Below, one piece after another: positions 1 to 64,000 of a stretch of 64,000 nt of DNA. The position numbers and the translations under genes were made by a program. The first letter of the stretch is position 1. The number at the start of each line of letters is the position of its first letter. The DNA comes from Gaiellaceae bacterium. Lineage in GTDB: Bacteria; Actinomycetota; Thermoleophilia; Gaiellales; Gaiellaceae. Below the pieces are notes generated by a model. That model was not told where the DNA came from. It saw only the letters and a list, made by a program, of their open reading frames with translations, and searched no databases. Location of the stretch: contig BPGK01000001.1 in NCBI GenBank assembly GCA_026002995.1, forward strand, positions 372,001 to 436,000, in the 5' to 3' direction.

Positions 1-1309
1 CCTCGACGTCGAACTGGAACTGCCTCGCGACGCCGCCGTCCCGCGTGAAGAGCGCGACGCCGTTGCCGTACGGGTTCTCGTTCACGAGTCGGAGCGCCTC
101 CTCGTACGTCTTCACGCGCACGACGGACAGCACCGGACCGAAGATCTCGTCGCGGTAGCAGTCCATCTCCGGCGTGACGTGGTCGAGCAGCGAGACGCCG
201 AGGAAGAAGCCGTTCCCCTCGGGCGCGGTCTCGCGCCCGTCGGCGACGAGCGTCGCTCCCTGCGCCGGCCCGGACTCGAGGTACGACGCCACCTTGTCGC
301 GGTGCTCTCTCGTGACGAGCGGCCCCATCTCGGAGGAGGGGTCGAAGCCGTCTCCGACCTTCACCTTCGGCAGCCGCTGCTTGATCGCCTCGACGAGCGG
401 ATCGGCGACGTCGCCGACCGCGACGAGGACCGACACGGCCATGCAGCGCTCGCCCGCGGAGCCGTAGCCCGCGCTCACGGCCGCATCCGCCGCCATCTCG
501 ATGTCGGCGTCCGGGAGGACGATCATGTGGTTCTTCGCTCCGCCGAGCGCCTGCACCCGCTTCCCGTTCTTCGTCCCCGTCTCGTACACGTAGCGCGCGA
601 TGGGGGTCGAGCCGACGAAGCTGATCGCCGCGATGCCGGGGTGCTCGAGGATCGCGTCCACTGCGACCTTGTCCCCTTGGACGACGTTGAAGACGCCGTC
701 CGGAACACCCGCCTCCTTCAGGAGCTCGGCGGTCAGGATCGACGCCGACGGGTCCTTCTCGGAGGGCTTGAGCACGAACGTGTTGCCGCAGGCGAGCGCG
801 GGCGCCCACATCCACATGGGCACCATCGCCGGGAAGTTGAACGGCGTGATCCCGGCGACGACGCCGAGCGGCTGGCGGATCGAGTACACGTCGATGCCGG
901 TTGCCGCTTGCTCGGAGTAGTCCCCCTTGAGGAGCTCCGGGATACCGCAGACGTACTCGATCACCTCGAGGCCCCGCTGGACCTCTCCGAGCGCGTCCGA
1001 GAACACCTTCCCGTGCTCGGCGGTGAGCAGCGTGGCGAGGTCTTCGCGGCGCTCGTCGAACAGGTTGTAGATCCGGAAGAAGAGGTCTTGACGCTTCGAG
1101 AGCGACCAGCGCCTCCACTCCCGGTACGCCTCGCGCGCAACGGCGACCGCGCGGTCGACCTCCTCCGGCGTGGCGAAGTCGACCTCGCCGGTCTGCTCGC
1201 CGGTGGCCGGGTTGTAGACCGGGCCCCGCCGGCCTGAGCCGCCCTGGATCGGCTGTCCGCCGATCCAGTGGCCGATCAGCTTCAGCTCCGTGGTCACCGC
1301 TGCGTTCAT
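1..1309 (-). CDS. mmsA: Methylmalonate-semialdehyde dehydrogenase (CoA-acylating), C-terminus cut by window edge
   Basis: NAD-dependent oxidative decarboxylation of (methyl)malonate semialdehyde to propionyl- or acetyl-CoA, in valine, thymine or inositol breakdown. About 436 residues are present; the gene runs off the left edge, so some 50-60 C-terminal residues are missing. The aldehyde dehydrogenase fold is clear: ITPFNFPAMVPMWMWAPA near residue 150, FVGSTPIARYV, and the nucleophile Cys289 in GSAGERCMAV. The segment LGGAKNHMIVLPDAD carries Asn-His where other aldehyde dehydrogenases have a catalytic Glu, which is the signature of the MMSDH subfamily. The ATG is preceded by GGGAGG at normal distance and a TACGCT -10-like box (1342-1347, minus strand). 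Confident in family; the in vivo substrate (valine or inositol route) is not shown by the neighbours. Confidence 0.93.
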   Translation of the reverse strand, partial: MNAAVTTELKLIGHWIGGQPIQGGSGRRGPVYNPATGEQTGEVDFATPEEVDRAVAVAREAYREWRRWSLSKRQDLFFRIYNLFDERREDLATLLTAEHGKVFSDALGEVQRGLEVIEYVCGIPELLKGDYSEQAATGIDVYSIRQPLGVVAGITPFNFPAMVPMWMWAPALACGNTFVLKPSEKDPSASILTAELLKEAGVPDGVFNVVQGDKVAVDAILEHPGIAAISFVGSTPIARYVYETGTKNGKRVQALGGAKNHMIVLPDADIEMAADAAVSAGYGSAGERCMAVSVLVAVGDVADPLVEAIKQRLPKVKVGDGFDPSSEMGPLVTREHRDKVASYLESGPAQGATLVADGRETAPEGNGFFLGVSLLDHVTPEMDCYRDEIFGPVLSVVRVKTYEEALRLVNENPYGNGVALFTRDGGVARQFQFDVE

Positions 1310-1364
1310 CGCGTCGCCTCCCGCACGTGTCGTGTCCAGGAAGCGTACCGCTCGCGCGCGTGAG

Positions 1365-1598
1365 CTACGCGCTGGCCTTCGCGCGGCGCTTGGGCTCCGG
1401 CCGGCGGATGATCGCGTCCTCGCCCGGGAAGAAGATCGACTCGTGGCCGTCTTCCCAGCGCACGCGGAAGCGAACGTGGTCGGGCTCCCCGAGAACCTCC
1501 AGGATCACTGCGGTCTTCGGAGCGTCTCCCACGGAGTGGCCCGCGATGACGATCTCGTCGCCGGGACGAGCCGGCTTGCCGTGAGCCGTCTTCGTCAT
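1365..1598 (-). CDS. DUF1918 protein, possible separate product nested in the ATP-grasp frame
   Basis: An internal ATG at 1598, in frame with the ATP-grasp ORF, would give a 77-residue protein made entirely of the DUF1918 domain. Immediately upstream, inside the ATP-grasp frame, lies AAAGGAGGTCGTC-ATG, the strongest Shine-Dalgarno sequence I saw in the window. DUF1918 proteins are usually 60-80 residue single-domain proteins of unknown function, so the length fits. The simplest history is that the ATP-grasp gene lost its stop codon and now reads through into its neighbour. I list it separately because the ribosome site predicts independent translation. Confidence 0.6.
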   Translation of the reverse strand: MTKTAHGKPARPGDEIVIAGHSVGDAPKTAVILEVLGEPDHVRFRVRWEDGHESIFFPGEDAIIRRPEPKRRAKASA

Positions 1599-2477
1599 GA
1601 CGACCTCCTTTCCGATTCCCTCTTCGAGTGTGCCACGTGCGGACGGGCGGTGCGGGATGCGAAGCCCCTCGAGGATCGCCGCGTACGGATCGAGCCCAGG
1701 CAGCGTGTAGCGGCGGTCGTAGTCGACCGCGCCGTTCAGCTCGAGGATCGTCCAGCCGCCGTCGACGGGGAGGAGATCCACGCCCGCGAAGTCGATCGCG
1801 AGCGCACGGGCTGCCGCCAGGGCGAGGACGTCCGTGCCGTCCGGGAGCTCTGCCCGGACGACGCGACCGCCGAGGGTGACGTTCGTTCGCCACTCGCTCG
1901 GGCCCGCGCTGCGACGTCCGGCGGCGACGACCCGATCTCCCGCCACGACGAGGCGCACGTCCGCGTCGACCGGCTCGACGAGCTCTTGCGCGAGCGCTCC
2001 CTGCTTCCGGAACCAGGGCCTGCTCGAGAGGAGCTCGAGACCTCGCTCGAGGTCCTCGCGATCGCGACAGCGCAGGACGTCCTGTCCCCAGCTTCCGAAC
2101 CGTGGCTTCAGCACGCACGGGAGCTCGACCTCGTCGGGGCGGCAGCCCGGGAGGATGTGGGCGGTGCAGGGGTGGGGGAGCCCGGCTGCGACGAGCCGGT
2201 CGCGAGTCACGAGCTTGTCGTGGGCTGCGAGCATCCCCGGCGGACGGTTGAGGACGCGGACGCCGCGGCGCTCGAGCTCGTCGACGAGCTCGAGCCCCGG
2301 CTCGACGCCGTCGAGCGTCGGCAGGACGTCGAGGCGCGTGAGCGCGACGTCCTCGGGCCCGAGCACGCGGAGGGCCTCGTGCGGCCAGAGGATCCGGGCG
2401 TCCACTCCCACGGCTCGCCAGGCGAAGGCGAGGTCGACGTTCGTGCGCGTGGGGCTGCCGATGAGGGCGACGATCAC
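1365..2477 (-). CDS. RimK-like ATP-grasp ligase fused in frame to a DUF1918 domain
   Basis: 370 codons without a stop. Residues 1-290 are an ATP-grasp ligase of the RimK/glutathione-synthetase type: LNRPPGMLAAHDKLVTRDRL, the ATP-binding lysine segment LKPRFGSWGQDVL, then DFAGVDLL and WTILELNGAVDYD with the metal-binding Glu/Asn. Such enzymes join an amino acid to a carboxylate; the substrate cannot be read from the sequence. Residues 294-370 are a DUF1918 domain (PGDEIVIAGHSVGD, VRWEDGHESIFFPGEDA), normally a stand-alone small actinobacterial protein. The GTG start sits 6 nt after GATGCT, fitting a leaderless start. A perfect Shine-Dalgarno and ATG lie at the domain junction, so the fusion protein and a free DUF1918 protein may both be made. 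Confidence 0.75.
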   Translation of the reverse strand: MIVALIGSPTRTNVDLAFAWRAVGVDARILWPHEALRVLGPEDVALTRLDVLPTLDGVEPGLELVDELERRGVRVLNRPPGMLAAHDKLVTRDRLVAAGLPHPCTAHILPGCRPDEVELPCVLKPRFGSWGQDVLRCRDREDLERGLELLSSRPWFRKQGALAQELVEPVDADVRLVVAGDRVVAAGRRSAGPSEWRTNVTLGGRVVRAELPDGTDVLALAAARALAIDFAGVDLLPVDGGWTILELNGAVDYDRRYTLPGLDPYAAILEGLRIPHRPSARGTLEEGIGKEVVMTKTAHGKPARPGDEIVIAGHSVGDAPKTAVILEVLGEPDHVRFRVRWEDGHESIFFPGEDAIIRRPEPKRRAKASA

Positions 2478-2545
2478 GTCTCGAGCATCCGCGCTCCTCG
2501 CGACGTCGGCATCCGTGTTCCCCCGGATCTCGGTGCGGAGAGCCC

Positions 2546-3739
2546 TCAGACCGGGATGACGAGGCGCTCGAGGTCGCGCGGGTAGTACGTCAAGATCTCG
2601 ATGCCGGTCTCGGTGACGAGCACCGTGTCCGAGTGGCGGAAGCCCCCGAGCTCCGGCGCGTAGAGCCCGGGCTCGACCGTGAACACCATCCCCGGCTCGA
2701 TCACGGTGTGGTCTCCTGTGTCGAGGAAGGGCCCCTCGTGGTAGCGCAGGCCGATCGCGTGACCGCTGTGGTGGCGCCAGAAAGCGAAGAGGTCGTGCTG
2801 CGCGAAGTACTGTCGTACGGCCCTGTCGACGTCCGAGCAGCGCGCGCCGGGCCGAATCGCGTCGAACGCCGTCTCCTGGAGCGCCTGCATGTGCGTGAAC
2901 ATCCGCTCCTGCTCGGTCGTCGGCTCGCCGATCACCATGGTCCGCTCGAGCTCGGAGAGGTATCCGCAGACCGGCGCGGTCGCGCCGCTCACGAGCACGT
3001 CACCCTCCCGGAAGACGACGTCACCGGCGAGAGCGTGCGGGATCGCGGAGCCGCGTCCGATCTGGCCTCGGTACCCCGCTGAGGCACCGCTCGCGAAGGG
3101 GCTCTGCGCGCTCGAGATCTCGCCGATCGCGTCGAGCATCGCCCGCGTCGCTTCGGCGCTCGCTCGCTGCGAGGCCTCTGTCTCCGTCACGCCCGGTCGG
3201 GTGTAGCGCTGGAGCAGGCGGTGGGCGAGGTTCGCCCAGCGCACGCTCTCGCGGATGAGGGCGACCTCGGCCGGGGACTTGATCGCCATCTGCGCCTCGA
3301 TCCGCTCGGCGACTCGAACGACGGTCGCGCCGGCGAGCTCGGAGAGCGTCGGGCCGCGGTAGCCGAGGATCCACGGGTAGCCGTCCTGGTCGGCGCCGAT
3401 CCTCCCGGTGAGCCCGAGGTCGGTCAGGACGCGCTCGAGGACGCGCTCGGCGCGTGGCTCTCCGGGGTACTCGTCGTAGTGCTCGACGCGGTCGAGCGCC
3501 GCTCTCGACTGCGCGTGCTCGAGCTCGAGCCTGGGGACGACGAGGGCGTGCGCGCCGTCGGCGGCGAGGACGAGCGCGATCGGGCGCTCGGTCGGGATGA
3601 AGGAGAAGCCCGAGTAGTAGAGGACATACGTCGGGTCGAAGAGTACGACCCCCGCGAGCCCGTCCCGCGCGATCGAGCCGAGGAGCGCCTCCCGTCTCGC
3701 GCGGTGCTCCTCGGGCGTGATGGCGAGGGACGCGAGCAC
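2546..3739 (-). CDS. M24 family Xaa-Pro aminopeptidase/dipeptidase
   Basis: 397-residue cytoplasmic metallopeptidase that removes the residue before proline (PepP/PepQ type). The N-terminal creatinase-like domain (about 1-150) is followed by the pita-bread catalytic domain, with HHSGHAIGLRYHEGPFLDTG, EPGMVFTVEPGLY and the C-terminal GGFRHSDTVLVTETG supplying the metal-binding His and Glu residues. One usual metal position (the D-x-x-x-x-D stretch) reads VFREGDVLVSGATAPVCGYLSELERT, so the second ligand set looks altered. The GTG start lies exactly 6 nt after TAGGCT (3746-3751), consistent with a leaderless transcript divergent from the gene at 3796. Exact substrate unknown; aminopeptidase versus prolidase cannot be decided. 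Confidence 0.85.
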   Translation of the reverse strand: MLASLAITPEEHRARREALLGSIARDGLAGVVLFDPTYVLYYSGFSFIPTERPIALVLAADGAHALVVPRLELEHAQSRAALDRVEHYDEYPGEPRAERVLERVLTDLGLTGRIGADQDGYPWILGYRGPTLSELAGATVVRVAERIEAQMAIKSPAEVALIRESVRWANLAHRLLQRYTRPGVTETEASQRASAEATRAMLDAIGEISSAQSPFASGASAGYRGQIGRGSAIPHALAGDVVFREGDVLVSGATAPVCGYLSELERTMVIGEPTTEQERMFTHMQALQETAFDAIRPGARCSDVDRAVRQYFAQHDLFAFWRHHSGHAIGLRYHEGPFLDTGDHTVIEPGMVFTVEPGLYAPELGGFRHSDTVLVTETGIEILTYYPRDLERLVIPV

Positions 3740-3745
3740 GTCGCG

Positions 3746-3751
3746 AGCCTA
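3746..3751 (-). promoter_or_regulatory. -10 element for the M24 peptidase (leaderless)
   Basis: TAGGCT on the minus strand, 6 nt before the GTG at 3739. Together with TACGCT at 3783-3788 on the other strand it makes a 56-bp divergent promoter region with both starts at leaderless spacing. Confidence 0.55.
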
Positions 3752-3782
3752 CGTCACGCGTGGGCCCGGAGCGCGCCGGCGG

Positions 3783-3788
3783 TACGCT
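3783..3788 (+). promoter_or_regulatory. -10 element for the anchored protein at 3796 (leaderless)
   Basis: TACGCT followed by 7 nt and then ATG at 3796. It decides the start: an upstream in-frame codon at 3760 would put the -10 box inside the gene and add 12 residues ahead of an otherwise good signal anchor. Confidence 0.55.
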
Positions 3789-3795
3789 CGCGCTC

Positions 3796-4563
3796 ATGGG
3801 GCGGACGGGGTGCTTCGTTCTCGCGCTCGCCTGCGCTGCGGCTCTCGCCGCCGCGGCCGTCCTGCTCGCGTGGGTCGTCACTCGGGATCCCGAGCCGGCG
3901 ACGATCGAGGACGCGCTGGCCGCCTTTCGCACCGAGCTCGCCGGACGCGCGCCGGTCGAGGAGCCGCTGCCGGAGGGCGTCTACGTCTACGCGACGGACG
4001 GCTACGAGCGGACGGATGCGCTCACCGGGGTCACGAACCGCTACCCATCGCGCACGACGATCACGGTCGTCCGCCGGGGATGCGGGCTCACCCTGCGCTG
4101 GGATGTGACGTCCGGCCGCTCGACGACGTGGACGGTGTGCGTCGAGCCCGACGGCTGGCGGCTCGCGAGCCAGGACGAGCGCCACACGTTCTTCGGCCGC
4201 ACGGAGCGGACGACCTACGTCTGCTCCGACACCCCCTACCTACCCCTCGTCCTCGACCGCGGGGCGGGGTTCGCGATCTCCTGCTCGACGGGCTCGGCGC
4301 GGGAGCGGGGGAGCGGCCGCGTCCTCGGCCGGAGGACGCTTCGCGTCGGCGGCGAGGAGGTCGAGGTCACGGGGATCGCGCGCAGCACGGAGCTCACGGG
4401 ATCGTCGCGCGGGAGGACGCGACACGAGCTCTGGCTCGACGAGCGCGGCCTGCCGGTGCAGGTCGAGATGGAGACGCGAACGGCGAACGACGCGCCGGTG
4501 GGCGAGGTCCGCTACGAGGAGGACGTGGCGCTCCGGCTCGAGTCGCTCGCGCCCCGCCGGTGA
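3796..4563 (+). CDS. Membrane-anchored or secreted protein of unknown function
   Basis: 255 residues. An N-terminal hydrophobic segment (about residues 5-30, MGRTGCFVLALACAAALAAA then VLLAWVV) acts as a signal anchor; Cys7 is too early for a normal lipobox. The exported part has four cysteines (in RRGCGLTL, TVCVEP, YVCSD and ISCST) that could form two disulfides, and a beta-rich pattern. I do not recognise the family. It is the first gene of the plus-strand operon with the acyltransferase, PAP2-like and LPG-synthase-like genes, and its stop overlaps the next start by 3 bases of a GTGA, so a role in the envelope lipid process is plausible but inferred only from position. Confidence 0.7.
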   Translation: MGRTGCFVLALACAAALAAAAVLLAWVVTRDPEPATIEDALAAFRTELAGRAPVEEPLPEGVYVYATDGYERTDALTGVTNRYPSRTTITVVRRGCGLTLRWDVTSGRSTTWTVCVEPDGWRLASQDERHTFFGRTERTTYVCSDTPYLPLVLDRGAGFAISCSTGSARERGSGRVLGRRTLRVGGEEVEVTGIARSTELTGSSRGRTRHELWLDERGLPVQVEMETRTANDAPVGEVRYEEDVALRLESLAPRR

Positions 4564-5513
4564 GCGTGCGAGCGCGGCTTGCCGCGCTGCAGCTCGCGCC
4601 CGACGGCCGGCCGCGCCCGGACGCGCCCTTCGGACGCGGGCCGGTCGCCGCGCGCGTGCTCCGAGGAGCGATCCTCGTCGCGAGCGCGGTGGCGAGCCGT
4701 CTGCCGGTGTGGGCGCTCCCCTCGCTGACGCGGGCCGCGGGAACGATCGAGTGGGCGCTGCGCCCGGCGAAGCGGCGACGGCTGGCCGAGAACCTCTGCC
4801 ACGCGCTCGGGCTTCCGCCCGAGCACCCCGAGGTGCGGGCGCTCGTGCGCAGGGAGGTGCAGAACGAAGCCCGGCGCTCGGCTGACTTCCTCTGGGCGGT
4901 CGCACGCCCCGAGGAGCTCGTCGCGACGACCGAGGTGGTCGGCCGCGAGCACATCGACGCCGCGCTCGAGCGGGGCAACGGCGTCCTCCTCGTCTCGCTC
5001 CACGTCGGAGGCTGGGAGGTCGCGACCGCGTTGCCCCGCGTCGTCGTCCCGGTTCCCACGACCGCGGTCGTGACGGACGACTGGCTCGCCTGGGCGGTTG
5101 AGGGCCTGCGGATGCGCGCAGGGCTCGGGATCCTCTACGACACGGAGCCCGCGACGAAGGCGCTGCGGCTCCTCCGTCGCGGCGAAGCGCTGCTCCTCCT
5201 CGGCGACTACGCGAAGCCGTGGATGCGCACGTACCCGGTGCGACTGCTCGACGCCGTCGCGGAGCTGCCGGCCGGGATCGCCGTGCTCGCGCGACTGAGC
5301 GGGGCGCCGATCGTGCCCTTCGTCGTGCTCCCGCGCGCGCCCCGTCGCTGGCGGGTCGAGATCGAGCCGCCGCTCGAGCCGCCTCCGCGCGAGGGTGGGG
5401 AGCGCGCCGAGCGTGCGGTGATGCAGCGCCTCGCCGACCGCTGGTCCGCGATGCTGCGCGCCCATGCGGAGCACTGGGCCGCCGTGTACCCGATGATCTG
5501 GAGGGCGCCGTGA
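4560..5513 (+). CDS. LpxL/PatA-like lysophospholipid acyltransferase
   Basis: 317-residue membrane-associated acyltransferase of the HtrB/LpxL family, whose actinobacterial members include phosphatidylinositol mannoside acyltransferase. Visible features: an N-terminal hydrophobic stretch (ILVASAVASRLPVWALP), RRLAENLCHALG (the family's RR..NL pattern), the catalytic-type LVSLHVGGWEVAT in place of the usual H-x(4)-E/D block (His and Glu are present), LLLLGDYAKP, and SGAPIVPFVVLPR. The start is GTG in a GTGA overlap with the upstream stop. It is translationally coupled to the PAP2-like gene. Known members acylate PIM or lipid A precursors; PIM-like glycolipid synthesis is the better guess for an actinobacterium, but the acceptor is not proven by the sequence. 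Confidence 0.82.
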   Translation: MSVRARLAALQLAPDGRPRPDAPFGRGPVAARVLRGAILVASAVASRLPVWALPSLTRAAGTIEWALRPAKRRRLAENLCHALGLPPEHPEVRALVRREVQNEARRSADFLWAVARPEELVATTEVVGREHIDAALERGNGVLLVSLHVGGWEVATALPRVVVPVPTTAVVTDDWLAWAVEGLRMRAGLGILYDTEPATKALRLLRRGEALLLLGDYAKPWMRTYPVRLLDAVAELPAGIAVLARLSGAPIVPFVVLPRAPRRWRVEIEPPLEPPPREGGERAERAVMQRLADRWSAMLRAHAEHWAAVYPMIWRAP

Positions 5514-6178
5514 GGACGTTCTCGCTCCGGCGAGAGGTCGGGCTCGGGCTGCTCGTCTACGGGGTCTACCTGCTCGTCCGCTGGCTCGCGCTGCGCCGAG
5601 ACGGGCGCGCGCGGGCTCGTCGCAATGCCGAGCGGATCGTCGAGCTCGAGGAACGGCTCGGGATCCACGTCGAGCCCGCGCTGCAACGCGCCGTCCTCCG
5701 TGCGCCGCGAGCGGTGCACGCGCTGAACGTCGGCTATGGGCTCTTCAACGTAACGCTCACCGTCGGCTGGCTCGTCTTCTTGTATCGGCGTCGCGATCCG
5801 GGCTACCACCGCCTGCGCCGCGCGTGCGTCCTCGCGCACCTCGGGGCGCAGCCTGTCTTCCTCGTCCTCCCGACCGCGCCGCCACGCGCCCTCGACGGGT
5901 TCGTGGACACGCTCTCGGAGGTCAGCGGCGTCGACCTCGAGCACCCGGTGCTCGTCCGCTTCTACAACCCGGTCGCAGCGATGCCGAGCCTGCACGTGAC
6001 CTTCGCCGTCCTCACGGGCTCGGCGATCGCCGAGCGCGTCGACTCCCCCGCCGCGAGAGCGCTCGCGCGCTCGTACGCGCCGCTCGTCTCACTCGTCGTG
6101 GCCGCGACCGGAAACCACTACGTGCTCGATGCGCTCGCGGGGGCGGCGCTCGGGAGCGTCGCGAGGCGCATAGCATGA
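5510..6178 (+). CDS. PAP2 / inositol-phosphorylceramide-synthase-like membrane enzyme
   Basis: 222-residue polytopic membrane protein of the PAP2 superfamily, Aur1-like branch. The phosphatase signature is visible as AMPSLHV (motif with Ser and His) followed by ATGNHYVLDALAG (motif with His and Asp). Hydrophobic stretches at GLGLLVYGVYLLV, YGLFNVTLTVGWLVFLY and AHLGAQPVFLVLP form the other helices. Such enzymes remove or transfer a phospho-headgroup on lipids at the membrane surface. GTG start in a GTGA overlap with the acyltransferase stop; a 17-codon ORF bridges to the next gene. Together with its neighbours it suggests an inositol- or glycerol-phosphate glycolipid pathway; the actual substrate is unknown. 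Confidence 0.8.
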   Translation: MRTFSLRREVGLGLLVYGVYLLVRWLALRRDGRARARRNAERIVELEERLGIHVEPALQRAVLRAPRAVHALNVGYGLFNVTLTVGWLVFLYRRRDPGYHRLRRACVLAHLGAQPVFLVLPTAPPRALDGFVDTLSEVSGVDLEHPVLVRFYNPVAAMPSLHVTFAVLTGSAIAERVDSPAARALARSYAPLVSLVVAATGNHYVLDALAGAALGSVARRIA

Positions 6179-6224
6179 TCCGACGGCCGCTCGAGCCGTG
6201 TCCCGGACGGCACGAGTGTGGAGA

Positions 6225-7244
6225 GTGAGCGCCGATCTCTCCACAGAACGTCCGAGACTCCGCGCAGGACGCGTTGCGCTCGCGGTCGTGGTTGGGGCTC
6301 TCGTCGCCGGGGGCGTAGGAGCGCTCATCGCGCGCGCAGCCGGGTTCGCCGCGGTACGTCACGAGCTCGCGCGGGCCGACGCGGCGTGGTTTCCGGTCTG
6401 CGTCGTCGCGGCGCTCGTCGGCCTCGCCGGCTACGCGGGGGTGTTCCGCGAGGGCTTCCGCTGGCGGGATGGGCCCGATCCCGGGGCTGGGCTGGCCGCG
6501 GCCGTGATGCTCGTCTCGATCGGAGCGACGCGGGTCGTCGTGGCGGGAGGCGCCGGCGCGCTTGCGGTCACGTTCTGGTGTTTCCGCAGAGCTGCGTTCT
6601 CGACGCAGGAGGCGCTTGTCCGGGTGCTCGGCCTCAACACGCTCTTCTACGTCACCTTCGGGCTCGGCGCGTGGGTCTCCGCGCTCATCGTCGCGTTTGG
6701 TCTCGGAGGCGGAGCGTCGCTCGCGCTCACGCTCCCCTGGCTCGCAGTCGTCCCCTTCTGCTTCCTCGCCGCGTCCGTCGTGACCGACCCGGCTCGCCGT
6801 GGGCGGTTGACGTGCGTCGAAGGGTCGTTCCCGCGACAGGCGCTCGCCTATGCGATCGCCGGGGCCGGCTGGGTGCGCGACGTGCTCCCCACCGCGCTCG
6901 GCGCCCGCGCGCTCGGTCACTCGGCCCTCTACTGGGGCGGCAACGTCGTCTGCCTGTGGGCGGCGCTCCACTCGATCGGCGCGTCCCTTCCGCTCCCGGC
7001 GCTCGTCCTCGCCTTCGCGACCGGGCACGTCGCGACCGTCTTGCCGCTCCCGCTCGGAGGAGTCGGAGGCGTGGATGCGGCTCTCACGTACACCTTGACG
7101 GCGTTCGGCGTCGCGCTCGCGCCCGCTCTCGTCGCCGTCGCCGTCTTCCGGCTCTTCTCGTTCTGGCTGCCGACGATTCCGGCGGTCGTCGCTCTCTTGC
7201 TCCTCCCGCGCATCGGCCGACGGCTCGTCGTGGCCTCGGCGTGA
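6225..7244 (+). CDS. Lysylphosphatidylglycerol-synthase-TM / UPF0104-like membrane protein
   Basis: 339 residues, mostly transmembrane (about eight hydrophobic segments), matching the LPG_synthase_TM family found in flippase-like and glycolipid proteins. The conserved C-terminal block reads ATVLPLPLGGVGGVDAALTY, the family's P-x-P-G-G-x-G hallmark. It lacks the cytosolic aminoacyl-transfer domain of true MprF, so it is more likely a lipid flippase-like partner than an aminoacyl-PG synthase. GTG at 6225 is chosen because it overlaps the stop of a 17-codon ORF (6175-6228) that itself overlaps the PAP2 stop; in-frame GTGs at 6198 and 6216 are alternatives. Last gene of the plus operon, convergent with the SGNH gene. 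Confidence 0.75.
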   Translation: MSADLSTERPRLRAGRVALAVVVGALVAGGVGALIARAAGFAAVRHELARADAAWFPVCVVAALVGLAGYAGVFREGFRWRDGPDPGAGLAAAVMLVSIGATRVVVAGGAGALAVTFWCFRRAAFSTQEALVRVLGLNTLFYVTFGLGAWVSALIVAFGLGGGASLALTLPWLAVVPFCFLAASVVTDPARRGRLTCVEGSFPRQALAYAIAGAGWVRDVLPTALGARALGHSALYWGGNVVCLWAALHSIGASLPLPALVLAFATGHVATVLPLPLGGVGGVDAALTYTLTAFGVALAPALVAVAVFRLFSFWLPTIPAVVALLLLPRIGRRLVVASA

Positions 7245-7257
7245 CGGCGAGCGCGTC

Positions 7258-8301
7258 CTACGACGTGCCCTCGCGGAGGCGGAACCGCTCCTCGAGCCGG
7301 CGGAGCACCTCCTCCGCAATCCGGTCGCCGGCCGCGCGCTCGAAGTGGACGCCGTCGTCGGCACGTACCTTGACGAGCCTGCCCGAGGGGTCGCGGACGT
7401 ACTGCGCGTACCCCCCGTCGGGGCCGGCGAAGAAGAAGTACGTGTCGAGGTACGAGACCTGGGCGGGACGTCGCGCGGCCTCCGACTGGACGATGGCGTT
7501 GATCGTGTCGAAGCGGCGCGTCTGCTCGGCGTCCCGCGCGAGCGGAAGCCCGATCCAGACCAGGTAGGCGCCGCTGCGGACGACCGTCTCCATGATCCCG
7601 CGGACGCGTCGGCGGTACTCGCGCTCCCAGCTCCCGCTCCCGAACGAGCCGAGCTCGACGCCTTCGGGGACGCCGGTCATGAAGCCGTGGTCGTCGTTTC
7701 CCCCGAGCAGGAGGACGACTGCGTGCGGCTTCTGCGCGCGCACCGTCTCGCGCACGTGCCGGAACCAGTTGAAGACGTCCGGCCGCTCGAGCCCGGTCGC
7801 GATGCGACCGTCGATCGGGGCCACGGGCACGAGCGAGGGGCGGTCGGCGATGGCGCGCAGAAGCGACTCGCCCGGGACGACGACGAGCGAGTCGCCCGCG
7901 ATCCAGATGCGCAGCGGGCGTCTCGGCGTGAAGACCCGCGGCTTCGCCGGCGCAGGCGTGGCGACCGGAGCGCCCGCGTCGGGCGCGGGGAGGTCGACGC
8001 CGGTGTCGATCGCGTCGTCGTCACTGCGACCGAGCAGCGCCTTGAGCGCGCGGCGTGGCCGGTCGAGCAGCAGGGTCGAGCTGACGCGCTCGAGCGGGCC
8101 CGTCACGGCGAGCGCGACGTCGCGCTTCCACCCGTCGGGCTGGAGGTGGGCCGACTTGTGCAGGCCGGGGGCGTTCAGCAGGAGGCTCAGGCCGAGCGCC
8201 GCCACCGAGACGCCGACGGCGACGCCGGCCGAGTGGAGACGCCGTCCGCCCTCGCCCTCGCGGCGTCTCGGGCGGCGCCGTCTCCGTGTCCCTTCGGCCA
8301 T
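7258..8301 (-). CDS. SGNH/GDSL hydrolase-like protein, membrane anchored (DUF459 type)
   Basis: 347 residues. A basic N-terminus followed by one transmembrane helix (about 23-43) places the C-terminal SGNH domain outside the membrane. Catalytic blocks are all present: block I WIAGDSLVVVPGESL, block III LLLGGNDDHGF, and block V RADDGVHFERAAGDRI with the Asp/His pair. It starts 3 nt after the MBOAT stop. In alginate and cell-wall acetylation systems an MBOAT protein passes acyl groups through the membrane to an SGNH partner (AlgJ/AlgX, PatB, OatA style), so this is most likely the transferase that O-acylates an exported glycan. The acceptor is unknown. Confidence 0.82.
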   Translation of the reverse strand: MAEGTRRRRRPRRREGEGGRRLHSAGVAVGVSVAALGLSLLLNAPGLHKSAHLQPDGWKRDVALAVTGPLERVSSTLLLDRPRRALKALLGRSDDDAIDTGVDLPAPDAGAPVATPAPAKPRVFTPRRPLRIWIAGDSLVVVPGESLLRAIADRPSLVPVAPIDGRIATGLERPDVFNWFRHVRETVRAQKPHAVVLLLGGNDDHGFMTGVPEGVELGSFGSGSWEREYRRRVRGIMETVVRSGAYLVWIGLPLARDAEQTRRFDTINAIVQSEAARRPAQVSYLDTYFFFAGPDGGYAQYVRDPSGRLVKVRADDGVHFERAAGDRIAEEVLRRLEERFRLREGTS

Positions 8302-8304
8302 CCC

Positions 8305-9723
8305 TCAGAACTGGAAGTAGATGAACGGTGCCACGCCCTCGGGCCCCATGGCGTGGATGGCGGCCAGGCAGAGCGCGAGCACGGCTGCCTGCGCCGGGAG
8401 CGGGAGCGCGGAGAAGCGCGCCATCACCCAGAGCGGAAGCCTTCTCGGCAGGTACTGAGAGCCGATGCCGACCGCGATCGCGGCGAGCACGCCTCCCGTC
8501 ACGAGCGGCGACGGCTCGCCCCACGCGCTCACGAGCTGCCAGAGCACGTCCCGAGCGTCGGCGAAGGAGTCGGCGCGGAAGAAGATCCACGCGAAGCACA
8601 CGACGTGGAAGGTGCAGAGGCGGTGCCAGGCGCGCCGCCACGCGCTCGGCGGACGCTCGACGTGGCCTGGGCGCCCGCGCCACCAACGCTCGGCGACGAG
8701 CGCCGCCCCGTGGATCGCGCCCCAGGCGACGAACGTCCACCCGGCGCCGTGCCAGAGGCCGCCGATGAGCATCGTGAGCATGAGGTTGCGGTACGTGAAG
8801 ATCCGGCCCCCGCGGTTGCCGCCGAGCGGGATGTAGACGTAGTCGCGCAACCAGCGCGAGAGCGTCATGTGCCAGCGCCGCCAGAAGTCGGTGATCGAGG
8901 TCGCGGCGTAGGGCGCGTCGAAGTTCTGGGGGAACGTGAACCCGAGGAGGAGCGCGACTCCGATCGCGATCGACGTGTACCCGAAGAAGTCGGCGTAGAT
9001 CTGCACCGCGTACGCATAGGTCGCGACGAGGACCTCGGGCGAGGAGTGGAGCCGTGGCGCGCCGAAGACCTGGTCGACGATGCTCACCGCCAGGTGGTTG
9101 GCGATCACCACCTTCATGAAGAGCCCGGTCGCGATGAGGAAGAACGCCCGCGAGGTGTCGACGTAGCGCGGGTCGCGCGGCGTCTCCATCTGCGGGACGA
9201 GCTCGCCCGGGCGGACGATCGGCCCGGCGACGAGGTGGGGGAAGAAGGAGAGGTAGGCGGCGAAGGTGCTCAGCCTCGTCGGCGCGATGTCGCCGCGGTA
9301 GACGTCGACGACGTAGCTGATCGCCATGAAGGTGAAGAAGGAGATGCCGACGGGCAGCACGATCGAGCGGACCTCGAGCGGGAGATCGAGCCCGACCGAG
9401 GCGAAGAGGTTGCTCGCCGAGGAGACGAAGAAGCCGTAGTACTTGAAGTACCCGAGCAGAGCGAGGTTGCCGGCGAGCGCTGCGATCAGGAGCCGTCTGC
9501 GCGTCGGCGTGGAGGCGGCGCTCTCGATCCCGAGCGCGAAGACGTGATTCCAGAGGATGGAGAACGCGAGCAGGAAGCAGAAGCGCCAGTCCCAGCCCGC
9601 GTAGAAGACGAAGCTCGCCGCGACGACGAACGGTCTCCAGAGAGCGCCGTGGCGCATAAGCGCCCACGAGAGCGGGAGCACGACCGCGAAGAAGATGGCG
9701 AAGGTGGCAGTCGGGAAGAGCAC
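8305..9723 (-). CDS. MBOAT family membrane-bound O-acyltransferase (AlgI-like)
   Basis: 472-residue polytopic membrane protein. It begins MLFPTATFAIFFAVVLPLSW and contains the MBOAT core: WDWRFCFLLAFSILWN, the re-entrant YVVDVYRGDI, SFFPHLVAGPIVR, and NFDAPYAATSITDFWRRWH, then LTMLIGGLWHGAGWTFVAWGAIHG with the catalytic histidine. These proteins bring an acyl (usually acetyl) group across the membrane and hand it to an extracytoplasmic partner, here the SGNH gene immediately downstream. Start is GTG; no good Shine-Dalgarno or -10 box is visible just before it, and the two small membrane genes upstream are probably in the same transcript. Confidence 0.9.
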   Translation of the reverse strand: MLFPTATFAIFFAVVLPLSWALMRHGALWRPFVVAASFVFYAGWDWRFCFLLAFSILWNHVFALGIESAASTPTRRRLLIAALAGNLALLGYFKYYGFFVSSASNLFASVGLDLPLEVRSIVLPVGISFFTFMAISYVVDVYRGDIAPTRLSTFAAYLSFFPHLVAGPIVRPGELVPQMETPRDPRYVDTSRAFFLIATGLFMKVVIANHLAVSIVDQVFGAPRLHSSPEVLVATYAYAVQIYADFFGYTSIAIGVALLLGFTFPQNFDAPYAATSITDFWRRWHMTLSRWLRDYVYIPLGGNRGGRIFTYRNLMLTMLIGGLWHGAGWTFVAWGAIHGAALVAERWWRGRPGHVERPPSAWRRAWHRLCTFHVVCFAWIFFRADSFADARDVLWQLVSAWGEPSPLVTGGVLAAIAVGIGSQYLPRRLPLWVMARFSALPLPAQAAVLALCLAAIHAMGPEGVAPFIYFQF

Positions 9724-9768
9724 GTCAGTCGCCGGGCACTCTGCCCGACGCGCGGGCCACCCACCGCC

Positions 9769-10332
9769 TCACTCGGGCTGCGGCGGCGGGAGCTTCGCTG
9801 TCCGTGGCGGCGGCTCCTCGAGCTCCGCGGTCTGCTCGAGCGGCGGCGCGAACCAGGAGAGGTCGCTCTCGACGGGCGGCCCTGCGACCGTGAGCCGGGC
9901 GAGCAGCTCCTGCTCGCGCTTGGCCGACCGCCAGGCGAGCCACTCGATCGCCGCGACGAGCGCCCACGCGCTCCCGACGACGCCGACGATCACGAGGGGA
10001 GCGAGTCGGGCGAGGGCCGCGGCTGCCGCGACGGCCACGAGGAAGGCGATCTCGAGCGCGAGCCGGGGGATGGCCGGACGGCGCGGAAGCGGGCTCTCCA
10101 GACTCCTCGCCCACATCGGGCCAGCGCTTGCGGGCAGAGGTTGCTGCTCCCAGCCTGTGGCCTCCTCGGTCGTACGGGGGAGCGGGGCCTGCGCGAGCCG
10201 GAGCGAGGCGACCTCCGCTCGGAGCTCTCCGACCTGCTCGCAGAGCGCGCGGAGCGCCTCGAGGACCTCGGCGCTCGCGTCCGCGCCCGCCGCCTCGCGC
10301 TGCTCGGGCTCGTCGTCGCGACGGCGAGGCAC
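9769..10332 (-). CDS. Small membrane protein with N-terminal coiled coil, unknown function
   Basis: 187 residues, not recognised. Residues 20-50 (LEALRALCEQVGELRAEVAS) form a heptad-like coiled coil, residues about 91-130 hold two adjacent transmembrane helices (LALEIAFLVAVAAAAALARL and LVIVGVVGSAWALVAAIEWL), and the C-terminus is proline and acidic rich. GTG start lies just 9 nt past the stop of the neighbouring 104-residue gene. Position ahead of the MBOAT/SGNH pair suggests, without proof, an accessory role there. Confidence 0.6.
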   Translation of the reverse strand: MPRRRDDEPEQREAAGADASAEVLEALRALCEQVGELRAEVASLRLAQAPLPRTTEEATGWEQQPLPASAGPMWARSLESPLPRRPAIPRLALEIAFLVAVAAAAALARLAPLVIVGVVGSAWALVAAIEWLAWRSAKREQELLARLTVAGPPVESDLSWFAPPLEQTAELEEPPPRTAKLPPPQPE

Positions 10333-10341
10333 GCCTCGGCC

Positions 10342-10656
10342 CTACGCGTCGTCAGGCGACGAGGTCGACCGCATCGCCTCGACCACCGCGCGACCCTCCG
10401 CGTGCACCTCGGCTCGACGCTCCTCGATCGACGCGTCGCCCGAGGCCACGGGGGCCGCGTCCTCCCCGCGTGTCTCGGCGAGCTTCTGCCGGAGCTCCTC
10501 GGCCGGATCGCCCGCCTCCGGCTCCGTCTCCGCCGCCGGGGCCGCGGGCATCTGCGGCGTGGGGGCGCTCGCACCGCGCGCTCGCCACCAGCGGACGAAC
10601 GCCGCGACTCCGAACGTGACGACGATCCAGGTGAGGAGCCTCCGCACGAAGGCCAT
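10342..10656 (-). CDS. Small membrane protein, unknown function
   Basis: 104 residues: an N-terminal transmembrane helix (MAFVRRLLTWIVVTFGVAAF) with positive residues, then an Ala/Pro-rich linker and a charged helical tail (GDPAEELRQKLAETRGEDA, IEERRAEVHAEGRAVVEAM). I chose the ATG at 10656; a longer frame reaches 10917 but would overlap the rpsF coding region. Divergent from rpsF and first in the minus-strand group that leads to the MBOAT gene. Topology predicts a membrane-tethered cytoplasmic helix; no family recognised. Confidence 0.6.
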   Translation of the reverse strand: MAFVRRLLTWIVVTFGVAAFVRWWRARGASAPTPQMPAAPAAETEPEAGDPAEELRQKLAETRGEDAAPVASGDASIEERRAEVHAEGRAVVEAMRSTSSPDDA

Positions 10657-10686
10657 GGTACCCGGCTCCAGCGACGGCCTCGCTGC

Positions 10687-10692
10687 TACACT
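10687..10692 (+). promoter_or_regulatory. -10 element for the rpsF operon
   Basis: TACACT, placing transcription start near 10699 and leaving a leader of about 79 nt before the rpsF GTG. Unlike many promoters in this window it is followed by a long structured leader. Confidence 0.45.
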
Positions 10693-10706
10693 CCCGCGAC
10701 TTCCTG

Positions 10707-10751
10707 CCTCGCGCCGATGCGTCCCGCGAGGGCGCATCTCGACGGGCGAGG
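10707..10751 (+). promoter_or_regulatory. Structured rpsF leader, candidate S6:S18 autoregulatory element
   Basis: Nested inverted repeats: outer stem CCTCGC (10707-10712) with GCGAGG (10746-10751); inner stem GATGCG (10716-10721) with CGCATC (10733-10738); then CCC/GGG closed by a GCGA tetraloop. The internal loop contains CCG on the 5' side. In many bacteria the rpsF leader carries a structure with a conserved CCG that binds the S6-S18 complex and represses the operon. Location and shape fit; identity is inferred. Confidence 0.55.
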
Positions 10752-10777
10752 CCGACTCAGACCGGAGGAAGCCGAAC

Positions 10778-11149
10778 GTGAACGAGTACGAGATCCTGCT
10801 GCTCCTCGACGCGGACCTGGACGACGCGCGCCAGAAGGAGATCGTGGGCCGCGTGCGCGAGCGCGTCGAGGCGGACGGCGGGAGCTGGGATCTGCACGAG
10901 CCGTGGGGGCGGCGCAAGCTCGCCTACGAGATCCAGCACAAGACGGACGGCAGCTACCACCTCCTCCAGTTCACGTGCTCGGCCGAGACGCTCGACGAGA
11001 TCTCGCGCGTGCTCCGGATCGAGGACGACGTGCTCCGCCACATGGCGACCCGTCGCATCCAGGCCAGTCCCGCGCGGCCAGTAGCGGTCGGCGCTCCGAC
11101 GCGCGACGATGCAGAGACGTACACCGACGTCTCGGAAGAGGAGGAGTAA
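10778..11149 (+). CDS. rpsF: 30S ribosomal protein S6
   Basis: 123 residues, a component of the small-subunit platform that binds 16S rRNA together with S18. The sequence NEYEILLLLDADLDD, GRRKLAYEIQHKTDGSYHLL and RIEDDVLRHMATRR covers the family. The usual acidic tail (DAETYTDVSEEEE) is present. GTG start with GGAGG at 10764-10768. First gene of the conserved rpsF-ssb-rpsR-rplI cluster, 2 nt before ssb. Its own leader may be bound by S6:S18 to limit synthesis. Confidence 0.95.
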   Translation: MNEYEILLLLDADLDDARQKEIVGRVRERVEADGGSWDLHEPWGRRKLAYEIQHKTDGSYHLLQFTCSAETLDEISRVLRIEDDVLRHMATRRIQASPARPVAVGAPTRDDAETYTDVSEEEE

Positions 11150-11151
11150 CC

Positions 11152-11574
11152 ATGGCCGCCAACATCAACCGCGTCGTCCTCGTCGGGAACCTGACGCGCG
11201 ACCCGGAGCTGCGGCACACGCCCTCGGGCACCGCGGTCTGCTCGTTGCGCCTCGCCGTGAACACGCGCCGCAAGGACGAGACCGGGCAGTGGGTGGACAA
11301 GCCGAACTACTTCGACGTCACGGTCTGGGGGCAGCAGGGCGAGAACTGCGCGCAGTACCTCGCCAAGGGTCGGCCGGTCGCGGTCGACGGCAGGCTCGAG
11401 TGGCGCGAGTGGGAGGCGCAGGACGGCACGAAGCGTCAGGCAGTCGAGATCGTCGCCGACAGCGTCCAGTTCCTCGGCGGGCGACAGGACGCGGAGGGCC
11501 CCGCCTACGTCCCGGCCGGCGCGGCAGCCGACGACTTCCCGACCTCGCCCGCCGACGACGACATCCCGTTCTAG
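11152..11574 (+). CDS. ssb: Single-stranded DNA-binding protein
   Basis: 140 residues. An OB fold occupies residues 1-110 ([51 protein letters not shown]) followed by a short flexible tail ending in DDDIPF, the conserved C-terminal tip that recruits replication and repair proteins. Protects and organises single-stranded DNA. The ATG follows GAGGAGG inside the 3' end of rpsF, so the two are translationally linked. The tail is shorter than that of most actinobacterial SSBs. Confidence 0.96.
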
Positions 11575-11581
11575 GAGCACG

Positions 11582-11839
11582 ATGGCGACGAAGAAGCCGA
11601 CACGCAGACGTCCCGCCTCGTCGACCGGATCGACGAGGCGCAAGAGCTGCCACCTCTGCCGCGACAAGGTCGAGCAGGTGGACTACAAGAACACCGCGCT
11701 CCTGCGGCGCTACATCTCGGAGAAGGGGAAGATCCGCTCCCGGCGCATCACGGGCGCCTGTCGGCGTCACCAGCTCCAGGTCGCCCAGGCGATCAAGCGC
11801 GCGAGAGAGATGGCCCTCCTGCCGTACGTCTCGGGGTAG
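11582..11839 (+). CDS. rpsR: 30S ribosomal protein S18
   Basis: 85 residues, the partner of S6 on the 30S platform. Conserved core [18 protein letters not shown], then [20 protein letters not shown] and REMALLPYV. It carries CHLCRDK near the N-terminus (Cys-x-x-Cys) plus a Cys in TGACRRH, the C+ (zinc-ribbon-like) version of S18. Basic N-terminal tail. ATG shortly after the ssb stop with AGGAG ahead of it. Confidence 0.96.
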
Positions 11840-11841
11840 CG

Positions 11842-12531
11842 ATGGACGTCATCCTCCTCCAGGACGTCGAGAAGCTCGGCCTGCGCGGCGACGTCGTCAG
11901 CGTCGCGCGCGGCTACGCCCGCAACTACCTGCTTCCCCGCAAGCTGGCCGAGCCGGCGACGCCCGCCCGGGTGGCGGAGCTCCGGCGCATCGAGGCCGAG
12001 CGCGCGAAGCACGAAGCGCGCAGCGCTGAGCAGGCGCGCGAGATCGCCGAGGTGCTCGGCAAGACGGTGCTCCGGTTCGAGGTGAAGGCGGGCCCGACGG
12101 GATCGCTCTTCGGCTCGGTCACCGCCTCGGACGTCGTGGACGAGATCTGGCGGACGCGCAAGGTGCGGGTCGATCGTCGCAAGGTCGGGATCGACCCGAT
12201 CAAGCGCATCGGCCGGTACGCCGTCCCGATCGAGGTCTTCCAGGACGTCACGGTGGAGGTCAAGACGCTCGTCGTTCCCGAGGGCCAGAACCTCCCGCCG
12301 GAGGAGGAGCTCGCGGTGCTCGAGGCCGCCGAGGCGCAGGCCACCGCCGAGAAGCAGGCTGCGGCCGAGGTCGCCGCTGCCGCAGCCGCCGAGCACGAGC
12401 AGGCGGAGAGCGCGATCGCCGAGCTCCTCTCCGAGGAGGAGCCCGCAAGCGACGCGGGGGTCGTCGACGACGCGTCGCCCGCGGACCCGGTCGTCGCGTC
12501 GCCCGCGGAGGCCGACGAGCCCTCCGCCTGA
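11842..12531 (+). CDS. rplI: 50S ribosomal protein L9 with long C-terminal extension
   Basis: 229 residues against about 150 for usual L9. Residues 1-150 are normal: MDVILLQDVEKLGLRGDVVS, ARNYLLPRKLAEPAT, a linker helix and the C-terminal RNA-binding lobe with GSLFGSVTASDVVDEI. The remaining 80 residues are an Ala/Glu-rich, probably helical then disordered extension (EAQATAEKQAAAEVAAAAAA), with no recognised domain. Starts 2 nt after the rpsR stop. Codon use in the extension matches the rest, so it looks genuine rather than a read-through artefact. Confidence 0.95.
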   Translation: MDVILLQDVEKLGLRGDVVSVARGYARNYLLPRKLAEPATPARVAELRRIEAERAKHEARSAEQAREIAEVLGKTVLRFEVKAGPTGSLFGSVTASDVVDEIWRTRKVRVDRRKVGIDPIKRIGRYAVPIEVFQDVTVEVKTLVVPEGQNLPPEEELAVLEAAEAQATAEKQAAAEVAAAAAAEHEQAESAIAELLSEEEPASDAGVVDDASPADPVVASPAEADEPSA

Positions 12532-12761
12532 CGTCGCGTCTCCCACACGCGTCTCCACAGGCCTGTTGACGGCGCGTCGAAGTTCGCGCTCGGAGCGACC
12601 GTTTCCGACTGGAAAACTCGACGGGCGCTGTCGATAGCGCGTCCGCTCGAGGGGATAACATTACGAACGCGTGTTCTGATCTCCCTGCACAAGCGCCGCT
12701 CGGACGCCGTCGAGCGCTCGACCTGGACGGCGGCCGTGCGGAGCGATTGACTTCCGCACCG
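12532..12761 (+). promoter_or_regulatory. rplI-dnaB intergenic region with candidate -10 box
   Basis: 230 nt without a gene. TAACAT at 12656-12661 is the best -10 candidate and would give dnaB a leader of roughly 90 nt. I found no convincing -35, terminator or structured RNA in it. An imperfect TCTCCACAGG stretch only weakly resembles a DnaA box. Confidence 0.35.
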
Positions 12762-14111
12762 ATGTCCGTCACCTCGTCCGAGCGCCTGAACGCCGTCGTC
12801 CCGCCGCAGAACCTGGAGGCGGAGGAGTCGGTGCTCGGCGCGATGCTCCTCTCGTCGACCGCAGTCGGGACGGTCAGCGAGATCCTCGACGCGTCCGACT
12901 TCTACCGCGAGAGCCACGCGAAGATCTACCGTGCCGCACTGGGGCTGTGGGCCAAGGGCGAGCCGGTGGACGCGATCACGCTCGTCGACGAGCTCGACGA
13001 GCGCGGCGAACTCGAGGAGGTCGGTGGGCAGGCGCGCATCGCCGAGCTCGCCGCCCTCGTTCCCTCGACGTCGAACGTCGAGCACTACGCGCGGATCGTC
13101 AAGGAGATGGCCACGCTGCGTGGCCTCGTCCGCGCGGGACAGGAGATCCAGCGGCTCGGCCAGGAGCGTCCGGGCGAGGTGAGCGACCTCGTCGACCAGG
13201 CGGAGCAGATCGTCTTCGAGCTCGGCCAGAAGCGCGTCACGAGCGACTTCGCGCACATCGAGGTGCTGCTCAAGGAGAGCTTCGAGCGGATCACCCAGCT
13301 CTACGAGGCAGGAGCGGAGGTAACGGGGGTGCCGAGCGGGTTCCGCGAGCTCGACCTGCTGACCTCGGGGTTCCAGCCGGGCAACCTCGTGATCCTCGCC
13401 GCCCGGCCCTCGATGGGGAAGTCCGCGCTCGGCCTCTGCATTGCCGCGAACCTCGGCGTTCGCTACGGGATCCCGGTCGCGCTCTTCACGCTCGAGATGT
13501 CGAAGGCCGAGGTCACGCAGCGGATGATGTGCAGCGAGGCGAAGGTCGAGTCGCAGCGGCTACGGACGGGTCGCCTCGCGCCGGACGACTGGCCACGGCT
13601 CACCACCGCCTGCGACCGGCTGATGAAGGCTCCGATCTACGTCGACGACTCCGGCTCGACGACGATCATGGAGCTTCGCTCGAAGGCGCGTCGTCTGAAG
13701 TCGCGCGAGCCCGGGCTCGGCCTCATCATCGTCGACTACCTCCAGCTCATGACCTCGGGCGCGACCGCGGAGAACCGGGTCCAGGAGGTGTCCCAGATCT
13801 CGCGCGCGCTGAAGGTGCTCGCGCGCGACCTCGAGGTGCCGATCCTCGCCATGTCGCAGCTCTCTCGGGCCGTCGAGCAGCGCCACGACAAGCGGCCGAT
13901 CCTCTCCGACCTCCGCGAGTCCGGCTCGCTCGAACAGGACTCCGACCTCGTCGCTTTCGTCTACCGCGACGAGTACTACCACGGCGAGGAGTCCGATCAG
14001 CAGGGCATCGCCGAGGTGCATCTCGCGAAGCACCGAAACGGCCCCACGGGGACGGTCAAGCTCTCCTTCCTCAAGCGCTACGCGAAGTTCGCCGACCTGG
14101 CCTCCCCGTAG
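12762..14111 (+). CDS. dnaB: Replicative DNA helicase DnaB
   Basis: 449 residues; the hexameric helicase that unwinds DNA at the replication fork. N-terminal DnaB domain (PPQNLEAEESVLGAMLL near residue 12) and the RecA-like C-terminal domain with Walker A ARPSMGKSALG (Lys220), ALFTLEMSKAEV, Walker B LGLIIVDYLQLM, SQLSRAVEQRHDKRP and the arginine-finger region FVYRDEYY. No intein, although DnaB often carries one. The ATG at 12762 is preferred; a TTG at 12747 in the same frame is possible. Gene order rplI-dnaB is widely conserved. Confidence 0.96.
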   Translation: MSVTSSERLNAVVPPQNLEAEESVLGAMLLSSTAVGTVSEILDASDFYRESHAKIYRAALGLWAKGEPVDAITLVDELDERGELEEVGGQARIAELAALVPSTSNVEHYARIVKEMATLRGLVRAGQEIQRLGQERPGEVSDLVDQAEQIVFELGQKRVTSDFAHIEVLLKESFERITQLYEAGAEVTGVPSGFRELDLLTSGFQPGNLVILAARPSMGKSALGLCIAANLGVRYGIPVALFTLEMSKAEVTQRMMCSEAKVESQRLRTGRLAPDDWPRLTTACDRLMKAPIYVDDSGSTTIMELRSKARRLKSREPGLGLIIVDYLQLMTSGATAENRVQEVSQISRALKVLARDLEVPILAMSQLSRAVEQRHDKRPILSDLRESGSLEQDSDLVAFVYRDEYYHGEESDQQGIAEVHLAKHRNGPTGTVKLSFLKRYAKFADLASP

Positions 14112-14231
14112 CGCGGCCCGCCGCACGGCACGTCTGTGGCGACGAGACGCGTCGGGCTCGGAGCCTCGGCGCCGGCTCGGAATCTCACGGGCGTCGGCGC
14201 GCGCGGAGATACCCCGTAGGCTTGCGGCCTC

Positions 14232-15587
14232 GTGCTCGCCGTGAGCTCCCCACACTCTCGGAGCGTCGTCGTCGGTTACGTGGTGCTCTCGGGGCTCTAC
14301 ACGCTCTCCGCGGCGCTCATCTGGGGCGTCAACACCCTCTTCCTGCTCGACGCCGGGCTGAGCTTCTTCGAGGTCTTCGTCGCGAACGCGGCCTTCTCGA
14401 CCGGCATCGTGCTGTTCGAGATCCCGACGGGCGTCGTCGCCGACACCCTCGGTCGCCGTGTCTCCTTCCTGCTCTCGGTCACCGTGCTCGCGGCGACGAC
14501 GCTGCTCTACGTCCTGCTCGCCGAGATCGGCGGAGGCGTCGTCGCCTTCGCGGCGGTCTCGGTCGGGATCGGCCTCGGCTTCACCTTCTACTCGGGCGCG
14601 ATGGAGGCCTGGCTCGTCGATGCGCTCGCCGCGACGGGCTATCCCGGATCCCTCGATCGAATCTTCGCCCGGGGCCAGCAGGTGACCGGGGCAGCCATGC
14701 TCGTCGGTACCGTGGGCGGCGGCCTGCTCGGCCAGGTCGACCTCTCGCTTCCGTACCTCGTCCGCTCGGCGCTCCTAGCGGCGGTCTTCGCGGTCGCGTA
14801 CGTCGTCATGCACGACCTCGGCTTCGCTCCGCGTCGCCTCCCCGCAGCCGAGCTTCCGGCGCAGATGGCCCGGAACGCGCGCGCGGGTCTTCGCTACGGC
14901 TGGAGCCAGCCCGGGCTCCGGCTCCTCATGCTCGTTGGAGCGCTCCAGTCCGGACTCCTCATCTGGGCCTTCTACGCCGCCCAGCCGCACCTGCTCGAGC
15001 TTCTCGACAGCGACGCGGTCTGGATCGCCGGTCTCGTCGCCGCCGGCATCGCGCTCTCGACGATCGCGGGGAACCAGATCGTCCACGTCGCCTCCGGGCG
15101 CTGCGGTCGGCGGACGACGCTGCTCCTCGCGGCTGCGGCGGTGCAGGCTGGGGCCGCGATCACCGTTGGGCTGACGGCCTCGTTCTGGGTTGCCCTCGGC
15201 GCGCTGCTCCTGACGATGGCGGCGACGGGGGTCAGTCTCCCCGTCCGCTCCTCCTACCTGCACGCGGTCGCCCCGAGCGAGCAGCGGGCGACGGTCGTCT
15301 CGTTCGACTCGCTGATCGGGAGCACAGGTGGCATCGTGGGCCAGAGTGGGCTCGGCGCTCTCGGCGAGGCGCGGTCGATAGGTGCCGCCTTCGTCGCCGG
15401 CGGGATCGCGGCGGCCGGCGCGCTCCCGCTGCTCGCGCGAATCCGGCAGCTCGGCGGCGACGCGGACCGGATTCCCGGCGGCGAAGATGCGGGCGCCGAC
15501 TCGGCGTGCGCGGCACAGGGTATCCCCTCGGTCTCGACGGTCGCGACATCGACGGGCGAGGAGGCCGAGGTCGTCGCGGGCGCCTGA
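14232..15587 (+). CDS. MFS transporter, 12-helix drug/metabolite type
   Basis: 451 residues with about 12 hydrophobic segments. The conserved loop between helices 2 and 3 reads GVVADTLGRRVSFLLS, an MFS signature A (G-x-x-x-D-x-x-G-R-R), and a second similar loop occurs as VASGRCGRRTTLL. Acidic hydrophilic C-terminal tail. Substrate not predictable. GTG start 9 nt after TAGGCT (14217-14222), a little longer than the 6-7 nt seen elsewhere. No obvious link to dnaB upstream or purA downstream. Confidence 0.85.
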   Translation: MLAVSSPHSRSVVVGYVVLSGLYTLSAALIWGVNTLFLLDAGLSFFEVFVANAAFSTGIVLFEIPTGVVADTLGRRVSFLLSVTVLAATTLLYVLLAEIGGGVVAFAAVSVGIGLGFTFYSGAMEAWLVDALAATGYPGSLDRIFARGQQVTGAAMLVGTVGGGLLGQVDLSLPYLVRSALLAAVFAVAYVVMHDLGFAPRRLPAAELPAQMARNARAGLRYGWSQPGLRLLMLVGALQSGLLIWAFYAAQPHLLELLDSDAVWIAGLVAAGIALSTIAGNQIVHVASGRCGRRTTLLLAAAAVQAGAAITVGLTASFWVALGALLLTMAATGVSLPVRSSYLHAVAPSEQRATVVSFDSLIGSTGGIVGQSGLGALGEARSIGAAFVAGGIAAAGALPLLARIRQLGGDADRIPGGEDAGADSACAAQGIPSVSTVATSTGEEAEVVAGA

Positions 15588-15659
15588 CGTCGACGCCACG
15601 TTCACGGCCCGGTCTCAGCGCGGCTGCCGGAGAGCGCGGTTCTCTCTGAGCGGTTCTGC

Positions 15660-15665
15660 AAGACT
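15660..15665 (+). promoter_or_regulatory. -10 element for purA (leaderless)
   Basis: AAGACT followed by 7 nt and the purA GTG. It differs from the TAGACT of purD and purM only in its first base. Confidence 0.4.
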
Positions 15666-15672
15666 GGCGCAC

Positions 15673-16935
<1,263 letters not shown>

Positions 16936-16964
16936 GAGGCTGAAGGTATGCTTCCGCGCTGCAC

Positions 16965-17010
16965 GCGCGATGAGGCCCGCGCCAACCGCCCGTCCGGGCT
17001 GATGGCTTCT
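16965..17010 (+). promoter_or_regulatory. Fluoride riboswitch (crcB motif)
   Basis: All helices of the fluoride aptamer can be drawn. P1: GAGGCC (16972-16977) with GGCTTC (17004-17009). Hairpin: GCCC (16988-16991), loop GTCC, GGGC (16996-16999). Pseudoknot: GCGCG (16965-16969) with CGCGC (16978-16982). The conserved GATGAGGCC start and CTGATGGC segment match the known crcB aptamer closely. It precedes the antiporter GTG at 17042, with GGAGG at 17030-17034. TACC (17010-17013) could pair with GGTA (17033-17036) and hide the ribosome site when the aptamer is empty. The RNA family is nearly certain; the switching scheme is inferred. Confidence 0.93.
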
Positions 17011-17041
17011 ACCCCGTGTTCCTTCGAGTGGAGGTACCAAG

Positions 17042-18205
17042 GTGGATGCCATCGAGCTCGCTGCCCTCCTCGTCGGCGTCGCGCTCCTCGCGAGCGTGAT
17101 CTCGGTCGAGCTCGGCGTGACCGTGGCGCTCGTCGAGCTCACGCTCGGCGTCGTCGTCGGGAACGTCTTCGAGGTTCAAAGCCAAGACTGGCTCGACTTC
17201 CTCGCCGCGTTCGCGTCGGTCGTCCTCACGTTCCTGGCCGGGATGGAGGTCGACCCGCACTACCTGCGACGCCGCGTCAAGGCCGCGTCGGCGATCGGCG
17301 TCGTCTCCTTCGCGGGTCCGTTCGTCGTGGCGTCGGCGACCGCGTACCTCGCCCTCGGCTGGTCGCCGAAGGCGTCTCTCATCGCCGGCACGGCGCTCTC
17401 CACGACCTCGCTCGCGGTCGTGTACGCGGTGCTCGTCGAACGCGGGCTGACGGACACGGCCACCGGCAAGCTGCTGATGAGCGCGACCTTTGTCACCGAC
17501 CTCCTGACCGCGATCGCGCTGTCCGCGATCTTCGTCCAGCCAAACCTGTGGTTCCCGCTGTTCCTGCTCGGGTCGCTGGCGCTCGTCGTCGTCCTTCCCA
17601 CGATCGCGCCGTGGTTCTTCGGGCGCTACGGCGATCGCGTCATCGAGCCCGAGATCAAGCTCGTGTTCGCTTCCCTGCTCGCGCTCATGGTGCTCGCGGA
17701 TCTCTCGGGCGGCCATGCGGTTCTCCCTGCGTTCGTGCTCGGGCTCGTGCTCAGCAACCACTACGCCGAGCACCGGGAGGAGCAGAAGCGCCTGCGCGTC
17801 GTCGCCTTCGCTCTTCTGACGCCGTTCTTCTTCAGCAAAGGCGGGCTCAACGTCTCGCTCGGAGCGGTCGCCTCGAATCTCGGGCTCTTGGTAGCGCTCT
17901 TCGCGGCGAAGATGGTTCCGAAGATCGTCCTCGTCTATCCGCTCGCGCGGCGGGCCGACCGGCCGCACGCGGTCTTCTCCACGCTGCTCATGAGCACGGG
18001 ACTGACATTCGGCACGATCGCCTCGTTGTACGGCCTGAATGCGGGGATCGTCGACCGAACGCAGTTCTCGCTTCTCGTCACCGTCGTCGTCCTCTCGGCA
18101 GTCGTGCCGACCGTGATCGCCGAGCGCTGGTTTCAGCCCGATGTCGACCGGCTGCGCCGACTCGGCCGTCGAGACGCGTACGGACGTGCCGAGGAGCTCG
18201 TGTGA
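17042..18205 (+). CDS. CPA-family cation/proton antiporter controlled by a fluoride riboswitch
   Basis: 387 residues, 11-12 transmembrane helices, monovalent cation:proton antiporter of the KefB/NhaP-like CPA superfamily. Visible: LELTLGVVVGNVF-like helix, FLAGMEVDP, a core with ATFVTDLLTAIALSA (the acidic Asp in the ion site), and LTPFFFSKGGLNVSL. It ends shortly after the last helix, without a TrkA-N domain. Fluoride riboswitches are known upstream of crcB, CLC-F channels and some antiporters, so this is likely a fluoride-stress transporter, either exporting fluoride or correcting the acid load from HF entry. GTG start at 17042 with GGAGG in front. Whether it moves fluoride itself cannot be told from sequence. 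Confidence 0.88.
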   Translation: MDAIELAALLVGVALLASVISVELGVTVALVELTLGVVVGNVFEVQSQDWLDFLAAFASVVLTFLAGMEVDPHYLRRRVKAASAIGVVSFAGPFVVASATAYLALGWSPKASLIAGTALSTTSLAVVYAVLVERGLTDTATGKLLMSATFVTDLLTAIALSAIFVQPNLWFPLFLLGSLALVVVLPTIAPWFFGRYGDRVIEPEIKLVFASLLALMVLADLSGGHAVLPAFVLGLVLSNHYAEHREEQKRLRVVAFALLTPFFFSKGGLNVSLGAVASNLGLLVALFAAKMVPKIVLVYPLARRADRPHAVFSTLLMSTGLTFGTIASLYGLNAGIVDRTQFSLLVTVVVLSAVVPTVIAERWFQPDVDRLRRLGRRDAYGRAEELV

Positions 18206-18232
18206 CTCATGTGAGCGGTCGATCGCTCTTCG

Positions 18233-18238
18233 TAGACT
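18233..18238 (+). promoter_or_regulatory. -10 element for purD (leaderless)
   Basis: TAGACT, 7 nt, then GTG at 18246. An in-frame GTG at 18240 is only 1 nt past the hexamer, which favours 18246 as the start. The same hexamer and spacing recur at purM. Confidence 0.6.
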
Positions 18239-18245
18239 GGTGGCC

Positions 18246-19481
<1,236 letters not shown>

Positions 19482-19516
19482 GCCTCGGGGCCACCCCGCG
19501 CCTCCACCCGCGTTCG

Positions 19517-19594
19517 AGCGTATCGGCGAAGGTGAGACGTGTGGGAGGCGAGAGCGTGCCGAATCCTTCACGAGGGTTGCGGAATCGATACGCT
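19517..19594 (+). promoter_or_regulatory. Candidate structured RNA between purD and purB
   Basis: A 9-bp perfect outer stem, AGCGTATCG (19517-19525) with CGATACGCT (19586-19594), encloses a hairpin CCGAATCC/GGGTTgCGG (19559-19582) with loop TTCACGA. The loop's TTCAC can pair with GTGAG (19532-19536), which would be a pseudoknot. It matches no riboswitch I know (not ZTP or glycine by their conserved bases) and is not a tRNA: there is no T-loop. It lies upstream of the purB promoter, so it could belong to a purD read-through transcript. The rest of the 255-nt gap shows nothing else apart from the purB promoter. Confidence 0.35.
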
Positions 19595-19723
19595 GCCCAT
19601 GCGGGCTGTCGCCGCTCGGTACAAGCGCGCACGGGCCAGCCGTGACGCGGGCCGCCGCCTCGCTTCGAGCGTCGCCTCGCGACGGGTGGCGCCCTCACGG
19701 GTCGGGACCGCTCCCGCGCCGAC

Positions 19724-19729
19724 TAGAAT
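19724..19729 (+). promoter_or_regulatory. -10 element for purB (leaderless)
   Basis: TAGAAT, one change from TATAAT, followed by 7 nt and the purB GTG at 19737. It argues against the longer frame that begins at 19539. Confidence 0.6.
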
Positions 19730-19736
19730 CGAGGCG

Positions 19737-21050
19737 GTGATCGAGCGCTACTCCCGGCCGGCAATGGCACGCGTCTGGTCGGAGGAGGCGAAGCTCGAGC
19801 GGTGGCTCGCCGTCGAGCTCGCGGCGCTCGAGGCGTGGGCGAGCGTCGGGGTCGTCCCGGCCGAGGCGGCGCGAGCGATCCGGGCGGCTGCGGTGCCGCC
19901 GACCGTCGAGCGGGTCGCAGAGATCGAGCGTCGTACGAACCACGACGTCGCCGCGTTCGTCGACGCCGTCGCCGAGCAACTCGGCGGCGAGGGGCGGTGG
20001 TTCCACTACGGGCTGACCTCGTCGGACGTTCTCGACACCGCACTCTCGCTCGCGATCCGCGATGCCGGGGCGCTCCTGCTCGAGGGGCTCGATCGGGCAT
20101 TCCTCGCCGTCGTCTCCCGCGCGCACGAGCACGAGCACACCGTGCAGATCGGGCGAACGCACGGCGTGCACGCCGAGCCCACGACCTTCGGGCTCAAGCT
20201 CGCCGGCTGGGCCTTCCAGCTCGCCCGCGACCGCGCGCGGCTCGAGCGCGCGCTCGAGGGCCTGCGCGTCGGAAAGTTGTCAGGGGCGGTCGGCACGTAC
20301 GCAACGACCTCTCCGGAGGTCGAGCGTATCGCCTGCGAGACGCTCGGGCTCGAGCCTGCCCCGAGCTCGACGCAGATCCTCCAGCGCGACCGCCACGCCG
20401 AGCTCCTCTCCGCGCTCGCGCTGCTCGCCTCGTCCCTCGAGCGGTACGCGCTCGAGATCCGGCACCTCGCGCGCACCGAGCTGCGCGAGGTCGAGGAGCC
20501 GTTCGGGGACGATCAGAAGGGATCGTCCGCGATGCCCCACAAGCGCAACCCGATCGTCTCGGAGCGGATCTGCGGGCTCGCCCGGGTCGTCCGCGGGTAC
20601 GCCCAGGTAGGGCTCGAGAACGTCGCACTCTGGCACGAGCGAGACATCTCGCACTCCTCGGCCGAGCGGATCGTCCTCCCCGACGCCTTCCTCGCCGTCG
20701 ACTACATGCTCGATCGCTTCGCCTGGCTCGTCGAGGGATTGGTCGTCCGACCCGAGCGGATGCGCGCGAACCTCGAGGCGACGGGCGGCCTCTTCTACAG
20801 CCAGCGGCTCCTCCTTGCGCTCGTCGAGTCGGGGCTCGAGCGCGATAGCGCCTACCGCCTGGTGCAGCGCCACGCGATGCGCGCGTGGGACGAGGGGCTC
20901 GACTTCCGCACGCTCGTCGCTGCGGATCCCGAGATCTCTACCCGCGTCGATCTCGACGCGGTGTTCGACCTCGCCGCCTACACGCGCCATACCGACGTCG
21001 TCTTCGCGCGCCTCGATGCGCTTGCCGGAACGGTGGCGGCCCATGGCTGA
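19737..21050 (+). CDS. purB: Adenylosuccinate lyase
   Basis: 437 residues; fumarase-fold enzyme that cleaves SAICAR and adenylosuccinate, so it acts twice in AMP synthesis. Conserved blocks: ERYSRPAMARVWSEEAKL, the histidine region FHYGLTSSDVLDTA, QIGRTHGVHAEPTTFG and the superfamily signature GSSAMPHKRNPIVSE with the catalytic Ser loop. Probable leaderless GTG start. Its last 8 bases overlap purC, so purB-purC-purS-purQ form one coupled operon. Confidence 0.96.
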   Translation: MIERYSRPAMARVWSEEAKLERWLAVELAALEAWASVGVVPAEAARAIRAAAVPPTVERVAEIERRTNHDVAAFVDAVAEQLGGEGRWFHYGLTSSDVLDTALSLAIRDAGALLLEGLDRAFLAVVSRAHEHEHTVQIGRTHGVHAEPTTFGLKLAGWAFQLARDRARLERALEGLRVGKLSGAVGTYATTSPEVERIACETLGLEPAPSSTQILQRDRHAELLSALALLASSLERYALEIRHLARTELREVEEPFGDDQKGSSAMPHKRNPIVSERICGLARVVRGYAQVGLENVALWHERDISHSSAERIVLPDAFLAVDYMLDRFAWLVEGLVVRPERMRANLEATGGLFYSQRLLLALVESGLERDSAYRLVQRHAMRAWDEGLDFRTLVAADPEISTRVDLDAVFDLAAYTRHTDVVFARLDALAGTVAAHG

Positions 21051-21903
21051 GGCGACGCACGTCGCGAGCGGGAAGGTTCGCGAGATCTACTCGCTCGACG
21101 ACGAGCGCCTGCTCCTCGTCGCGACCGACCGCATCTCGACCTTCGACGTCGTCCACCCGACCCCGATCCCGGACAAGGGGCGGGTGCTCACCGGGCTGTC
21201 GGCGTTCTGGCTCGCGCGGACGCGCGACATCGTCCCGAATCACTTCCTCGAGCTCCGCGCCGACGGCCGAAGCATGGTCTGCAGGCGGCTCGAGATGCTC
21301 CCGATCGAGTGCGTCGTCCGCGGCTACCTCGCCGGCTCCGGGTGGAAGGACTACCGTGCGACCGGCGCGGTCTCCGGTCAGGAGCTGCCCGAAGGGCTCC
21401 GCGAGTCGGAGCGGCTCCCCGAGCCGATCTTCACGCCCGCCACGAAGGCGTCGGTGGGGCACGACGAGAACATCACCGAGGCGGAGGCGGCGGCGCTCTG
21501 CGGGGAGGCCCGGTATGAGGAGGCGAAAGAGGCTGCGCTCGCCCTGTACGCGTTCGCAGCGGCTCACGCGGAAGAGCGGGGGATTATCCTCGCGGATACG
21601 AAGTTCGAGTTCGGGATCTCGTCCGACGGAGTGCTCAGGCTGGGCGACGAGGTGCTGACGCCCGACTCTTCACGGTTCTGGCCGCGCGAGGGCTACGAGC
21701 CGGGGCGCTCGCAGCCCTCGTTCGACAAGCAGTTCGTGCGCGACTGGTGCGAGCAGAGCGGGTGGGACAAGACCCCTCCGGCGCCCGAGCTCCCCGAGGA
21801 GGTCGTCGTCGGAACCCGCGCTCGCTACATCGAGGCCTTCGAGCGCCTCACCGGCGTCGCGTTCGAGCGCTACCTGGAGGGCCCGGAGGTCGTGCTCGGA
21901 TGA
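21043..21903 (+). CDS. purC: SAICAR synthetase
   Basis: 286 residues, step 8 of IMP synthesis: CAIR plus aspartate plus ATP to SAICAR. Conserved GKVREIYSLDDERLLLVATD, LPIECVVRGYLAGSGWKDY, DTKFEFGISSDG and DSSRFWP. At 286 residues it is the longer, actinobacterial/eukaryote-like form rather than the 235-240 residue E. coli form. ATG start inside the 3' end of purB; ATGA overlap with purS. Confidence 0.96.
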   Translation: MAEATHVASGKVREIYSLDDERLLLVATDRISTFDVVHPTPIPDKGRVLTGLSAFWLARTRDIVPNHFLELRADGRSMVCRRLEMLPIECVVRGYLAGSGWKDYRATGAVSGQELPEGLRESERLPEPIFTPATKASVGHDENITEAEAAALCGEARYEEAKEAALALYAFAAAHAEERGIILADTKFEFGISSDGVLRLGDEVLTPDSSRFWPREGYEPGRSQPSFDKQFVRDWCEQSGWDKTPPAPELPEEVVVGTRARYIEAFERLTGVAFERYLEGPEVVLG

Positions 21904-22136
21904 AGGTGACGGTGCTCATCCGTCCGAAGCAGGGGATCCTCGACCCCCAGGGCGAGGCGGTCGAGGGATCGCTCCGGAAGCTCGGCTTCGACGTCCACGG
22001 CGTGCGGGTCGGCCGGGTGGTCGACTTCGAGCTCGCCGACGACACCGACGCGAGAGCGCGCGTCGAGCGGATGTGCGCGGAGCTCCTCGCAAACCCCCTC
22101 ATCGAGAGCTTCGAGATCGAGCTCCACGACGCATGA
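21900..22136 (+). CDS. purS: FGAM synthase subunit PurS
   Basis: 78 residues, the small subunit of the three-part formylglycinamidine ribonucleotide synthase PurLQS, which bridges PurL and PurQ and helps ammonia transfer. Sequence MKVTVLIRPKQGILDPQGEA then LRKLGFDVHGVRVGRVVDF and NPLIESFEIEL is typical. ATGA overlaps on both sides (purC stop, purQ start) ensure matched synthesis. Its partner PurL is 23 kb away in this window. Confidence 0.95.
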   Translation: MKVTVLIRPKQGILDPQGEAVEGSLRKLGFDVHGVRVGRVVDFELADDTDARARVERMCAELLANPLIESFEIELHDA

Positions 22137-22828
22137 CGGGCCGCCCGCGCGTCGCGATCGTGGTCTTCCCCGGGTCGAACGACGACCGCGACGCCGCCTG
22201 GGCGCTCGGCGCGCTCGGCGCCGACGTCGATCTCGTCTGGCACGCCGAGTACGAGCTTCCCGAGGGTGTCGGCGCGGTCGTGCTCCCGGGCGGGTTCTCG
22301 TACGGCGACTACCTCCGGGTCGGCGCGCTGGCGAGCCTCGCTCCGATCATGGGCGCGGTCCGCCGCTTCGCGGACGCCGGAGGCCCGGTGCTCGGCATCT
22401 GCAACGGATTCCAGATCCTCTGCGAGGCGCGGCTCCTGCCCGGCGTGCTCCGCCCGAACCGCCAACTCGAGTTCGTCTGCCGTGACGTCGTCGTCCGGGT
22501 GGAGACCGCGCAGACGCTGTTCACCCGCCGCTGCGTCGAAGGCCAGGAGCTCGTGCTGCCGGTGAAGCACGGAGACGGTGCCTGGTACGCCGACGAAGGG
22601 ACCCTCATGCAGCTCGCCGCCCGAGGGCAGATCGTGTTCCGCTACACGGAGGATGTCAACGGCTCCCTCGGCAACGTCGCCGGCGTAACGAACGAGGCGG
22701 GGAACGTCATGGGGCTCATGCCGCATCCCGAGCACGCGGTCGATCCCCTGCTCGGCTCGGCCGACGGCGGGCTCATCCTCGCAGCGCTCGTCGACGCCGC
22801 CGCGGCGCACGCGCTCGCGACGGCGTAG
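22133..22828 (+). CDS. purQ: FGAM synthase glutaminase subunit PurQ
   Basis: 231 residues, class I glutamine amidotransferase that feeds ammonia to PurL. The triad is visible: nucleophile Cys in GPVLGICNGFQILCEA, His and Glu in GLMPHPEHAVDP. VVLPGGFSYGDYLRVGALA is the oxyanion region. ATGA overlap with purS. End of the operon; no clear terminator follows within 58 nt. Confidence 0.96.
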   Translation: MTGRPRVAIVVFPGSNDDRDAAWALGALGADVDLVWHAEYELPEGVGAVVLPGGFSYGDYLRVGALASLAPIMGAVRRFADAGGPVLGICNGFQILCEARLLPGVLRPNRQLEFVCRDVVVRVETAQTLFTRRCVEGQELVLPVKHGDGAWYADEGTLMQLAARGQIVFRYTEDVNGSLGNVAGVTNEAGNVMGLMPHPEHAVDPLLGSADGGLILAALVDAAAAHALATA

Positions 22829-22886
22829 CCGGCGCCGCGGTCACCCGAGTGCGCGGAGAGGCGTTCGGTGCTGTCGCTCGTGCCCG

Positions 22887-23165
22887 CTACATGGCGAGAG
22901 CCTCCCTGAGAACGGGCGCGCGCTCGAGCGACGCCCGCAGCCGCTCGAGGTCGCGCGCCCGCATCGTGACGGGGCCTCGCCTCGCGGACCCCTGCGTCGC
23001 GTAGGCAAACCGGACGAGGCGCTCCCCGCCCTGCGTCTCCAGGAGCTCGACGACGACGGAGAAGCGGCGCTCTCCGGCCCGCTGGGGGATCGAGGCGGTC
23101 TCGAGCACCTGCGCCGCTCCCCACGGTGTCGTCGCGGATCGGGCCTGCACGGTCTTCGTCGTCAC
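22887..23165 (-). CDS. Small conserved-looking protein, function unknown
   Basis: 92 residues, soluble, no signal or membrane segment. A central beta-rich part (RRFSVVVELLETQGGERLVR, FAYATQGSARRGPVTM) is followed by a C-terminal helix (RARDLERLRASLERAPVLRE). I do not recognise it. The GTG start is 6 nt after TAGGCT (23172-23177 on the minus strand), which supports it being a real gene, convergent with purQ. Confidence 0.55.
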   Translation of the reverse strand: MTTKTVQARSATTPWGAAQVLETASIPQRAGERRFSVVVELLETQGGERLVRFAYATQGSARRGPVTMRARDLERLRASLERAPVLREALAM

Positions 23166-23425
23166 GCGAGCAGCCTAGGCCGCATCTGCTCACGGGTGGG
23201 ACACGACGTTGCGCCGAAAGAGTGACGAGCTCACCGGAAGCGCACACCCAGCGGTGCACCGCCTGCTGCTCCGTCCAGAGCCTCTCGACGAGGAGGACGA
23301 GGACGCGCGTAGCTCATTGCCAGGTCGCTCGGCAGAGGCACGAAGGCGAGCGCGCCGCCGAAGCCTGCGAGCTCGACGCTGCGGACGACTCCAGTCTGCT
23401 CCTCGGACCGCGGGCGGCCGGCGGT

Positions 23426-23606
23426 GCTCGCCGGGGTCGTTCTGGATCGCGAAGACGGGCCGGAGCGTCTTCGCGAGCCCACCGATGTCGGGTCGGCGGC
23501 AGGTGTCCGCGAAGACGGAGACGAAGGTCGAGAGCGAGACGATGAACGCAGAATCACGACCCATCGTCCACAAGACCTCGAGGAACCCGTGGTCAGCGGC
23601 GAGCAT
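23426..23606 (-). pseudogene. Remnant of a PLDc_N / SHOCT-type small membrane protein
   Basis: The reading MLAADHGFLEVLWTMGRDSA then FVSVFADTCRRPDIGGLAKT aligns by eye with the N-terminal domain of small actinobacterial membrane proteins whose usual form has VFADIFRRHDIGGWGKALW followed by a second helix and a SHOCT tail. Here the first helix is degraded, and after VFAIQNDPG the second helix and tail are missing; the ORF continues as Arg-rich nonsense. No start signal. The region 23166-23425 downstream shows no other recognisable gene. Confidence 0.5.
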
Positions 23607-23720
23607 CGCTCCCTTCGCTCGGCAGTCCCACGGCCCCATCGTGCTTCCAGGAAGCCGCGCGCTCGCCGGCGCAGAGCACCCCGAGCGCCGCGGCGCGGAG
23701 GCTGCGATGATGCGGCCGCG

Positions 23721-24198
23721 GGCGAGGCGGTCAGCGAGGTGCTGCCGTTCGCGGTCGGCGTCGCGGTCGTGCCGATCCCCGTCGTCGCGGTCATCCTCCT
23801 CCTGCTCTCCGGGCGACCGAGGGCGAACCGACCGGCGTTCGCCGTCGGCTGGGCGCTCGGGCTCGCGGGCGCCTTCGTCGTCATCTACGCGATCGCAGAC
23901 GGTGCGGGGGCGGCGACGGACGAGCAGGTCTCCGACGGCGTGTCGTGGCTCGAGATCGCCCTCGGCGTCGCGCTGCTCCTACTCGCCCGGCGGACGTGGA
24001 GGACGCGCCCGTCGCCGGGCACGACGCGGGAGCGGCCCGCGTGGATGGCCGGCATCGAGAGCCTCCAGCCGGGCCGAGCTCTCGGCCTCGGCCTCCTCCT
24101 CTCCGCGGGGAACCCGAAGAATCTGGCTCTTGACGGTGCTCTTCGTCGTGCTCGGGGCGGTCTTCCTCTCCAAGGGCCTCGCCCCGCTGACCGACTGA
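23721..24198 (+). pseudogene. Broken GAP-family (sulfolipid-addressing-like) membrane protein gene
   Basis: The first part reads GEAVSEVLPFAVGVAVVPIP, VAVILLLLSGRPRANRPAFA and later LLSAGNPKNLAL, typical of the GAP/Sap family, six-helix proteins of about 220 residues. Right after NPKNLAL (near 24130) the frame is lost; a different frame then supplies LTVLFVVLGAVFLSKGLA, the family's last helix, and a stop. About 60-80 residues between these points are missing, so a deletion with frameshift has occurred. There is also no ATG, GTG or TTG at the expected start (the codons read GCG GGC GAG GCG). Clearly inactive. Confidence 0.75.
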
Positions 24199-24201
24199 GC
24201 G

Positions 24202-24561
24202 CTACTCGACGGTTCGAATCGCGGTCTCGCCCTTGCCCGAGGCGTCGAGCGGGGTGAGGGAGACCGTGTGCTCCTCGCCGTCGCACGGGACGGTGAGCGT
24301 GAGCGCGCCCGAGGGCTCGGCGAGCGCTGGGTCGCCGCCGTCGACGGCGATCTCGACCCCGGTTGCGTTCGCCGTCTCCCACTCGACGAAGACGGTCCCG
24401 AGGGTGCCGAGCGAGCAGTCGACGTCGTCGGCGTCGAAGGAGGTGACGACCGGCCCGGTGCCAGCGGGTGGCGAGGGCGTCGCCTCACCGCCGCAGCCGG
24501 CCCCGCCCGCAGCGAGAGCCGCGAGGGCGGCGAGGACGGCGATCCGGTGCGCGCTCGGCAT
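24202..24561 (-). CDS. Putative lipoprotein with an Ig-like beta domain
   Basis: 119 residues. Signal peptide MPSAHRIAVLAALAALAAGG followed by a lipobox-like AGGAGC, so it is probably a lipoprotein anchored on the outer face of the membrane. The rest (VVTSFDADDVDCSLG, VFVEWETANATGVEIAVDG, HTVSLTPLDASGKGET) looks like one Ig-like beta-sandwich with a Cys pair. An in-frame ATG at 24603 would give 14 extra residues ahead of the signal. Last in the sugar-phosphate operon; link to it is only positional. Confidence 0.65.
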   Translation of the reverse strand: MPSAHRIAVLAALAALAAGGAGCGGEATPSPPAGTGPVVTSFDADDVDCSLGTLGTVFVEWETANATGVEIAVDGGDPALAEPSGALTLTVPCDGEEHTVSLTPLDASGKGETAIRTVE

Positions 24562-24614
24562 CTCCGGAGATGATGCCCGCCGCGTCGCCTCCCGATCCGA
24601 CATCGGCGAGGCGC

Positions 24615-25283
24615 TCAGCCCGCGCCCCCGGCCGCCGCTCGGTCGGCGAGCACGATCGCGTGCTCCGTCCGCACGCGAGCAGCCGGAAGCGACGTGTCGC
24701 CCGCGAGCAGACGTCGCAGCGCCTCGCGCTTCTCCTCGCCCGTGACGAGCCAGAGCTGCCGTCGAGCGCGGTCGAGCGTCGGGTAGGTGAGCGTCATGCG
24801 GCGGAGCCCCTCGTACTCGCCCGTGGGCGCGACCGCCCGGTCGCTGGCGTCGAGAACACGGTCGCCGGGGACGAGGGAGGCGGTGTGCCCGTCGGCCCCG
24901 AGGCCGAGGTGGACGAGGTCGAGCCGGTCGGGGAGCGCCGCCGCGTAGCGCGCCGCGGCCGCCTCGAGATCGGTCGCCGTGACAGGCATGGCGCGCACGG
25001 AGGAGGCGGCAGTCGCGGGGAGCGTCTCGAGCAGGCGTGTGAGGGTGCGATCCGGGTGCCCGTCCGGCGCGATGCGCTCGTCGACCTGGTAGAGCGCGAC
25101 GCGCTCCCACGGCAGCCGCTCGCCGAGGAGCGCGAGCATCCGCCACGGCGTGCGCCCACCGGAGACGGCGAGCGTGAAGAGGCCCCGCTCCGCGATCGCG
25201 CTCTGCGCCCACTGGACGACGAGCGCGGCGCCGCGCCCGGCGACGGCCTCGGCGTCCGGGAGGACCTCGAGCGCAGGTGGCAC
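24615..25283 (-). CDS. pgl: 6-phosphogluconolactonase
   Basis: 222 residues; hydrolyses 6-phosphoglucono-lactone in the oxidative pentose phosphate pathway. DevB-type signature: FTLAVSGGRTPWRMLALLGE, VDERIAPDGHPDRT, LGLGADGHTASLVPGD with the catalytic His, and RMTLTYPTLDRARRQLWLVTG. The GTG at 25283, 4 nt after the gnd stop, is preferred; a GTG at 25310 inside gnd is an alternative adding 9 residues. Lies directly after gnd, the next enzyme in the pathway. Confidence 0.92.
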   Translation of the reverse strand: MPPALEVLPDAEAVAGRGAALVVQWAQSAIAERGLFTLAVSGGRTPWRMLALLGERLPWERVALYQVDERIAPDGHPDRTLTRLLETLPATAASSVRAMPVTATDLEAAAARYAAALPDRLDLVHLGLGADGHTASLVPGDRVLDASDRAVAPTGEYEGLRRMTLTYPTLDRARRQLWLVTGEEKREALRRLLAGDTSLPAARVRTEHAIVLADRAAAGGAG

Positions 25284-25287
25284 CGGC

Positions 25288-26319
25288 TCACGGCCTCTCG
25301 TCGTGGCCACCGAACTCTCGACGGAGCGCCGAGAGCACGCGGTTGGCGAAGTCGTCGGCGTCACGCGAGGCGAAGCGCGCGAAGAGCGCGGCGGTGAGCA
25401 CGGGAGCCGGCACGCCTTCCTCGATCGCGGCGATTGCCGTCCAGCGTCCCTCGCCCGAGTCCGAGACGCGGCGCGAGAGCTCGGCGAGGTCGGGCGACTC
25501 GTGCAGGGCCTTCGCCGCCAGGTCGAGGAGCCACGAGCCGATCACGCTGCCCCGTCGCCACACCTCCGCCACCTCGGCGAGGTCGATCCGGTAGCGGTAG
25601 CGCTCGGGATGGGCGAGCGGCGCAGTCTCCGCGTCGCGCTCGCGCTCGTCCGCACCGGCTTCCGCGCTCGCGAGGATGCTCAGGCCCTCGGCGTAGGCGG
25701 CCATGAGCCCGTACTCGATGCCGTTGTGCACCATCTTCACGAAGTGACCCGCGCCGGTCGGGCCGCAGTGGAGGTAGCCCTGCTCGGACGGGCTCGGCGG
25801 GCCCGTCCGTCCCGGAGTCCGCGGAGCGGCGTCGACCCCGGGAGCGAGCGAGCGGAAGATCGGCTCGAGGCGCGCGACGACCTCGGGCTCGCCGCCGATC
25901 ATGAGGCAGAAGCCGCGCTCCGCTCCGAAGACGCCTCCGCTCGTCCCGACATCGAGGTGGTGGACTCCGCGCTCCCGGAGCAGCGCGGCGTGACGGAGAT
26001 CGTCGGGGTAGTGCGTGTTGCCGCCGTCGATCACCACGTCGTCCGGCTCGAGCACGTCGGCGAGCGCGGCGATCGCCTCGGAGGTGATCTCGCCGGCGGG
26101 CACCATCACCCACACCGCGCGAGGAGGAACGAGGGCGGCGGCGAGCTCCTCGAGCGAGCGCGCCCCTGCCGCTCCCTCCGCCTCGATCGCAGCGACGGCC
26201 TGTGGGCGGATGTCGAACCCGACGCAGCGGTGCCCGTCCCGGAGGAGGCGGCGCACGATCCCAGCGCCCATCCTGCCCAGGCCGACCATCCCGAGCTCGA
26301 GGGCGCGCTCAGGCGCCAT
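25288..26319 (-). CDS. gnd: 6-phosphogluconate dehydrogenase, decarboxylating
   Basis: 343 residues; oxidative decarboxylation of 6-phosphogluconate to ribulose 5-phosphate. Rossmann start [29 protein letters not shown], substrate loop [12 protein letters not shown], and the catalytic Lys in [21 protein letters not shown]. This is the short form (about 300-340 residues), frequently NAD-linked. A Pro/Arg-rich insert at about 165-180 is unusual. Start overlaps the pgi stop by 11 nt. Confidence 0.93.
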
Positions 26320-27982
26320 CGGCGGCTCCTCTGCGCCGACCGGCTCGGTAGCGGCGGATCAGGGTGGACGTGGACGAGTCGTGGGACAGGTCCGGCTCGG
26401 TCTCGCTTCGCAGCTCGGGGACGATCCGCTGCGCGAGCTCCTTCCCGAGCTCGACGCCCCACTGGTCGAAGGGGTCGATGCCCCAGATCGTCCCCTGGGT
26501 GAAGACGCTGTGCTCGTAGAGCGCGACGAGCGCGCCAAGCGCCTCCGGCGTCAGCCGCTCGCCGAGCACGACCGTGGTCGGACGGTTGCCCGGAAACGTC
26601 CGGTGCGGCACGAGGCGCTCGGGGCATCCCGCCGCGCGCACCTCCTCCTCGCGTCGACCGAAGGCGAGCGCCTCGGCCTGGGCGATCGCGCTCGCGACGA
26701 GGAGATCCTGGTGCTCGCCGACGGGGTCGAGCGCCTGGACGAAGACGATGAGGTCGACCGGGACGAGGCGCGTCCCCTGGTGGAGGAGCTGGAAGAAGCT
26801 GTGTTGGGCGTTCGTGCCTGGCTCGCCCCAGACGACCGCGGCGGTGTCGTAGTCCACGGGCCGGCCGTCGCTCGTGACCCGCTTCCCGTTCGACTCCATC
26901 GCGAGCTGCTGGAGGTAGGCGGGAAGGCGCGCGAGCGCGCGACTGTACGGCACGACCGCGTGCGTCTGTGCGCCGAGGAGGCTGCCGTACCAGACCGCGA
27001 GCAGCCCGGAGAGCACCGGCAGGTTCCGCTCGAACGGCGCCTCCCGGAAGTGCTCGTCCATGGCGTTGAAGCCTGCGAGGAGCTCCGCGAAGCGCTCGGG
27101 CCCGACGGCCAGCATCGTCGACAGCCCGATCGCCGAGCTCAACGAGTAGCGTCCCCCGACCCAGTCCCAGAAGGGAAACATCCTGCTCGGGTCGATCCCG
27201 AACCGGGCCACCTCGCGCTCGTTCGTCGAGACGGCGACGACGTGACGTGCGACCGCGGCCTCGTCGCCGAGGCCGGCGAGGAGCCACGCGCGCACGGCTC
27301 GCGCGTTCGCCATCGTCTCGAGGGTGGTGAACGTCTTCGAGCAGACGATGACGAGCGTCTGCGCCGGGTCGAGGTCGCGTGTCGCCTCGACGACGTCCGT
27401 CGGGTCGACGTTCGAGACGAAGCGGAAGACGAGGTCGGGCCGCGCGTACCGGCGGAGCGCCTCGTATGCCATCGCCGGGCCGAGGTCTGAGCCGCCGATC
27501 CCGATGTTGACGACGGCGCGGATCGGGCTGCCCGTGTGGCCTCGCCACTCGCCCGAGCGCACGCGCTCCGCGAAGTCGGCCATCCGGTCGAGCACCGCGT
27601 GTACCTCGGCCACGACGTCGACGCCGTCGACGACGAGCGACCGTCCGCGCGGCATTCGCAGAGCGACATGCAGCGCGGGACGATCTTCCGTCTCGTTGAT
27701 CCGCTCGCCGCGGAACATCGCCTCGATCCGCTCCGCAAGCCCCGACTCGCGGGCGAGCTGCTGAAGCAGGGCGAGCGTCTCGTCCGTGACGAGGTTCTTC
27801 GAGTAGTCGAGGTAGAGACCCGCGGCCTCCGCCGCGAGGCGCTCCCCGCGCTGCGGATCGGCGGCGAAGAGCTCGCGCAGGTGGACGGCTGCCAGCTCTC
27901 GGCGGTGGCGCTCGAGCGCGCGCCAGGCGGGTCGCTCGCGAAGCGGCAGGATCGACGGGGCCGTGCCCGCCGGCCCGCTCAC
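26309..27982 (-). CDS. pgi: Glucose-6-phosphate isomerase
   Basis: 557 residues; interconverts glucose 6-phosphate and fructose 6-phosphate. Conserved [67 protein letters not shown] (catalytic Glu/His) and [18 protein letters not shown] start in a GTGA overlap with the VOC gene. Order VOC-pgi-gnd-pgl makes a compact sugar-phosphate operon directing glucose 6-phosphate either to glycolysis or, via gnd and pgl, to pentose phosphates; a zwf gene is not in the window. Confidence 0.95.
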
Positions 27983-28365
27983 GAGCGGCCGATGAGCTCG
28001 ATCCGGTAGCCGTCCGGATCCCGCACGAAGCAGAGCCACGAGCCGCCCTCGGTGACCTGGTAGGGCGGGCGCTCGGGCTCGATCCCCTGTTCGCGCAGCG
28101 CGGCGAGCGTGCCCTCGAGGTCGTCGACGCCGATCGCGATGTGCCCGTACCCGGTGCCCAGGTCGTACGTGCGGCCGTCGTGGTTGTACGTGAGCTCGAG
28201 GACGTTCTCCTGGTCGCCGAGCGAGAAGAAGTAGTTCGTCGCCTCGAGCTCGCCGTTGCGGACGATGTCCATCTCTCGGGAGAAACGGAAGCCGAGCGCC
28301 TCGTAGAACTCGCGGCTGCGTTGCGGGTCCGTGATGCGGACCATGGTGTGGAGGAACCTGGCCAT
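27979..28365 (-). CDS. VOC family protein, glyoxalase I-like
   Basis: 128 residues with the two beta-alpha-beta-beta-beta modules of the vicinal oxygen chelate fold. [20 protein letters not shown] supplies the first metal His, LELTYNHDG the Glu, [15 protein letters not shown] the second His and GYRIELIGR the final Glu, all as in lactoylglutathione lyase. Removal of methylglyoxal, a by-product of triose phosphates, would fit its place ahead of pgi. The thiol used in an actinobacterium would probably be mycothiol; this is inference. ATG 6 nt after TAGGCT. Confidence 0.85.
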
Positions 28366-28371
28366 GACCCG

Positions 28372-28377
28372 AGCCTA
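28372..28377 (-). promoter_or_regulatory. -10 element for the VOC-pgi-gnd-pgl operon (leaderless)
   Basis: TAGGCT on the minus strand, 6 nt before the ATG at 28365. With TACGCT at 28417 on the plus strand it forms a divergent pair. Confidence 0.55.
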
Positions 28378-28416
28378 GTCGATCGGCGCGGGCGCGGACG
28401 GGAGCGCGACGCGCGC

Positions 28417-28422
28417 TACGCT
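28417..28422 (+). promoter_or_regulatory. -10 element for the small gene at 28430 (leaderless)
   Basis: TACGCT, 7 nt, then ATG. Same hexamer and spacing as at 3783, and the main support for the short gene that follows. Confidence 0.5.
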
Positions 28423-28429
28423 CGGGGCG

Positions 28430-28588
28430 ATGTGCGGCTGGCTCGCGACCGCCGGCGGCTTCGGGCTCGAGCCCGGGCGCCCCGACCCCGTCGCCTTCGG
28501 CCCGGACGCCCTCCCCAAGGCGCTCGTCCTCCTCCTCGTCGGCGCCCTTCTCCTCTGGCTCTGGCTCGAGGTCGCGGGGCGCTCGTAG
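28430..28588 (+). CDS. 52-residue single-pass membrane protein (short gene)
   Basis: The frame opens [20 protein letters not shown] and closes with one strong transmembrane helix ([20 protein letters not shown]) before GRS and a TAG. It fills the gap between the VOC and P1 peptidase genes, and its ATG stands 7 nt after TACGCT. Third codon positions are almost all G or C, like neighbouring genes. Family unknown. Evidence for reality: promoter spacing, codon use, clean helix; against: small size. Confidence 0.55.
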
Positions 28589-28613
28589 CCCCGCGCAGGG
28601 TCGCGGTCGAGGA

Positions 28614-29708
28614 TCAGCGAGAGAGGAGACCGTGCGCGGCGAGGAGCGCGAGCACGTCGTCGTGGGGCAGCGCGGGCGCGACGCGGCCCTCGCGCCCGAC
28701 GACCTCCGGCGCGGCCCAGAGGGCGTTGAGCACCGCTTCCTCGGTCGCGTCGACGACGGCCTCGAAGACGTCGTCCAGGGCGCTGTCGGCGATCGTGGCG
28801 ACAGGCGCCTCGCGGCGCGGCCGCCGTCCCGGGGGCGCAAAAGCGACGAAGATCTCACCGCTGCCGTGGTGGGCGACCGAGCCCGTGCGGGCGAGGCCGA
28901 GCCCCACTCTTCTGGCGACCCGCTCGAGCTGGCCGGCCGAGAGCGGTGCGTCCACCGCGACGACGACGATGCAGCTCCCGGCCGGGGCGCTCGGCCCGTG
29001 CGCCTCTCCGAGCTCGTCGCCCACCCGGACGCCGGCGACGACGAGCGGTGGCGGCGCCGAGACGTTCGACTGCACGAGGACGCCGACGGCGCCACCGATG
29101 GAAGGCGCGATCCGGCTCGCGGTGCCGATGCCCGCCTTGAACCCCTTCGTCAACGTGCCGGCGCCTCCGCCGACGGCGCCCTCGGCGACCGGCCCCGGCG
29201 CCGCCGCCTCGACCGCGAGCGCCGCGTCCTCCGCGTCGACTTGGACGACCCGCGCCTCGGAGAGCCAGCTGTCGTCGCACTCGCCGACAACCGGGATCAC
29301 GACGTCGTCGACTCCGACGCGCGCGTCGAGACGCGTCGCGAGCGCGACGGCGCCGTCGTAGACGCGGCCGACGGCGTGCGTCGAGGTCAGGTAGATCGGC
29401 GTCTCGATCCTGCCCCACTCGGCGATCTGGTGCGCCCCGGTCAGCTCTCCCGCGCCGTTGAGCACAGCGACTCCGGCGGGAACGGGCTCGTCGAAGAGCG
29501 AGCTGGGCGGCGCGGGCAGCACCGCCGTCACGCCGGTGCGTGCGATGCCGCGGCCCGCCGGCGGCTCGGGCTCGTCGCGCCAGACGGTGACGTGGCCGAC
29601 CGTGACGCCGGCGACGTCGGTGATCGCGTTCGCCGGCCCGGCTTCGAAGCGCCCGATCCGGAGGCCGAGCTCGCGGAGCCGCGGGCCGCGTGAGGCAGCG
29701 ACGTGCAC
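28614..29708 (-). CDS. P1 family (S58, DmpA-like) peptidase
   Basis: 364-residue N-terminal-nucleophile-like aminopeptidase/amidase of the DmpA/BapA group. [18 protein letters not shown] and the glycine-rich [16 protein letters not shown] are family hallmarks. The protein is made as one chain and cleaves itself before the Ser in [16 protein letters not shown] (Ser245), which then becomes the catalytic nucleophile of the beta chain; Asn in LVQSNV is also conserved. Known members cut N-terminal D- or beta-amino acids; the substrate here is open. GTG start 6 nt after TAGCCT (29715-29720). A peptide importer follows on the opposite strand. Confidence 0.88.
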
Positions 29709-29759
29709 GCCGGGAGGCTAGACGCCGAACGGGAGGTGGAACCGGCTCCGCCGCTCGAG

Positions 29760-29765
29760 GATAAT
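29760..29765 (+). promoter_or_regulatory. -10 element for the peptide ABC operon
   Basis: GATAAT, giving a start near 29772 and a leader of about 22 nt that carries GGAGG before the GTG at 29794. So this operon has a conventional leader, unlike its divergent neighbour. Confidence 0.4.
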
Positions 29766-29793
29766 CGCTCGGTCAGCGACCTCGGAGGCACCC

Positions 29794-31584
29794 GTGCGTT
29801 CCCTCACGCTCCTCACCGCTCTCGCTCTCGCGACCCTCGCCTCGCTCGTCGCCGTCGTCGGAGCGACGGCTCAGGAGGGCAAGGTCGTCCTCACGGTCGG
29901 TCTCACGCAGGATCTCGACACCCCGAACGTGACCGCCGGGGAGCTCGTCTCCTCGTACGAGCTCTTCACCCTCCAGTACGCGAGCCCGACGGATCTCGCT
30001 GCGGAGGACTTCTCGACCGTCCCCGGCCTCGCCGAGTCGTGGGAGGTCTCGGACGACGGGCTCACCGTCACGTACACGCTGCGCGAGGGCCTGCGCTGGT
30101 CGGACGACACGCCGCTGACTGCGGAGGACATCGCGTACACGATCAACCGCGCTCGCGACGAGGAGTGGCTGAACTACACCTCCACGGTCGCGAACCTCAG
30201 CGCCGAGGCGCGGGACGAGCGCACTCTCGTCGTCACCACGAAGGTGCCCGACCCGCGACTCCCGGGCCTTCCGCTCTACGTTGTCCCCAAGCACATCTGG
30301 GAGAAGGTTCCTGCGGACGAGGTCTCCAACTACCCGGCGCTCGACGGGGTCGGCTCGGGGCCGTTCACGCTGGCCGAGTGGAAGAAGGGGCAGTTCTGGC
30401 GGATGGTCGCGAACCCGAACTTCTGGCGCGGCCGGGTCGCGATCGACGAGGTCGTCTTCCGCGTGTTCCGCAACGCCGACGCGATGGTCGCTGCGCTCCG
30501 CAGCGGCGAGATCGACGCGGCGCACAACGTTCCCGCTGCGGCCTTCCCGGATCTCGAGAACGAGGAGGGGATCGTCGCCGTCCAGGGCGAGCAGGGCGGG
30601 TTCGACTACCTCGTCCTCAACTCCTACGACGGCCGGCCGCCACGGGACACCTCGAAGTTCGACGCGCCGCACCCGGCGCTCACGGATCTCCGCTTCCGCC
30701 AGGCGATCGCCCACGCGATCGACAAGGAGACGCTCGTCGAGCGCGTGCTGAACGGGATCGGCACTCCGGGGACGACGATGAGCCCGAGCGCGAACCCCGC
30801 CTGGATCCCGGAGCTGAGCGAGGAGGAGACCTACGACTTCGATCTCGACCGGGCGCGGCAGATCCTCGACGAGGCCGGGTACGTGGACTCGGACGGCAAC
30901 GGGCTCCGCGAGTACGAGGGCGAAGACATCGTCCTCCGCTACGCGCTGCGCTCGGAGTCCGAGACCTCGAAGCCGTACGCGGAGTTCATCACGGGCTGGC
31001 TCGAGCAGATCGGGATCGGCACCCGCTTCTCGACCTACGACGACGGCCAGCTCCTCGAGGTCGCAGGCAAGGGCGACTTCGACCTCTACGTGTGGGGCTG
31101 GACGCCCTTCGTCGATCCGGATCCGATGCTCTCCTACTTCACCTGCGACCAGATCGCCGTCGATGCCTCGGACTTCACGAACTACTACAACGACGCCGGA
31201 TTCTGCGATCCGACCTACGACGAGCTGTACGAGCAGCAGAACCGGGAGCTCGACCCCGAGCGCCGGCGCGAGATCGTCCACGACATGCTCCGGCGCTTCT
31301 ACGCCTCGGCCTCCTACATCGTGCTCGCGACGAGCCCGGATCTCCAGGCGTACCGCACCGACCGGTTCACGGGTTGGGTTCGCCAGCCCGCGGAGACGGG
31401 CCCGGTGCTCTTCTCGAACTCGTCGCCCTCGTACTGGAACCTCACCCCGATCGAGGGAGCCGACGACGGCGGCGACGGCCTCGCGACGGGCGGCATCGTC
31501 GCCATCGTGGTCGCCGTCGTGCTCGCCGCTGCGCTCGCCGGCTGGATCGTGCTGCGCCGGCGCACGGCGGAGGAGCGCGAGTAG
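29794..31584 (+). CDS. Peptide/oligopeptide ABC transporter substrate-binding protein, C-terminally membrane anchored
   Basis: 596 residues, SBP family 5 (DppA/OppA). Cleavable-looking signal (SLTLLTALALATLASLVAVV then ATAQEG) without a lipobox cysteine. The binding domain has SYELFTLQYASPTDL, GLAESWEVSDDGLTVTYTLR and LRFRQAIAHAIDKETLVERV. The C-terminus carries a transmembrane helix (GGIVAIVVAVVLAAALAGWI) and a basic tail, so the receptor is probably tethered by its C-terminus instead of a lipid. First gene of a complete importer: SBP, two permeases, two ATPases. Substrate (peptide, nickel, sugar) not determinable; the P1 peptidase next door suggests peptides. Confidence 0.88.
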   Translation: MRSLTLLTALALATLASLVAVVGATAQEGKVVLTVGLTQDLDTPNVTAGELVSSYELFTLQYASPTDLAAEDFSTVPGLAESWEVSDDGLTVTYTLREGLRWSDDTPLTAEDIAYTINRARDEEWLNYTSTVANLSAEARDERTLVVTTKVPDPRLPGLPLYVVPKHIWEKVPADEVSNYPALDGVGSGPFTLAEWKKGQFWRMVANPNFWRGRVAIDEVVFRVFRNADAMVAALRSGEIDAAHNVPAAAFPDLENEEGIVAVQGEQGGFDYLVLNSYDGRPPRDTSKFDAPHPALTDLRFRQAIAHAIDKETLVERVLNGIGTPGTTMSPSANPAWIPELSEEETYDFDLDRARQILDEAGYVDSDGNGLREYEGEDIVLRYALRSESETSKPYAEFITGWLEQIGIGTRFSTYDDGQLLEVAGKGDFDLYVWGWTPFVDPDPMLSYFTCDQIAVDASDFTNYYNDAGFCDPTYDELYEQQNRELDPERRREIVHDMLRRFYASASYIVLATSPDLQAYRTDRFTGWVRQPAETGPVLFSNSSPSYWNLTPIEGADDGGDGLATGGIVAIVVAVVLAAALAGWIVLRRRTAEERE

Positions 31585-31608
31585 CGGAGTGCTCGAGCGC
31601 GGCGCGCG

Positions 31609-32577
31609 GTGACTGCGCGGCTCGTCGCAGGGAAGGTGCTCGGCGCGCTCGGGACGCTCGCGTTCGTCGTCGTCTTCAACTTCTTCCTCTTTCGCGTCGT
31701 CGAGTCGAACCCGGTCGCGACCCTCTACCGCGGTCGCAACCTCACCGACGCGCAGCGTGAGGAGCTGACGCGCCAGTTCGGCCTCGACGGCTCGAAGCTC
31801 GAGCAGTTCTGGCGCTACATGGAGCAGACGCTCCAGCTCAACTTCGGTCGCTCGTACGCGACGAACCAGCCGGTCATCGACGAGATCTGGGCGGCGACGC
31901 CGCAGACGCTCGCCCTCGTCGGGACGTCCACGGTGCTCGCGATGGCCATCGGCCTGGCCATGGGTGTCGTCGCGGGGTGGCGGCGCGGGACGGCCCACGA
32001 CCGCGTGCTCACGGGGATCTCGATCGTCACCTGGTCGACGCCGGAGTTCTGGCTCGGGATGCTCCTGCTCACGGTCTTCGCCGTCGACCTCGGGCTCTTC
32101 CCGACCGGCGGCATCTCCGATCCGTCCGGGCCGGACGGAGGCCTCGGCGAGCTCCTCGACCAGGCCCACCACATGGCGCTCCCGTGCCTCACGCTCACCA
32201 TCGCCTACCTCGGGGAGTACGCGCTCATCATGCGCTCGTCGATCATCGACGTCGCTCGAGAGGACTACCTCACCCTCGCGCGAGCGAAGGGCCTCCGCGA
32301 CGCTCAGGTGCGCGACCGCCATGCGCTGCGCAACGCGCTGCTTCCCTCGACCACGCTCATCGCCTTGAGCTTCGGGTTCGTGCTCTCGGGGGCGATCACC
32401 GTCGAGACGGTGTTCTCGTGGCCGGGTCTCGGCCTGCTCACGTACGAGTCCCTCCGCGGGCCCGACCTGCCGATGTTGCAGGGGCTCTTCCTCCTCTTCA
32501 GCGCGGCCGTCATCGTCTTCAACCTGGCGGCGGAGCTCCTGTACCCGTACCTCGACCCGCGGGTGCGAGCCCGGTGA
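31609..32577 (+). CDS. ABC transporter permease, DppB-like
   Basis: 322 residues, six transmembrane helices. N-terminal FNFFLFRVVESNPVATLYRG and the typical QFGLDGSKLEQFWRYMEQTL periplasmic segment. The EAA loop that contacts the ATPases is DYLTLARAKGLRDAQVRDRH. GTG start 24 nt after the receptor gene. Pairs with the next permease. Confidence 0.92.
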   Translation: MTARLVAGKVLGALGTLAFVVVFNFFLFRVVESNPVATLYRGRNLTDAQREELTRQFGLDGSKLEQFWRYMEQTLQLNFGRSYATNQPVIDEIWAATPQTLALVGTSTVLAMAIGLAMGVVAGWRRGTAHDRVLTGISIVTWSTPEFWLGMLLLTVFAVDLGLFPTGGISDPSGPDGGLGELLDQAHHMALPCLTLTIAYLGEYALIMRSSIIDVAREDYLTLARAKGLRDAQVRDRHALRNALLPSTTLIALSFGFVLSGAITVETVFSWPGLGLLTYESLRGPDLPMLQGLFLLFSAAVIVFNLAAELLYPYLDPRVRAR

Positions 32578-32587
32578 GGGGCCGATC

Positions 32588-33493
32588 GTGAGCTCGGTTG
32601 CGTGGGCGAGGAGACGCCGCGCTCTCCGGCGCGGGTGGGCGGAGTACCGGCGCGATCGGGAGGGCCTCGCGGGGATGCTCGTGCTCGGCGTCTTCGTCGC
32701 GGCCGCGCTCGCGGCGCCGCTCCTCGCCGACGAGGCGAACCTCCGCGCGATCACCGCCGACGCCCGGGACTACCCGCGTTGGGCCTCTCCCGCCGAGCTC
32801 GGCCCGCTCGGGACCGACAGCCTCGGGCGACCGATCTGGGATCAGCTCGTGTACGGGTCGCAGGTCAGCCTGCTCGTCGGGATCGCCGCGACGGTGATCG
32901 CGATCGTCATCGGGACGGTCGTCGGCGTCGTCGGCGGGTTCGTCGGAGGCTGGACGGACGCCGCGCTCGCGCGTCTCACCGAGTGGTTTCTCGTCATCCC
33001 CTTCCTGCCGCTCGCGATCGTGCTGGCCGCGGTGCTCGGACCGTCGCTCGAGAACATCGTCCTCGTCATCGGGATCACCTCCTGGCCCGTGACTGCGCGG
33101 CTCATCCGCTCCCAGGTCCTCTCCATCAAGGAGCGCCTCTACGTCGAGCGCTCGCGGGCGCTCGGGGCCTCGGGCGCGCACATCATGGGTCGCCACGTCC
33201 TGCCCAGTGTTATGCCGCTCGTCATCGCGAACGCGACGCTCACCGTTCCGGTCGCGATCCTCTCCGAGACGGCGCTCGCGTTCCTCGGCCTCGGCGATCC
33301 GACCCGCGTCTCGTGGGGCTCGATGCTCGAGGACTCCTTCTCCGCCGGTGCGCTCGGGCAGGAGGCGTGGTGGTGGTACCTCCCGCCCGGACTGTGCGTC
33401 ATCGCGGTCGTCCTCTCGTTCACCCTCGTCGGGCGTGCGCTCGAGGGCATTCTCGACCCACGTCTCCGGGACTCCCACGCGGTCGGTCGATGA
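32588..33493 (+). CDS. ABC transporter permease, DppC-like
   Basis: 301 residues with the usual N-terminal cytoplasmic stretch (RRGWAEYRRDREGLAGMLVL) and LGTDSLGRPIWDQLVYGSQV, the DppC/OppC hallmark. EAA loop: YVERSRALGASGAHIMGRHV. Forms the heterodimeric channel with the preceding permease. Its stop overlaps the first ATPase start (ATGA). Confidence 0.92.
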   Translation: MSSVAWARRRRALRRGWAEYRRDREGLAGMLVLGVFVAAALAAPLLADEANLRAITADARDYPRWASPAELGPLGTDSLGRPIWDQLVYGSQVSLLVGIAATVIAIVIGTVVGVVGGFVGGWTDAALARLTEWFLVIPFLPLAIVLAAVLGPSLENIVLVIGITSWPVTARLIRSQVLSIKERLYVERSRALGASGAHIMGRHVLPSVMPLVIANATLTVPVAILSETALAFLGLGDPTRVSWGSMLEDSFSAGALGQEAWWWYLPPGLCVIAVVLSFTLVGRALEGILDPRLRDSHAVGR

Positions 33494-34458
33494 CGGTGCC
33501 CATCCTGCGCGTGCGCGACCTGCGCGTCACCTACCGCGGCGAGCGCGGCGTCGTGCCCGCCGTACGCGGCGTCTCCTTCGAGCTCGGCCCGGGCGAGACG
33601 CTCGGGCTCGCGGGCGAGTCGGGGTGCGGGAAGTCGTCGATCGCCGGCGCTCTGCTCCGTGTTCTGCCGCGCGGCACCGAGGTGACGGGGGAAGTCCTGC
33701 TCGACGGTGAGGACGTCCTCACGATGAAGCCGGGACGGCTGCGCGCGGTTCGCTGGTCGGAGATGGCGATCGTGTTCCAGGGCGCGCTCCACTCGCTGAA
33801 CCCGGTGCAGCGAGTCGGAAGCCAGATCGCGGAGGCGATCGAGTTGCACCAGCCCGGCGCCGATGCGCGCGGCCGCGTCTCCGAGCTCCTCGAGCTCGTC
33901 GGGCTCCCCGCGCGGCGGGCGATCGACTACCCGCACCAGCTCTCCGGGGGGCAGCGTCAGCGCGTCCTCATCGCGCTCGCGCTCGCCTGCAACCCACGCG
34001 TCCTCGTCGCCGACGAGCCGACGACCGCGCTCGACGTGATGGTGCAGGCGCAGGTCCTCGACCTGCTCCAGCGTCTCCAGCGCGAGCTCGGGCTGGCGAT
34101 GCTGTTCATCACCCACGACCTGTCCATGCTCGCGCACGTCTGCCGGAGGACGGCGGTGATGTATGCGGGTCGCATCGTCGAGGAGGGGCCGAGCGAGGAC
34201 GTCTTCCAGCGGGCCGCGCACCCCTACGCAGCCGCGCTGGCCGCCGCCTTCCCGGTCATCGGCGACCCGGCGTTCCGCAAGCGGCCGGTCGGGCTCGTCG
34301 GCGATCCTCCCGATCCGCGCGAGCTGCCGCCGGGTTGCCCGTTCCATCCGCGCTGCGCGGTGGCTCGGCCCGACTGCGACTCGATCGAGGTCGAGCTCTG
34401 GCCCGTCGCGGCCGATCGCCGGGCGGCGTGCGTCCACGTGCTCGGGGGCCCTCGGTGA
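33490..34458 (+). CDS. ABC transporter ATP-binding protein, DppD-like
   Basis: 322 residues. Walker A GESGCGKSSIAGALL, Q-loop FQGALHSLNPVQRVG, signature LSGGQRQRVLIALALA, Walker B VLVADEPTTALDV, and H-loop FITHDLSML. The oligopeptide-type C-terminal domain is present with cysteines in PPGCPFHPRCAVARPDC, which in some members binds an Fe-S cluster or zinc. ATGA start, GTGA end. Confidence 0.94.
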   Translation: MTVPILRVRDLRVTYRGERGVVPAVRGVSFELGPGETLGLAGESGCGKSSIAGALLRVLPRGTEVTGEVLLDGEDVLTMKPGRLRAVRWSEMAIVFQGALHSLNPVQRVGSQIAEAIELHQPGADARGRVSELLELVGLPARRAIDYPHQLSGGQRQRVLIALALACNPRVLVADEPTTALDVMVQAQVLDLLQRLQRELGLAMLFITHDLSMLAHVCRRTAVMYAGRIVEEGPSEDVFQRAAHPYAAALAAAFPVIGDPAFRKRPVGLVGDPPDPRELPPGCPFHPRCAVARPDCDSIEVELWPVAADRRAACVHVLGGPR

Positions 34459-35432
34459 GCGACGAGCCCCTGCTCGAAGCCCGTGGGCTCCACGTGCGGT
34501 TCCCCGCTCCTCGCGGGGCGACGGCGCGGGCGCTCGATGGCGTCGATCTCGACGTACGCCGCGGGGAGGTGCTCGCGCTCGTCGGCGAGTCGGGGTGCGG
34601 GAAGACCACGCTGGCCCGAACGCTGCTCGGCCTCGAGCGCCCGACCGAGGGGGAGATCCGCTTCGAGGGGGAGCCGCTTCGCTACGACCAGCGCTTCCTC
34701 CGCTCGTACCGACGCCGGGTGCAGATGGTGTTCCAGGATCCCATGGGCGCCCTGAACCCGCGTCAGACCGTGTACGAGGCGGTCGCCGAGGGGCTGCGCA
34801 TCCAGCGGCTCGCGGGCGACGAGGCGGCCCGCGTCGCTGGCGCGCTCGCCCGCTCGGGCCTCCGCCCGCCAGAGCGATTCTTCGAGCGCTACCCGTACGA
34901 GCTGTCGGGCGGCCAGCGTCAGCGTGTCGTCATCGCGGGCGCGATGGCGCTCGAGCCGGCGCTCCTCGTCGCCGACGAGCCAGTCTCGAGCCTCGACGCC
35001 TCGGTGCGCGGCGAGATCCTCGCGCTCATGCTCGAGCTCGTCCGCGAGGCCGGGGTGACCGTTCTCGTCGTCACCCACGATCTCGGGCTCGCCTGGAACA
35101 TCGCCGACCGCATCGCCGTGATGTACCTCGGTCGCATCGTGGAAGAGGGCCCTGCCCAGGAGCTCCTGTCGCGGCCTCGGCACCCGTACACGCGTGCGCT
35201 GCTCTCCGTCGTGCCCGAGGTGGAGGGGATGGAGCAGCAGATCCTCGTCGGAGAGGCGCCCGACCCGACGCGCATCCCGCCAGGGTGTCGCTTCCACCCA
35301 CGGTGTCCGCTCGTGGCCTCCGGCGAGGCCGCGCGCCTCGGGATCGAGGAGCGCTGCCGGACGCGGGATCTCGGGCTCCAGGAGGTGCGGGGAGCCGGCG
35401 TCGGCCACCGAGCTGCCTGCCACGCCCTGTAG
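34455..35432 (+). CDS. ABC transporter ATP-binding protein, DppF-like
   Basis: 325 residues. Walker A GESGCGKTTLARTLL, Q-loop FQDPMGALNPRQT, signature LSGGQRQRVVIAGAMA, Walker B LLVADEPVSSLDA, H-loop VVTHDLGLAW. C-terminal oligopeptide domain with IPPGCRFHPRCPLVASG. Last gene of the importer; convergent with the CocE-like gene, 55 nt apart with no obvious terminator. Confidence 0.94.
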   Translation: MSDEPLLEARGLHVRFPAPRGATARALDGVDLDVRRGEVLALVGESGCGKTTLARTLLGLERPTEGEIRFEGEPLRYDQRFLRSYRRRVQMVFQDPMGALNPRQTVYEAVAEGLRIQRLAGDEAARVAGALARSGLRPPERFFERYPYELSGGQRQRVVIAGAMALEPALLVADEPVSSLDASVRGEILALMLELVREAGVTVLVVTHDLGLAWNIADRIAVMYLGRIVEEGPAQELLSRPRHPYTRALLSVVPEVEGMEQQILVGEAPDPTRIPPGCRFHPRCPLVASGEAARLGIEERCRTRDLGLQEVRGAGVGHRAACHAL

Positions 35433-35487
35433 CGGGCGTCGGGTTCGACGAGCCCCGTGCGCGAGCACGGGTCGCCGCTCGCGACCT

Positions 35488-37419
35488 CTACTGCAAGCGT
35501 CTCGGGATTCGGCGCTCGTAGCGGCGCTCGACGCGACTGAACGCTCCGCCTTCCTCTTCGGCGACGAGGTCGATCCGAACGAGGTACTCGGTGGCGCTGG
35601 AGCGGAGGTCGAGTCTGGCCTCGGTCTGCGCCGTCGCGTCCGGCCAGACGATCCGGTAGACGCTGCGTGCACGCGCCCAGGCGCGCCCGGGCTCCTCGCT
35701 CCAGACGCCGACCTCGCCCTCGTAGCGCTCGGCCACGCGCGCCCCGAACGGCGCGTCGTACTCCGTCTCCGAGCCGACGACGACTCGTGTCTTTTCCGGA
35801 TCGCGCTCGATCCGCCGCACGGCCGCGGGCTCGCTCTCGGCCGGCTCGGCTTCGGATTCCGGTGCGGGGAGAAACGACGGCGCCGGCGCGATTGGCGGGC
35901 CGTCGAGAACGGGGAGCACGAGCTCGAGGGAGCCCCGCTCGACGAGCAGGCGGCCTCCGTGCGGGGGAGGCCAGGTGTTCGGCCAATCCGAGCCTGCGAG
36001 GGCGAGGCGAATGCGCTGGCCGCGCTCGAACGTCCACGACGTGGCTTCGAGCTCGAGCTCGATCGGCGTCGGGACTCCGGGCTCGAGCGGGACGGGCCGG
36101 TCGTGCCCGCCGCGGTGCGCCAGGTTGAGGATCCCCCGCGTCACGAGCGCCGACGTGCCGTCGTCCCAGACGTCGCAGAGCCTCGCGGAGAGGAACGCCA
36201 CTGCGTGCTGCGAGGTCACGGTCACGCGCACGCGCGGGTGGCCGAGGATCTCGAGCTCGTCCGGGAGCGGCCCCCACTCGTACACGAGCGAGCGCTCGTC
36301 GTCCTCCCGCTGGTCGTCGGGGAGCACCCACGGCGGCTTGCCGGCGCACGAGATCCACGCCGCCACGCCGACGTCGCCCTGGACGGCGATCTCGTCGGTC
36401 CCCTCACCCTCCGGGCGGAGCGTCTGCTCCCGCAGGCGGGCCGGAGGCCAGGAGGGCTCGGAGCGCCACTCCCCCCGCAGCTCCTCGAGGTCGGGCGCGG
36501 GCAGCGTCGAGCGACGCGCGAAGAAGACGAGCGGCGGCTCCTCGTCGATGTCGTTCTCTTCGTCGCGGAGCCAGCGTGCAAACCAGCGCACGAGCTCGGG
36601 GACGAGATCGATCCGCGGCCCCGGGATCGAGGTCGCCGGCGAGGTGTGCGACCACGGCCCCACGAGGACGCGCAGTGGGCAGCGCAGACGCTCGAGCGCG
36701 CGGAAGACGATGTTCGTGTAGCCGTCGGCCCAGCCGGCGACGAGCATGGTCGGGCACGCGATCCGCTCGTACCGGGGCCGCAGCGAGCCGTGTCGCCAGT
36801 ACGGCCCGTCGACCTGCTCGGAGAGCCAGCGCAAGAGCCAGGGCTCGACCTCGAGGCGGCGCCGCCACTCCTCGCGCCAGCCCTCGCCGAAGACGGCGGG
36901 GACCGGCGGCAGCGCGTTCGAAGCGGCCATGTACAGCTCCCAGTCGACGAGGTCGAGCGCTTTGAGCACGCCGCCCAGGTAGTGGACGTCGTCGGTGTAG
37001 CGGTCGTCCGAGGCGTAGACGGACACGATCGCACCCAGTGCGGGAGGTCGCTCCATCGCCACCTGGAGCGCGTTGAAGCCGCTCCAGGAGGTGCCGAACA
37101 TCCCCACGCGGCCCGTCGACCACTCCTGCTCGGCGAGCCAGGCGATCACCTCCTGAAGGTCGGTCTGCTCCTGGGGGTGGTACTCGTCGAGCGCGATCCC
37201 CTCCGAGGATCCGGTGCCGCGAAGGTCGAGCCGACAGACCGCGAAGCCACCTTCCTCGCAGAGGCGCACGTACTCCGAGGCGTAGGAGGCGGTGAGGTCG
37301 TCCATGCGATAGGGGAGCGCCTCGAGGAGCACGGCCGCGGGGAGCTCGGAGGGGAGGAAGAGCCGGGCCGCGAGCCGCGTGCCGTCGGCGAGCGGGATCC
37401 GGGCGCGCACCTCCTCCAT
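35488..37419 (-). CDS. CocE/NonD family alpha/beta hydrolase (X-Pro dipeptidyl-peptidase S15-like)
   Basis: 643 residues. The hydrolase domain has LRGTGSSEG, nucleophile elbow FGTSWSGFNAL (Ser111), the acid in GWADGYTN and the histidine in VLVGPWSHTSP. A C-terminal jelly-roll domain (about 400-540, with SARLCDVWDDGTSALVTRG) is typical of the CocE/PepX C-terminal region. An extra tail of about 100 residues follows (from RRIERDPEKTRVVVG), an uncharacterised beta-rich domain. Known members hydrolyse esters or X-Pro peptides and beta-lactam amides; substrate here unknown. Start at ATG 37419, divergent from the acyl-CoA dehydrogenase. Confidence 0.85.
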   Translation of the reverse strand: MEEVRARIPLADGTRLAARLFLPSELPAAVLLEALPYRMDDLTASYASEYVRLCEEGGFAVCRLDLRGTGSSEGIALDEYHPQEQTDLQEVIAWLAEQEWSTGRVGMFGTSWSGFNALQVAMERPPALGAIVSVYASDDRYTDDVHYLGGVLKALDLVDWELYMAASNALPPVPAVFGEGWREEWRRRLEVEPWLLRWLSEQVDGPYWRHGSLRPRYERIACPTMLVAGWADGYTNIVFRALERLRCPLRVLVGPWSHTSPATSIPGPRIDLVPELVRWFARWLRDEENDIDEEPPLVFFARRSTLPAPDLEELRGEWRSEPSWPPARLREQTLRPEGEGTDEIAVQGDVGVAAWISCAGKPPWVLPDDQREDDERSLVYEWGPLPDELEILGHPRVRVTVTSQHAVAFLSARLCDVWDDGTSALVTRGILNLAHRGGHDRPVPLEPGVPTPIELELEATSWTFERGQRIRLALAGSDWPNTWPPPHGGRLLVERGSLELVLPVLDGPPIAPAPSFLPAPESEAEPAESEPAAVRRIERDPEKTRVVVGSETEYDAPFGARVAERYEGEVGVWSEEPGRAWARARSVYRIVWPDATAQTEARLDLRSSATEYLVRIDLVAEEEGGAFSRVERRYERRIPRRLQ

Positions 37420-37461
37420 CGCTCGGATCCTACGAGCGCGCGATCTCTAGCATCGCGAGTC

Positions 37462-38607
37462 GTGGACCTCCGCTTCTCGCCCGAGCACGTCACGCTGCGC
37501 GAGGAGGCGGACGCGTTCGCGAGGGGGCTACGTCCGACGCTCGAGCACGACCCCGAGTGGCGCCGCCAGGGAATGCTCTCGGACGGCGACTCGCGCGAGA
37601 TCACGCGGGCGCTCGGAGCGGCGGGCTGGATCGGCATGACCTGGCCGATCGAGCTCGGCGGACGTGGTCTCACGCATGTCGATGCGGCGCTCGTCGAGGA
37701 GGTGTTCGGCTACCACTGGCTCCCGCTCTCCCTCTACCTCCTCTCCTACAAGACCGTCGGCTGCGCGCTCGAGCGCTTCGCCGCTCCAGAGCTCCGAGAG
37801 CGGCTCCTGCCCGCGATCGCCCGCGGCGAGCTGACGTTCTGCCAGGGCTTCTCGGAGCCGGGGGCCGGGAGCGATCTTGCCGCGCTCGCGACCCGAGCCG
37901 TGCGCGATGGCGACCGCTACGTCGTGAGCGGCCACAAGATCTGGACCTCGAGCGCGTGGGCTGCCGATTGGATCTACCTCGCCGCGCGCACCGATCCCGA
38001 CCGCCCGCGACATCGTGGCATCTCGGTGCTCGTCTGTCCGCTCGATACCCCCGGGATCGAGGTGCGCCGCTTTCCCGTGCTCGGCGGCGGCTACCTCTGC
38101 GAGGTCTTCCTCGACGAGGTCGAGATCCCGGCCTCGCAGCTCGTCGGGGAGGAGAACGGTGGCTGGCGCGTGCTCATGGCGACGCTCGACTTCGAGCGCG
38201 TCACCGCCGAGAAGCTCGGCGGGCTCGCGTGGGTGCTCGACGAGCTCGAGCGGACGCTCGAGGCCCAGGGCCGGGCGGAGCGGGCACGCGAGCGTCTCGA
38301 CTCGCTCCGCGGGCAGCTCGAGGCGGCGCGGCTGCTGTCGCTGCGCGCCGCCGACCTCCTCGACCGCGCCGAGCCGGCGAGCGCGGCTTCGGCGATGGCG
38401 AAGCTCGCGGGCGCGCGCCTCGCGCAGCGGCTCGCAGCCGAAGCTTCCGGCCTGCTCGGCCTCGACGGGCTCGTCGACGGGGAGCCGGATGCGTCGCTCG
38501 GGGGGCGTGTGGGAAGCCTCGTGCGGGCGGCGGTCGCCTCGACGGTCTCGGGCGGCGCCGCGGAGATCCAGCAGATCGTGATCGCGCGGCGAGGTCTCGG
38601 CTTGTGA
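37462..38607 (+). CDS. Acyl-CoA dehydrogenase, large (alpha-type) partner
   Basis: 381-residue flavoprotein. N-terminal helical domain DLRFSPEHVTLREEADAFAR, central FAD domain with FCQGFSEPGAGSDLAALATR and SGHKIWTSSAWAADWIYLAA, and C-terminal helices ending VSGGAAEIQQIVIARRGLGL. The GTG is 8 nt after TAGCAT (37448-37453). It is translationally coupled through a CoA-transferase to a second, shorter dehydrogenase at 39782. In actinobacteria such paired genes form alpha2beta2 enzymes that use bulky substrates such as steroid side-chain CoA esters; that role is inferred. Confidence 0.9.
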   Translation: MDLRFSPEHVTLREEADAFARGLRPTLEHDPEWRRQGMLSDGDSREITRALGAAGWIGMTWPIELGGRGLTHVDAALVEEVFGYHWLPLSLYLLSYKTVGCALERFAAPELRERLLPAIARGELTFCQGFSEPGAGSDLAALATRAVRDGDRYVVSGHKIWTSSAWAADWIYLAARTDPDRPRHRGISVLVCPLDTPGIEVRRFPVLGGGYLCEVFLDEVEIPASQLVGEENGGWRVLMATLDFERVTAEKLGGLAWVLDELERTLEAQGRAERARERLDSLRGQLEAARLLSLRAADLLDRAEPASAASAMAKLAGARLAQRLAAEASGLLGLDGLVDGEPDASLGGRVGSLVRAAVASTVSGGAAEIQQIVIARRGLGL

Positions 38608-39785
38608 GCGGCCCGCTCGAAGGCGTCAGAGTCGTGGAGCTCGCGCAGTACGTCGCCGGGCCGCTCTGCGGCGTCCTCCTCGCCGACCTGGGGGCGGAAG
38701 TCGTGAAGGTCGAGCCGCCGGGGGGCGACGGCTACCGCCACGTGCAGCCGGTGGCGCCGGGCGTCGGTCGCTTCTTCGTCCCCCTGAACCGCGGAAAGCG
38801 CTCCGTCGTCTGCGACCTGAAGACGGAGCGCGGCCGGCGGGAGGCGGGTCGGCTCGTGCGGCGCGCGGACGTCGTCCTCCACAACTTCGCGCCCGAGCGG
38901 GCGGCGCGCTTCGGGCTCGCCTGGGACGACCTCCACCGCGACGCTCCGGAGCTCGTCGTCGGCGTCGTCTCCTCCTTCGGGGGGCGCGGGCCCCTCGCCC
39001 ACGTGCCCGCGTACGACCTCGTCGCCCAGGCGCACGCTGGTCTCCTGACCGCGCACGCCTCGGCGGGGGATCGGGTGCCCGTCCGGGCAGGCGGGATCCC
39101 CATCGCCGACCTCACCGCCGGGCTCTTGCTCGCGAGCCGGGTGCTCGCTGCGCTCGTGCGCGCGCGGGAGACGGGGGCCGGGGAGCTCGTCGAGGTGTCG
39201 CTCCTCGCCGCCGCGCTCGCCGTCCAGGTTCAAGACCTCGTCTGGATCGGTTCGGAAGGCGAGCTCGAGGGTGTGATCTACGCCGATCCCGAGCGCATCG
39301 CGGCGCGCGCTGCGGCGATCGAGCGCGGAGTCGCGACGAACCCGTACTACCGCGTCTACGCGACGGCCGACGGCTACGTGGCCGTCGCGTGTCTCAACCT
39401 CGCGCAGCGGCGGGCGTTTCTCGCCCTCTTCGACCTCGACGACCCGACGATCGACGCGCCCGACCTCGAGCCCGAGGATCCCGCGGTCGCGCGTGGCAAG
39501 GAGCAGTTGGCGGCGGAGATCGAGAAGCGCGTCGCCGCGGTCGAGGCCGACCGGTGGGTTGCCGAGCTCCGCGCGGCCGGGGTGCCGGCCGCGCGAGTCC
39601 TCATGCGCGAAGGGCTCGTCGCCGACGAGCAGGTCGCCGCCTCCGGGCTCATCACCACGGTCGAGCAGCCCGGGCTCGGGCCGGTGACGATGCTCGCGTC
39701 CCTCGTTTCGCCTCGCGCCGGTGGCGCGGCTCCCGCTCCGGTGCTCGGCGCGGACACGGAGGCGGTCCTGGGGGCGCTCGAGTGA
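38604..39785 (+). CDS. CaiB/BaiF family CoA transferase (class III)
   Basis: 393 residues. LEGVRVVELAQYVAGPLCGV and LLADLGAEVVKVEPPGGD are the family N-terminus; the catalytic Asp sits in VPAYDLVAQAHAGLLTAHAS. Also LNRGKRSVVCDLKTERGR and GIPIADLTAGLLLASRVLAA. Transfers CoA between an acyl-CoA and a carboxylic acid, here presumably activating the substrate for the two flanking dehydrogenase subunits. GTGA overlaps at both ends. Confidence 0.92.
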   Translation: MSGPLEGVRVVELAQYVAGPLCGVLLADLGAEVVKVEPPGGDGYRHVQPVAPGVGRFFVPLNRGKRSVVCDLKTERGRREAGRLVRRADVVLHNFAPERAARFGLAWDDLHRDAPELVVGVVSSFGGRGPLAHVPAYDLVAQAHAGLLTAHASAGDRVPVRAGGIPIADLTAGLLLASRVLAALVRARETGAGELVEVSLLAAALAVQVQDLVWIGSEGELEGVIYADPERIAARAAAIERGVATNPYYRVYATADGYVAVACLNLAQRRAFLALFDLDDPTIDAPDLEPEDPAVARGKEQLAAEIEKRVAAVEADRWVAELRAAGVPAARVLMREGLVADEQVAASGLITTVEQPGLGPVTMLASLVSPRAGGAAPAPVLGADTEAVLGALE

Positions 39786-40624
39786 GGTTCGACGTCTCCA
39801 CCGAGCTCGCGTTGTTCGCGGACTCGGTCCGCGCCGCCATCGGCTCCTGGGAGCCCACGCGCGAGCCCGACCTCGGCTCGTGGCAGGACGACCGCGACGA
39901 TGCCCTCGCTGCTCGTCTCACCGCCGCCGGCTGGAGCGACCTCGGCAGCGATCCGGAGATGCTCGGCGCGGTCGTGGCCGGGGCGATCGAGCTCGGCCGC
40001 GCGTGCGCACCGATCTGTCTCGTCGACGAGGCGACGCTCGGCGGTGCGCTCTGGGTCGGCGGTCGGGCGCGCCACGGGCTCCGCGCGTCGGCGCTCGTCG
40101 CCCCCGCGCCCAGAGGCGGGCTCTCGCTCGTCAGGGCGTGCGGGAGCGTCGTTCCCGAGCGCACGCTCGACGGGAGCGGCTCGGTTCGCGTTGACGTCGC
40201 GACCGTCGAGATCGTCCCCCAGGCCGAGGCGTCGGCGCGCTGGAGCGCGTGGGCCGCTGCGACCCTCGGCTACCTGGCGGGCGTCGCGGAGCGTGCGCTC
40301 GCGCTCACCGTCGCGCACGTTCGTGCACGGGAGCAGTTCGGGGCGCCGCTCGCCGCGTTGCCCGCCGTGCAGGCTCGGCTGGCCGACGCCGCGCTGGCGG
40401 CGGACGGTATCGCGCTCCTCGCCTGGAGCGCTGCGACCGGCGGGCGCGGGGCGGCAAGCGCCGAGCGTGCGTGGGCGGGAGAGGCCGCCTGCGAGGTCAC
40501 GGCGACGGCCCACCAGCTCCACGGCGCGGCCGGTTTCGCGCTCGAGACCGGCCTCCACCGCTGGTACCGGCGGGCGCGGGCCGTACACGGGTGGAGCGCC
40601 GCGGTTTCCGCGGCGCTGCGCTGA
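39782..40624 (+). CDS. Acyl-CoA dehydrogenase-like protein, small (beta-type) partner
   Basis: 280 residues, shorter than a normal acyl-CoA dehydrogenase (about 380). The N-terminal helical part is present but the FAD-binding middle domain is reduced and lacks the usual E-P-x-x-G-S-D motif; the C-terminal helical domain is recognisable as GYLAGVAERALALTVAHVRA then REQFGAPLAALPAVQARLAD and HQLHGAAGFALETGLHRWYR. Such degenerate partners pair with a full subunit. GTG overlaps the CoA-transferase stop. Third and last gene of the operon. Confidence 0.82.
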   Translation: MRFDVSTELALFADSVRAAIGSWEPTREPDLGSWQDDRDDALAARLTAAGWSDLGSDPEMLGAVVAGAIELGRACAPICLVDEATLGGALWVGGRARHGLRASALVAPAPRGGLSLVRACGSVVPERTLDGSGSVRVDVATVEIVPQAEASARWSAWAAATLGYLAGVAERALALTVAHVRAREQFGAPLAALPAVQARLADAALAADGIALLAWSAATGGRGAASAERAWAGEAACEVTATAHQLHGAAGFALETGLHRWYRRARAVHGWSAAVSAALR

Positions 40625-40627
40625 CGC

Positions 40628-40645
40628 ATCCCTCGTTCGAGGGAT
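40628..40645 (+). terminator. Hairpin after the acyl-CoA dehydrogenase operon
   Basis: Perfect 7-bp stem ATCCCTC/GAGGGAT with a GTTC tetraloop just past the stop. No T-run follows, so it is at best a weak or factor-assisted terminator. A 16-bp GC palindrome (40651-40666) lies next to it, immediately before a TAGCGT -10-like box for the following gene. Confidence 0.4.
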
Positions 40646-40711
40646 TGCAGCGCGCGGCGCCGCGCGTAGCGTCAGCGGAGAGCGCTCGTGCTCGTCTGGG
40701 GAGGGGGTGAC

Positions 40712-41086
40712 ATGACGGGAGGAACCGGAAGGACGATCCGGCTCGAGGTCCTCGTGCGAGAGGACTGTCCGAATCGGGGGATGGCAGTGCAGGTCGCCGA
40801 GCGGGCGCTCGAGCGCTCCGGAGTGGCCGCCGAGCTCCGCGTGGTCGACGTCCGTTCCGAGGCGGAGGCGAGCGAGCGACGTTTCCTCGGCTCGCCCTCC
40901 GTGCACGTGGACGGGATCGACGTCGAGCCCGGCGCGGGCGAGCGCACGGACTACACGCTCGCGTGTCGGGTGTACCGCTCCGGCTCCGGGATCCAAGGCT
41001 GGCCCGAGGAGGCCTGGGTCCGGAGCGCGCTGCTCGTGCGCGCGGCTCAGGACGAGCCCGAGAGGTCCTCGGCGACGAGCCCGTAG
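40712..41086 (+). CDS. DF family thioredoxin-like protein
   Basis: 124 residues with a thioredoxin-like fold: RLEVLVREDCPNRGMAVQVA gives the redox Cys-Pro-Asn active site, FLGSPSVHVDGIDVEPGAGE the cis-Pro side, and YTLACRVYRSGSGIQGWPEE the tail. It matches the small DF family of (seleno)proteins, whose job is unknown; here a single active-site Cys and no selenocysteine. ATG at 40712 has GGGGAGGGGG at normal distance, favouring it over the GTG at 40688. The last 40 nt overlap the 3' end of the convergent GNAT gene. Confidence 0.75.
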   Translation: MTGGTGRTIRLEVLVREDCPNRGMAVQVAERALERSGVAAELRVVDVRSEAEASERRFLGSPSVHVDGIDVEPGAGERTDYTLACRVYRSGSGIQGWPEEAWVRSALLVRAAQDEPERSSATSP

Positions 41087-41562
41087 AGGACGCCGTCGAC
41101 CCACTGGCCATGTCGCCAGTAGGCCTTGCGGCGCACCCCTTCGCGCACGAAGCCGACGCGCTCGGCGTGCGCCTGGGCCCGCTCGTTGAAGCCGTAGATC
41201 TCGAGCTGCAAGCGGTGGAAGCAGAGGTCGTCGAAGAGGTGGCGCTGGAGCTGCCTCGCCGCCTCGTCGGCGACGCGACGCCCCCGGAAGCGGGGGTGGA
41301 CGGCGAGTCCGCCCAGGTCTGCGATGCGGCTTCGTCGGTTCGTGCGCTCGAAGCGCATCACGCCGGCCCGCTCCCCGTCGACCTCGATGACGAACACTCC
41401 GAACGCCTCCGGCTCGGCCTCCGAGCGCTCGATCTCGGCGGCGATGGACGCTGCGTCCTTGGGCCGCACGGCGGCGAGGAAGGGCTCGACGTCCTCGTGG
41501 GTGACGAGCTCGACGAGGAAGTCGACGTCGTCGGAGCGCGCTCGGCGGATCGAGACCCTCAT
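41047..41562 (-). CDS. GNAT family N-acetyltransferase (RimJ/RimL-like)
   Basis: 171 residues. VSIRRARSDDVDFLVELV starts the GNAT fold; FGVFVIEVDGERAGVMRFER and the acetyl-CoA-binding ADLGGLAVHPRFRGRRVADE (the Q/R-x-x-G-x-G/A loop reads RFRGRRVA) are clear, and ERAQAHAERVGFVREGVRRK is the RimJ/L-type C-terminal block. Target unknown. ATGA overlap with the upstream EamA stop; 3' end overlaps the convergent DF gene. Confidence 0.85.
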   Translation of the reverse strand: MRVSIRRARSDDVDFLVELVTHEDVEPFLAAVRPKDAASIAAEIERSEAEPEAFGVFVIEVDGERAGVMRFERTNRRSRIADLGGLAVHPRFRGRRVADEAARQLQRHLFDDLCFHRLQLEIYGFNERAQAHAERVGFVREGVRRKAYWRHGQWVDGVLYGLVAEDLSGSS

Positions 41563-42458
41563 GCGGTCCGCTCCTTCGCCCGGAGGAGCGCCGGACGGGC
41601 GCCGGAGCCGAGCGCGACGCCGACGAGGATGAGGACGAGCCCGCCCGCCGCTGCCCCGGTGATCGGCTCGCCGAGGAGCGCTGCGCCGTAGCAGAGCGCG
41701 AAGCCGGGCATGAGGTACGTGACGAGCGAGAGCCGGTGCGAGCCGTACAGCCGGAGCACCCGGAAGAGGACGAGCTGCCCGAGCGCGGTCCCGAGGATCG
41801 TGAGCGCGGCGAGCGAGGCGAGCGCCTCGCCGCTCGGCGTCTCCCTCGGGAGCTGGAGGAGGCCGAAGGGGAGGAGGACGAGGCCCGCGACGACCATCGA
41901 GCCGGTCGCGAGCACGGGGCCGGATGCGGTTCGCAGGCGGAGCTGCGCGTAGATCCCGGCGCTCGCGTAGCTGAGCGACGAGAGCACGACGGCGAGCGTT
42001 CCCGCGACGGCCCACCAGCCTCCGCGCGGGTCGAGCCCGGCGAGAACCGCAACGCCGAGAAAGCCGAGCGCGACGCCCGTCACCCGGAGCGCTCCGATCC
42101 GCTCGTGGGGGAGGAACCGGAGCCCGAGGAGCAAGACGAAGATGGGAACCGTGGACTGGGCGATCGCGGCGACGCTCGAGTCGACGTGCTGCTCCCCCCA
42201 CGCCACGAGCCAGAACGGGACGGCGGCGTTGAGCAGCCCGAGCACGACGGACGCCCGCCAGGTCGCTCGCAGCTCCCGGACTGTGCGTCTCGCTCCGCTG
42301 GCGAGGACGAGGGAGGCGACGAGGATCGCGCCTGCGACGAGGGAGCGCGCGGCCATCATCGGTGCCGGCGGGACGTCCTCGACCGCGACCTTGATGAAGA
42401 GGTACGAGGCTCCCCAGACGGCCGCGAGGAAGAGGATCAGCGGCCAGTACCGGTGCAC
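41559..42458 (-). CDS. EamA/DMT family transporter
   Basis: 299 residues, ten predicted helices in two EamA repeats. First repeat: ILFLAAVWGASYLFIKVAVE, then AAIAQSTVPIFVLLLGLRFL; second repeat: VLSSLSYASAGIYAQLRLRT and ALLGEPITGAAAGGLVLILV. Exports small metabolites or amino acids; substrate not predictable. GTG start 6 nt after TAGCCT (42465-42470), so probably leaderless and cotranscribed with the GNAT gene. Confidence 0.88.
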   Translation of the reverse strand: MHRYWPLILFLAAVWGASYLFIKVAVEDVPPAPMMAARSLVAGAILVASLVLASGARRTVRELRATWRASVVLGLLNAAVPFWLVAWGEQHVDSSVAAIAQSTVPIFVLLLGLRFLPHERIGALRVTGVALGFLGVAVLAGLDPRGGWWAVAGTLAVVLSSLSYASAGIYAQLRLRTASGPVLATGSMVVAGLVLLPFGLLQLPRETPSGEALASLAALTILGTALGQLVLFRVLRLYGSHRLSLVTYLMPGFALCYGAALLGEPITGAAAGGLVLILVGVALGSGARPALLRAKERTA

Positions 42459-42568
42459 GGCTGCAGGCTACCGCCGAGTGTCTGACACCGGCGCGTCAGC
42501 CTCGCCTCGGCACCCCCTCGCCTCGCGGTGTCGGCGCGCGACCGGTTCGCGCGGGCGATGATTGTTCC

Positions 42569-45265
42569 ATGACCGAGGCGCTCCGACGCGCGCACACGCT
42601 CGAGGTCGAGGAGGTCGCGCGCGTCCTCGGCACCGATCCGATCGCTGGTCTGACACCCGACGAGGCAGCCCGGCGCCTCGCCGCGCACGGCCCGAACGAG
42701 ATCGCGACCGCGCGCGGCGTCTCGCCGTGGGGCCTCCTGCTCGCGCAGTTCCGCAACGTCCTCATCCTCATCCTGCTCGTCGCGGTCGGTCTCTCCCTGG
42801 CAGTCGGCCACGAGGTCGAGGCGATCGTCATCGCCGTCATCGTCCTCTTCGCCGTGCTCCTCGGCTTCGCGCAGGAGTACCGAGCCGAGCGCGCGATCGA
42901 GGCCCTGCGGGCGATGGCCGCACCGCTCGCAACCGTCGTTCGCGCGGGGGTCGAGGAGGACGTCCCGGCGCGCGAGGTCGTCCCCGGCGACGTCGTCCTC
43001 CTGCGCGCGGGAGACCGCGTGCCGGCGGATGGCAGGCTCGTCGAGGCGGCGTCGCTCCAGGTCGAGGAGGCCGCGCTCACCGGCGAGTCGCTGCCGGTCG
43101 AGAAGTCGACGGAGCCGCTCGGCGATCCGGAGCTCGCCCTCGGCGACCGCCGGAACATGGTGTATGCGGGGACGGCTGTGACGTACGGGCGGGGGCGAGC
43201 GCTCGTCGTCGCGACGGCCATGGACACCGAGTTCGGCTCGGTCGCGCGGATGCTCGAGGACGTGGAGTCGCCGAAGACCCCCCTCCAGCGAAACCTCGAT
43301 CGGGTTGGCAACGTGCTCGCTCGCGTCGCGCTGCTCGTCGTGGCGGTCGTCGTGGCGCTCGGCGTCGTCCGGGGCGAGCCCCTCGTCGACATGCTCATCT
43401 TCGGCGCTGCGCTCGCGGTCGCGGTCGTCCCCGAGGCGCTCCCGGCCGTGGTGACGATCTCCCTGACGCTCGCAGCGCAGCGGATGGTACGCCGGCACGC
43501 GCTCATCCGGCGGCTCGCCGCGACGGAGACGCTCGGGAGCGTGACCGTGATCTGCTCGGACAAGACGGGGACGCTCACCCGCGACGAGATGACGGTGCGC
43601 GAGCTCGTCACCGCCGACGGCGCCTTCACGGTGACGGGTGCCGGGTTCGAGCCGGTCGGTGAGCTCCGAGGCGAGGACGGCCGGGTCGAGCCGACGCCGT
43701 CCGTGCTCGAGCTCATGCGCGCGGCGGTGCTCGCGTCGGACGCGCACGTCGTCCGCGAGGACGGCGACGGGGCGTGGCGCGTTCGGGGCGACCCGACGGA
43801 GGGCGCCCTCGTCGTCGCTGCGGCGAAGCTCGGCCTCCACAAGGCGGAGCTCGATGCGACGTGCCCGCGTGTGGACGAGATCCCCTTCACCTCGGAGCGC
43901 AAGCGCATGACGACGCTCCACCGGACGCCGGAGGGGGTCGTCGCCTACGCGAAGGGCGCCCCGGAGGTGATTCTCGCGGCCTGCTCGCGCCGGCTGACCG
44001 AGGCGGGCCGCGAGCCGCTCGCAGACGAGGATCGGCGGGAGATCCTGGCGCGGGCGCAGGAGCTCGCCGGGCAGGCGCTGCGCGTGCTCGCGGTCGCGTC
44101 GAAGCCCGCCGCGAGTCGCGCGAACGCCGAGCGGGACCTCACCTTTCTCGGGCTCGTCGGGATGCTCGATCCTCCGCGCGAGGAGGCGCGGGAGGCGGTC
44201 GCCGTCTGCCGGCAGGCGGGGATCTGTCCCGTCATGATCACCGGCGACCACCCGCTGACCGCCGAGGCGATCGCCCGCGAGCTCGGGTTGCTCGACGGCG
44301 GCCGCGTCGTCACGGGGACGGAGCTCGTGGGCCTGGACGACGAGGAGCTCGCGCGCGAGATCGAGGAGATCCGCGTGTTCGCGCGCGTCTCCCCCGAACA
44401 CAAGCTGCGCGTCGTCACCGCGTTCCAGGCGAACGAGCACTCGGTCGCGATGACGGGAGACGGCGTGAACGACGCGCCGGCGCTGAAGAAGGCGGACATC
44501 GGCATCGCGATGGGGATCACCGGGACGGACGTCTCCAAGGAGGCGGCGGACATGATCCTCACCGACGACAACTTCGCCTCCATCGTCGCCGCGGTCGAAG
44601 AGGGCCGCGGCGTCTTCGCGAACATCAAGAAGTACCTCATGTACCTCCTCTCGGCGAACCTCGGCGAGATCGGGCTCCTCTCCGGGGCCGCCGTGCTCGG
44701 CCAGCCGCTCCCATTGAGCGCGGTGCAGATCCTGTACGTGAACCTCGCGACCGACGGGTTGCCCGCGATCGCGCTCGGCGTCGATCCGCCCGAGCCGGAT
44801 CTCATGCAGCGCCCACCGCGCCGGCGCGCCGAGGGCATCTTCACGCGGCCCGTCGTCGGCCTCATCGTCCTCGGCGGGGCGTGGTCGGCGCTCGCCAACC
44901 TCCTCCTCTTCCTGTGGGCGCTCGACACGGGGCGCGAGACCGAGGAGGCGATGTCGCTCGTCTTCACCTCGCTCGTCCTCACCGAGTTCCTGAAGGCGTA
45001 CAGCTACCGCTCCGATCGACGCTCGGTCCTCGAGCGCACGTTCGCGAACCGGTGGCTGAACCTCGCCGTCGCATGGGAGTTGACGCTTCTCTGCCTCGTG
45101 CTCTACGTGCCCTTCCTCCAGCACGCGTTCGGCACGGTCGGGCCGTCGCTCGAAGAGTGGGCGCTCGTGCTCGCCGTCGCTGCGACGATCGTCCCCGTGC
45201 TCGAGGTGGGGAAGTGGGTCGTGCGCCGCCGGTCGCCGCTCGGCGTCGTCTCCGCGGGTATCTAG
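42569..45265 (+). CDS. P-type cation-transporting ATPase (P2A, calcium-like)
   Basis: 898 residues. N-terminal cation ATPase domain ([19 protein letters not shown]), actuator with [12 protein letters not shown], helix 4 with [13 protein letters not shown] (the P2 P-E-A/G-L-P motif), phosphorylation site [12 protein letters not shown] (Asp331), nucleotide domain, [20 protein letters not shown] hinge and six C-terminal helices with [14 protein letters not shown]. Structure and PEALP motif suggest Ca2+ or Mn2+ export (PMR1/SERCA-like), though Na+ or K+ pumps look similar. Its TAG stop is also the first half of the purL -10 box. Confidence 0.92.
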
Positions 45266-45268
45266 GAT
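45263..45268 (+). promoter_or_regulatory. -10 element for purL overlapping the ATPase stop codon
   Basis: TAGGAT; its TAG is the stop codon of the P-type ATPase. Six nucleotides later comes CTG, the probable purL start. The spacing matches other leaderless starts in the window. Confidence 0.5.
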
Positions 45269-45274
45269 GGCGGT

Positions 45275-47383
45275 CTGAGCAGCGTCGCCCAGCAGTCGCT
45301 CCACCGGGCCCTCGGCCTCACCGACTCCGAGTACGACCGCATCGTCGGCCTCCTCGGGCGCGAGCCGAACCACTTCGAGCTCGCGGTCTTCTCGCTGCTT
45401 TGGTCCGAGCACTGCGGGTACAAGCACTCGGCGCTCCTCCTGCGCCGCCTGCCGACCGAGGGCGAGCGGGTCCTGCAAGGGCCGGGCGAGAACGCCGGCG
45501 TGCTCGACCTCGGAGACGGCCTCGCGGTCGCCTTCAAGGTCGAGAGCCACAACCATCCGTCCGCGGTGGAGCCCTTCCAGGGGGCGGCGACGGGCGTGGG
45601 CGGAATCCTGCGCGATATCGTCTCGATGGGCGCGCGCCCGGTGGCGCTCCTCGACGGCCTACGGTTTGGCGAGCCGGACTGGCACTTCTCGCGCGCTGTG
45701 GGAGGGATCGGCCACTACGGGAACTGCGTCGGCGTCCCGACCGTGGGCGGCGAGACCGTCTTCGACGAGGCCTACCGCGACAACTGCCTCGTGAACGCCA
45801 TGTGCGTCGGGCTGCTCCCCGTCGAGCGGCTGACGCGGGCGAAGGCGACGGGGTCCGGGCTCTCGGTCCTCCTCTACGGCGCCACCACCGGGCGCGACGG
45901 GATCGGCGGCGCCTCGGTGCTCGCGAGCCAGGAGCTCGGCGACGAGTCGGCGGAGAAGCGCCCCTCGGTGCAGATCGGCGACCCGTTCACCGGCAAGAAG
46001 CTGATCGAGGCCTCGGTCGAGCTCGTCTCGGCCGGGCTCGTCGAGTCGCTCCAGGACTGCGGCGCCGCAGGGATCGCGTCCGCGCTCTCCGAGATGGCGG
46101 CCGACTACGGCATCGACGTGCACCTCGACCGCGTCCCGCTCCGGGAGGAGGGGATGGAGCCGTGGGAGGTGATGATCTCCGAGAGCCAGGAGCGGATGGT
46201 CGCGATCGTGCGGCCGCAGATGCTGGAGGCGGTCGAGGCGGTGCTCGACCGCTGGGAGCTGCACCACGCGGTGATCGGCGAGGTGACGTCGACGGGCGAG
46301 CTGCGCGCCACCTGGCACGGCGAGGTCGTCGGCGCGATCCCGGCTCGGCTTCTGACCGACGAGTGCCCGCGGTACGAGGTCGCGCAGCGTCCCCGCCTCC
46401 CCCGCCCCGAGCGCGAGATCGTGGACGCGCCGGCGACGGCCGAGGCGCTCCTCGCGCTCCTCGCGTCCCCGGGCGTGCGCAGCCGCGAGCCCGTCTACCG
46501 GCGCTACGACCAGCTCGTCGGCTCACGGACGGTCCGGCGCCCGGGTCTGGACGCCGCGGTGCTCCGGCTGCGCCCATCGATGCGCGGGCTCGCGCTCTCG
46601 CTCGACGGGCAGGGACGGATCGCCCGGCTCGACCCGTTCACGGGGGGTGCGCTCGCCGTGCTCGAGGCCGCCCGAAACGTCGCCTGCGCGGGCGGCGAGC
46701 CCCTCGGTCTCACCGACTGCCTCAACTTCGGGAATCCGGAGAAGCCCGAGGTCGGCTGGGAGCTCGCCGAGGCGATCGAGGGGATGGCGCAGGCCTGCGA
46801 GGCCCTCGGCGTGCCGATCGTCTCGGGAAACGTCTCCCTCTACAACGAGACGAATGGACGCGCGATCCATCCGACGCCCGTGGTCGGCGCGGTCGGTCTC
46901 GTCCAGGACGTGCGCCTCGTGCCGAAGGGCTGGCGGGAGGGCGACGTGGTGCTGCTCGCAGGAGCGGGTGCGCTCTCGCTCGCCGGCTCCGAGTACCAGG
47001 CCCGCTTCGGCGAGGTGAGCGGCAGGCCGGCGCCCCTCGACCTCGAGGTAGAAGCGCGACTCGTCTCCTTCCTCTGGCGGGCGGCGCCTCTCTGCTCGCT
47101 CGTCCACGACGCCTCCGAAGGAGGGCTTGCGGTCGCACTCGCAGAGAGCGCTCTCGTCTCGGACGTGGGCGCGCGCCTCGAGCTCCTCGACGAGCCTGTC
47201 GAGCTCTTCGGCGAGGTCGGCGGCCGGGCCGTGCTCGCGTGCCGGGCGGAGGTCGTTGCAGACCTCGAGCGGCTCGCCCACGAGTCCGGCGTGCCCCTGC
47301 GACGCGCCGGGGAGGTCGGGGGCGATACGCTGCTCGGGGTGGAGTTGCGCGAGCTGCGCACAGCCCACGGGAGCGAGAGCTGA
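45275..47383 (+). CDS. purL: FGAM synthase large subunit PurL, apparent CTG start
   Basis: 702 residues; the ATP-dependent subunit of FGAM synthase working with PurS and PurQ. The conserved N-terminus [40 protein letters not shown] (active-site His) and [20 protein letters not shown] is encoded upstream of the first ATG/GTG/TTG (GTG at 45500). Between the in-frame stop at 45263 and this block the only plausible initiator is CTG at 45275. Starting at 45500 would delete 75 residues including the catalytic segment. Later motifs: [31 protein letters not shown], and [18 protein letters not shown] overlap with purF. Confidence 0.92.
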
Positions 47384-48759
47384 TGTGCGGGGTGTTCGGG
47401 ATCCGATCGCTGGAGCGGGACGTCGCGCGTCTCGCCTACTTCGGGCTGTTCGCGCTCCAGCACCGCGGCCAGGAGTCGGCGGGGATCGCCGTCTCGGAGC
47501 GAGGTCGGCTGACCGTCCTCCGCGACATGGGGCTCGTCGCGCAGGTCTTCAACGAGCAGCAGCTCCAGGCGCTCCCGGGCGAAGTCGCGATCGGGCACAC
47601 GCGCTACTCGACCACCGGAGCGAACCGGTGGGCGAACGCGCAGCCGCTCATCCACCACGGGCGGGCGCGCACCGTCGCCCTCGGGCACAACGGCAACCTC
47701 GTCAACGCCGAGGAGCTGCGCGCCGAGCTCCTCGAGGACGGCGTCCGGCTCGGCTCGGGCTCCGATACGGAGGTCATCGCCGCGCTCATCGGGCGCGACC
47801 CCGCCCCGCTCGCCGAGGCGGTCGCCAACGCAATGGCTCGGCTCGAGGGCGCCTACTCGGTCGCGGCGCTCGCGGAGGAGACGCTCGTCGCCTTCCGCGA
47901 CCCGAACGGGTTTCGCCCGCTGACGCTCGGGCGCATCGGCGAGGACTGGGTCGTCGCCTCGGAGACGTGCGCGCTCGATCTCGTCGGCGCGGAGGTCGTG
48001 CGCGACGTGCGGCCCGGGGAGGTGGTCTGGGTCGACGCCGACGGCCTCCACTCGGCGCAGGCCGTCCCCGCCGGCCCGAGCGCGCTCTGCATCTTCGAGC
48101 ACGTGTACTTCGCGAGGCCGGACTCGCGCGTCGCCGGGGTGGAGGTACACGGTGTCCGGGTGCGGATGGGGGAGCGGCTCGCGCGCGAGGCTCCCGTGGA
48201 CGCCGACCTCGTCATCCCCATCCCCGACTCGGGGACGCCGGCCGCGATCGGCTTCTCGAAGGAGTCGGGCATCCCCTTCGACGAGGGACTGATCAAGAAC
48301 CGCTACGTCGCGCGCACGTTCATCCAGCCCGACCAGGAGATGCGCGAGCAGGGGATCCGACTCAAGTTCAACCCGCTCGCCGAGGTCGCCGGGCGGCGAA
48401 TCGTCGTCGTGGACGACTCGATCGTGCGCGGGAACACCATGCGGCAGCTCGTGCAGATGCTCCTCGCTGCGGGAGCGGCCGAGGTGCACGTCCGCATCTC
48501 CTCGCCACCGGTCGTCGCGCCGTGCTTCTACGGGATCGACATGGCCGACGAGGACGAGCTCGCCGCCGCCCACCGTTCGGTGGAGGAGATGCGCGAGCTC
48601 ATCGGCGCCACGTCTCTCCACTACCTCTCGGTCGAGGGGATGCAGGAGGCGACCGGGCTTCCCGAGGACTCGGTCTGCCGCGCCTGCTTCACGCGCGAGT
48701 ATCCGACCCGCGTGCCAGGGCGGGTCGCGAAGCTCCGCTTCGAGCCCGCGCCTGCGTGA
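47383..48759 (+). CDS. purF: Amidophosphoribosyltransferase
   Basis: 458 residues; committed first step of purine synthesis, PRPP plus glutamine to phosphoribosylamine. Starts MCGVFGIRS, so Cys2 becomes the N-terminal nucleophile after Met removal with no propeptide. PRPP-binding IVVVDDSIVRGNTMRQLVQM. Cysteines in CIFEHVYFARP, VAPCFYGIDMAD and SVCRACFTREYP match the four ligands of the Fe-S form (Bacillus type). Start overlaps the purL stop. Oxygen-sensitive cluster control and feedback by nucleotides are expected for this type. Confidence 0.96.
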   Translation: MCGVFGIRSLERDVARLAYFGLFALQHRGQESAGIAVSERGRLTVLRDMGLVAQVFNEQQLQALPGEVAIGHTRYSTTGANRWANAQPLIHHGRARTVALGHNGNLVNAEELRAELLEDGVRLGSGSDTEVIAALIGRDPAPLAEAVANAMARLEGAYSVAALAEETLVAFRDPNGFRPLTLGRIGEDWVVASETCALDLVGAEVVRDVRPGEVVWVDADGLHSAQAVPAGPSALCIFEHVYFARPDSRVAGVEVHGVRVRMGERLAREAPVDADLVIPIPDSGTPAAIGFSKESGIPFDEGLIKNRYVARTFIQPDQEMREQGIRLKFNPLAEVAGRRIVVVDDSIVRGNTMRQLVQMLLAAGAAEVHVRISSPPVVAPCFYGIDMADEDELAAAHRSVEEMRELIGATSLHYLSVEGMQEATGLPEDSVCRACFTREYPTRVPGRVAKLRFEPAPA

Positions 48760-48783
48760 CGCTCCACGTCGGCCGTGGGCGGC

Positions 48784-49638
48784 TTACGTGAGCTCGCCCC
48801 AGCGGCGGTAGCGGATGACTCGCCTCGCCGTGCGCTCGTCGACGCCGCGCTCGAGGAGGCGTTGTCGCGCCTCGCCTTCCTGGGCCAAGCGAAGGAAGAG
48901 CCAGGCGATGGCGACGACCGTCACAAGTGAGCCCTCGAGCATCATGATCGAGCCGGCGAGGCTCTGGTCGGCCTCCGGCGAGAGGCCGAGGAAGTCGCGG
49001 CCCGTGTCGTAGACGTCGTAGAACGGCTCCCCCGCCCAGACGAAGACGTTGCCGAGCAGGGTTCCCACGAGCCGGACGGCGACGACGTAGGCGAGCTTCC
49101 AGCCGGTGCCGAACCACTCCGGAGCGGGCAGGGTCTCGAGCACGGGCAGCCAGAGCACGATCCCTGCGGAGAAGAACGCGATGTGCTGGAGGGCGTGCAC
49201 TGCACCGTTCGTCACCGAAGCCTCGTAGAGCGTCGGCAGGTGCCAGAGGGCGAGGTTGACGCTCCAGACCGGGAGCGCGAGGAAGGGGTTCGCGAAGATC
49301 TTCAGGCGCAGGACGCCTGGAAGCGCGAGGAGCGGCCGCACGAGCGGCCCCGTCAGCCCGGCGAGGATGCAGAGCGGGGCGAGGTCGCCGAGCAGGAGGT
49401 GCTGCGCCATGTGGAACGAGAAGAGCTCGTCCTCGGCCACTGCGGCGAGCGGAGACGAGACGGCGACGAGGAGGAGCGCGACCCCGAGCGCGAAGAGCGT
49501 GATGCGCCAGCGCGGCACGGGCTGCCCTCGGCGAGCGAGCGTCCGCGCGCGGACGCCGTAGGCGATCGCCACGATGGCGATCGGAGCGAGCTGGAGTGGG
49601 GCGAAGGTCCAGCTCGTCAGGAGCGATGTCGCGCTCAC
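48784..49638 (-). CDS. ctaG: Cytochrome c oxidase assembly protein, CtaG (caa3 type)
   Basis: 284 residues, seven-helix membrane protein of the caa3_CtaG family needed for copper-dependent assembly of cytochrome oxidase. FSFHMAQHLLLGDLAPLCIL with two histidines, then VNLALWHLPTLYEASVTNGA and HALQHIAFFSAGIVLWLPVL carry the conserved His residues. C-terminal helix and basic tail. GTG 6 nt after TACAGT on the minus strand. Divergent from purM with two palindromes between them. Confidence 0.88.
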   Translation of the reverse strand: MSATSLLTSWTFAPLQLAPIAIVAIAYGVRARTLARRGQPVPRWRITLFALGVALLLVAVSSPLAAVAEDELFSFHMAQHLLLGDLAPLCILAGLTGPLVRPLLALPGVLRLKIFANPFLALPVWSVNLALWHLPTLYEASVTNGAVHALQHIAFFSAGIVLWLPVLETLPAPEWFGTGWKLAYVVAVRLVGTLLGNVFVWAGEPFYDVYDTGRDFLGLSPEADQSLAGSIMMLEGSLVTVVAIAWLFLRLAQEGEARQRLLERGVDERTARRVIRYRRWGELT

Positions 49639-49644
49639 GGGGCC

Positions 49645-49650
49645 ACTGTA
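49645..49650 (-). promoter_or_regulatory. -10 element for ctaG (leaderless)
   Basis: TACAGT on the minus strand, 6 nt before the GTG at 49638. The nearer palindrome is centred 57 bp upstream of the inferred start. Confidence 0.5.
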
Positions 49651-49687
49651 GAGCGGCGGGGAGAGCGCACAGCGCAGGGAGAGCCTT

Positions 49688-49702
49688 GTGGCTCTGAGCC
49701 AC
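49688..49702. promoter_or_regulatory. Palindromic operator-like site 1 (ctaG side)
   Basis: GTGGCTCTGAGCCAC, a perfect inverted repeat with 7-bp arms and one central T. Centre at 49695, which is 57 bp upstream of the ctaG start. Same core as site 2. Confidence 0.55.
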
Positions 49703-49739
49703 GAGCGCGAGATCCCCAGGCCTCGACCGGGCCCCCGAC

Positions 49740-49760
49740 TTCGTGGCTCTGAGCCACGAA
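49740..49760. promoter_or_regulatory. Palindromic operator-like site 2 (purM side)
   Basis: The same 15-bp core extended to 10-bp arms by flanking TTC and GAA. Centre at 49750, 58 bp upstream of the purM start and 55 bp from site 1. The near-equal distance to each start suggests an activator or a looping repressor dimer. An 11-bp core GGCTCTGAGCC occurs again at 56528-56538, before the propeller gene. Confidence 0.6.
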
Positions 49761-49794
49761 GCTGGTCTCACGCCCCCGGACGAGGGGCCGCGCA

Positions 49795-49800
49795 TAGACT
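49795..49800 (+). promoter_or_regulatory. -10 element for purM (leaderless)
   Basis: TAGACT, 7 nt, then GTG at 49808: the same hexamer and spacing as purD. Confidence 0.6.
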
Positions 49801-49807
49801 CGACTGC

Positions 49808-50716
49808 GTGACCCACGAGCGCCGGACGTACGCCTCGGCGGGCGTGTCCATCGACAAGGCGGACGCGGTCGTCTCGCGCCTGCGCGAGGCCGTCGAGTCC
49901 ACGGGCGCGACGGGCTTCGGGGCGTTCGCCGGCCTGCACCCGCTCGGCGACGGACGGCTACTCGCCGCCTCGACAGACGGCGTGGGGACGAAGTTGATCC
50001 TCGCGCGTGAGCGCGGGGCGCTGCGCGTCTGCGGCGCCGATCTCGCGGCGCACTGCATCAACGACGTCGCGACGAGCGGCGCCGAGCCGCTCCTCTTCCT
50101 CGACTACGTCGCGGCGAGCGAGATCGATCTCGAGCAGGTCGCGGAGCTCGTGGAGGGGGCCGCCGAGGTCTGCCGGGAGGCCGGCGTCGCACTCGTCGGG
50201 GGCGAGACCGCCGAGCTGCCCGGGATCTATCGCGAGGGTGAGCTCGACTTCGCCGGAACGTGCGTCGGCGTCGTCGAGCGCGGGTGTCTGATCGACGGCT
50301 CCCGGATCGAGGCAGGCGACGCCGTGATCGGGCTCCCGTCGGCGGGTGTGCACGCGAACGGCTTCACGCTCGTTCGGAAGATCCTCGAGGAGGAAGACTA
50401 CGACGGGGACGATCTGCTCGCGCCAACGCGTCTCTACCTCTCCGACGTGAGGAGGCTGCGCGCGTCGCTCGACGTCCGCGGGCTCGCGCACGTGACGGGA
50501 GGAGGGATCGTCGGGAACCTCTCGCGCATCCTCCCCGACGGGCTTCGGCCCGAGATCGACTGGGACGCCTGGGAGCGACCTCCGGTCTTTCGCTGGCTGG
50601 CGCAGTACGTGGAGGAGGACGAGCTGCGCCGCGTGTTCAACCTCGGCATCGGGTACTGCGCGATCGTCCCCGATCCCGGCGAGGAGCGCGTGATCGGGAG
50701 GATCGTCACCGCGTGA
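49808..50716 (+). CDS. purM: AIR synthetase (phosphoribosylformylglycinamidine cyclo-ligase)
   Basis: 302 residues, shorter than the usual 330-350. Closes the imidazole ring to form AIR. RTYASAGVSIDKADAVVSRL, LLAASTDGVGTKLILARERG, GADLAAHCINDVATSGAEPL, VALVGGETAELPGIY and HVTGGGIVGNLSRILP are all present. The length difference lies in short linkers and a trimmed C-terminus. First gene of purM-purN-purH; GTGA overlap with purN. Confidence 0.95.
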   Translation: MTHERRTYASAGVSIDKADAVVSRLREAVESTGATGFGAFAGLHPLGDGRLLAASTDGVGTKLILARERGALRVCGADLAAHCINDVATSGAEPLLFLDYVAASEIDLEQVAELVEGAAEVCREAGVALVGGETAELPGIYREGELDFAGTCVGVVERGCLIDGSRIEAGDAVIGLPSAGVHANGFTLVRKILEEEDYDGDDLLAPTRLYLSDVRRLRASLDVRGLAHVTGGGIVGNLSRILPDGLRPEIDWDAWERPPVFRWLAQYVEEDELRRVFNLGIGYCAIVPDPGEERVIGRIVTA

Positions 50717-51255
50717 TCGGCGTCCTCGTCAGCGGCGAGGGGACGAACCTGCAGGCGCTCCTCGACGACGGGCTCCCCGTGAGCGCGGTCGCCTCCAACG
50801 TGGCGGGGGCTCGGGCCCTCCGGCGGGCGGAGGCCGCGCACGTTCCGACGGCGGTCTTCGCGCTCGAGGACTACGACGACCGCGAGGCACGCGACCTCGC
50901 GATGGCCGACTGGCTCGAGGAGCACCGCGTCGAGCTCGTCGTATGCGCCGGGTACATGCACCTGCTCACCCCTGCGTTCCTCCGCCGCTTCCCCGATCGG
51001 GTCGTGAACATCCATCCGGCGCCGCTGCCGGAGTTTCCCGGCGCGCACGCGCTCGAGGATCTCCTCGCCGCGGGCGCGACGGAGTCGGCCGCGACCGTGC
51101 ACTACGTCGACGAAGGCGTCGACACCGGCGTCGTAATCGCCACCGAGCCCGTGCCTGTGCTCCCCGGCGACACGGTGGAGACGCTCCGCGAGCGCGTCCA
51201 CGAGGCCGAGCACCGGCTGCTCCCACGCGTGGTTCGAGAGCTGTGCGGGCGCTGA
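50713..51255 (+). CDS. purN: Phosphoribosylglycinamide formyltransferase (GART)
   Basis: 180 residues; adds a formyl group from 10-formyl-tetrahydrofolate to GAR. IGVLVSGEGTNLQALLD starts the Rossmann-like fold; the catalytic set is Asn-His in VNIHPAPLPEFPGAHALE and Asp in VHYVDEGVDTG. GTG start overlapping the purM stop; the 3' end overlaps purH by 13 nt. Confidence 0.95.
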   Translation: MIGVLVSGEGTNLQALLDDGLPVSAVASNVAGARALRRAEAAHVPTAVFALEDYDDREARDLAMADWLEEHRVELVVCAGYMHLLTPAFLRRFPDRVVNIHPAPLPEFPGAHALEDLLAAGATESAATVHYVDEGVDTGVVIATEPVPVLPGDTVETLRERVHEAEHRLLPRVVRELCGR

Positions 51256-52778
51256 TCTCGGTCTACGAGAAGTCGGGTCTCACCGCGTTCGCACGCGGCC
51301 TGCTCGACATCGGCTTCGAGCTCGTCGCGAGCGGGGGAACCGCGACGGCGCTCGCGGATGCGGGCCTGCCCGTGACGCGCGTCGAGGACGTGACGGGCTT
51401 CCCGGAGCTGCTCGGAGGGCGCGTCAAGACACTGCACCCGCGGATCCACGCCGGCATCCTGGCGCGCCGAGAGGTGGCGGACGACCTCGCTGCGCTCGCA
51501 GAGCACGGAATCGAGCCGTTCGACCTCGTCTGCGTGAACCTCTACCCGTTCGAGCTCGTCGCCGACCGACCCGGGATGGCGGAAGCGGAGATCGTCGAGA
51601 TGATCGATATCGGGGGTCCGTCGCTGCTGAGAGCCGCCGCAAAGAACCACGCGGCCGTCACGGTCGTCTGTCGTCCGGCCGACTACGAGGCAGTCCTGGC
51701 CGAGCTGCGAGCCCGAGGAGGAACGACCTCCCTCGAGACGCGCAGGCGGCTCGCCGGCGTCGCCTTCGCCGCCTCGGCGGCGTACGAGTCCGCGATCGCG
51801 CGCTGGTTCCAGCGGGAGACGCCCTTCCCGGAGACGCTCGTGCCCGCGTTCGACAAGGCGCTCGACCTCGCCTACGGCGAGAATCCGCAGCAGCGAGCGG
51901 CCTACTACGCGGAGCGAGGGAGGCGGCGACACCTCCTCTCGCGCGTGGAGCAGCTCCACGGGAAGCCGCTCTCGTTCAACAACCTCAACGACCTGTCTGC
52001 CGCGAGGCTGCTCCTCCGCGAGCTCGAGGAGCCCGCGTGCGTGATCGTGAAGCACGCCAACCCGTGTGGCGTCGCGCTGGGCAACTCGATCGAGGAGGCC
52101 TACGAGCGCGCGCTCGCGGCCGACCCCGTCTCGGCCTACGGGGGCGTCGTCGCGCTCAATCGCGCCGTGACCGCTGCGCTCGGAGAGAGGCTCGCGGAGC
52201 AGTTCGTCGAGGTGCTCTTCGCTCCCGGCTACGACGAGCAGGCGATGGAGGCGCTCGCGCGCAAGGCATCGACGCGCGTGCTGAACGACCTCGAGCGGCG
52301 GAACCCGACGGAGCCCGAGCGCGACTATCGGCGTGTGCTCGGAGGGCTCCTCGTCCAGGATCGCGACTGGGAGACCGAGGGGCGCGAGAGCATGGAGGTC
52401 GTCGCCGGCCGGCTCGCCGAGCACGAGTGGAGCGACCTCGTCTTCGCGTGGAAGGTGGTCAAGCACGTCGTCTCGAACGCCATCGTGCTCGCGAAGAATC
52501 GGCAGACGATCGGGATCGGCGCCGGCCAGACGAGCCGTGTGGACGCCGTTCGAATCGCGGTCGAGAAGGCCAGGGAGCTCGGGCACGACGTGCGGGGCGC
52601 GGTTCTCGCCTCGGACGCCTTCTTCCCCTTCCCGGACGGCCCGCAGCTCGCCCTCGAGGCAGGTGTGCGGGTGCTGGTTCAGCCCGGGGGCTCGAGGCGC
52701 GACGCCGAGGTCGTCGCGGTCGTCGAGGAGGCACGGGCGGCGATGGTCTTCACCCACCGCCGCCACTTTCGCCACTGA
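51243..52778 (+). CDS. purH: Bifunctional AICAR transformylase/IMP cyclohydrolase
   Basis: 511 residues; the last two steps to IMP. N-terminal cyclohydrolase domain RALISVYEKSGLTAFARGLL, ELVASGGTATALADAG and GRVKTLHPRIHAGILARR; C-terminal transformylase with SFNNLNDLSAARLLLRELEE, IVKHANPCGVALG and SDAFFPFPDG. GTG start within purN. End of the operon. Confidence 0.96.
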   Translation: MRALISVYEKSGLTAFARGLLDIGFELVASGGTATALADAGLPVTRVEDVTGFPELLGGRVKTLHPRIHAGILARREVADDLAALAEHGIEPFDLVCVNLYPFELVADRPGMAEAEIVEMIDIGGPSLLRAAAKNHAAVTVVCRPADYEAVLAELRARGGTTSLETRRRLAGVAFAASAAYESAIARWFQRETPFPETLVPAFDKALDLAYGENPQQRAAYYAERGRRRHLLSRVEQLHGKPLSFNNLNDLSAARLLLRELEEPACVIVKHANPCGVALGNSIEEAYERALAADPVSAYGGVVALNRAVTAALGERLAEQFVEVLFAPGYDEQAMEALARKASTRVLNDLERRNPTEPERDYRRVLGGLLVQDRDWETEGRESMEVVAGRLAEHEWSDLVFAWKVVKHVVSNAIVLAKNRQTIGIGAGQTSRVDAVRIAVEKARELGHDVRGAVLASDAFFPFPDGPQLALEAGVRVLVQPGGSRRDAEVVAVVEEARAAMVFTHRRHFRH

Positions 52779-52817
52779 GGTCGTGGAGACCCCGCTCGCG
52801 GGAGGCTCTCGGCTCGA

Positions 52818-53153
52818 TCAGGCGATCTCCTCGTCCTCGTTGAGGATGTGCGCGAAGCGAGAGCGTGCCTCCTCGAGCTCGACGCGCTTTCCCGCCTCGA
52901 GCTCGCGGCGGAGGTCGAGTAGGAGCTTCGCCACCTCGGGGCGACCGTCGAGCTCCGCCTCGATCCGCGCCAGGACGCACCCCCGTTCCCAGAACGGGCA
53001 CTCCTCTCCCGGACAGCGCTGCGCGTGGCCCTCGGCGATGAGCTCGATCGTGCACAGCGGTCGGTGCGCGTCGCGCGGCTTCACCCGTCGAGCGTCGATC
53101 GCGCCCACCGGCGCTCCATCGGAGACGGCGCGGATCCGTGTGCGGGAAGTCAC
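52818..53153 (-). CDS. Small four-cysteine protein divergent from CBS, unknown function
   Basis: 111 residues. Four cysteines (34, 47, 52, 59) in LCTIELIAEGHAQRCPGEEC followed by PFWERGC suggest a Zn or Fe-S site; the C-terminal half is helical (LARIEAELDG, LLLDLRRELEAGKRVELEEA). Family not recognised. GTG start is 20 nt from the cbs start, so the two promoters overlap. A metal- or redox-responsive partner of sulfur metabolism is possible, but only position supports this. Confidence 0.6.
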   Translation of the reverse strand: MTSRTRIRAVSDGAPVGAIDARRVKPRDAHRPLCTIELIAEGHAQRCPGEECPFWERGCVLARIEAELDGRPEVAKLLLDLRRELEAGKRVELEEARSRFAHILNEDEEIA

Positions 53154-53157
53154 GGAG

Positions 53158-53163
53158 TAGGCT
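53158..53163 (+). promoter_or_regulatory. -10 element for cbs
   Basis: TAGGCT, 9 nt before the GTG at 53173 (a GTG in another frame lies 5 nt after the box). Near-leaderless spacing, slightly longer than usual here. Confidence 0.4.
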
Positions 53164-53172
53164 TCGAGGTGC

Positions 53173-54591
53173 GTGGCGCGTCGCGAGTACCCCACCGTCC
53201 TCGAGCTCGTCGGGCAGACGCCGATCGTGCGCCTCCCCAGGCTCTCGCGCGACGTCCCCGGCGAGCTCCTCGCGAAGCTCGAGTACCTCAACCCCGGTGG
53301 CTCGGTGAAGGATCGGATCGGGCTCGCGATGATCGAGGCGGCGGAGCGCGACGGCCTGCTCCGGCCGGGGGGCACGATCGTCGAGCCCACCTCCGGCAAC
53401 ACCGGCGTCGGGCTCGCGATGGCCGCCGCCCAGCGCGGCTACCGCTGCATCTTCGTCATGCCCGACAAGATGTCCCAGGAGAAGATCGCGATGCTGCGGG
53501 CATACGGCGCCGAGGTCGTGATCACGCCTACCGCCGTCGAGCCGCACTCGCCGGAGAGCTACTACTCGGTCTCCGACCGCCTCGCGGAGGAGATCGCCGG
53601 GGGCTTCAAGCCCGACCAGTACTCGAACCCCGCGAACCCCGAGGCCCACTACCGCACCACCGGGCCCGAGATCTGGGAGCAGACCGACGGGGGCCAGGTG
53701 GATGCGATCGTCATCTCCGTCGGCACCGGCGGGACGATCACCGGGGTCGGTCGCTACTTCAAGGAGCGCCGTCCCGAGGTGCGGATCGTCGGCGTCGATC
53801 CCGAGGGCTCGGTCTTCACCGAGGACGAGGAGCACCCACAGGGCCCGTACCTCGTCGAGGGGATCGGCAAGGAGTGTTGGCCCTCGACGCTCGATCCGGA
53901 CGTCGTCGACGAGTGGGTGCGGGTCTCCGATCGCGACTCGTTCCTCACCGCGCGGCGCCTCGCGCGCGAGGAGGGCCTGCTCGTGGGCGGCTCGTCGGGT
54001 ACCACCGCCTGGGCGGCGATGCAGGTCGCCCGCAGGCTCGGCCCCGACGCGCGCGTCCTCATGCTCTTCCCGGACTCGGGTCGCTCGTACCTCTCGAAGT
54101 TCTACGACGACAACTGGCTCGTCCAGTACGGGTTCCTGGAGCGGACGACGCCGGCGCCCGCCGTGGACGAGGTGCTCGCCTTCCGGCGGGCAGACCACGA
54201 GGAGGTCCCCGACCTCGTCACCATCGGCACCCACGAGAAGGTCGGATCGGCGATCGAGCTCATGCAGCGCTACGGGATCTCGCAGCTCCCGGTCGTTCGC
54301 CACGAGCCGGTGAGCTCGCTCGCGGACGTTGTCGGGTCGCTGCACGAGCGGGGGCTGCTCGAGCGCGTCTTCCGCAACGCGGACGCCCTCGGCGAGGAGG
54401 TCGCGGTCGCGATGCAGCCCCCGCTCCCGGCCGTCGAAGCCGGCGCCTCGCTCGACGAGGTATACGAGGGCCTTTCAGGGGGCAGCAACGCGGTCGTCGT
54501 CGTCAGCGACGGACGCCCGACGGGGATCCTGACGCGGTCGGATCTGCTCGAGTTCCTCGCGGCGCGACGGGCGCGGGTCGAGCACCCCTAG
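53173..54591 (+). CDS. cbs: Cystathionine beta-synthase with CBS domain pair
   Basis: 472 residues; PLP enzyme joining homocysteine and serine (transsulfuration). PLP Lys46 in NPGGSVKDRIGLAMIEAAER, phosphate loop PTSGNTGVGLAMAAAQRGYR, VISVGTGGTITGVGRYFKER, and GGSSGTTAWAA. C-terminal tandem CBS domains (about 340-465; VGSAIELMQRYGISQLPVVR and RPTGILTRSDLLEFL) as in eukaryotic CBS and actinobacterial homologues, allowing allosteric control by adenosyl compounds. No heme motif. The 3' end overlaps the convergent EamA gene by 89 nt. Confidence 0.92.
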   Translation: MARREYPTVLELVGQTPIVRLPRLSRDVPGELLAKLEYLNPGGSVKDRIGLAMIEAAERDGLLRPGGTIVEPTSGNTGVGLAMAAAQRGYRCIFVMPDKMSQEKIAMLRAYGAEVVITPTAVEPHSPESYYSVSDRLAEEIAGGFKPDQYSNPANPEAHYRTTGPEIWEQTDGGQVDAIVISVGTGGTITGVGRYFKERRPEVRIVGVDPEGSVFTEDEEHPQGPYLVEGIGKECWPSTLDPDVVDEWVRVSDRDSFLTARRLAREEGLLVGGSSGTTAWAAMQVARRLGPDARVLMLFPDSGRSYLSKFYDDNWLVQYGFLERTTPAPAVDEVLAFRRADHEEVPDLVTIGTHEKVGSAIELMQRYGISQLPVVRHEPVSSLADVVGSLHERGLLERVFRNADALGEEVAVAMQPPLPAVEAGASLDEVYEGLSGGSNAVVVVSDGRPTGILTRSDLLEFLAARRARVEHP

Positions 54592-55555
54592 CCTCGGCCG
54601 ACTCGGCGCGCACGGCGACGTACACCGAGGCGACGACGAGGGCGGCGCCGGCGAGCGACCAGGGACTCGGGCGCTCGCCGAGGAGGAGCATCCCGAGCGC
54701 GATGGCGACGAGCGGATTGACGTACTGGTGCGTCACGACGAGCGAGATCGGGGCCACCCGCAGGAGCCAGGCGTACGCGGTGAAGCCGACGAGCGATCCG
54801 ACGACGACGAGGTAGGCCCAGGCGGCGAGCGACCGCGCCGAGAACGCCGCCGGCGCGAGCGTGCCGAGCTCGCCGGCGGCGAGCGCGCCGACAGAGAGGA
54901 AGGCTGCGCCTGCTCCCATCTCCCACACGGAGGCGACGAGCGGGTCGCGCGGCAGGCGGAGCCGGCGCGAGACGAACGAGCCGCTCGACCAGGAGATGGA
55001 GGCGCCGACCATCAGTGCGAGCCCGAGCGCTGTCGACCTGTCGCCGAGCCCTGGAGCCACGACGAGCAGGAGCCCGCCGAGCCCCGCGAGCGTGCTGAGC
55101 TGCGTCGCGCGGGCGGGGCTCTCGCCGGCGAGCGTGCGCATGACGATGATCTGGAGCGGCACCGTCCCGACGATCATCGCGGCGACGCTCGAGTCGATCG
55201 TCTGCTCGGCGACGTGGACGACGCCGACCCCGACCGCGAGCAGGAGGAGGCCGACGAGGGAGGTCCCGGCGAGCTCGGGGCGCGAGACGCGGAGACTCGT
55301 CCCGCGAGCGCGCAGGAACGCCGCGAGCAGCGCGGCCGCGACGAGGAACCGCATCGCGGCCGAGAAGAGCGGCGGCATCGTCTCGACGACGACCTTGATC
55401 CCGAAGTAGGTCGAGCCCCAGACGACGTAGACGACGAGGAGCGCCGCCCACACGTGTCTCGCGGGAGCGGTCACGGGGAGAGGGACGTCGCGGGAGCCAT
55501 GTCCATGAGAACGTGGAGGCTCGCCCACGGCGTCCGTCTGCGCCATGGAAAGCAT
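54503..55555 (-). CDS. EamA/DMT family transporter with antisense-overlapping tail
   Basis: 350 residues. Ten helices in two EamA repeats: ALLVVYVVWGSTYFGIKVVV, VAAMIVGTVPLQIIVMRTLA, LMVGASISWSSGSFVSRRLR and VTHQYVNPLVAIALGMLLLG. The last 29 residues (Pro/Ala/Arg-rich) are encoded opposite the end of cbs, so the original stop was probably lost or moved. Start at 55555 or the in-frame ATG at 55546. Substrate unknown. Confidence 0.87.
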   Translation of the reverse strand: MLSMAQTDAVGEPPRSHGHGSRDVPLPVTAPARHVWAALLVVYVVWGSTYFGIKVVVETMPPLFSAAMRFLVAAALLAAFLRARGTSLRVSRPELAGTSLVGLLLLAVGVGVVHVAEQTIDSSVAAMIVGTVPLQIIVMRTLAGESPARATQLSTLAGLGGLLLVVAPGLGDRSTALGLALMVGASISWSSGSFVSRRLRLPRDPLVASVWEMGAGAAFLSVGALAAGELGTLAPAAFSARSLAAWAYLVVVGSLVGFTAYAWLLRVAPISLVVTHQYVNPLVAIALGMLLLGERPSPWSLAGAALVVASVYVAVRAESAEARGARPAPVAPRGTRADPTASGSPSGVRR

Positions 55556-55561
55556 TGCTCG

Positions 55562-55586
55562 GCTCGATCACGCGAGCTGATCGAGC
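55562..55586. terminator. Inverted repeat between the propeller and EamA genes
   Basis: GCTCGATCA and TGATCGAGC, 9-bp perfect arms around a 7-nt centre, 8 nt past the propeller gene stop and just before the EamA start. It may end the propeller transcript or serve as an operator for EamA. No T-run. Confidence 0.35.
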
Positions 55587-55594
55587 GAGAGCGA

Positions 55595-56515
55595 TCACCA
55601 GTCGACGCCGTCGATCACGAAGCCCGGCCGTCTCTCGGTGAGCCAGCGAGCGACCGTGCCGTCGAGGCGCAACACCGCGAGCCTGCGCTCGTCGAAGGCG
55701 GCGACCAGCCTCCTCGCGTCGGGGGACCATCTCGGGAACGCCCACGATCCGCCCCGCGTGAGCAGGCGCGGCTTGCTCCCGTTCGGCCGCACCACGTGCA
55801 CCTGCTCGCCCGAGCTGGGTGCGGCGGCGGGTGCGAGGTACGCGACGAGGCGTCCGTCGGGCGACCAGTCCGGTGCGCTCCCGTTCGCCACCAGTCGCCG
55901 GAGGCCGCGTCCGTCGAGGCCGATCGAGTAGACGCCGGTTCCCGTGGGCCGGGGAGCCGTGCGACGGAAGGCGATACGGCGCCCGTCGGGCGACCAGGTC
56001 GGATCGAGCGCGCTCACGCCGGCTGGATTGCGCGTGAGGTTGCGAAGGCCCGTGCCATCCTGGCGCACGACGAAGACGTCGAAGGTGCGCGCGCCACCTC
56101 GGAAGGCGATCCAGCGGCCGTCGGGAGACCACGCGGGCGTCGTGTCGACCACGCCGCGCGTCACCTGGCGGGCGTGGCGGCCGTCCGCGCTCGAGACCCA
56201 GATCTGGTACCCGGAGCCCGGTGCGCGGCTCCGCACGAAGGCGATCCAGCGTCGGTCGGGGGACCACGACGGCCGGGAGTCGTCGAACGTGCGGTCGGTG
56301 ACCCGTCGAGACGGCGCCCCGGGGCGGGCGACGACGTAGAGCGCGCCGTTGTAGCGCGGCCCTCGGCAGCGCTCCGGGTGGCGCGGGAAGGGGCAGAGGA
56401 CGCGGCCGCCGTATACGAGCGGCTCGGCACGGGGCAGAGACCCGTCGGCCGGGACCGCGAGAGCTGCGAGCGCAAGAGCGACGGCGATGACTGCCAGGGG
56501 CGTTCGGGCGCTCAT
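55595..56515 (-). CDS. Secreted TolB-like (PD40) beta-propeller protein
   Basis: 306 residues. Signal peptide MSARTPLAVIAVALALAALA followed by a propeller of repeated blades, each with a W-S-P-D-G/R-R-x-I-A-F motif: SWSPDRRWIAFVRS, AWSPDGRWIAFRGG, TWSPDGRRIAFRRT, DWSPDGRLVAYLA and RWSPDARRLVAAF. PD40/WD40-like repeats of this kind bind proteins or glycans outside the cell. Three cysteines near the N-terminus. Function unknown; its promoter region contains a third GGCTCTGAGCC core. Confidence 0.8.
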   Translation of the reverse strand: MSARTPLAVIAVALALAALAVPADGSLPRAEPLVYGGRVLCPFPRHPERCRGPRYNGALYVVARPGAPSRRVTDRTFDDSRPSWSPDRRWIAFVRSRAPGSGYQIWVSSADGRHARQVTRGVVDTTPAWSPDGRWIAFRGGARTFDVFVVRQDGTGLRNLTRNPAGVSALDPTWSPDGRRIAFRRTAPRPTGTGVYSIGLDGRGLRRLVANGSAPDWSPDGRLVAYLAPAAAPSSGEQVHVVRPNGSKPRLLTRGGSWAFPRWSPDARRLVAAFDERRLAVLRLDGTVARWLTERRPGFVIDGVDW

Positions 56516-56620
56516 CGGCGCTCGGTGGGCTCTGAGCCGCTAGCCATGGCCCCCGTGTGCTCCGCTCGCGCGTGCCGCGCAGCGGGGGATACCTCGATGC
56601 GTCGCCGCGGCCAGCGCCGA

Positions 56621-58381
56621 TCAGTCCCAGCGCCGCGAGACGCGGAAGGCGGCGTTGATCAAGCCGACGTGGCTGTAGGTCTGTGGGAAGTTGCCGCTCT
56701 GGGTGAGCGAGCCGGGGAGGATGTTCTCCGCGTACAGGCCGAGCCCGTTGTCGAGCTCGAGCAGGCGCTCGAAGAGCTCGCGCGCCTCGTCCGTCCGCCC
56801 GAGGAGCGCGAGCGCTTCGACGAGCCAGAAGGTGCAGACGAGGAACGCCGCCTCGGGGACGCCGAAGTCGTCGGGGGTCGCGTACCGTCGGAGGAGCCCG
56901 CCGTCGATCGAGAGCGCGGCGCGAATCGCGTCCACGTGCGAGGCGGCGCGCGGGTCGTCCGGCGCGAGGTAGCCGAGGTGGACGGCGAGGAGCATCGCGG
57001 CGTCGAGCTGGGGCTCCCCGGCGACCTGCGTCAGAGCGCCGACTTCCTCGTCCCAGCAGCGGGTCGCGAGGAGCTCGGCTGCTCTCGTCTCGAGGTCGCG
57101 CGCCTTGGCGGCCAGCGCCTCCGCGCCGAGTGTCTCCGCGATCTCGACCGCCCGGCGCGCACCCGCCCAGTGCATGAGGACGCTGAAACTGTGCAGCCGC
57201 GTGCGGCCTCGGAACTCCCACGGCCCGGCGTCGGGCTCGTCGAGGCGCGCGTCGATCTGGTCGACGAGCAGCTCGACGATGCGCTCGGCCGTTGCGGGCG
57301 GGATCTCTCCCACGAAGCGCGTGTCGAGGAACAGCCGCGACGCCGCGAGGACCATCTCCCCGTAGACGTCGTTCTGGAGGTGCTTCAGTGCCTGGTTGCC
57401 GATCCGAACCGGCTTCTCGCCTTCGTAGCCGGCGAGGTGCTCGAGCTCGCGCTCAGGGGCGTCGGGGCTGCCGTTGATCCGGTAGGCGGGCTGGAGGGCG
57501 CCGCCGCTCTCGTCCACGAGGTTGCGGAGGAACTGGAGGAAGCGCTCCATCTCCTCGGAGTGCCCGAGGCGCTCGAGGGCGTTCAGCGTGAAGTATGCGT
57601 CGCGGAGCCAGCAGTAGCGGTAGTCCCAGGTGCGCCCGGAGCCGGGGTGCTCGGGCAGGCTCGTCGTCGTCGCTGCGAGCAGGGCGCCCGTGTCCTCGAA
57701 CTGGTGCAGCTTGAGCACGAGCGCGGAGCGGATCACCTCCCGCTGGTAGTCGCGCGGCGTCCGCGTCGCCTTCACCCACCGCCGCCAGTAGTCCACTGTG
57801 CGCTCGAGGAACCGCTCGGCGGTGTCCTCGAGACCGGCTTCGAGCGGCTGCCCCCAGGTGAGGACGAGGTGCTGATCCCGCTCGACGAGGAAGCTTCGCT
57901 CGTCCTCGATATAGGTGAGCGGCACGTTCGTCGTCAGGCGCACCGGGGCGGGGAGCCCCCGGTACTCGAGGTGGTTCGATGCCCTCCATGATGTGGCTTC
58001 GACGAGGCCGTAGTCGTACCTCGGCGCGCAGCGCACGCGCGCCCGCGGCTCTCCCGCGAGCGGCCGCATGATGCGGACGAGCATCAGCGGTTTGAAGCTC
58101 CGGTCGTACTGGATGAAGCGAGGGGCGAAGTCGAGGAGCTCGAAGGCGCCGTCCGGGCCGGAGAAGACGGTGCGCAAGACATTCGTGTTCTCGAGGTACT
58201 CCTGTCGCACATCCGATGCCTCGGTCGCCTCGACGACGAAGGCGCCGCCCTGCTCTCGGTCGAGCAGGGGCCCGAATACGAAGCTCGAGTCCGGCCGCGG
58301 CCAGCACAGCCACTCCACCGAGCCGTTCCGGAGGAGCGCGCTGTACGAGCAGTTTCCGATGATGGCGAGGCCGGATGTCAC
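56621..58381 (-). CDS. Glycoside hydrolase family 15 enzyme (glucoamylase/trehalase-like)
   Basis: 586 residues, cytoplasmic (no signal peptide). N-terminal beta-sandwich (IGNCSYSALLRNGSVEWLCW, PRPDSSFVFGPLLDREQGG) and the (alpha/alpha)6 barrel with RTWDYRYCWLRDAYFTLNAL (general-acid region), GPWEFRGRTRLHSFSVLMHW and NFPQTYSHVGLINAAFR. In actinobacteria this GH15 branch includes trehalases. Being divergent from an OtsA-OtsB gene, trehalase is the most likely activity. GTG start 8 nt after GACAAT on the minus strand. Confidence 0.88.
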   Translation of the reverse strand: MTSGLAIIGNCSYSALLRNGSVEWLCWPRPDSSFVFGPLLDREQGGAFVVEATEASDVRQEYLENTNVLRTVFSGPDGAFELLDFAPRFIQYDRSFKPLMLVRIMRPLAGEPRARVRCAPRYDYGLVEATSWRASNHLEYRGLPAPVRLTTNVPLTYIEDERSFLVERDQHLVLTWGQPLEAGLEDTAERFLERTVDYWRRWVKATRTPRDYQREVIRSALVLKLHQFEDTGALLAATTTSLPEHPGSGRTWDYRYCWLRDAYFTLNALERLGHSEEMERFLQFLRNLVDESGGALQPAYRINGSPDAPERELEHLAGYEGEKPVRIGNQALKHLQNDVYGEMVLAASRLFLDTRFVGEIPPATAERIVELLVDQIDARLDEPDAGPWEFRGRTRLHSFSVLMHWAGARRAVEIAETLGAEALAAKARDLETRAAELLATRCWDEEVGALTQVAGEPQLDAAMLLAVHLGYLAPDDPRAASHVDAIRAALSIDGGLLRRYATPDDFGVPEAAFLVCTFWLVEALALLGRTDEARELFERLLELDNGLGLYAENILPGSLTQSGNFPQTYSHVGLINAAFRVSRRWD

Positions 58382-58403
58382 GAACGCGGATTGTCGAGGA
58401 CGC

Positions 58404-58418
58404 GTAGGTTGTACCTAC
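58404..58418. promoter_or_regulatory. Palindrome overlapping the otsAB -10 region
   Basis: GTAGGT-TGT-ACCTAC, a perfect 6-bp-arm inverted repeat in the 56-bp region between the divergent GH15 and otsAB genes. TAGGTT inside it could be the otsAB -10 element, with AGGAGG just before the GTG at 58438. A repressor here would block trehalose synthesis and perhaps its breakdown together. Confidence 0.45.
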
Positions 58419-58437
58419 CCGGGCACGAGGAGGAGAG

Positions 58438-60693
58438 GTGGCGCAGCGCTCCGGACAGCACGCTCTCGTCATCGCGAGCAACAGGCTCCCGGTGCGGTTC
58501 GCCGTCACTGACGACGGCATCGTTTCCGAGCCGTCGGCCGGCGGGCTCGCGAGCGCGCTGCACGCCATTCGCGGCGACGCAGTCTGGATCGGGTGGCCCG
58601 GAACCGTGGTGCCGGAGGGCCTCGTGGACGAGGCGACCGAGCTGCTCGCTCGCGACAACTTCGTCCCGGTGTTTCTCTCGGCCGAGGAGGAGGAGGAGTT
58701 CTACGGACGGGCCTGCAACGACACGCTCTGGCCACTCCTGCACTACTTCGGCGACCGACTGCGGCTCACGCCCGAGGCGTGGGAGCGCTACGTGCGGGTC
58801 AACGAGCGGTTCGCCGACCGCATCCTCGAGCACTGCGGCCCCGACTCGCGGGTCTGGGTGCACGACTTCCACCTCATGCTCGTCCCCGCGATTCTCCGCC
58901 GTCGCGCTCCAGGCCTCACGATCGGCTTCTTCCTGCACACCCCGTTTCCGTCCTCGGAGGTCTACCGGCTGCTCCCCGCCCGCGCGGCGGTGCTGCGAGG
59001 GATGCTCGGAGCCGACTACGTCAGCTTCCAGGTCGGCGACTACGCGCGCCACTTCCGCTCCTCGTGCCTGCGGGTGCTCGGGCTCGACTCCGACCCGGAC
59101 GGGCTCGACTACGACGGGCGACGCATCGGGATCGGGGTCGATCCCATCGGGATCGACACGCGCGGGTTCGCGGCGGCGCTCGCCGATCCCGAGACCGCGT
59201 CGCTCGTCGAGTCGCTCGAGGAGCAGTACGAGGGTCGCAAGCTCGTCCTGGGCGTCGAGCGCCTCGACTACACGAAGGGAATTCCGCAGAAGCTCCTCGC
59301 GTTCGAGCGCTTGCTCGAGCGAGAGCCCGAGCGGGCGCGCACGACCACGATGCTCCAGGTCCTCGTCCCCTCGCGCCTGGACAGCACCGAGTACCTGCAG
59401 CAGCGCGACGAGATCGAGCTCCTCATCGCGCACATCAACGGACGCTTCGGGCAGCCCGGGGTCACGCCCGTCGAGTACCTCCACCGCAGCATCTCCCGGA
59501 AGGCGCTCGTCGCCCTCTACCGGCGGGCGGACGTGATGATGGTCACGCCGCTCCGCGACGGCATGAACCTCGTCGCGCAGGAGTACGTGCTCTGCCAGTC
59601 TGCGCCGGGTCCGCCCGGTCGCTGGCGCGGGGCGCTCGTCCTCTCCGAGTTCGCCGGCGCGGCGCAGGTGCTCCCGGGGGCGATCCTCGTCAACCCGTGG
59701 GACATCGACGGCGTCGCGGAGCGGCTGGTCGCGGCGCTCGAGCTCGAGCCACGCGAGCGGCGGAGGCGCTTGGAGACGATGGCGCGCCGGGTCAACGCGC
59801 TCGACACGCACCGCTGGGCGGACGGCTTCCTGACCAGGCTCGGCCGGAGCGCCCGCGCGTATCGAAGGTTCCGGCCGCCGCCCGAGGCGGAGGGCGCGGT
59901 GCGCGAGCGCTTGGTGCGCCGCTTCGCACGGGCGCGCTCGCGAACCGTCTTCCTCGACTACGACGGAACGCTGCGCGAGATCGAGCCGCACCCCGACCTC
60001 GCCGCGCCTACCCCCGAGATCCGGTCGCTCCTGCGCAGCCTTGCCGCGCTGCCGCGAACGGACGTCCACCTCGTCAGCGGACGGCGTCGGGCCGAGCTCG
60101 AGCGGTGGTTCGGACAGCTCCCGATTCACTTGAGCGCCGAGCACGGGTACCTGGCGAAGGCGCCGGGCGGCGAGTGGGTCCCGCTCCTCGAGCTCGACCT
60201 CTCCTGGATGCGGCCGATCGAGCGCCTGCTCCGCCGCGTCGCCGCGGACGTTCCGGGTGCTCATGTCGAGCGGAAGTCGTGCAGCGTCGCCTGGCACTAC
60301 CGCGAAGCAGAGCCCGAGTACGGAACCTGGCGCGCGCGCGAGCTCCTCAACGATCTGGGGCAGCATCTCACCGGAGCTCCCGCCGAGATCCTCATGGGGC
60401 GGCGCGTCGTCGAGGTGCGTGCCCGCGGCGTGGACAAAGGGGTCTACGTGCGGCACGTCTTCCCGGAAGGGAAGGAGCCCACTCGCTTCGTCATCGGCTT
60501 CGGCGACGACCGCACCGACCACGACCTGCTCGATGCGCTCCCGGCCGGCTCGGTGGCGGTGCACGTCGGCGGCCTGCGCCCGAGCGGCCGCGTGTCCGCG
60601 CGTGCCCGGGAGCACGTCCACGTCGTCGGGCCGGGCGAAGTGCGCGAGCTCCTGCGCGAGCTCGTCGCTGCCGCCCGTCAGGCGGCGCGCTGA
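58438..60693 (+). CDS. Bifunctional trehalose-6-phosphate synthase/phosphatase
   Basis: 751 residues, a fusion of OtsA (GT20, about 1-475) and OtsB (HAD phosphatase, about 500-745). OtsA: LVIASNRLPVRF, VWVHDFHLMLVPAILRRRAP, VERLDYTKGIPQKLLAFERL and PLRDGMNLVAQEYVLCQ. OtsB: RTVFLDYDGTLREIEPHPD (catalytic Asp pair), LVSGRRRAELERWF and FGDDRTDHDLLDALP. Makes trehalose from UDP- or GDP-glucose and glucose 6-phosphate, for osmotic and desiccation protection. Fusion removes the free phosphate intermediate. GTG start with a strong AGGAGGAG. Ends at a REP-like hairpin. Confidence 0.94.
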   Translation: MAQRSGQHALVIASNRLPVRFAVTDDGIVSEPSAGGLASALHAIRGDAVWIGWPGTVVPEGLVDEATELLARDNFVPVFLSAEEEEEFYGRACNDTLWPLLHYFGDRLRLTPEAWERYVRVNERFADRILEHCGPDSRVWVHDFHLMLVPAILRRRAPGLTIGFFLHTPFPSSEVYRLLPARAAVLRGMLGADYVSFQVGDYARHFRSSCLRVLGLDSDPDGLDYDGRRIGIGVDPIGIDTRGFAAALADPETASLVESLEEQYEGRKLVLGVERLDYTKGIPQKLLAFERLLEREPERARTTTMLQVLVPSRLDSTEYLQQRDEIELLIAHINGRFGQPGVTPVEYLHRSISRKALVALYRRADVMMVTPLRDGMNLVAQEYVLCQSAPGPPGRWRGALVLSEFAGAAQVLPGAILVNPWDIDGVAERLVAALELEPRERRRRLETMARRVNALDTHRWADGFLTRLGRSARAYRRFRPPPEAEGAVRERLVRRFARARSRTVFLDYDGTLREIEPHPDLAAPTPEIRSLLRSLAALPRTDVHLVSGRRRAELERWFGQLPIHLSAEHGYLAKAPGGEWVPLLELDLSWMRPIERLLRRVAADVPGAHVERKSCSVAWHYREAEPEYGTWRARELLNDLGQHLTGAPAEILMGRRVVEVRARGVDKGVYVRHVFPEGKEPTRFVIGFGDDRTDHDLLDALPAGSVAVHVGGLRPSGRVSARAREHVHVVGPGEVRELLRELVAAARQAAR

Positions 60694-60804
60694 CGGAAAC
60701 GGGGTCAGAAACGGGGTCAGGTCTCTCCTGTTGCACGGTCAGAAACGGGGTCAGGTCTCTCCTGTTGCACGGCCGGGGCCGTGCAACAGGAGAGACCTGA
60801 CCCC
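60693..60804. repeat. REP-like repeat cluster with a 26-bp perfect hairpin
   Basis: Three direct copies beginning AAACGGGGTCAG (60697, truncated; 60709; 60743), the last two 34 bp apart and about 30 bp long. A full inverted copy (60779-60804) follows the third, so 60747-60772 and 60779-60804 form a 26-bp perfect stem with a CCGGGG loop. It lies between the converging otsAB and add genes, the typical place for REP/BIME elements that RAYT transposases move, and can end transcription from both sides. No transposase here. A diverged copy is at 62461. Confidence 0.8.
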
Positions 60805-61809
60805 AGGCGTTGCGCGCGGGAAGGCGGAAGCGTGGCCGCGGGCGTTCGCCTCGCGGATCTCGTCCTCGTCGAGCGCCCCGATCCGGCGCAGGAGCTCGAG
60901 CTCGTCGCGCAGGTGCGTCCGCATCATCTCCGGGCCGTCGGTGGCGATCGTGAACGGGACGCCGTGTTCCACGAACGTCCGGATCGTCTCACGCAGGGCG
61001 CTCTCGTCGGGCAGAGCCTTCGTCAGGAGGTTCGAGGTGGGGCAGATCTCGAGCACGATCCCGAGCTCGCGGATCGCGCGCATGAGCTCCGGGTCGGAGG
61101 CTGCCAGGATCCCGTGCCCGATGCGGTCGGGCCGAAGCACCTCGACGACCTCGCCGATCTCCTCCCTCCCCATGTCGCCGCCCTCCTCACCGACGTGGAT
61201 CGTGACCCCGAGACCGGCCTCTCGCGCGGCCTCGACGAGCGGTCCGAGCTGCGTGTAGTCGTAGCGGGCGCCGCCCGGTCGCGGCCCGGCGATGTCGACG
61301 CCCACGACTCCCCGGCTCGCCCAGCGAATCGCCTTCTCGACGATGATCTCGTTCAGGCGCCGGTCGAAGGTGCGATCCATCATGAGGATGAGCCCCGCGC
61401 GCACCTGCGGGTACTCGAGCCCGGCGCGATCGAGCCCCCGGATCGCGGCCAGGATGATGTGGTCGAGGTCTCGCTCGCCGCCGCGGTTCCGCTTCATCGG
61501 GTTGAAACGGAGCTCGAGCGTGGTGATGCCCTGAGAGCGGTAGGCGCCGCCGATCGCGGCATGGACGGAGCGCTCCACGGCGAGCGGTGAGGACTGGATC
61601 AGCTCGGTCCAGTGGTAGATCCGGTCGAGCTCGTCGAGCCCTTGGACGCCGCGCGGGTCGGAGACGGTGACGAGCGCATCGAACTCCCAGTAGTCCTTGA
61701 CCGGGAGTGCGATCCCCTGCTCGTGGGCGAGGCTCCACATGATGTCGGAGGCCACCGAGCCTCCCAGGTGCGTGTGGAGCTCCGCGAGCCCTTGGCCTGC
61801 GTCGGTCAT
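60751..61809 (-). CDS. Adenosine deaminase-like protein with REP-encoded C-terminus
   Basis: 352 residues, amidohydrolase TIM barrel of the adenosine/adenine/aminofutalosine deaminase group. Zinc and catalytic sites: ELHTHLGGSV (His-x-His), TIHVGEEGG (His, catalytic Glu), DRIGHGILA (His) and ATDGPEMM (Asp). Most relatives have a second Asp where Gly stands (TDDP), so substrate contact may differ. The last 17 residues (GVRSLLLHGPGRATGET) and the TGA stop are made entirely by the REP hairpin. ATG 6 nt after TACACT on the minus strand. Would convert adenosine to inosine in purine salvage, fitting the purine-rich window; substrate uncertain. Confidence 0.85.
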   Translation of the reverse strand: MTDAGQGLAELHTHLGGSVASDIMWSLAHEQGIALPVKDYWEFDALVTVSDPRGVQGLDELDRIYHWTELIQSSPLAVERSVHAAIGGAYRSQGITTLELRFNPMKRNRGGERDLDHIILAAIRGLDRAGLEYPQVRAGLILMMDRTFDRRLNEIIVEKAIRWASRGVVGVDIAGPRPGGARYDYTQLGPLVEAAREAGLGVTIHVGEEGGDMGREEIGEVVEVLRPDRIGHGILAASDPELMRAIRELGIVLEICPTSNLLTKALPDESALRETIRTFVEHGVPFTIATDGPEMMRTHLRDELELLRRIGALDEDEIREANARGHASAFPRATPGVRSLLLHGPGRATGET

Positions 61810-62311
61810 CGCGCGAGTGTACGCCGCCTGCTCTCGGCCAGCTCGGCGTTGAGCGCCGCCGCGAGCTCCACCGTGCGGCCGATGAGGAAGAAGCCGAAGA
61901 GGAGGCCGGCAGCGACGCCCAGCACGCCGTACGTCGCCTCCTGCTCCGCGAGCCAGGGGAAGAGGACGAGACCGTTGAAGAGGCCGATGAACGCGACGCC
62001 GACCCCGAACAGGGCAGCGCCGGGGACGAGCTCGCGCCAGTGCTCGGCGGCGTGCGGCGGGAGCGCCCACGAGAGCACGAGGAGCGCTCCGGCGAGCCCG
62101 AGCACAGCTCCCCAGCCTGTCGCCTTCTCGGAAGACTCTCCGATCGAGGCCGCGATGGAGCCGGTGAGCCCGGCTCTCCTAACGATGTCCATCATGCTCT
62201 CGTCCAGCTGGCGCGCGACGATCCCGAGGCCGAGCACCACGACGAGCGCGAGCGGGAGCAGCCAAATGAAGAGCCGGTAGGCAAGCGCGGCGCCGAGCAC
62301 GCTGCCGCCAT
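61806..62311 (-). pseudogene. Truncated BrkB/YihY family membrane protein
   Basis: Readable parts: SVLGAALAYRLFIWLLPLAL (helix 1 of BrkB-like proteins) and, after a jump, WRELVPGAALFGVGVAFIGL, TYGVLGVAAGLLFGFFLIGR and LAAALNAELAESRR, the family's C-terminal third. Near position 62075 about 100 residues of the middle are missing without loss of frame. At the 5' end a TAGGCT (62320-62325) and an ATG at 62311 are out of frame with the body; one extra base would restore it. Upstream sequence is replaced by REP-containing DNA. Probably inactive; the last bases overlap the add start as ATGA. Confidence 0.6.
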
Positions 62312-62460
62312 CGCTGCGCAGCCTAGTTGCGTGCGGTGACCGACAGCCTCGGCATCGCAAGTTGCGAGGGTCAACACGAGGGCGAGCGCGCTGGAGGGTG
62401 TGGGCGAGGCAAGCCCCGCTCCTCCGGGCGGTGGACGGTCGGGGCGTACCGCGCAACACC

Positions 62461-62528
62461 GGGGTCAGGTCCCTTTCGTTGCGCGCGCTCGATGCCTTCC
62501 CTCGCTGCAACACGGGAGACCTGACCCC
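62461..62528. repeat. REP-like inverted repeat, diverged copy
   Basis: GGGGTCAGGTC at 62461 and GAGACCTGACCCC ending 62528 are inverted arms related to the element at 60693, with about 40 nt between them. The rest of the gap 62312-62581 shows no gene. Confidence 0.7.
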
Positions 62529-62581
62529 CCGTCCCGCCGGAGGGTTCGCCAGCCGATCTCCGAAAGGGGCGCCAGCGGCCC

Positions 62582-62800
62582 CTAGGTCGTCGCGCGCTGT
62601 GCCAGGTCGAGGGCGCGGATGCGGAGACGATCGAGCCGCGTGTCTGCGACCCGCCGCCGCACAAGCTCTGCGAGCTGGCCGGCGAGCGTCTCGACCGCGG
62701 TCCTGATGCTCGCGGTCGGGTCGGTTGACGCTTCATGCGCGGCGCAGGCTAGTCTCGCCCGGCGGGCGTCCACCGCCTCGCCGCGAGCGCGACGAACCAC
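62582..62800 (-). CDS. Possible small helical protein
   Basis: The frame reads strongly helical (TASIRTAVETLAGQLAELVR, RRVADTRLDRLRIRALDLAQ) with G/C-rich third positions, so part may be real. No good start: the ATG (62737) lying 9 nt after a TAGCCT box is in a different frame, so either a frameshift has occurred or the true start is the GTG at 62800, which would overlap the divergent DUF4396 remnant. Low confidence. Confidence 0.3.
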   Translation of the reverse strand: MVRRARGEAVDARRARLACAAHEASTDPTASIRTAVETLAGQLAELVRRRVADTRLDRLRIRALDLAQRATT

Positions 62801-63209
62801 TGCCTGACCGGCTGCAGGATCGGCGAGGTGCTCGGCCTCGTCCTCGCCACCTGGTGGGGCTGGGGGAACGCGGCGTCGATTCGCGCTCGCGGTCGCGCTC
62901 GCGTTCTTCCTCGGCTACTCGCTGACCATGATCCCCCTGCTCCGCGCGGGCACGGCGCTCGAGGGCGCCATCGGGATCGCCCTCGTTGCGGACACCCTCT
63001 CCATCGCCACGATGGAGATCACGGACAACGCGATCCTGCTCGCCTGGCCGGGAGCTATGGAGGCGGGTCTCGGGGATCTCCTCTTCTGGGCCTCACTCGC
63101 GATCGCTCTCGCCGTCGCCTGGTGGCCGACGTTCCTCGTGAACCGTGCGCTCATCAGACGTGGCAAGGGCCACGCGCTCGCGCACGCGGCGCACGGCCAC
63201 GGGCACTGA
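62765..63209 (+). pseudogene. Frameshifted DUF4396 membrane protein gene
   Basis: First frame: NHCLTGCRIGEVLGLVLATW then WGWGNAAS. Second frame: RFALAVALAFFLGYSLTMIP, LVADTLSIATMEITDNAILL and VNRALIRRGKGHALAHAAHG. Together they make an almost complete DUF4396 protein of about 145 residues, but a net +1 shift near 62877-62882 separates them. No ATG, GTG or TTG exists between the in-frame stop at 62750 and NHCLTGC. A TAGTCT box (62750-62755) marks the old promoter. An ORF starting at ATG 62928 covers only the second part. Sequencing error cannot be excluded for the shift. Confidence 0.65.
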
Positions 63210-63215
63210 ACGCGC

Positions 63216-64000
63216 TCAGCCGGTCCGGGCCCAGGGGCGCGGGTGCGGGAGCGGCGTGAGGACGGGCTCGAGTTGCGCCCGCAGGTGCTCGAAGGCCGGC
63301 GGGAGGACGAGCGCCTCCCCGAGGTGCTCCGGATCCTCGTCCACTGCGAAGCCCGGCCCCTTCGTCGCGATCTCGAAGAGGACGCCGCTCGGCTCGCGGA
63401 AGTAGATCGAGCGGAACCAGAAGCGGTCGATGATCGGCGACGGACGCAGACCGACTGCTGCGACGCGCTCGTGCCAGGCCGCGTGGTCCTCGAGCTCCGA
63501 CGCCCAGGCGACGTGGTGGACAGTGCCGGCGCCGCTGAGGCCGCGATCCGCGGGCGGCTCGTCGTAGACGTAGAGCCCTCCGCGACTCGCGCCGCGCGCC
63601 TCCCAGGAGGAGGCGTCCACCGCTCGCAGCTCGAGCACGTCCTCGAGCAACGTCCGGCTCGCCTCGGGGTCGACCGCGTACGCGCGCACGGCGTCGAATC
63701 CCTGGAGAGCGTGCTCGGCCGGCACCTCCGGGTGCTCCGCGAGGAGCGGCGCATCGCTCGTGTGCGAGACGACGAGCCGTTGGCGGAGCCCCTCCGGATC
63801 CTCGAACGAGAGCACGCCCTCGCTCCGCGTGACCCGCTGCGCCTCGCCTGCAAGCCGCGCCTCCCAGAAGTCGAGCGCCTCCTCCGAGGCGACGCGCCAG
63901 TCCACCGTGTGCACCATCCCCGCCCCGGCGCGCCCACGACGTACCCCGGGGTACTCGAAGAATGTGATGTCGGCTCCGGGGCTGCCCTGCTCGTCGGCGT
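63216..64000 (-). CDS. Ring-cleaving dioxygenase (VOC family, MhqO-like), N-terminus cut by window edge
   Basis: About 260 residues are inside the window; the frame stays open to the right edge (ADEQGSPGADITFFEYPG), so the N-terminal domain lies outside. Two VOC domains: MVHTVDWRVASEEALDFWEA and, later, TVHHVAWASELEDHAAWHER with SIYFREPSGVLFEIATKGPG, whose His and Glu residues bind the metal. LQGFDAVRAYAVDPEASRTL is typical of the MhqO/MhqA (hydroquinone- or catechol-type extradiol dioxygenase) group. Substrate unknown; it may detoxify quinones. Convergent with the DUF4396 remnant. Confidence 0.85.
   Translation of the reverse strand, partial: ADEQGSPGADITFFEYPGVRRGRAGAGMVHTVDWRVASEEALDFWEARLAGEAQRVTRSEGVLSFEDPEGLRQRLVVSHTSDAPLLAEHPEVPAEHALQGFDAVRAYAVDPEASRTLLEDVLELRAVDASSWEARGASRGGLYVYDEPPADRGLSGAGTVHHVAWASELEDHAAWHERVAAVGLRPSPIIDRFWFRSIYFREPSGVLFEIATKGPGFAVDEDPEHLGEALVLPPAFEHLRAQLEPVLTPLPHPRPWARTG

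Follow-up and report, generated by a model that had tools for sequence, protein, structure and literature searches.

The 64,000-nucleotide window analysed here, from a Gaiellaceae bacterium (contig BPGK01000001.1, positions 372,001 to 436,000, forward strand), contains a fluoride-type aptamer that is separated by a linker of about 30 nt from the GTG start of a CPA2-type antiporter gene (Table 1). By translation, the genes flanking the antiporter are purA on the 5' side and purD on the 3' side, and these purine neighbours are unconnected with a role in fluoride response.

Table 1. Positions in the window of the aptamer, the leader elements and the antiporter gene
Feature	Positions	Strand	Evidence
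Fluoride riboswitch aptamer (RF01734)	16957-17018	+	cmscan against Rfam: 40.3 bits (cut-off 34), E 1.1e-7, full length (1-64 of 64); sole match in the genome
First stem (P1) and loop	16965-16982 (16965-16969 with 16978-16982)	+	93% paired; both-side changes at 3/5 pairs (29 aptamers)
Pseudoknot 5' strand, GAGGC	16972-16976	+	partner GCTTC, 17005-17009; 97.9% paired; both-side changes at 3/5 pairs
Second stem, GCCC/GGGC	16988-16999 (16988-16991 with 16996-16999)	+	95.7% paired; both-side changes at 3/4 pairs (29 aptamers)
Predicted unliganded (OFF) helix	17000-17054 (17000-17013 with 17041-17054)	+	minimum free energy fold, -43.5 kcal/mol
Pseudoknot 3' strand, GCTTC	17005-17009	+	partner GAGGC, 16972-16976; same pair counts as the 5' strand
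Ribosome-binding site, GGAGG	17030-17034	+	7 nt 5' of GTG; read from sequence
CPA2-type antiporter, 387 aa	17042-18205	+	PF00999, E 1.6e-42; GTG start; T152, D153, K290, K294; STGLTFGT at 318-325

A covariance search with the Rfam fluoride model, the check that an earlier note on this DNA had proposed, gave a score above the gathering cut-off of that family; by cmscan, no other Rfam family reached its own cut-off in the window, and no second fluoride match was found in the genome (2.62 Mb, a single contig). Both stems, the pseudoknot and the GATG and TGATGG elements lie where the earlier note had placed them. Its statement that about 30 nt separate the aptamer from the start codon also stands; the end that it gave to the element, 17042, takes in the linker, the aptamer itself ending near 17018. 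Covariation was measured on 29 aligned aptamers, taken from related genomes and located 5' of antiporters and of other genes. At the 14 aptamer pairs, 95.6% of the alignment cells are standard pairs, and compensatory changes on both sides are found at nine pairs, a number equalled in 0 of 500 shuffles. Since neither the paired fraction nor the count of both-side changes is reached in any of the 500 shuffles or in any slid version of the alignment, the match is not due to chance. One might suspect a fortuitous match, or a decayed one that no longer functions, in a GC-rich genome when the score is only 6 bits over the cut-off and one pair of the pseudoknot is G-U, but the same placement in essentially all orthologues, the covariation and the single occurrence in the genome make this explanation extremely improbable. 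With two stems and a pseudoknot that carry compensatory changes, and with a 5' UTR position that is conserved among relatives, the aptamer is by sequence and covariation a true fluoride riboswitch, predicted to bind fluoride with Mg2+.

The predicted minimum free energy fold of the leader (z -2.26 against shuffles) places inside the OFF helix a hairpin in which CCTTC (17021-17025) pairs with the GGAGG of the ribosome-binding site. In this unliganded fold the 3' strand of the aptamer is paired with the GTG start region, rather than TACC with GGTA, the pairing through which ribosome access had been suggested to switch; the letters of that pairing are present, but neither folding nor a comparison across 27 leaders singles it out. 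Anti-Shine-Dalgarno duplexes in the 27 orthologous leaders had -12.7 kcal/mol when an arm was paired with its own site and -12.4 kcal/mol when the arms were swapped (p 0.56), and the change in ribosome-site pairing was that of shuffled controls (0.11 vs 0.12). A conserved anti-Shine-Dalgarno switch was thus rejected, as there is no excess over swapped or shuffled controls and nothing but the predicted folding of this one leader favours it. Promoter and terminator scans, which are weak in a GC-rich genome, found neither; a terminator of the usual kind is unlikely because a linker of about 30 nt is too short for it. From the spacing of 31-41 nt among orthologues, the lack of a detected terminator and the predicted fold, we infer that the antiporter is controlled at translation, and we infer the ON direction by analogy with known fluoride riboswitches. 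In the switching mechanism that the folding suggests, fluoride with Mg2+ would stabilise the pseudoknot, the 3' strand of the aptamer, held there, would no longer pair with the start region and would leave the GTG free, and the ribosome would then initiate on the transporter.

The target is a small CPA antiporter without an RCK domain, as had been stated earlier: PF00999 is the sole Pfam match to the open reading frame, and a profile search found no RCK domain in it. An AlphaFold model (pLDDT 86.6) has as its closest structure NapA, 5bz2 (Z 38.9, 3.8 A, 368 residues, 22% identity), and the predicted NapA-like fold and the PF00999 match place the protein in the CPA superfamily. It is a member neither of Fluc/CrcB (PF02537) nor of CLC-F (PF00654). 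The nearest NCBIfam models are those of the CPA2 subfamily and of KefC/KefB, all weak and under their cut-offs; with 38 bits against a KefC cut-off of 752, and with the RCK domain absent, it is not a KefB or KefC protein.

Association of the aptamer with this antiporter is found throughout its relatives. A search of 151 relatives yielded 28 extracted orthologues (at least 54% identity), 26 of which have an Rfam match directly upstream; in all but one of the 28 leaders, 31-41 nt lie between aptamer and start. The other two (L044 and L052) were missed by the Rfam search and have a variant aptamer that is visible by eye, in which GGTGAGG with CCAATGG replaces GATGAGG with CTGATGG. There an A and a U position appear to have changed jointly to G and C, presumably the positions of the tertiary A-U pair of the fluoride aptamer. 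Near paralogues of about 30% identity, no aptamer was among the matches listed.

Relatives of the antiporter are encoded in at least 580 stretches of the genome collection. The best 80 come from Actinomycetota, Rokubacteria, Chloroflexi, Bacillota (Thermosyntropha lipolytica), Planctomycetota, Acidobacteria and Bacteroidales among the bacteria, and from Methanoperedens, Methanobacteriaceae, Thorarchaeota and Micrarchaeota among the archaea. A covariance model made from local aptamers finds an aptamer no more than 300 nt upstream of the start in 70 of these 80 homologues; seven more have one farther upstream, at one locus the match runs into the called start codon, and the last two have none. 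This linkage is not built in, because the 80 homologues were retrieved by protein motifs only. Rfam independently matches 13 of 16 sampled homologue aptamers and confirms the aptamer at all four plasmid-borne members. Among 251 genomes of Chloroflexota, an aptamer lies directly upstream of 21 of 30 antiporters, compared with about 28 of 116 CrcB-bearing genomes (hand count). On the strength of this family-wide linkage in sequence, the clade is one of fluoride-dedicated transporters, while the ion that they carry is a matter of prediction, and the specific role in fluoride stress that the earlier note had assigned to the transporter is supported. The implied rarity of such a target did not hold, as Na+/H+ antiporters are, according to PMC11139923 (citing Baker et al. 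2012), the second commonest class linked to fluoride riboswitches, next after exporters. The association with the riboswitch was thus already known; the new finding is the placement of this antiporter in a single pan-prokaryotic clade.

Members of this clade have an ion site of their own. In an alignment with NapA, T152, D153 and K294 fall at D156, D157 and K305. The features of a NapA-type electrogenic Na+/H+ antiporter, a double aspartate in TM5 and PRGE, are lacking. Paralogues of the same class have D-D, E-D or A-D and a single lysine or arginine, in most cases together with PRGE, whereas the fluoride-linked clade has T-D, an extra lysine (K290) one turn before K294, and STGLTFGT in place of PRGE. 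All 79 full-length members have T152, K290 and K294, and 78 of them have D153; these four residues were not in the retrieval pattern, to which STGLTFG did belong, so that the constancy of the latter is biased. Two alphaproteobacterial plasmid members have N-D, and the first position is therefore T or N, not strictly T. In a FastTree tree the 79 members separate from nine paralogues with support of 0.96. Judged by these sequence characters, the antiporter is part of a single, well-delimited pan-prokaryotic clade whose ion site is altered. The paralogues nearest to the clade in the tree, on G076 contig 138 and G150 contig 47 (L196 and L200), are of another CPA2 subgroup with A-D, arginine for lysine, and ATSLSF or ATSLPF in the penultimate helix.

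Neither Fluc/CrcB (PF02537) nor CLC (PF00654) had a match in the host genome, where the antiporter is the sole detected dedicated fluoride-response gene. According to a published survey (PMC11139923), an exporter is present in more than 85% of bacteria. In the class Thermoleophilia, CrcB was found in 4 of 36 genomes that carry the antiporter and in 61 of 115 that do not (p 5e-6, Fisher, shared ancestry ignored); within the family of the window the exclusion reaches only p 0.027 by the same test, again with shared ancestry ignored. Fifty carrier genomes spread over phyla had CrcB above the cut-off in six and a CLC in eight. This shortage of CrcB does not come from missing sequence, because ribosomal protein S19 was present in 45 of the 50. 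The signature of CLC-F is GREGT/V; none was recognised in the CLCs of the 50 carriers, most of which show GREGP and two no motif, and the possibility that these are hidden CLC-F proteins was rejected. In Chloroflexota the exclusion was not significant (CrcB in 11 of 30 carriers and 104 of 221 non-carriers, p 0.33, Fisher, shared ancestry ignored), and antiporter and crcB share a locus in one genome (G393) as well as on a Klebsiella plasmid. CrcB exclusion is therefore present in some lineages and lacking in others.

We consider it likely that a fluoride ON riboswitch controls here a CPA2-type transporter of the fluoride-stress clade, which, as the last step of the switching scheme, would reduce the cytosolic fluoride burden. 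Direct extrusion of fluoride is a serious alternative to the published view, pH homeostasis, because exporters are rare in many carriers and the ion site is altered. As a single mode of action, proton-coupled extrusion of fluoride itself is the one that the sequences lead us to favour, if tentatively, ahead of a raising of the pH and of a Kef-like acidification. The fuller proposal, possible though doubtful, is that the clade forms a third class of prokaryotic fluoride exporters, proton-coupled and of the NhaA fold, which would replace Fluc/CLC-F in many bacteria and archaea. Two lysines (K290, K294), hydroxyls (T152, S318, T319) and one carboxylate (D153) would then compose its anion site. 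Against fluoride export, all characterised CPA relatives move cations to our knowledge, and N-D is the pattern of electroneutral cation exchangers. The occurrence of antiporter and CrcB at the same loci is likewise as expected of a helper and not of a substitute.

An ordinary cation/proton exchanger could be such a helper if it extruded protons and restored the cytosolic pH after entry of HF, the riboswitch adding pH homeostasis to the response. Antiporters linked to fluoride riboswitches have been interpreted in this way in the literature (PMC11139923), and the interpretation agrees with the NapA-like fold, with the retention of D153 and K294, the NapA-type lysine, in 78-79 of 79 members, with the existence of N-D variants and with the presence of crcB beside the antiporter in some operons and plasmid islands. 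A helper should, however, accompany exporters, yet carriers tend to be without them, both in Thermoleophilia and among the 50 genomes sampled; on grounds of physical chemistry, a higher internal pH would trap more of a weak acid such as fluoride unless it were exported; and the ion site differs from that of NapA at several positions. We regard this explanation as rather unlikely. An exchange of K+ for H+ that acidifies the cytosol, as by a Kef-like protein, would lessen the pH gradient so that less fluoride accumulates, which suits a cell without an exporter and would also account for the rarity of exporters in carriers. The CPA2 and KefC/KefB models nearest to the antiporter lean weakly the same way, but the antiporter has no RCK domain, the ion site of KefC is Q-D, and acidification spends the proton gradient of the cell, so that this explanation seems improbable. 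The title of a yeast study (reference 88 in PMC11139923) does name intracellular acidification as an adaptation to fluoride. A literature search, preprints and subscription papers excluded, found no paper testing this antiporter clade.

Some members of the clade are carried on plasmids of Enterobacteriaceae, within fluoride-resistance islands. On the conjugative IncFIB/IncHI1B plasmid NZ_CP017986.1 of Klebsiella pneumoniae, the island (L205, 8702-17455) comprises a fluoride riboswitch, a clade antiporter, uspA and two mutS-like genes, with crcB, a phosphoglycerate mutase gene and eno on the opposite strand. A universal stress protein gene stands directly 3' of the plasmid-borne antiporters (L205, L206 and L208), which suggests that its product is their partner; none follows the antiporter of the window.

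Fluoride riboswitches also lie 5' of GTPase-like proteins with a dynamin-type P-loop as judged by eye (L165 8760-8822, L172 5844-5905, L173 5637-5701) and, with names given from sequence only, of MutS-like ATPases (L167 5456, L168 6799) and of a cysteine-rich CPLCR protein (L165 3081, L168 6616). One genome (G077 contig 15, 270-295 kb; L165/L166) has five fluoride riboswitches and two antiporter copies; some of the aptamers are placed back to back on opposite strands, and likewise at L168. Elsewhere (L172; G126 contig 16, 40813-41903) the antiporter is broken by several stops and still has an aptamer-like match on its 5' side.

With these results, what was loosely listed as Na+/H+ antiporters linked to fluoride riboswitches becomes a family that a residue signature defines. 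Should the clade export fluoride, many bacteria and archaea thought to be without an exporter would turn out to possess one, and a halide transporter would join a fold known until now mainly for cations; should it not, it would show how cells without an exporter survive fluoride.

The aptamer is of the RF01734 kind, the crcB motif or fluoride riboswitch (Weinberg 2010, Baker 2012), and it shares with that family the two stems, the pseudoknot, GATG and TGATGG, the 5' UTR position and a score above the cut-off; it differs in having a CPA2 antiporter as target, no terminator found and a short linker of 30 nt. With Fluc/CrcB and CLC-F the antiporter often has the riboswitch and the stress in common, whereas the proteins are unrelated. 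KefC/KefB K+/H+ exchangers share with it a CPA2-type core and weak profile similarity, but the antiporter lacks RCK and has other ion-site residues. NapA of Thermus thermophilus (4bwz, 5bz2) is the best structural match: its D157 and K305 are kept as D153 and K294, while D156 is replaced by T (N in a few), the invariant K290 is extra, and PRGE of the penultimate helix is STGLTFGT in the clade. The mobile island of the Klebsiella plasmid resembles the FRM operon of E. cloacae (PMC5533749), with the antiporter in addition. The gene of the window most probably belongs to the riboswitch-linked Na+/H+ antiporters of PMC11139923 (citing Baker et al. 2012), being of the same Pfam family and under the same regulatory association; in that source the set is an annotation class, whereas the antiporters described here are one clade with its own ion-site signature, found in many genomes without known exporters.
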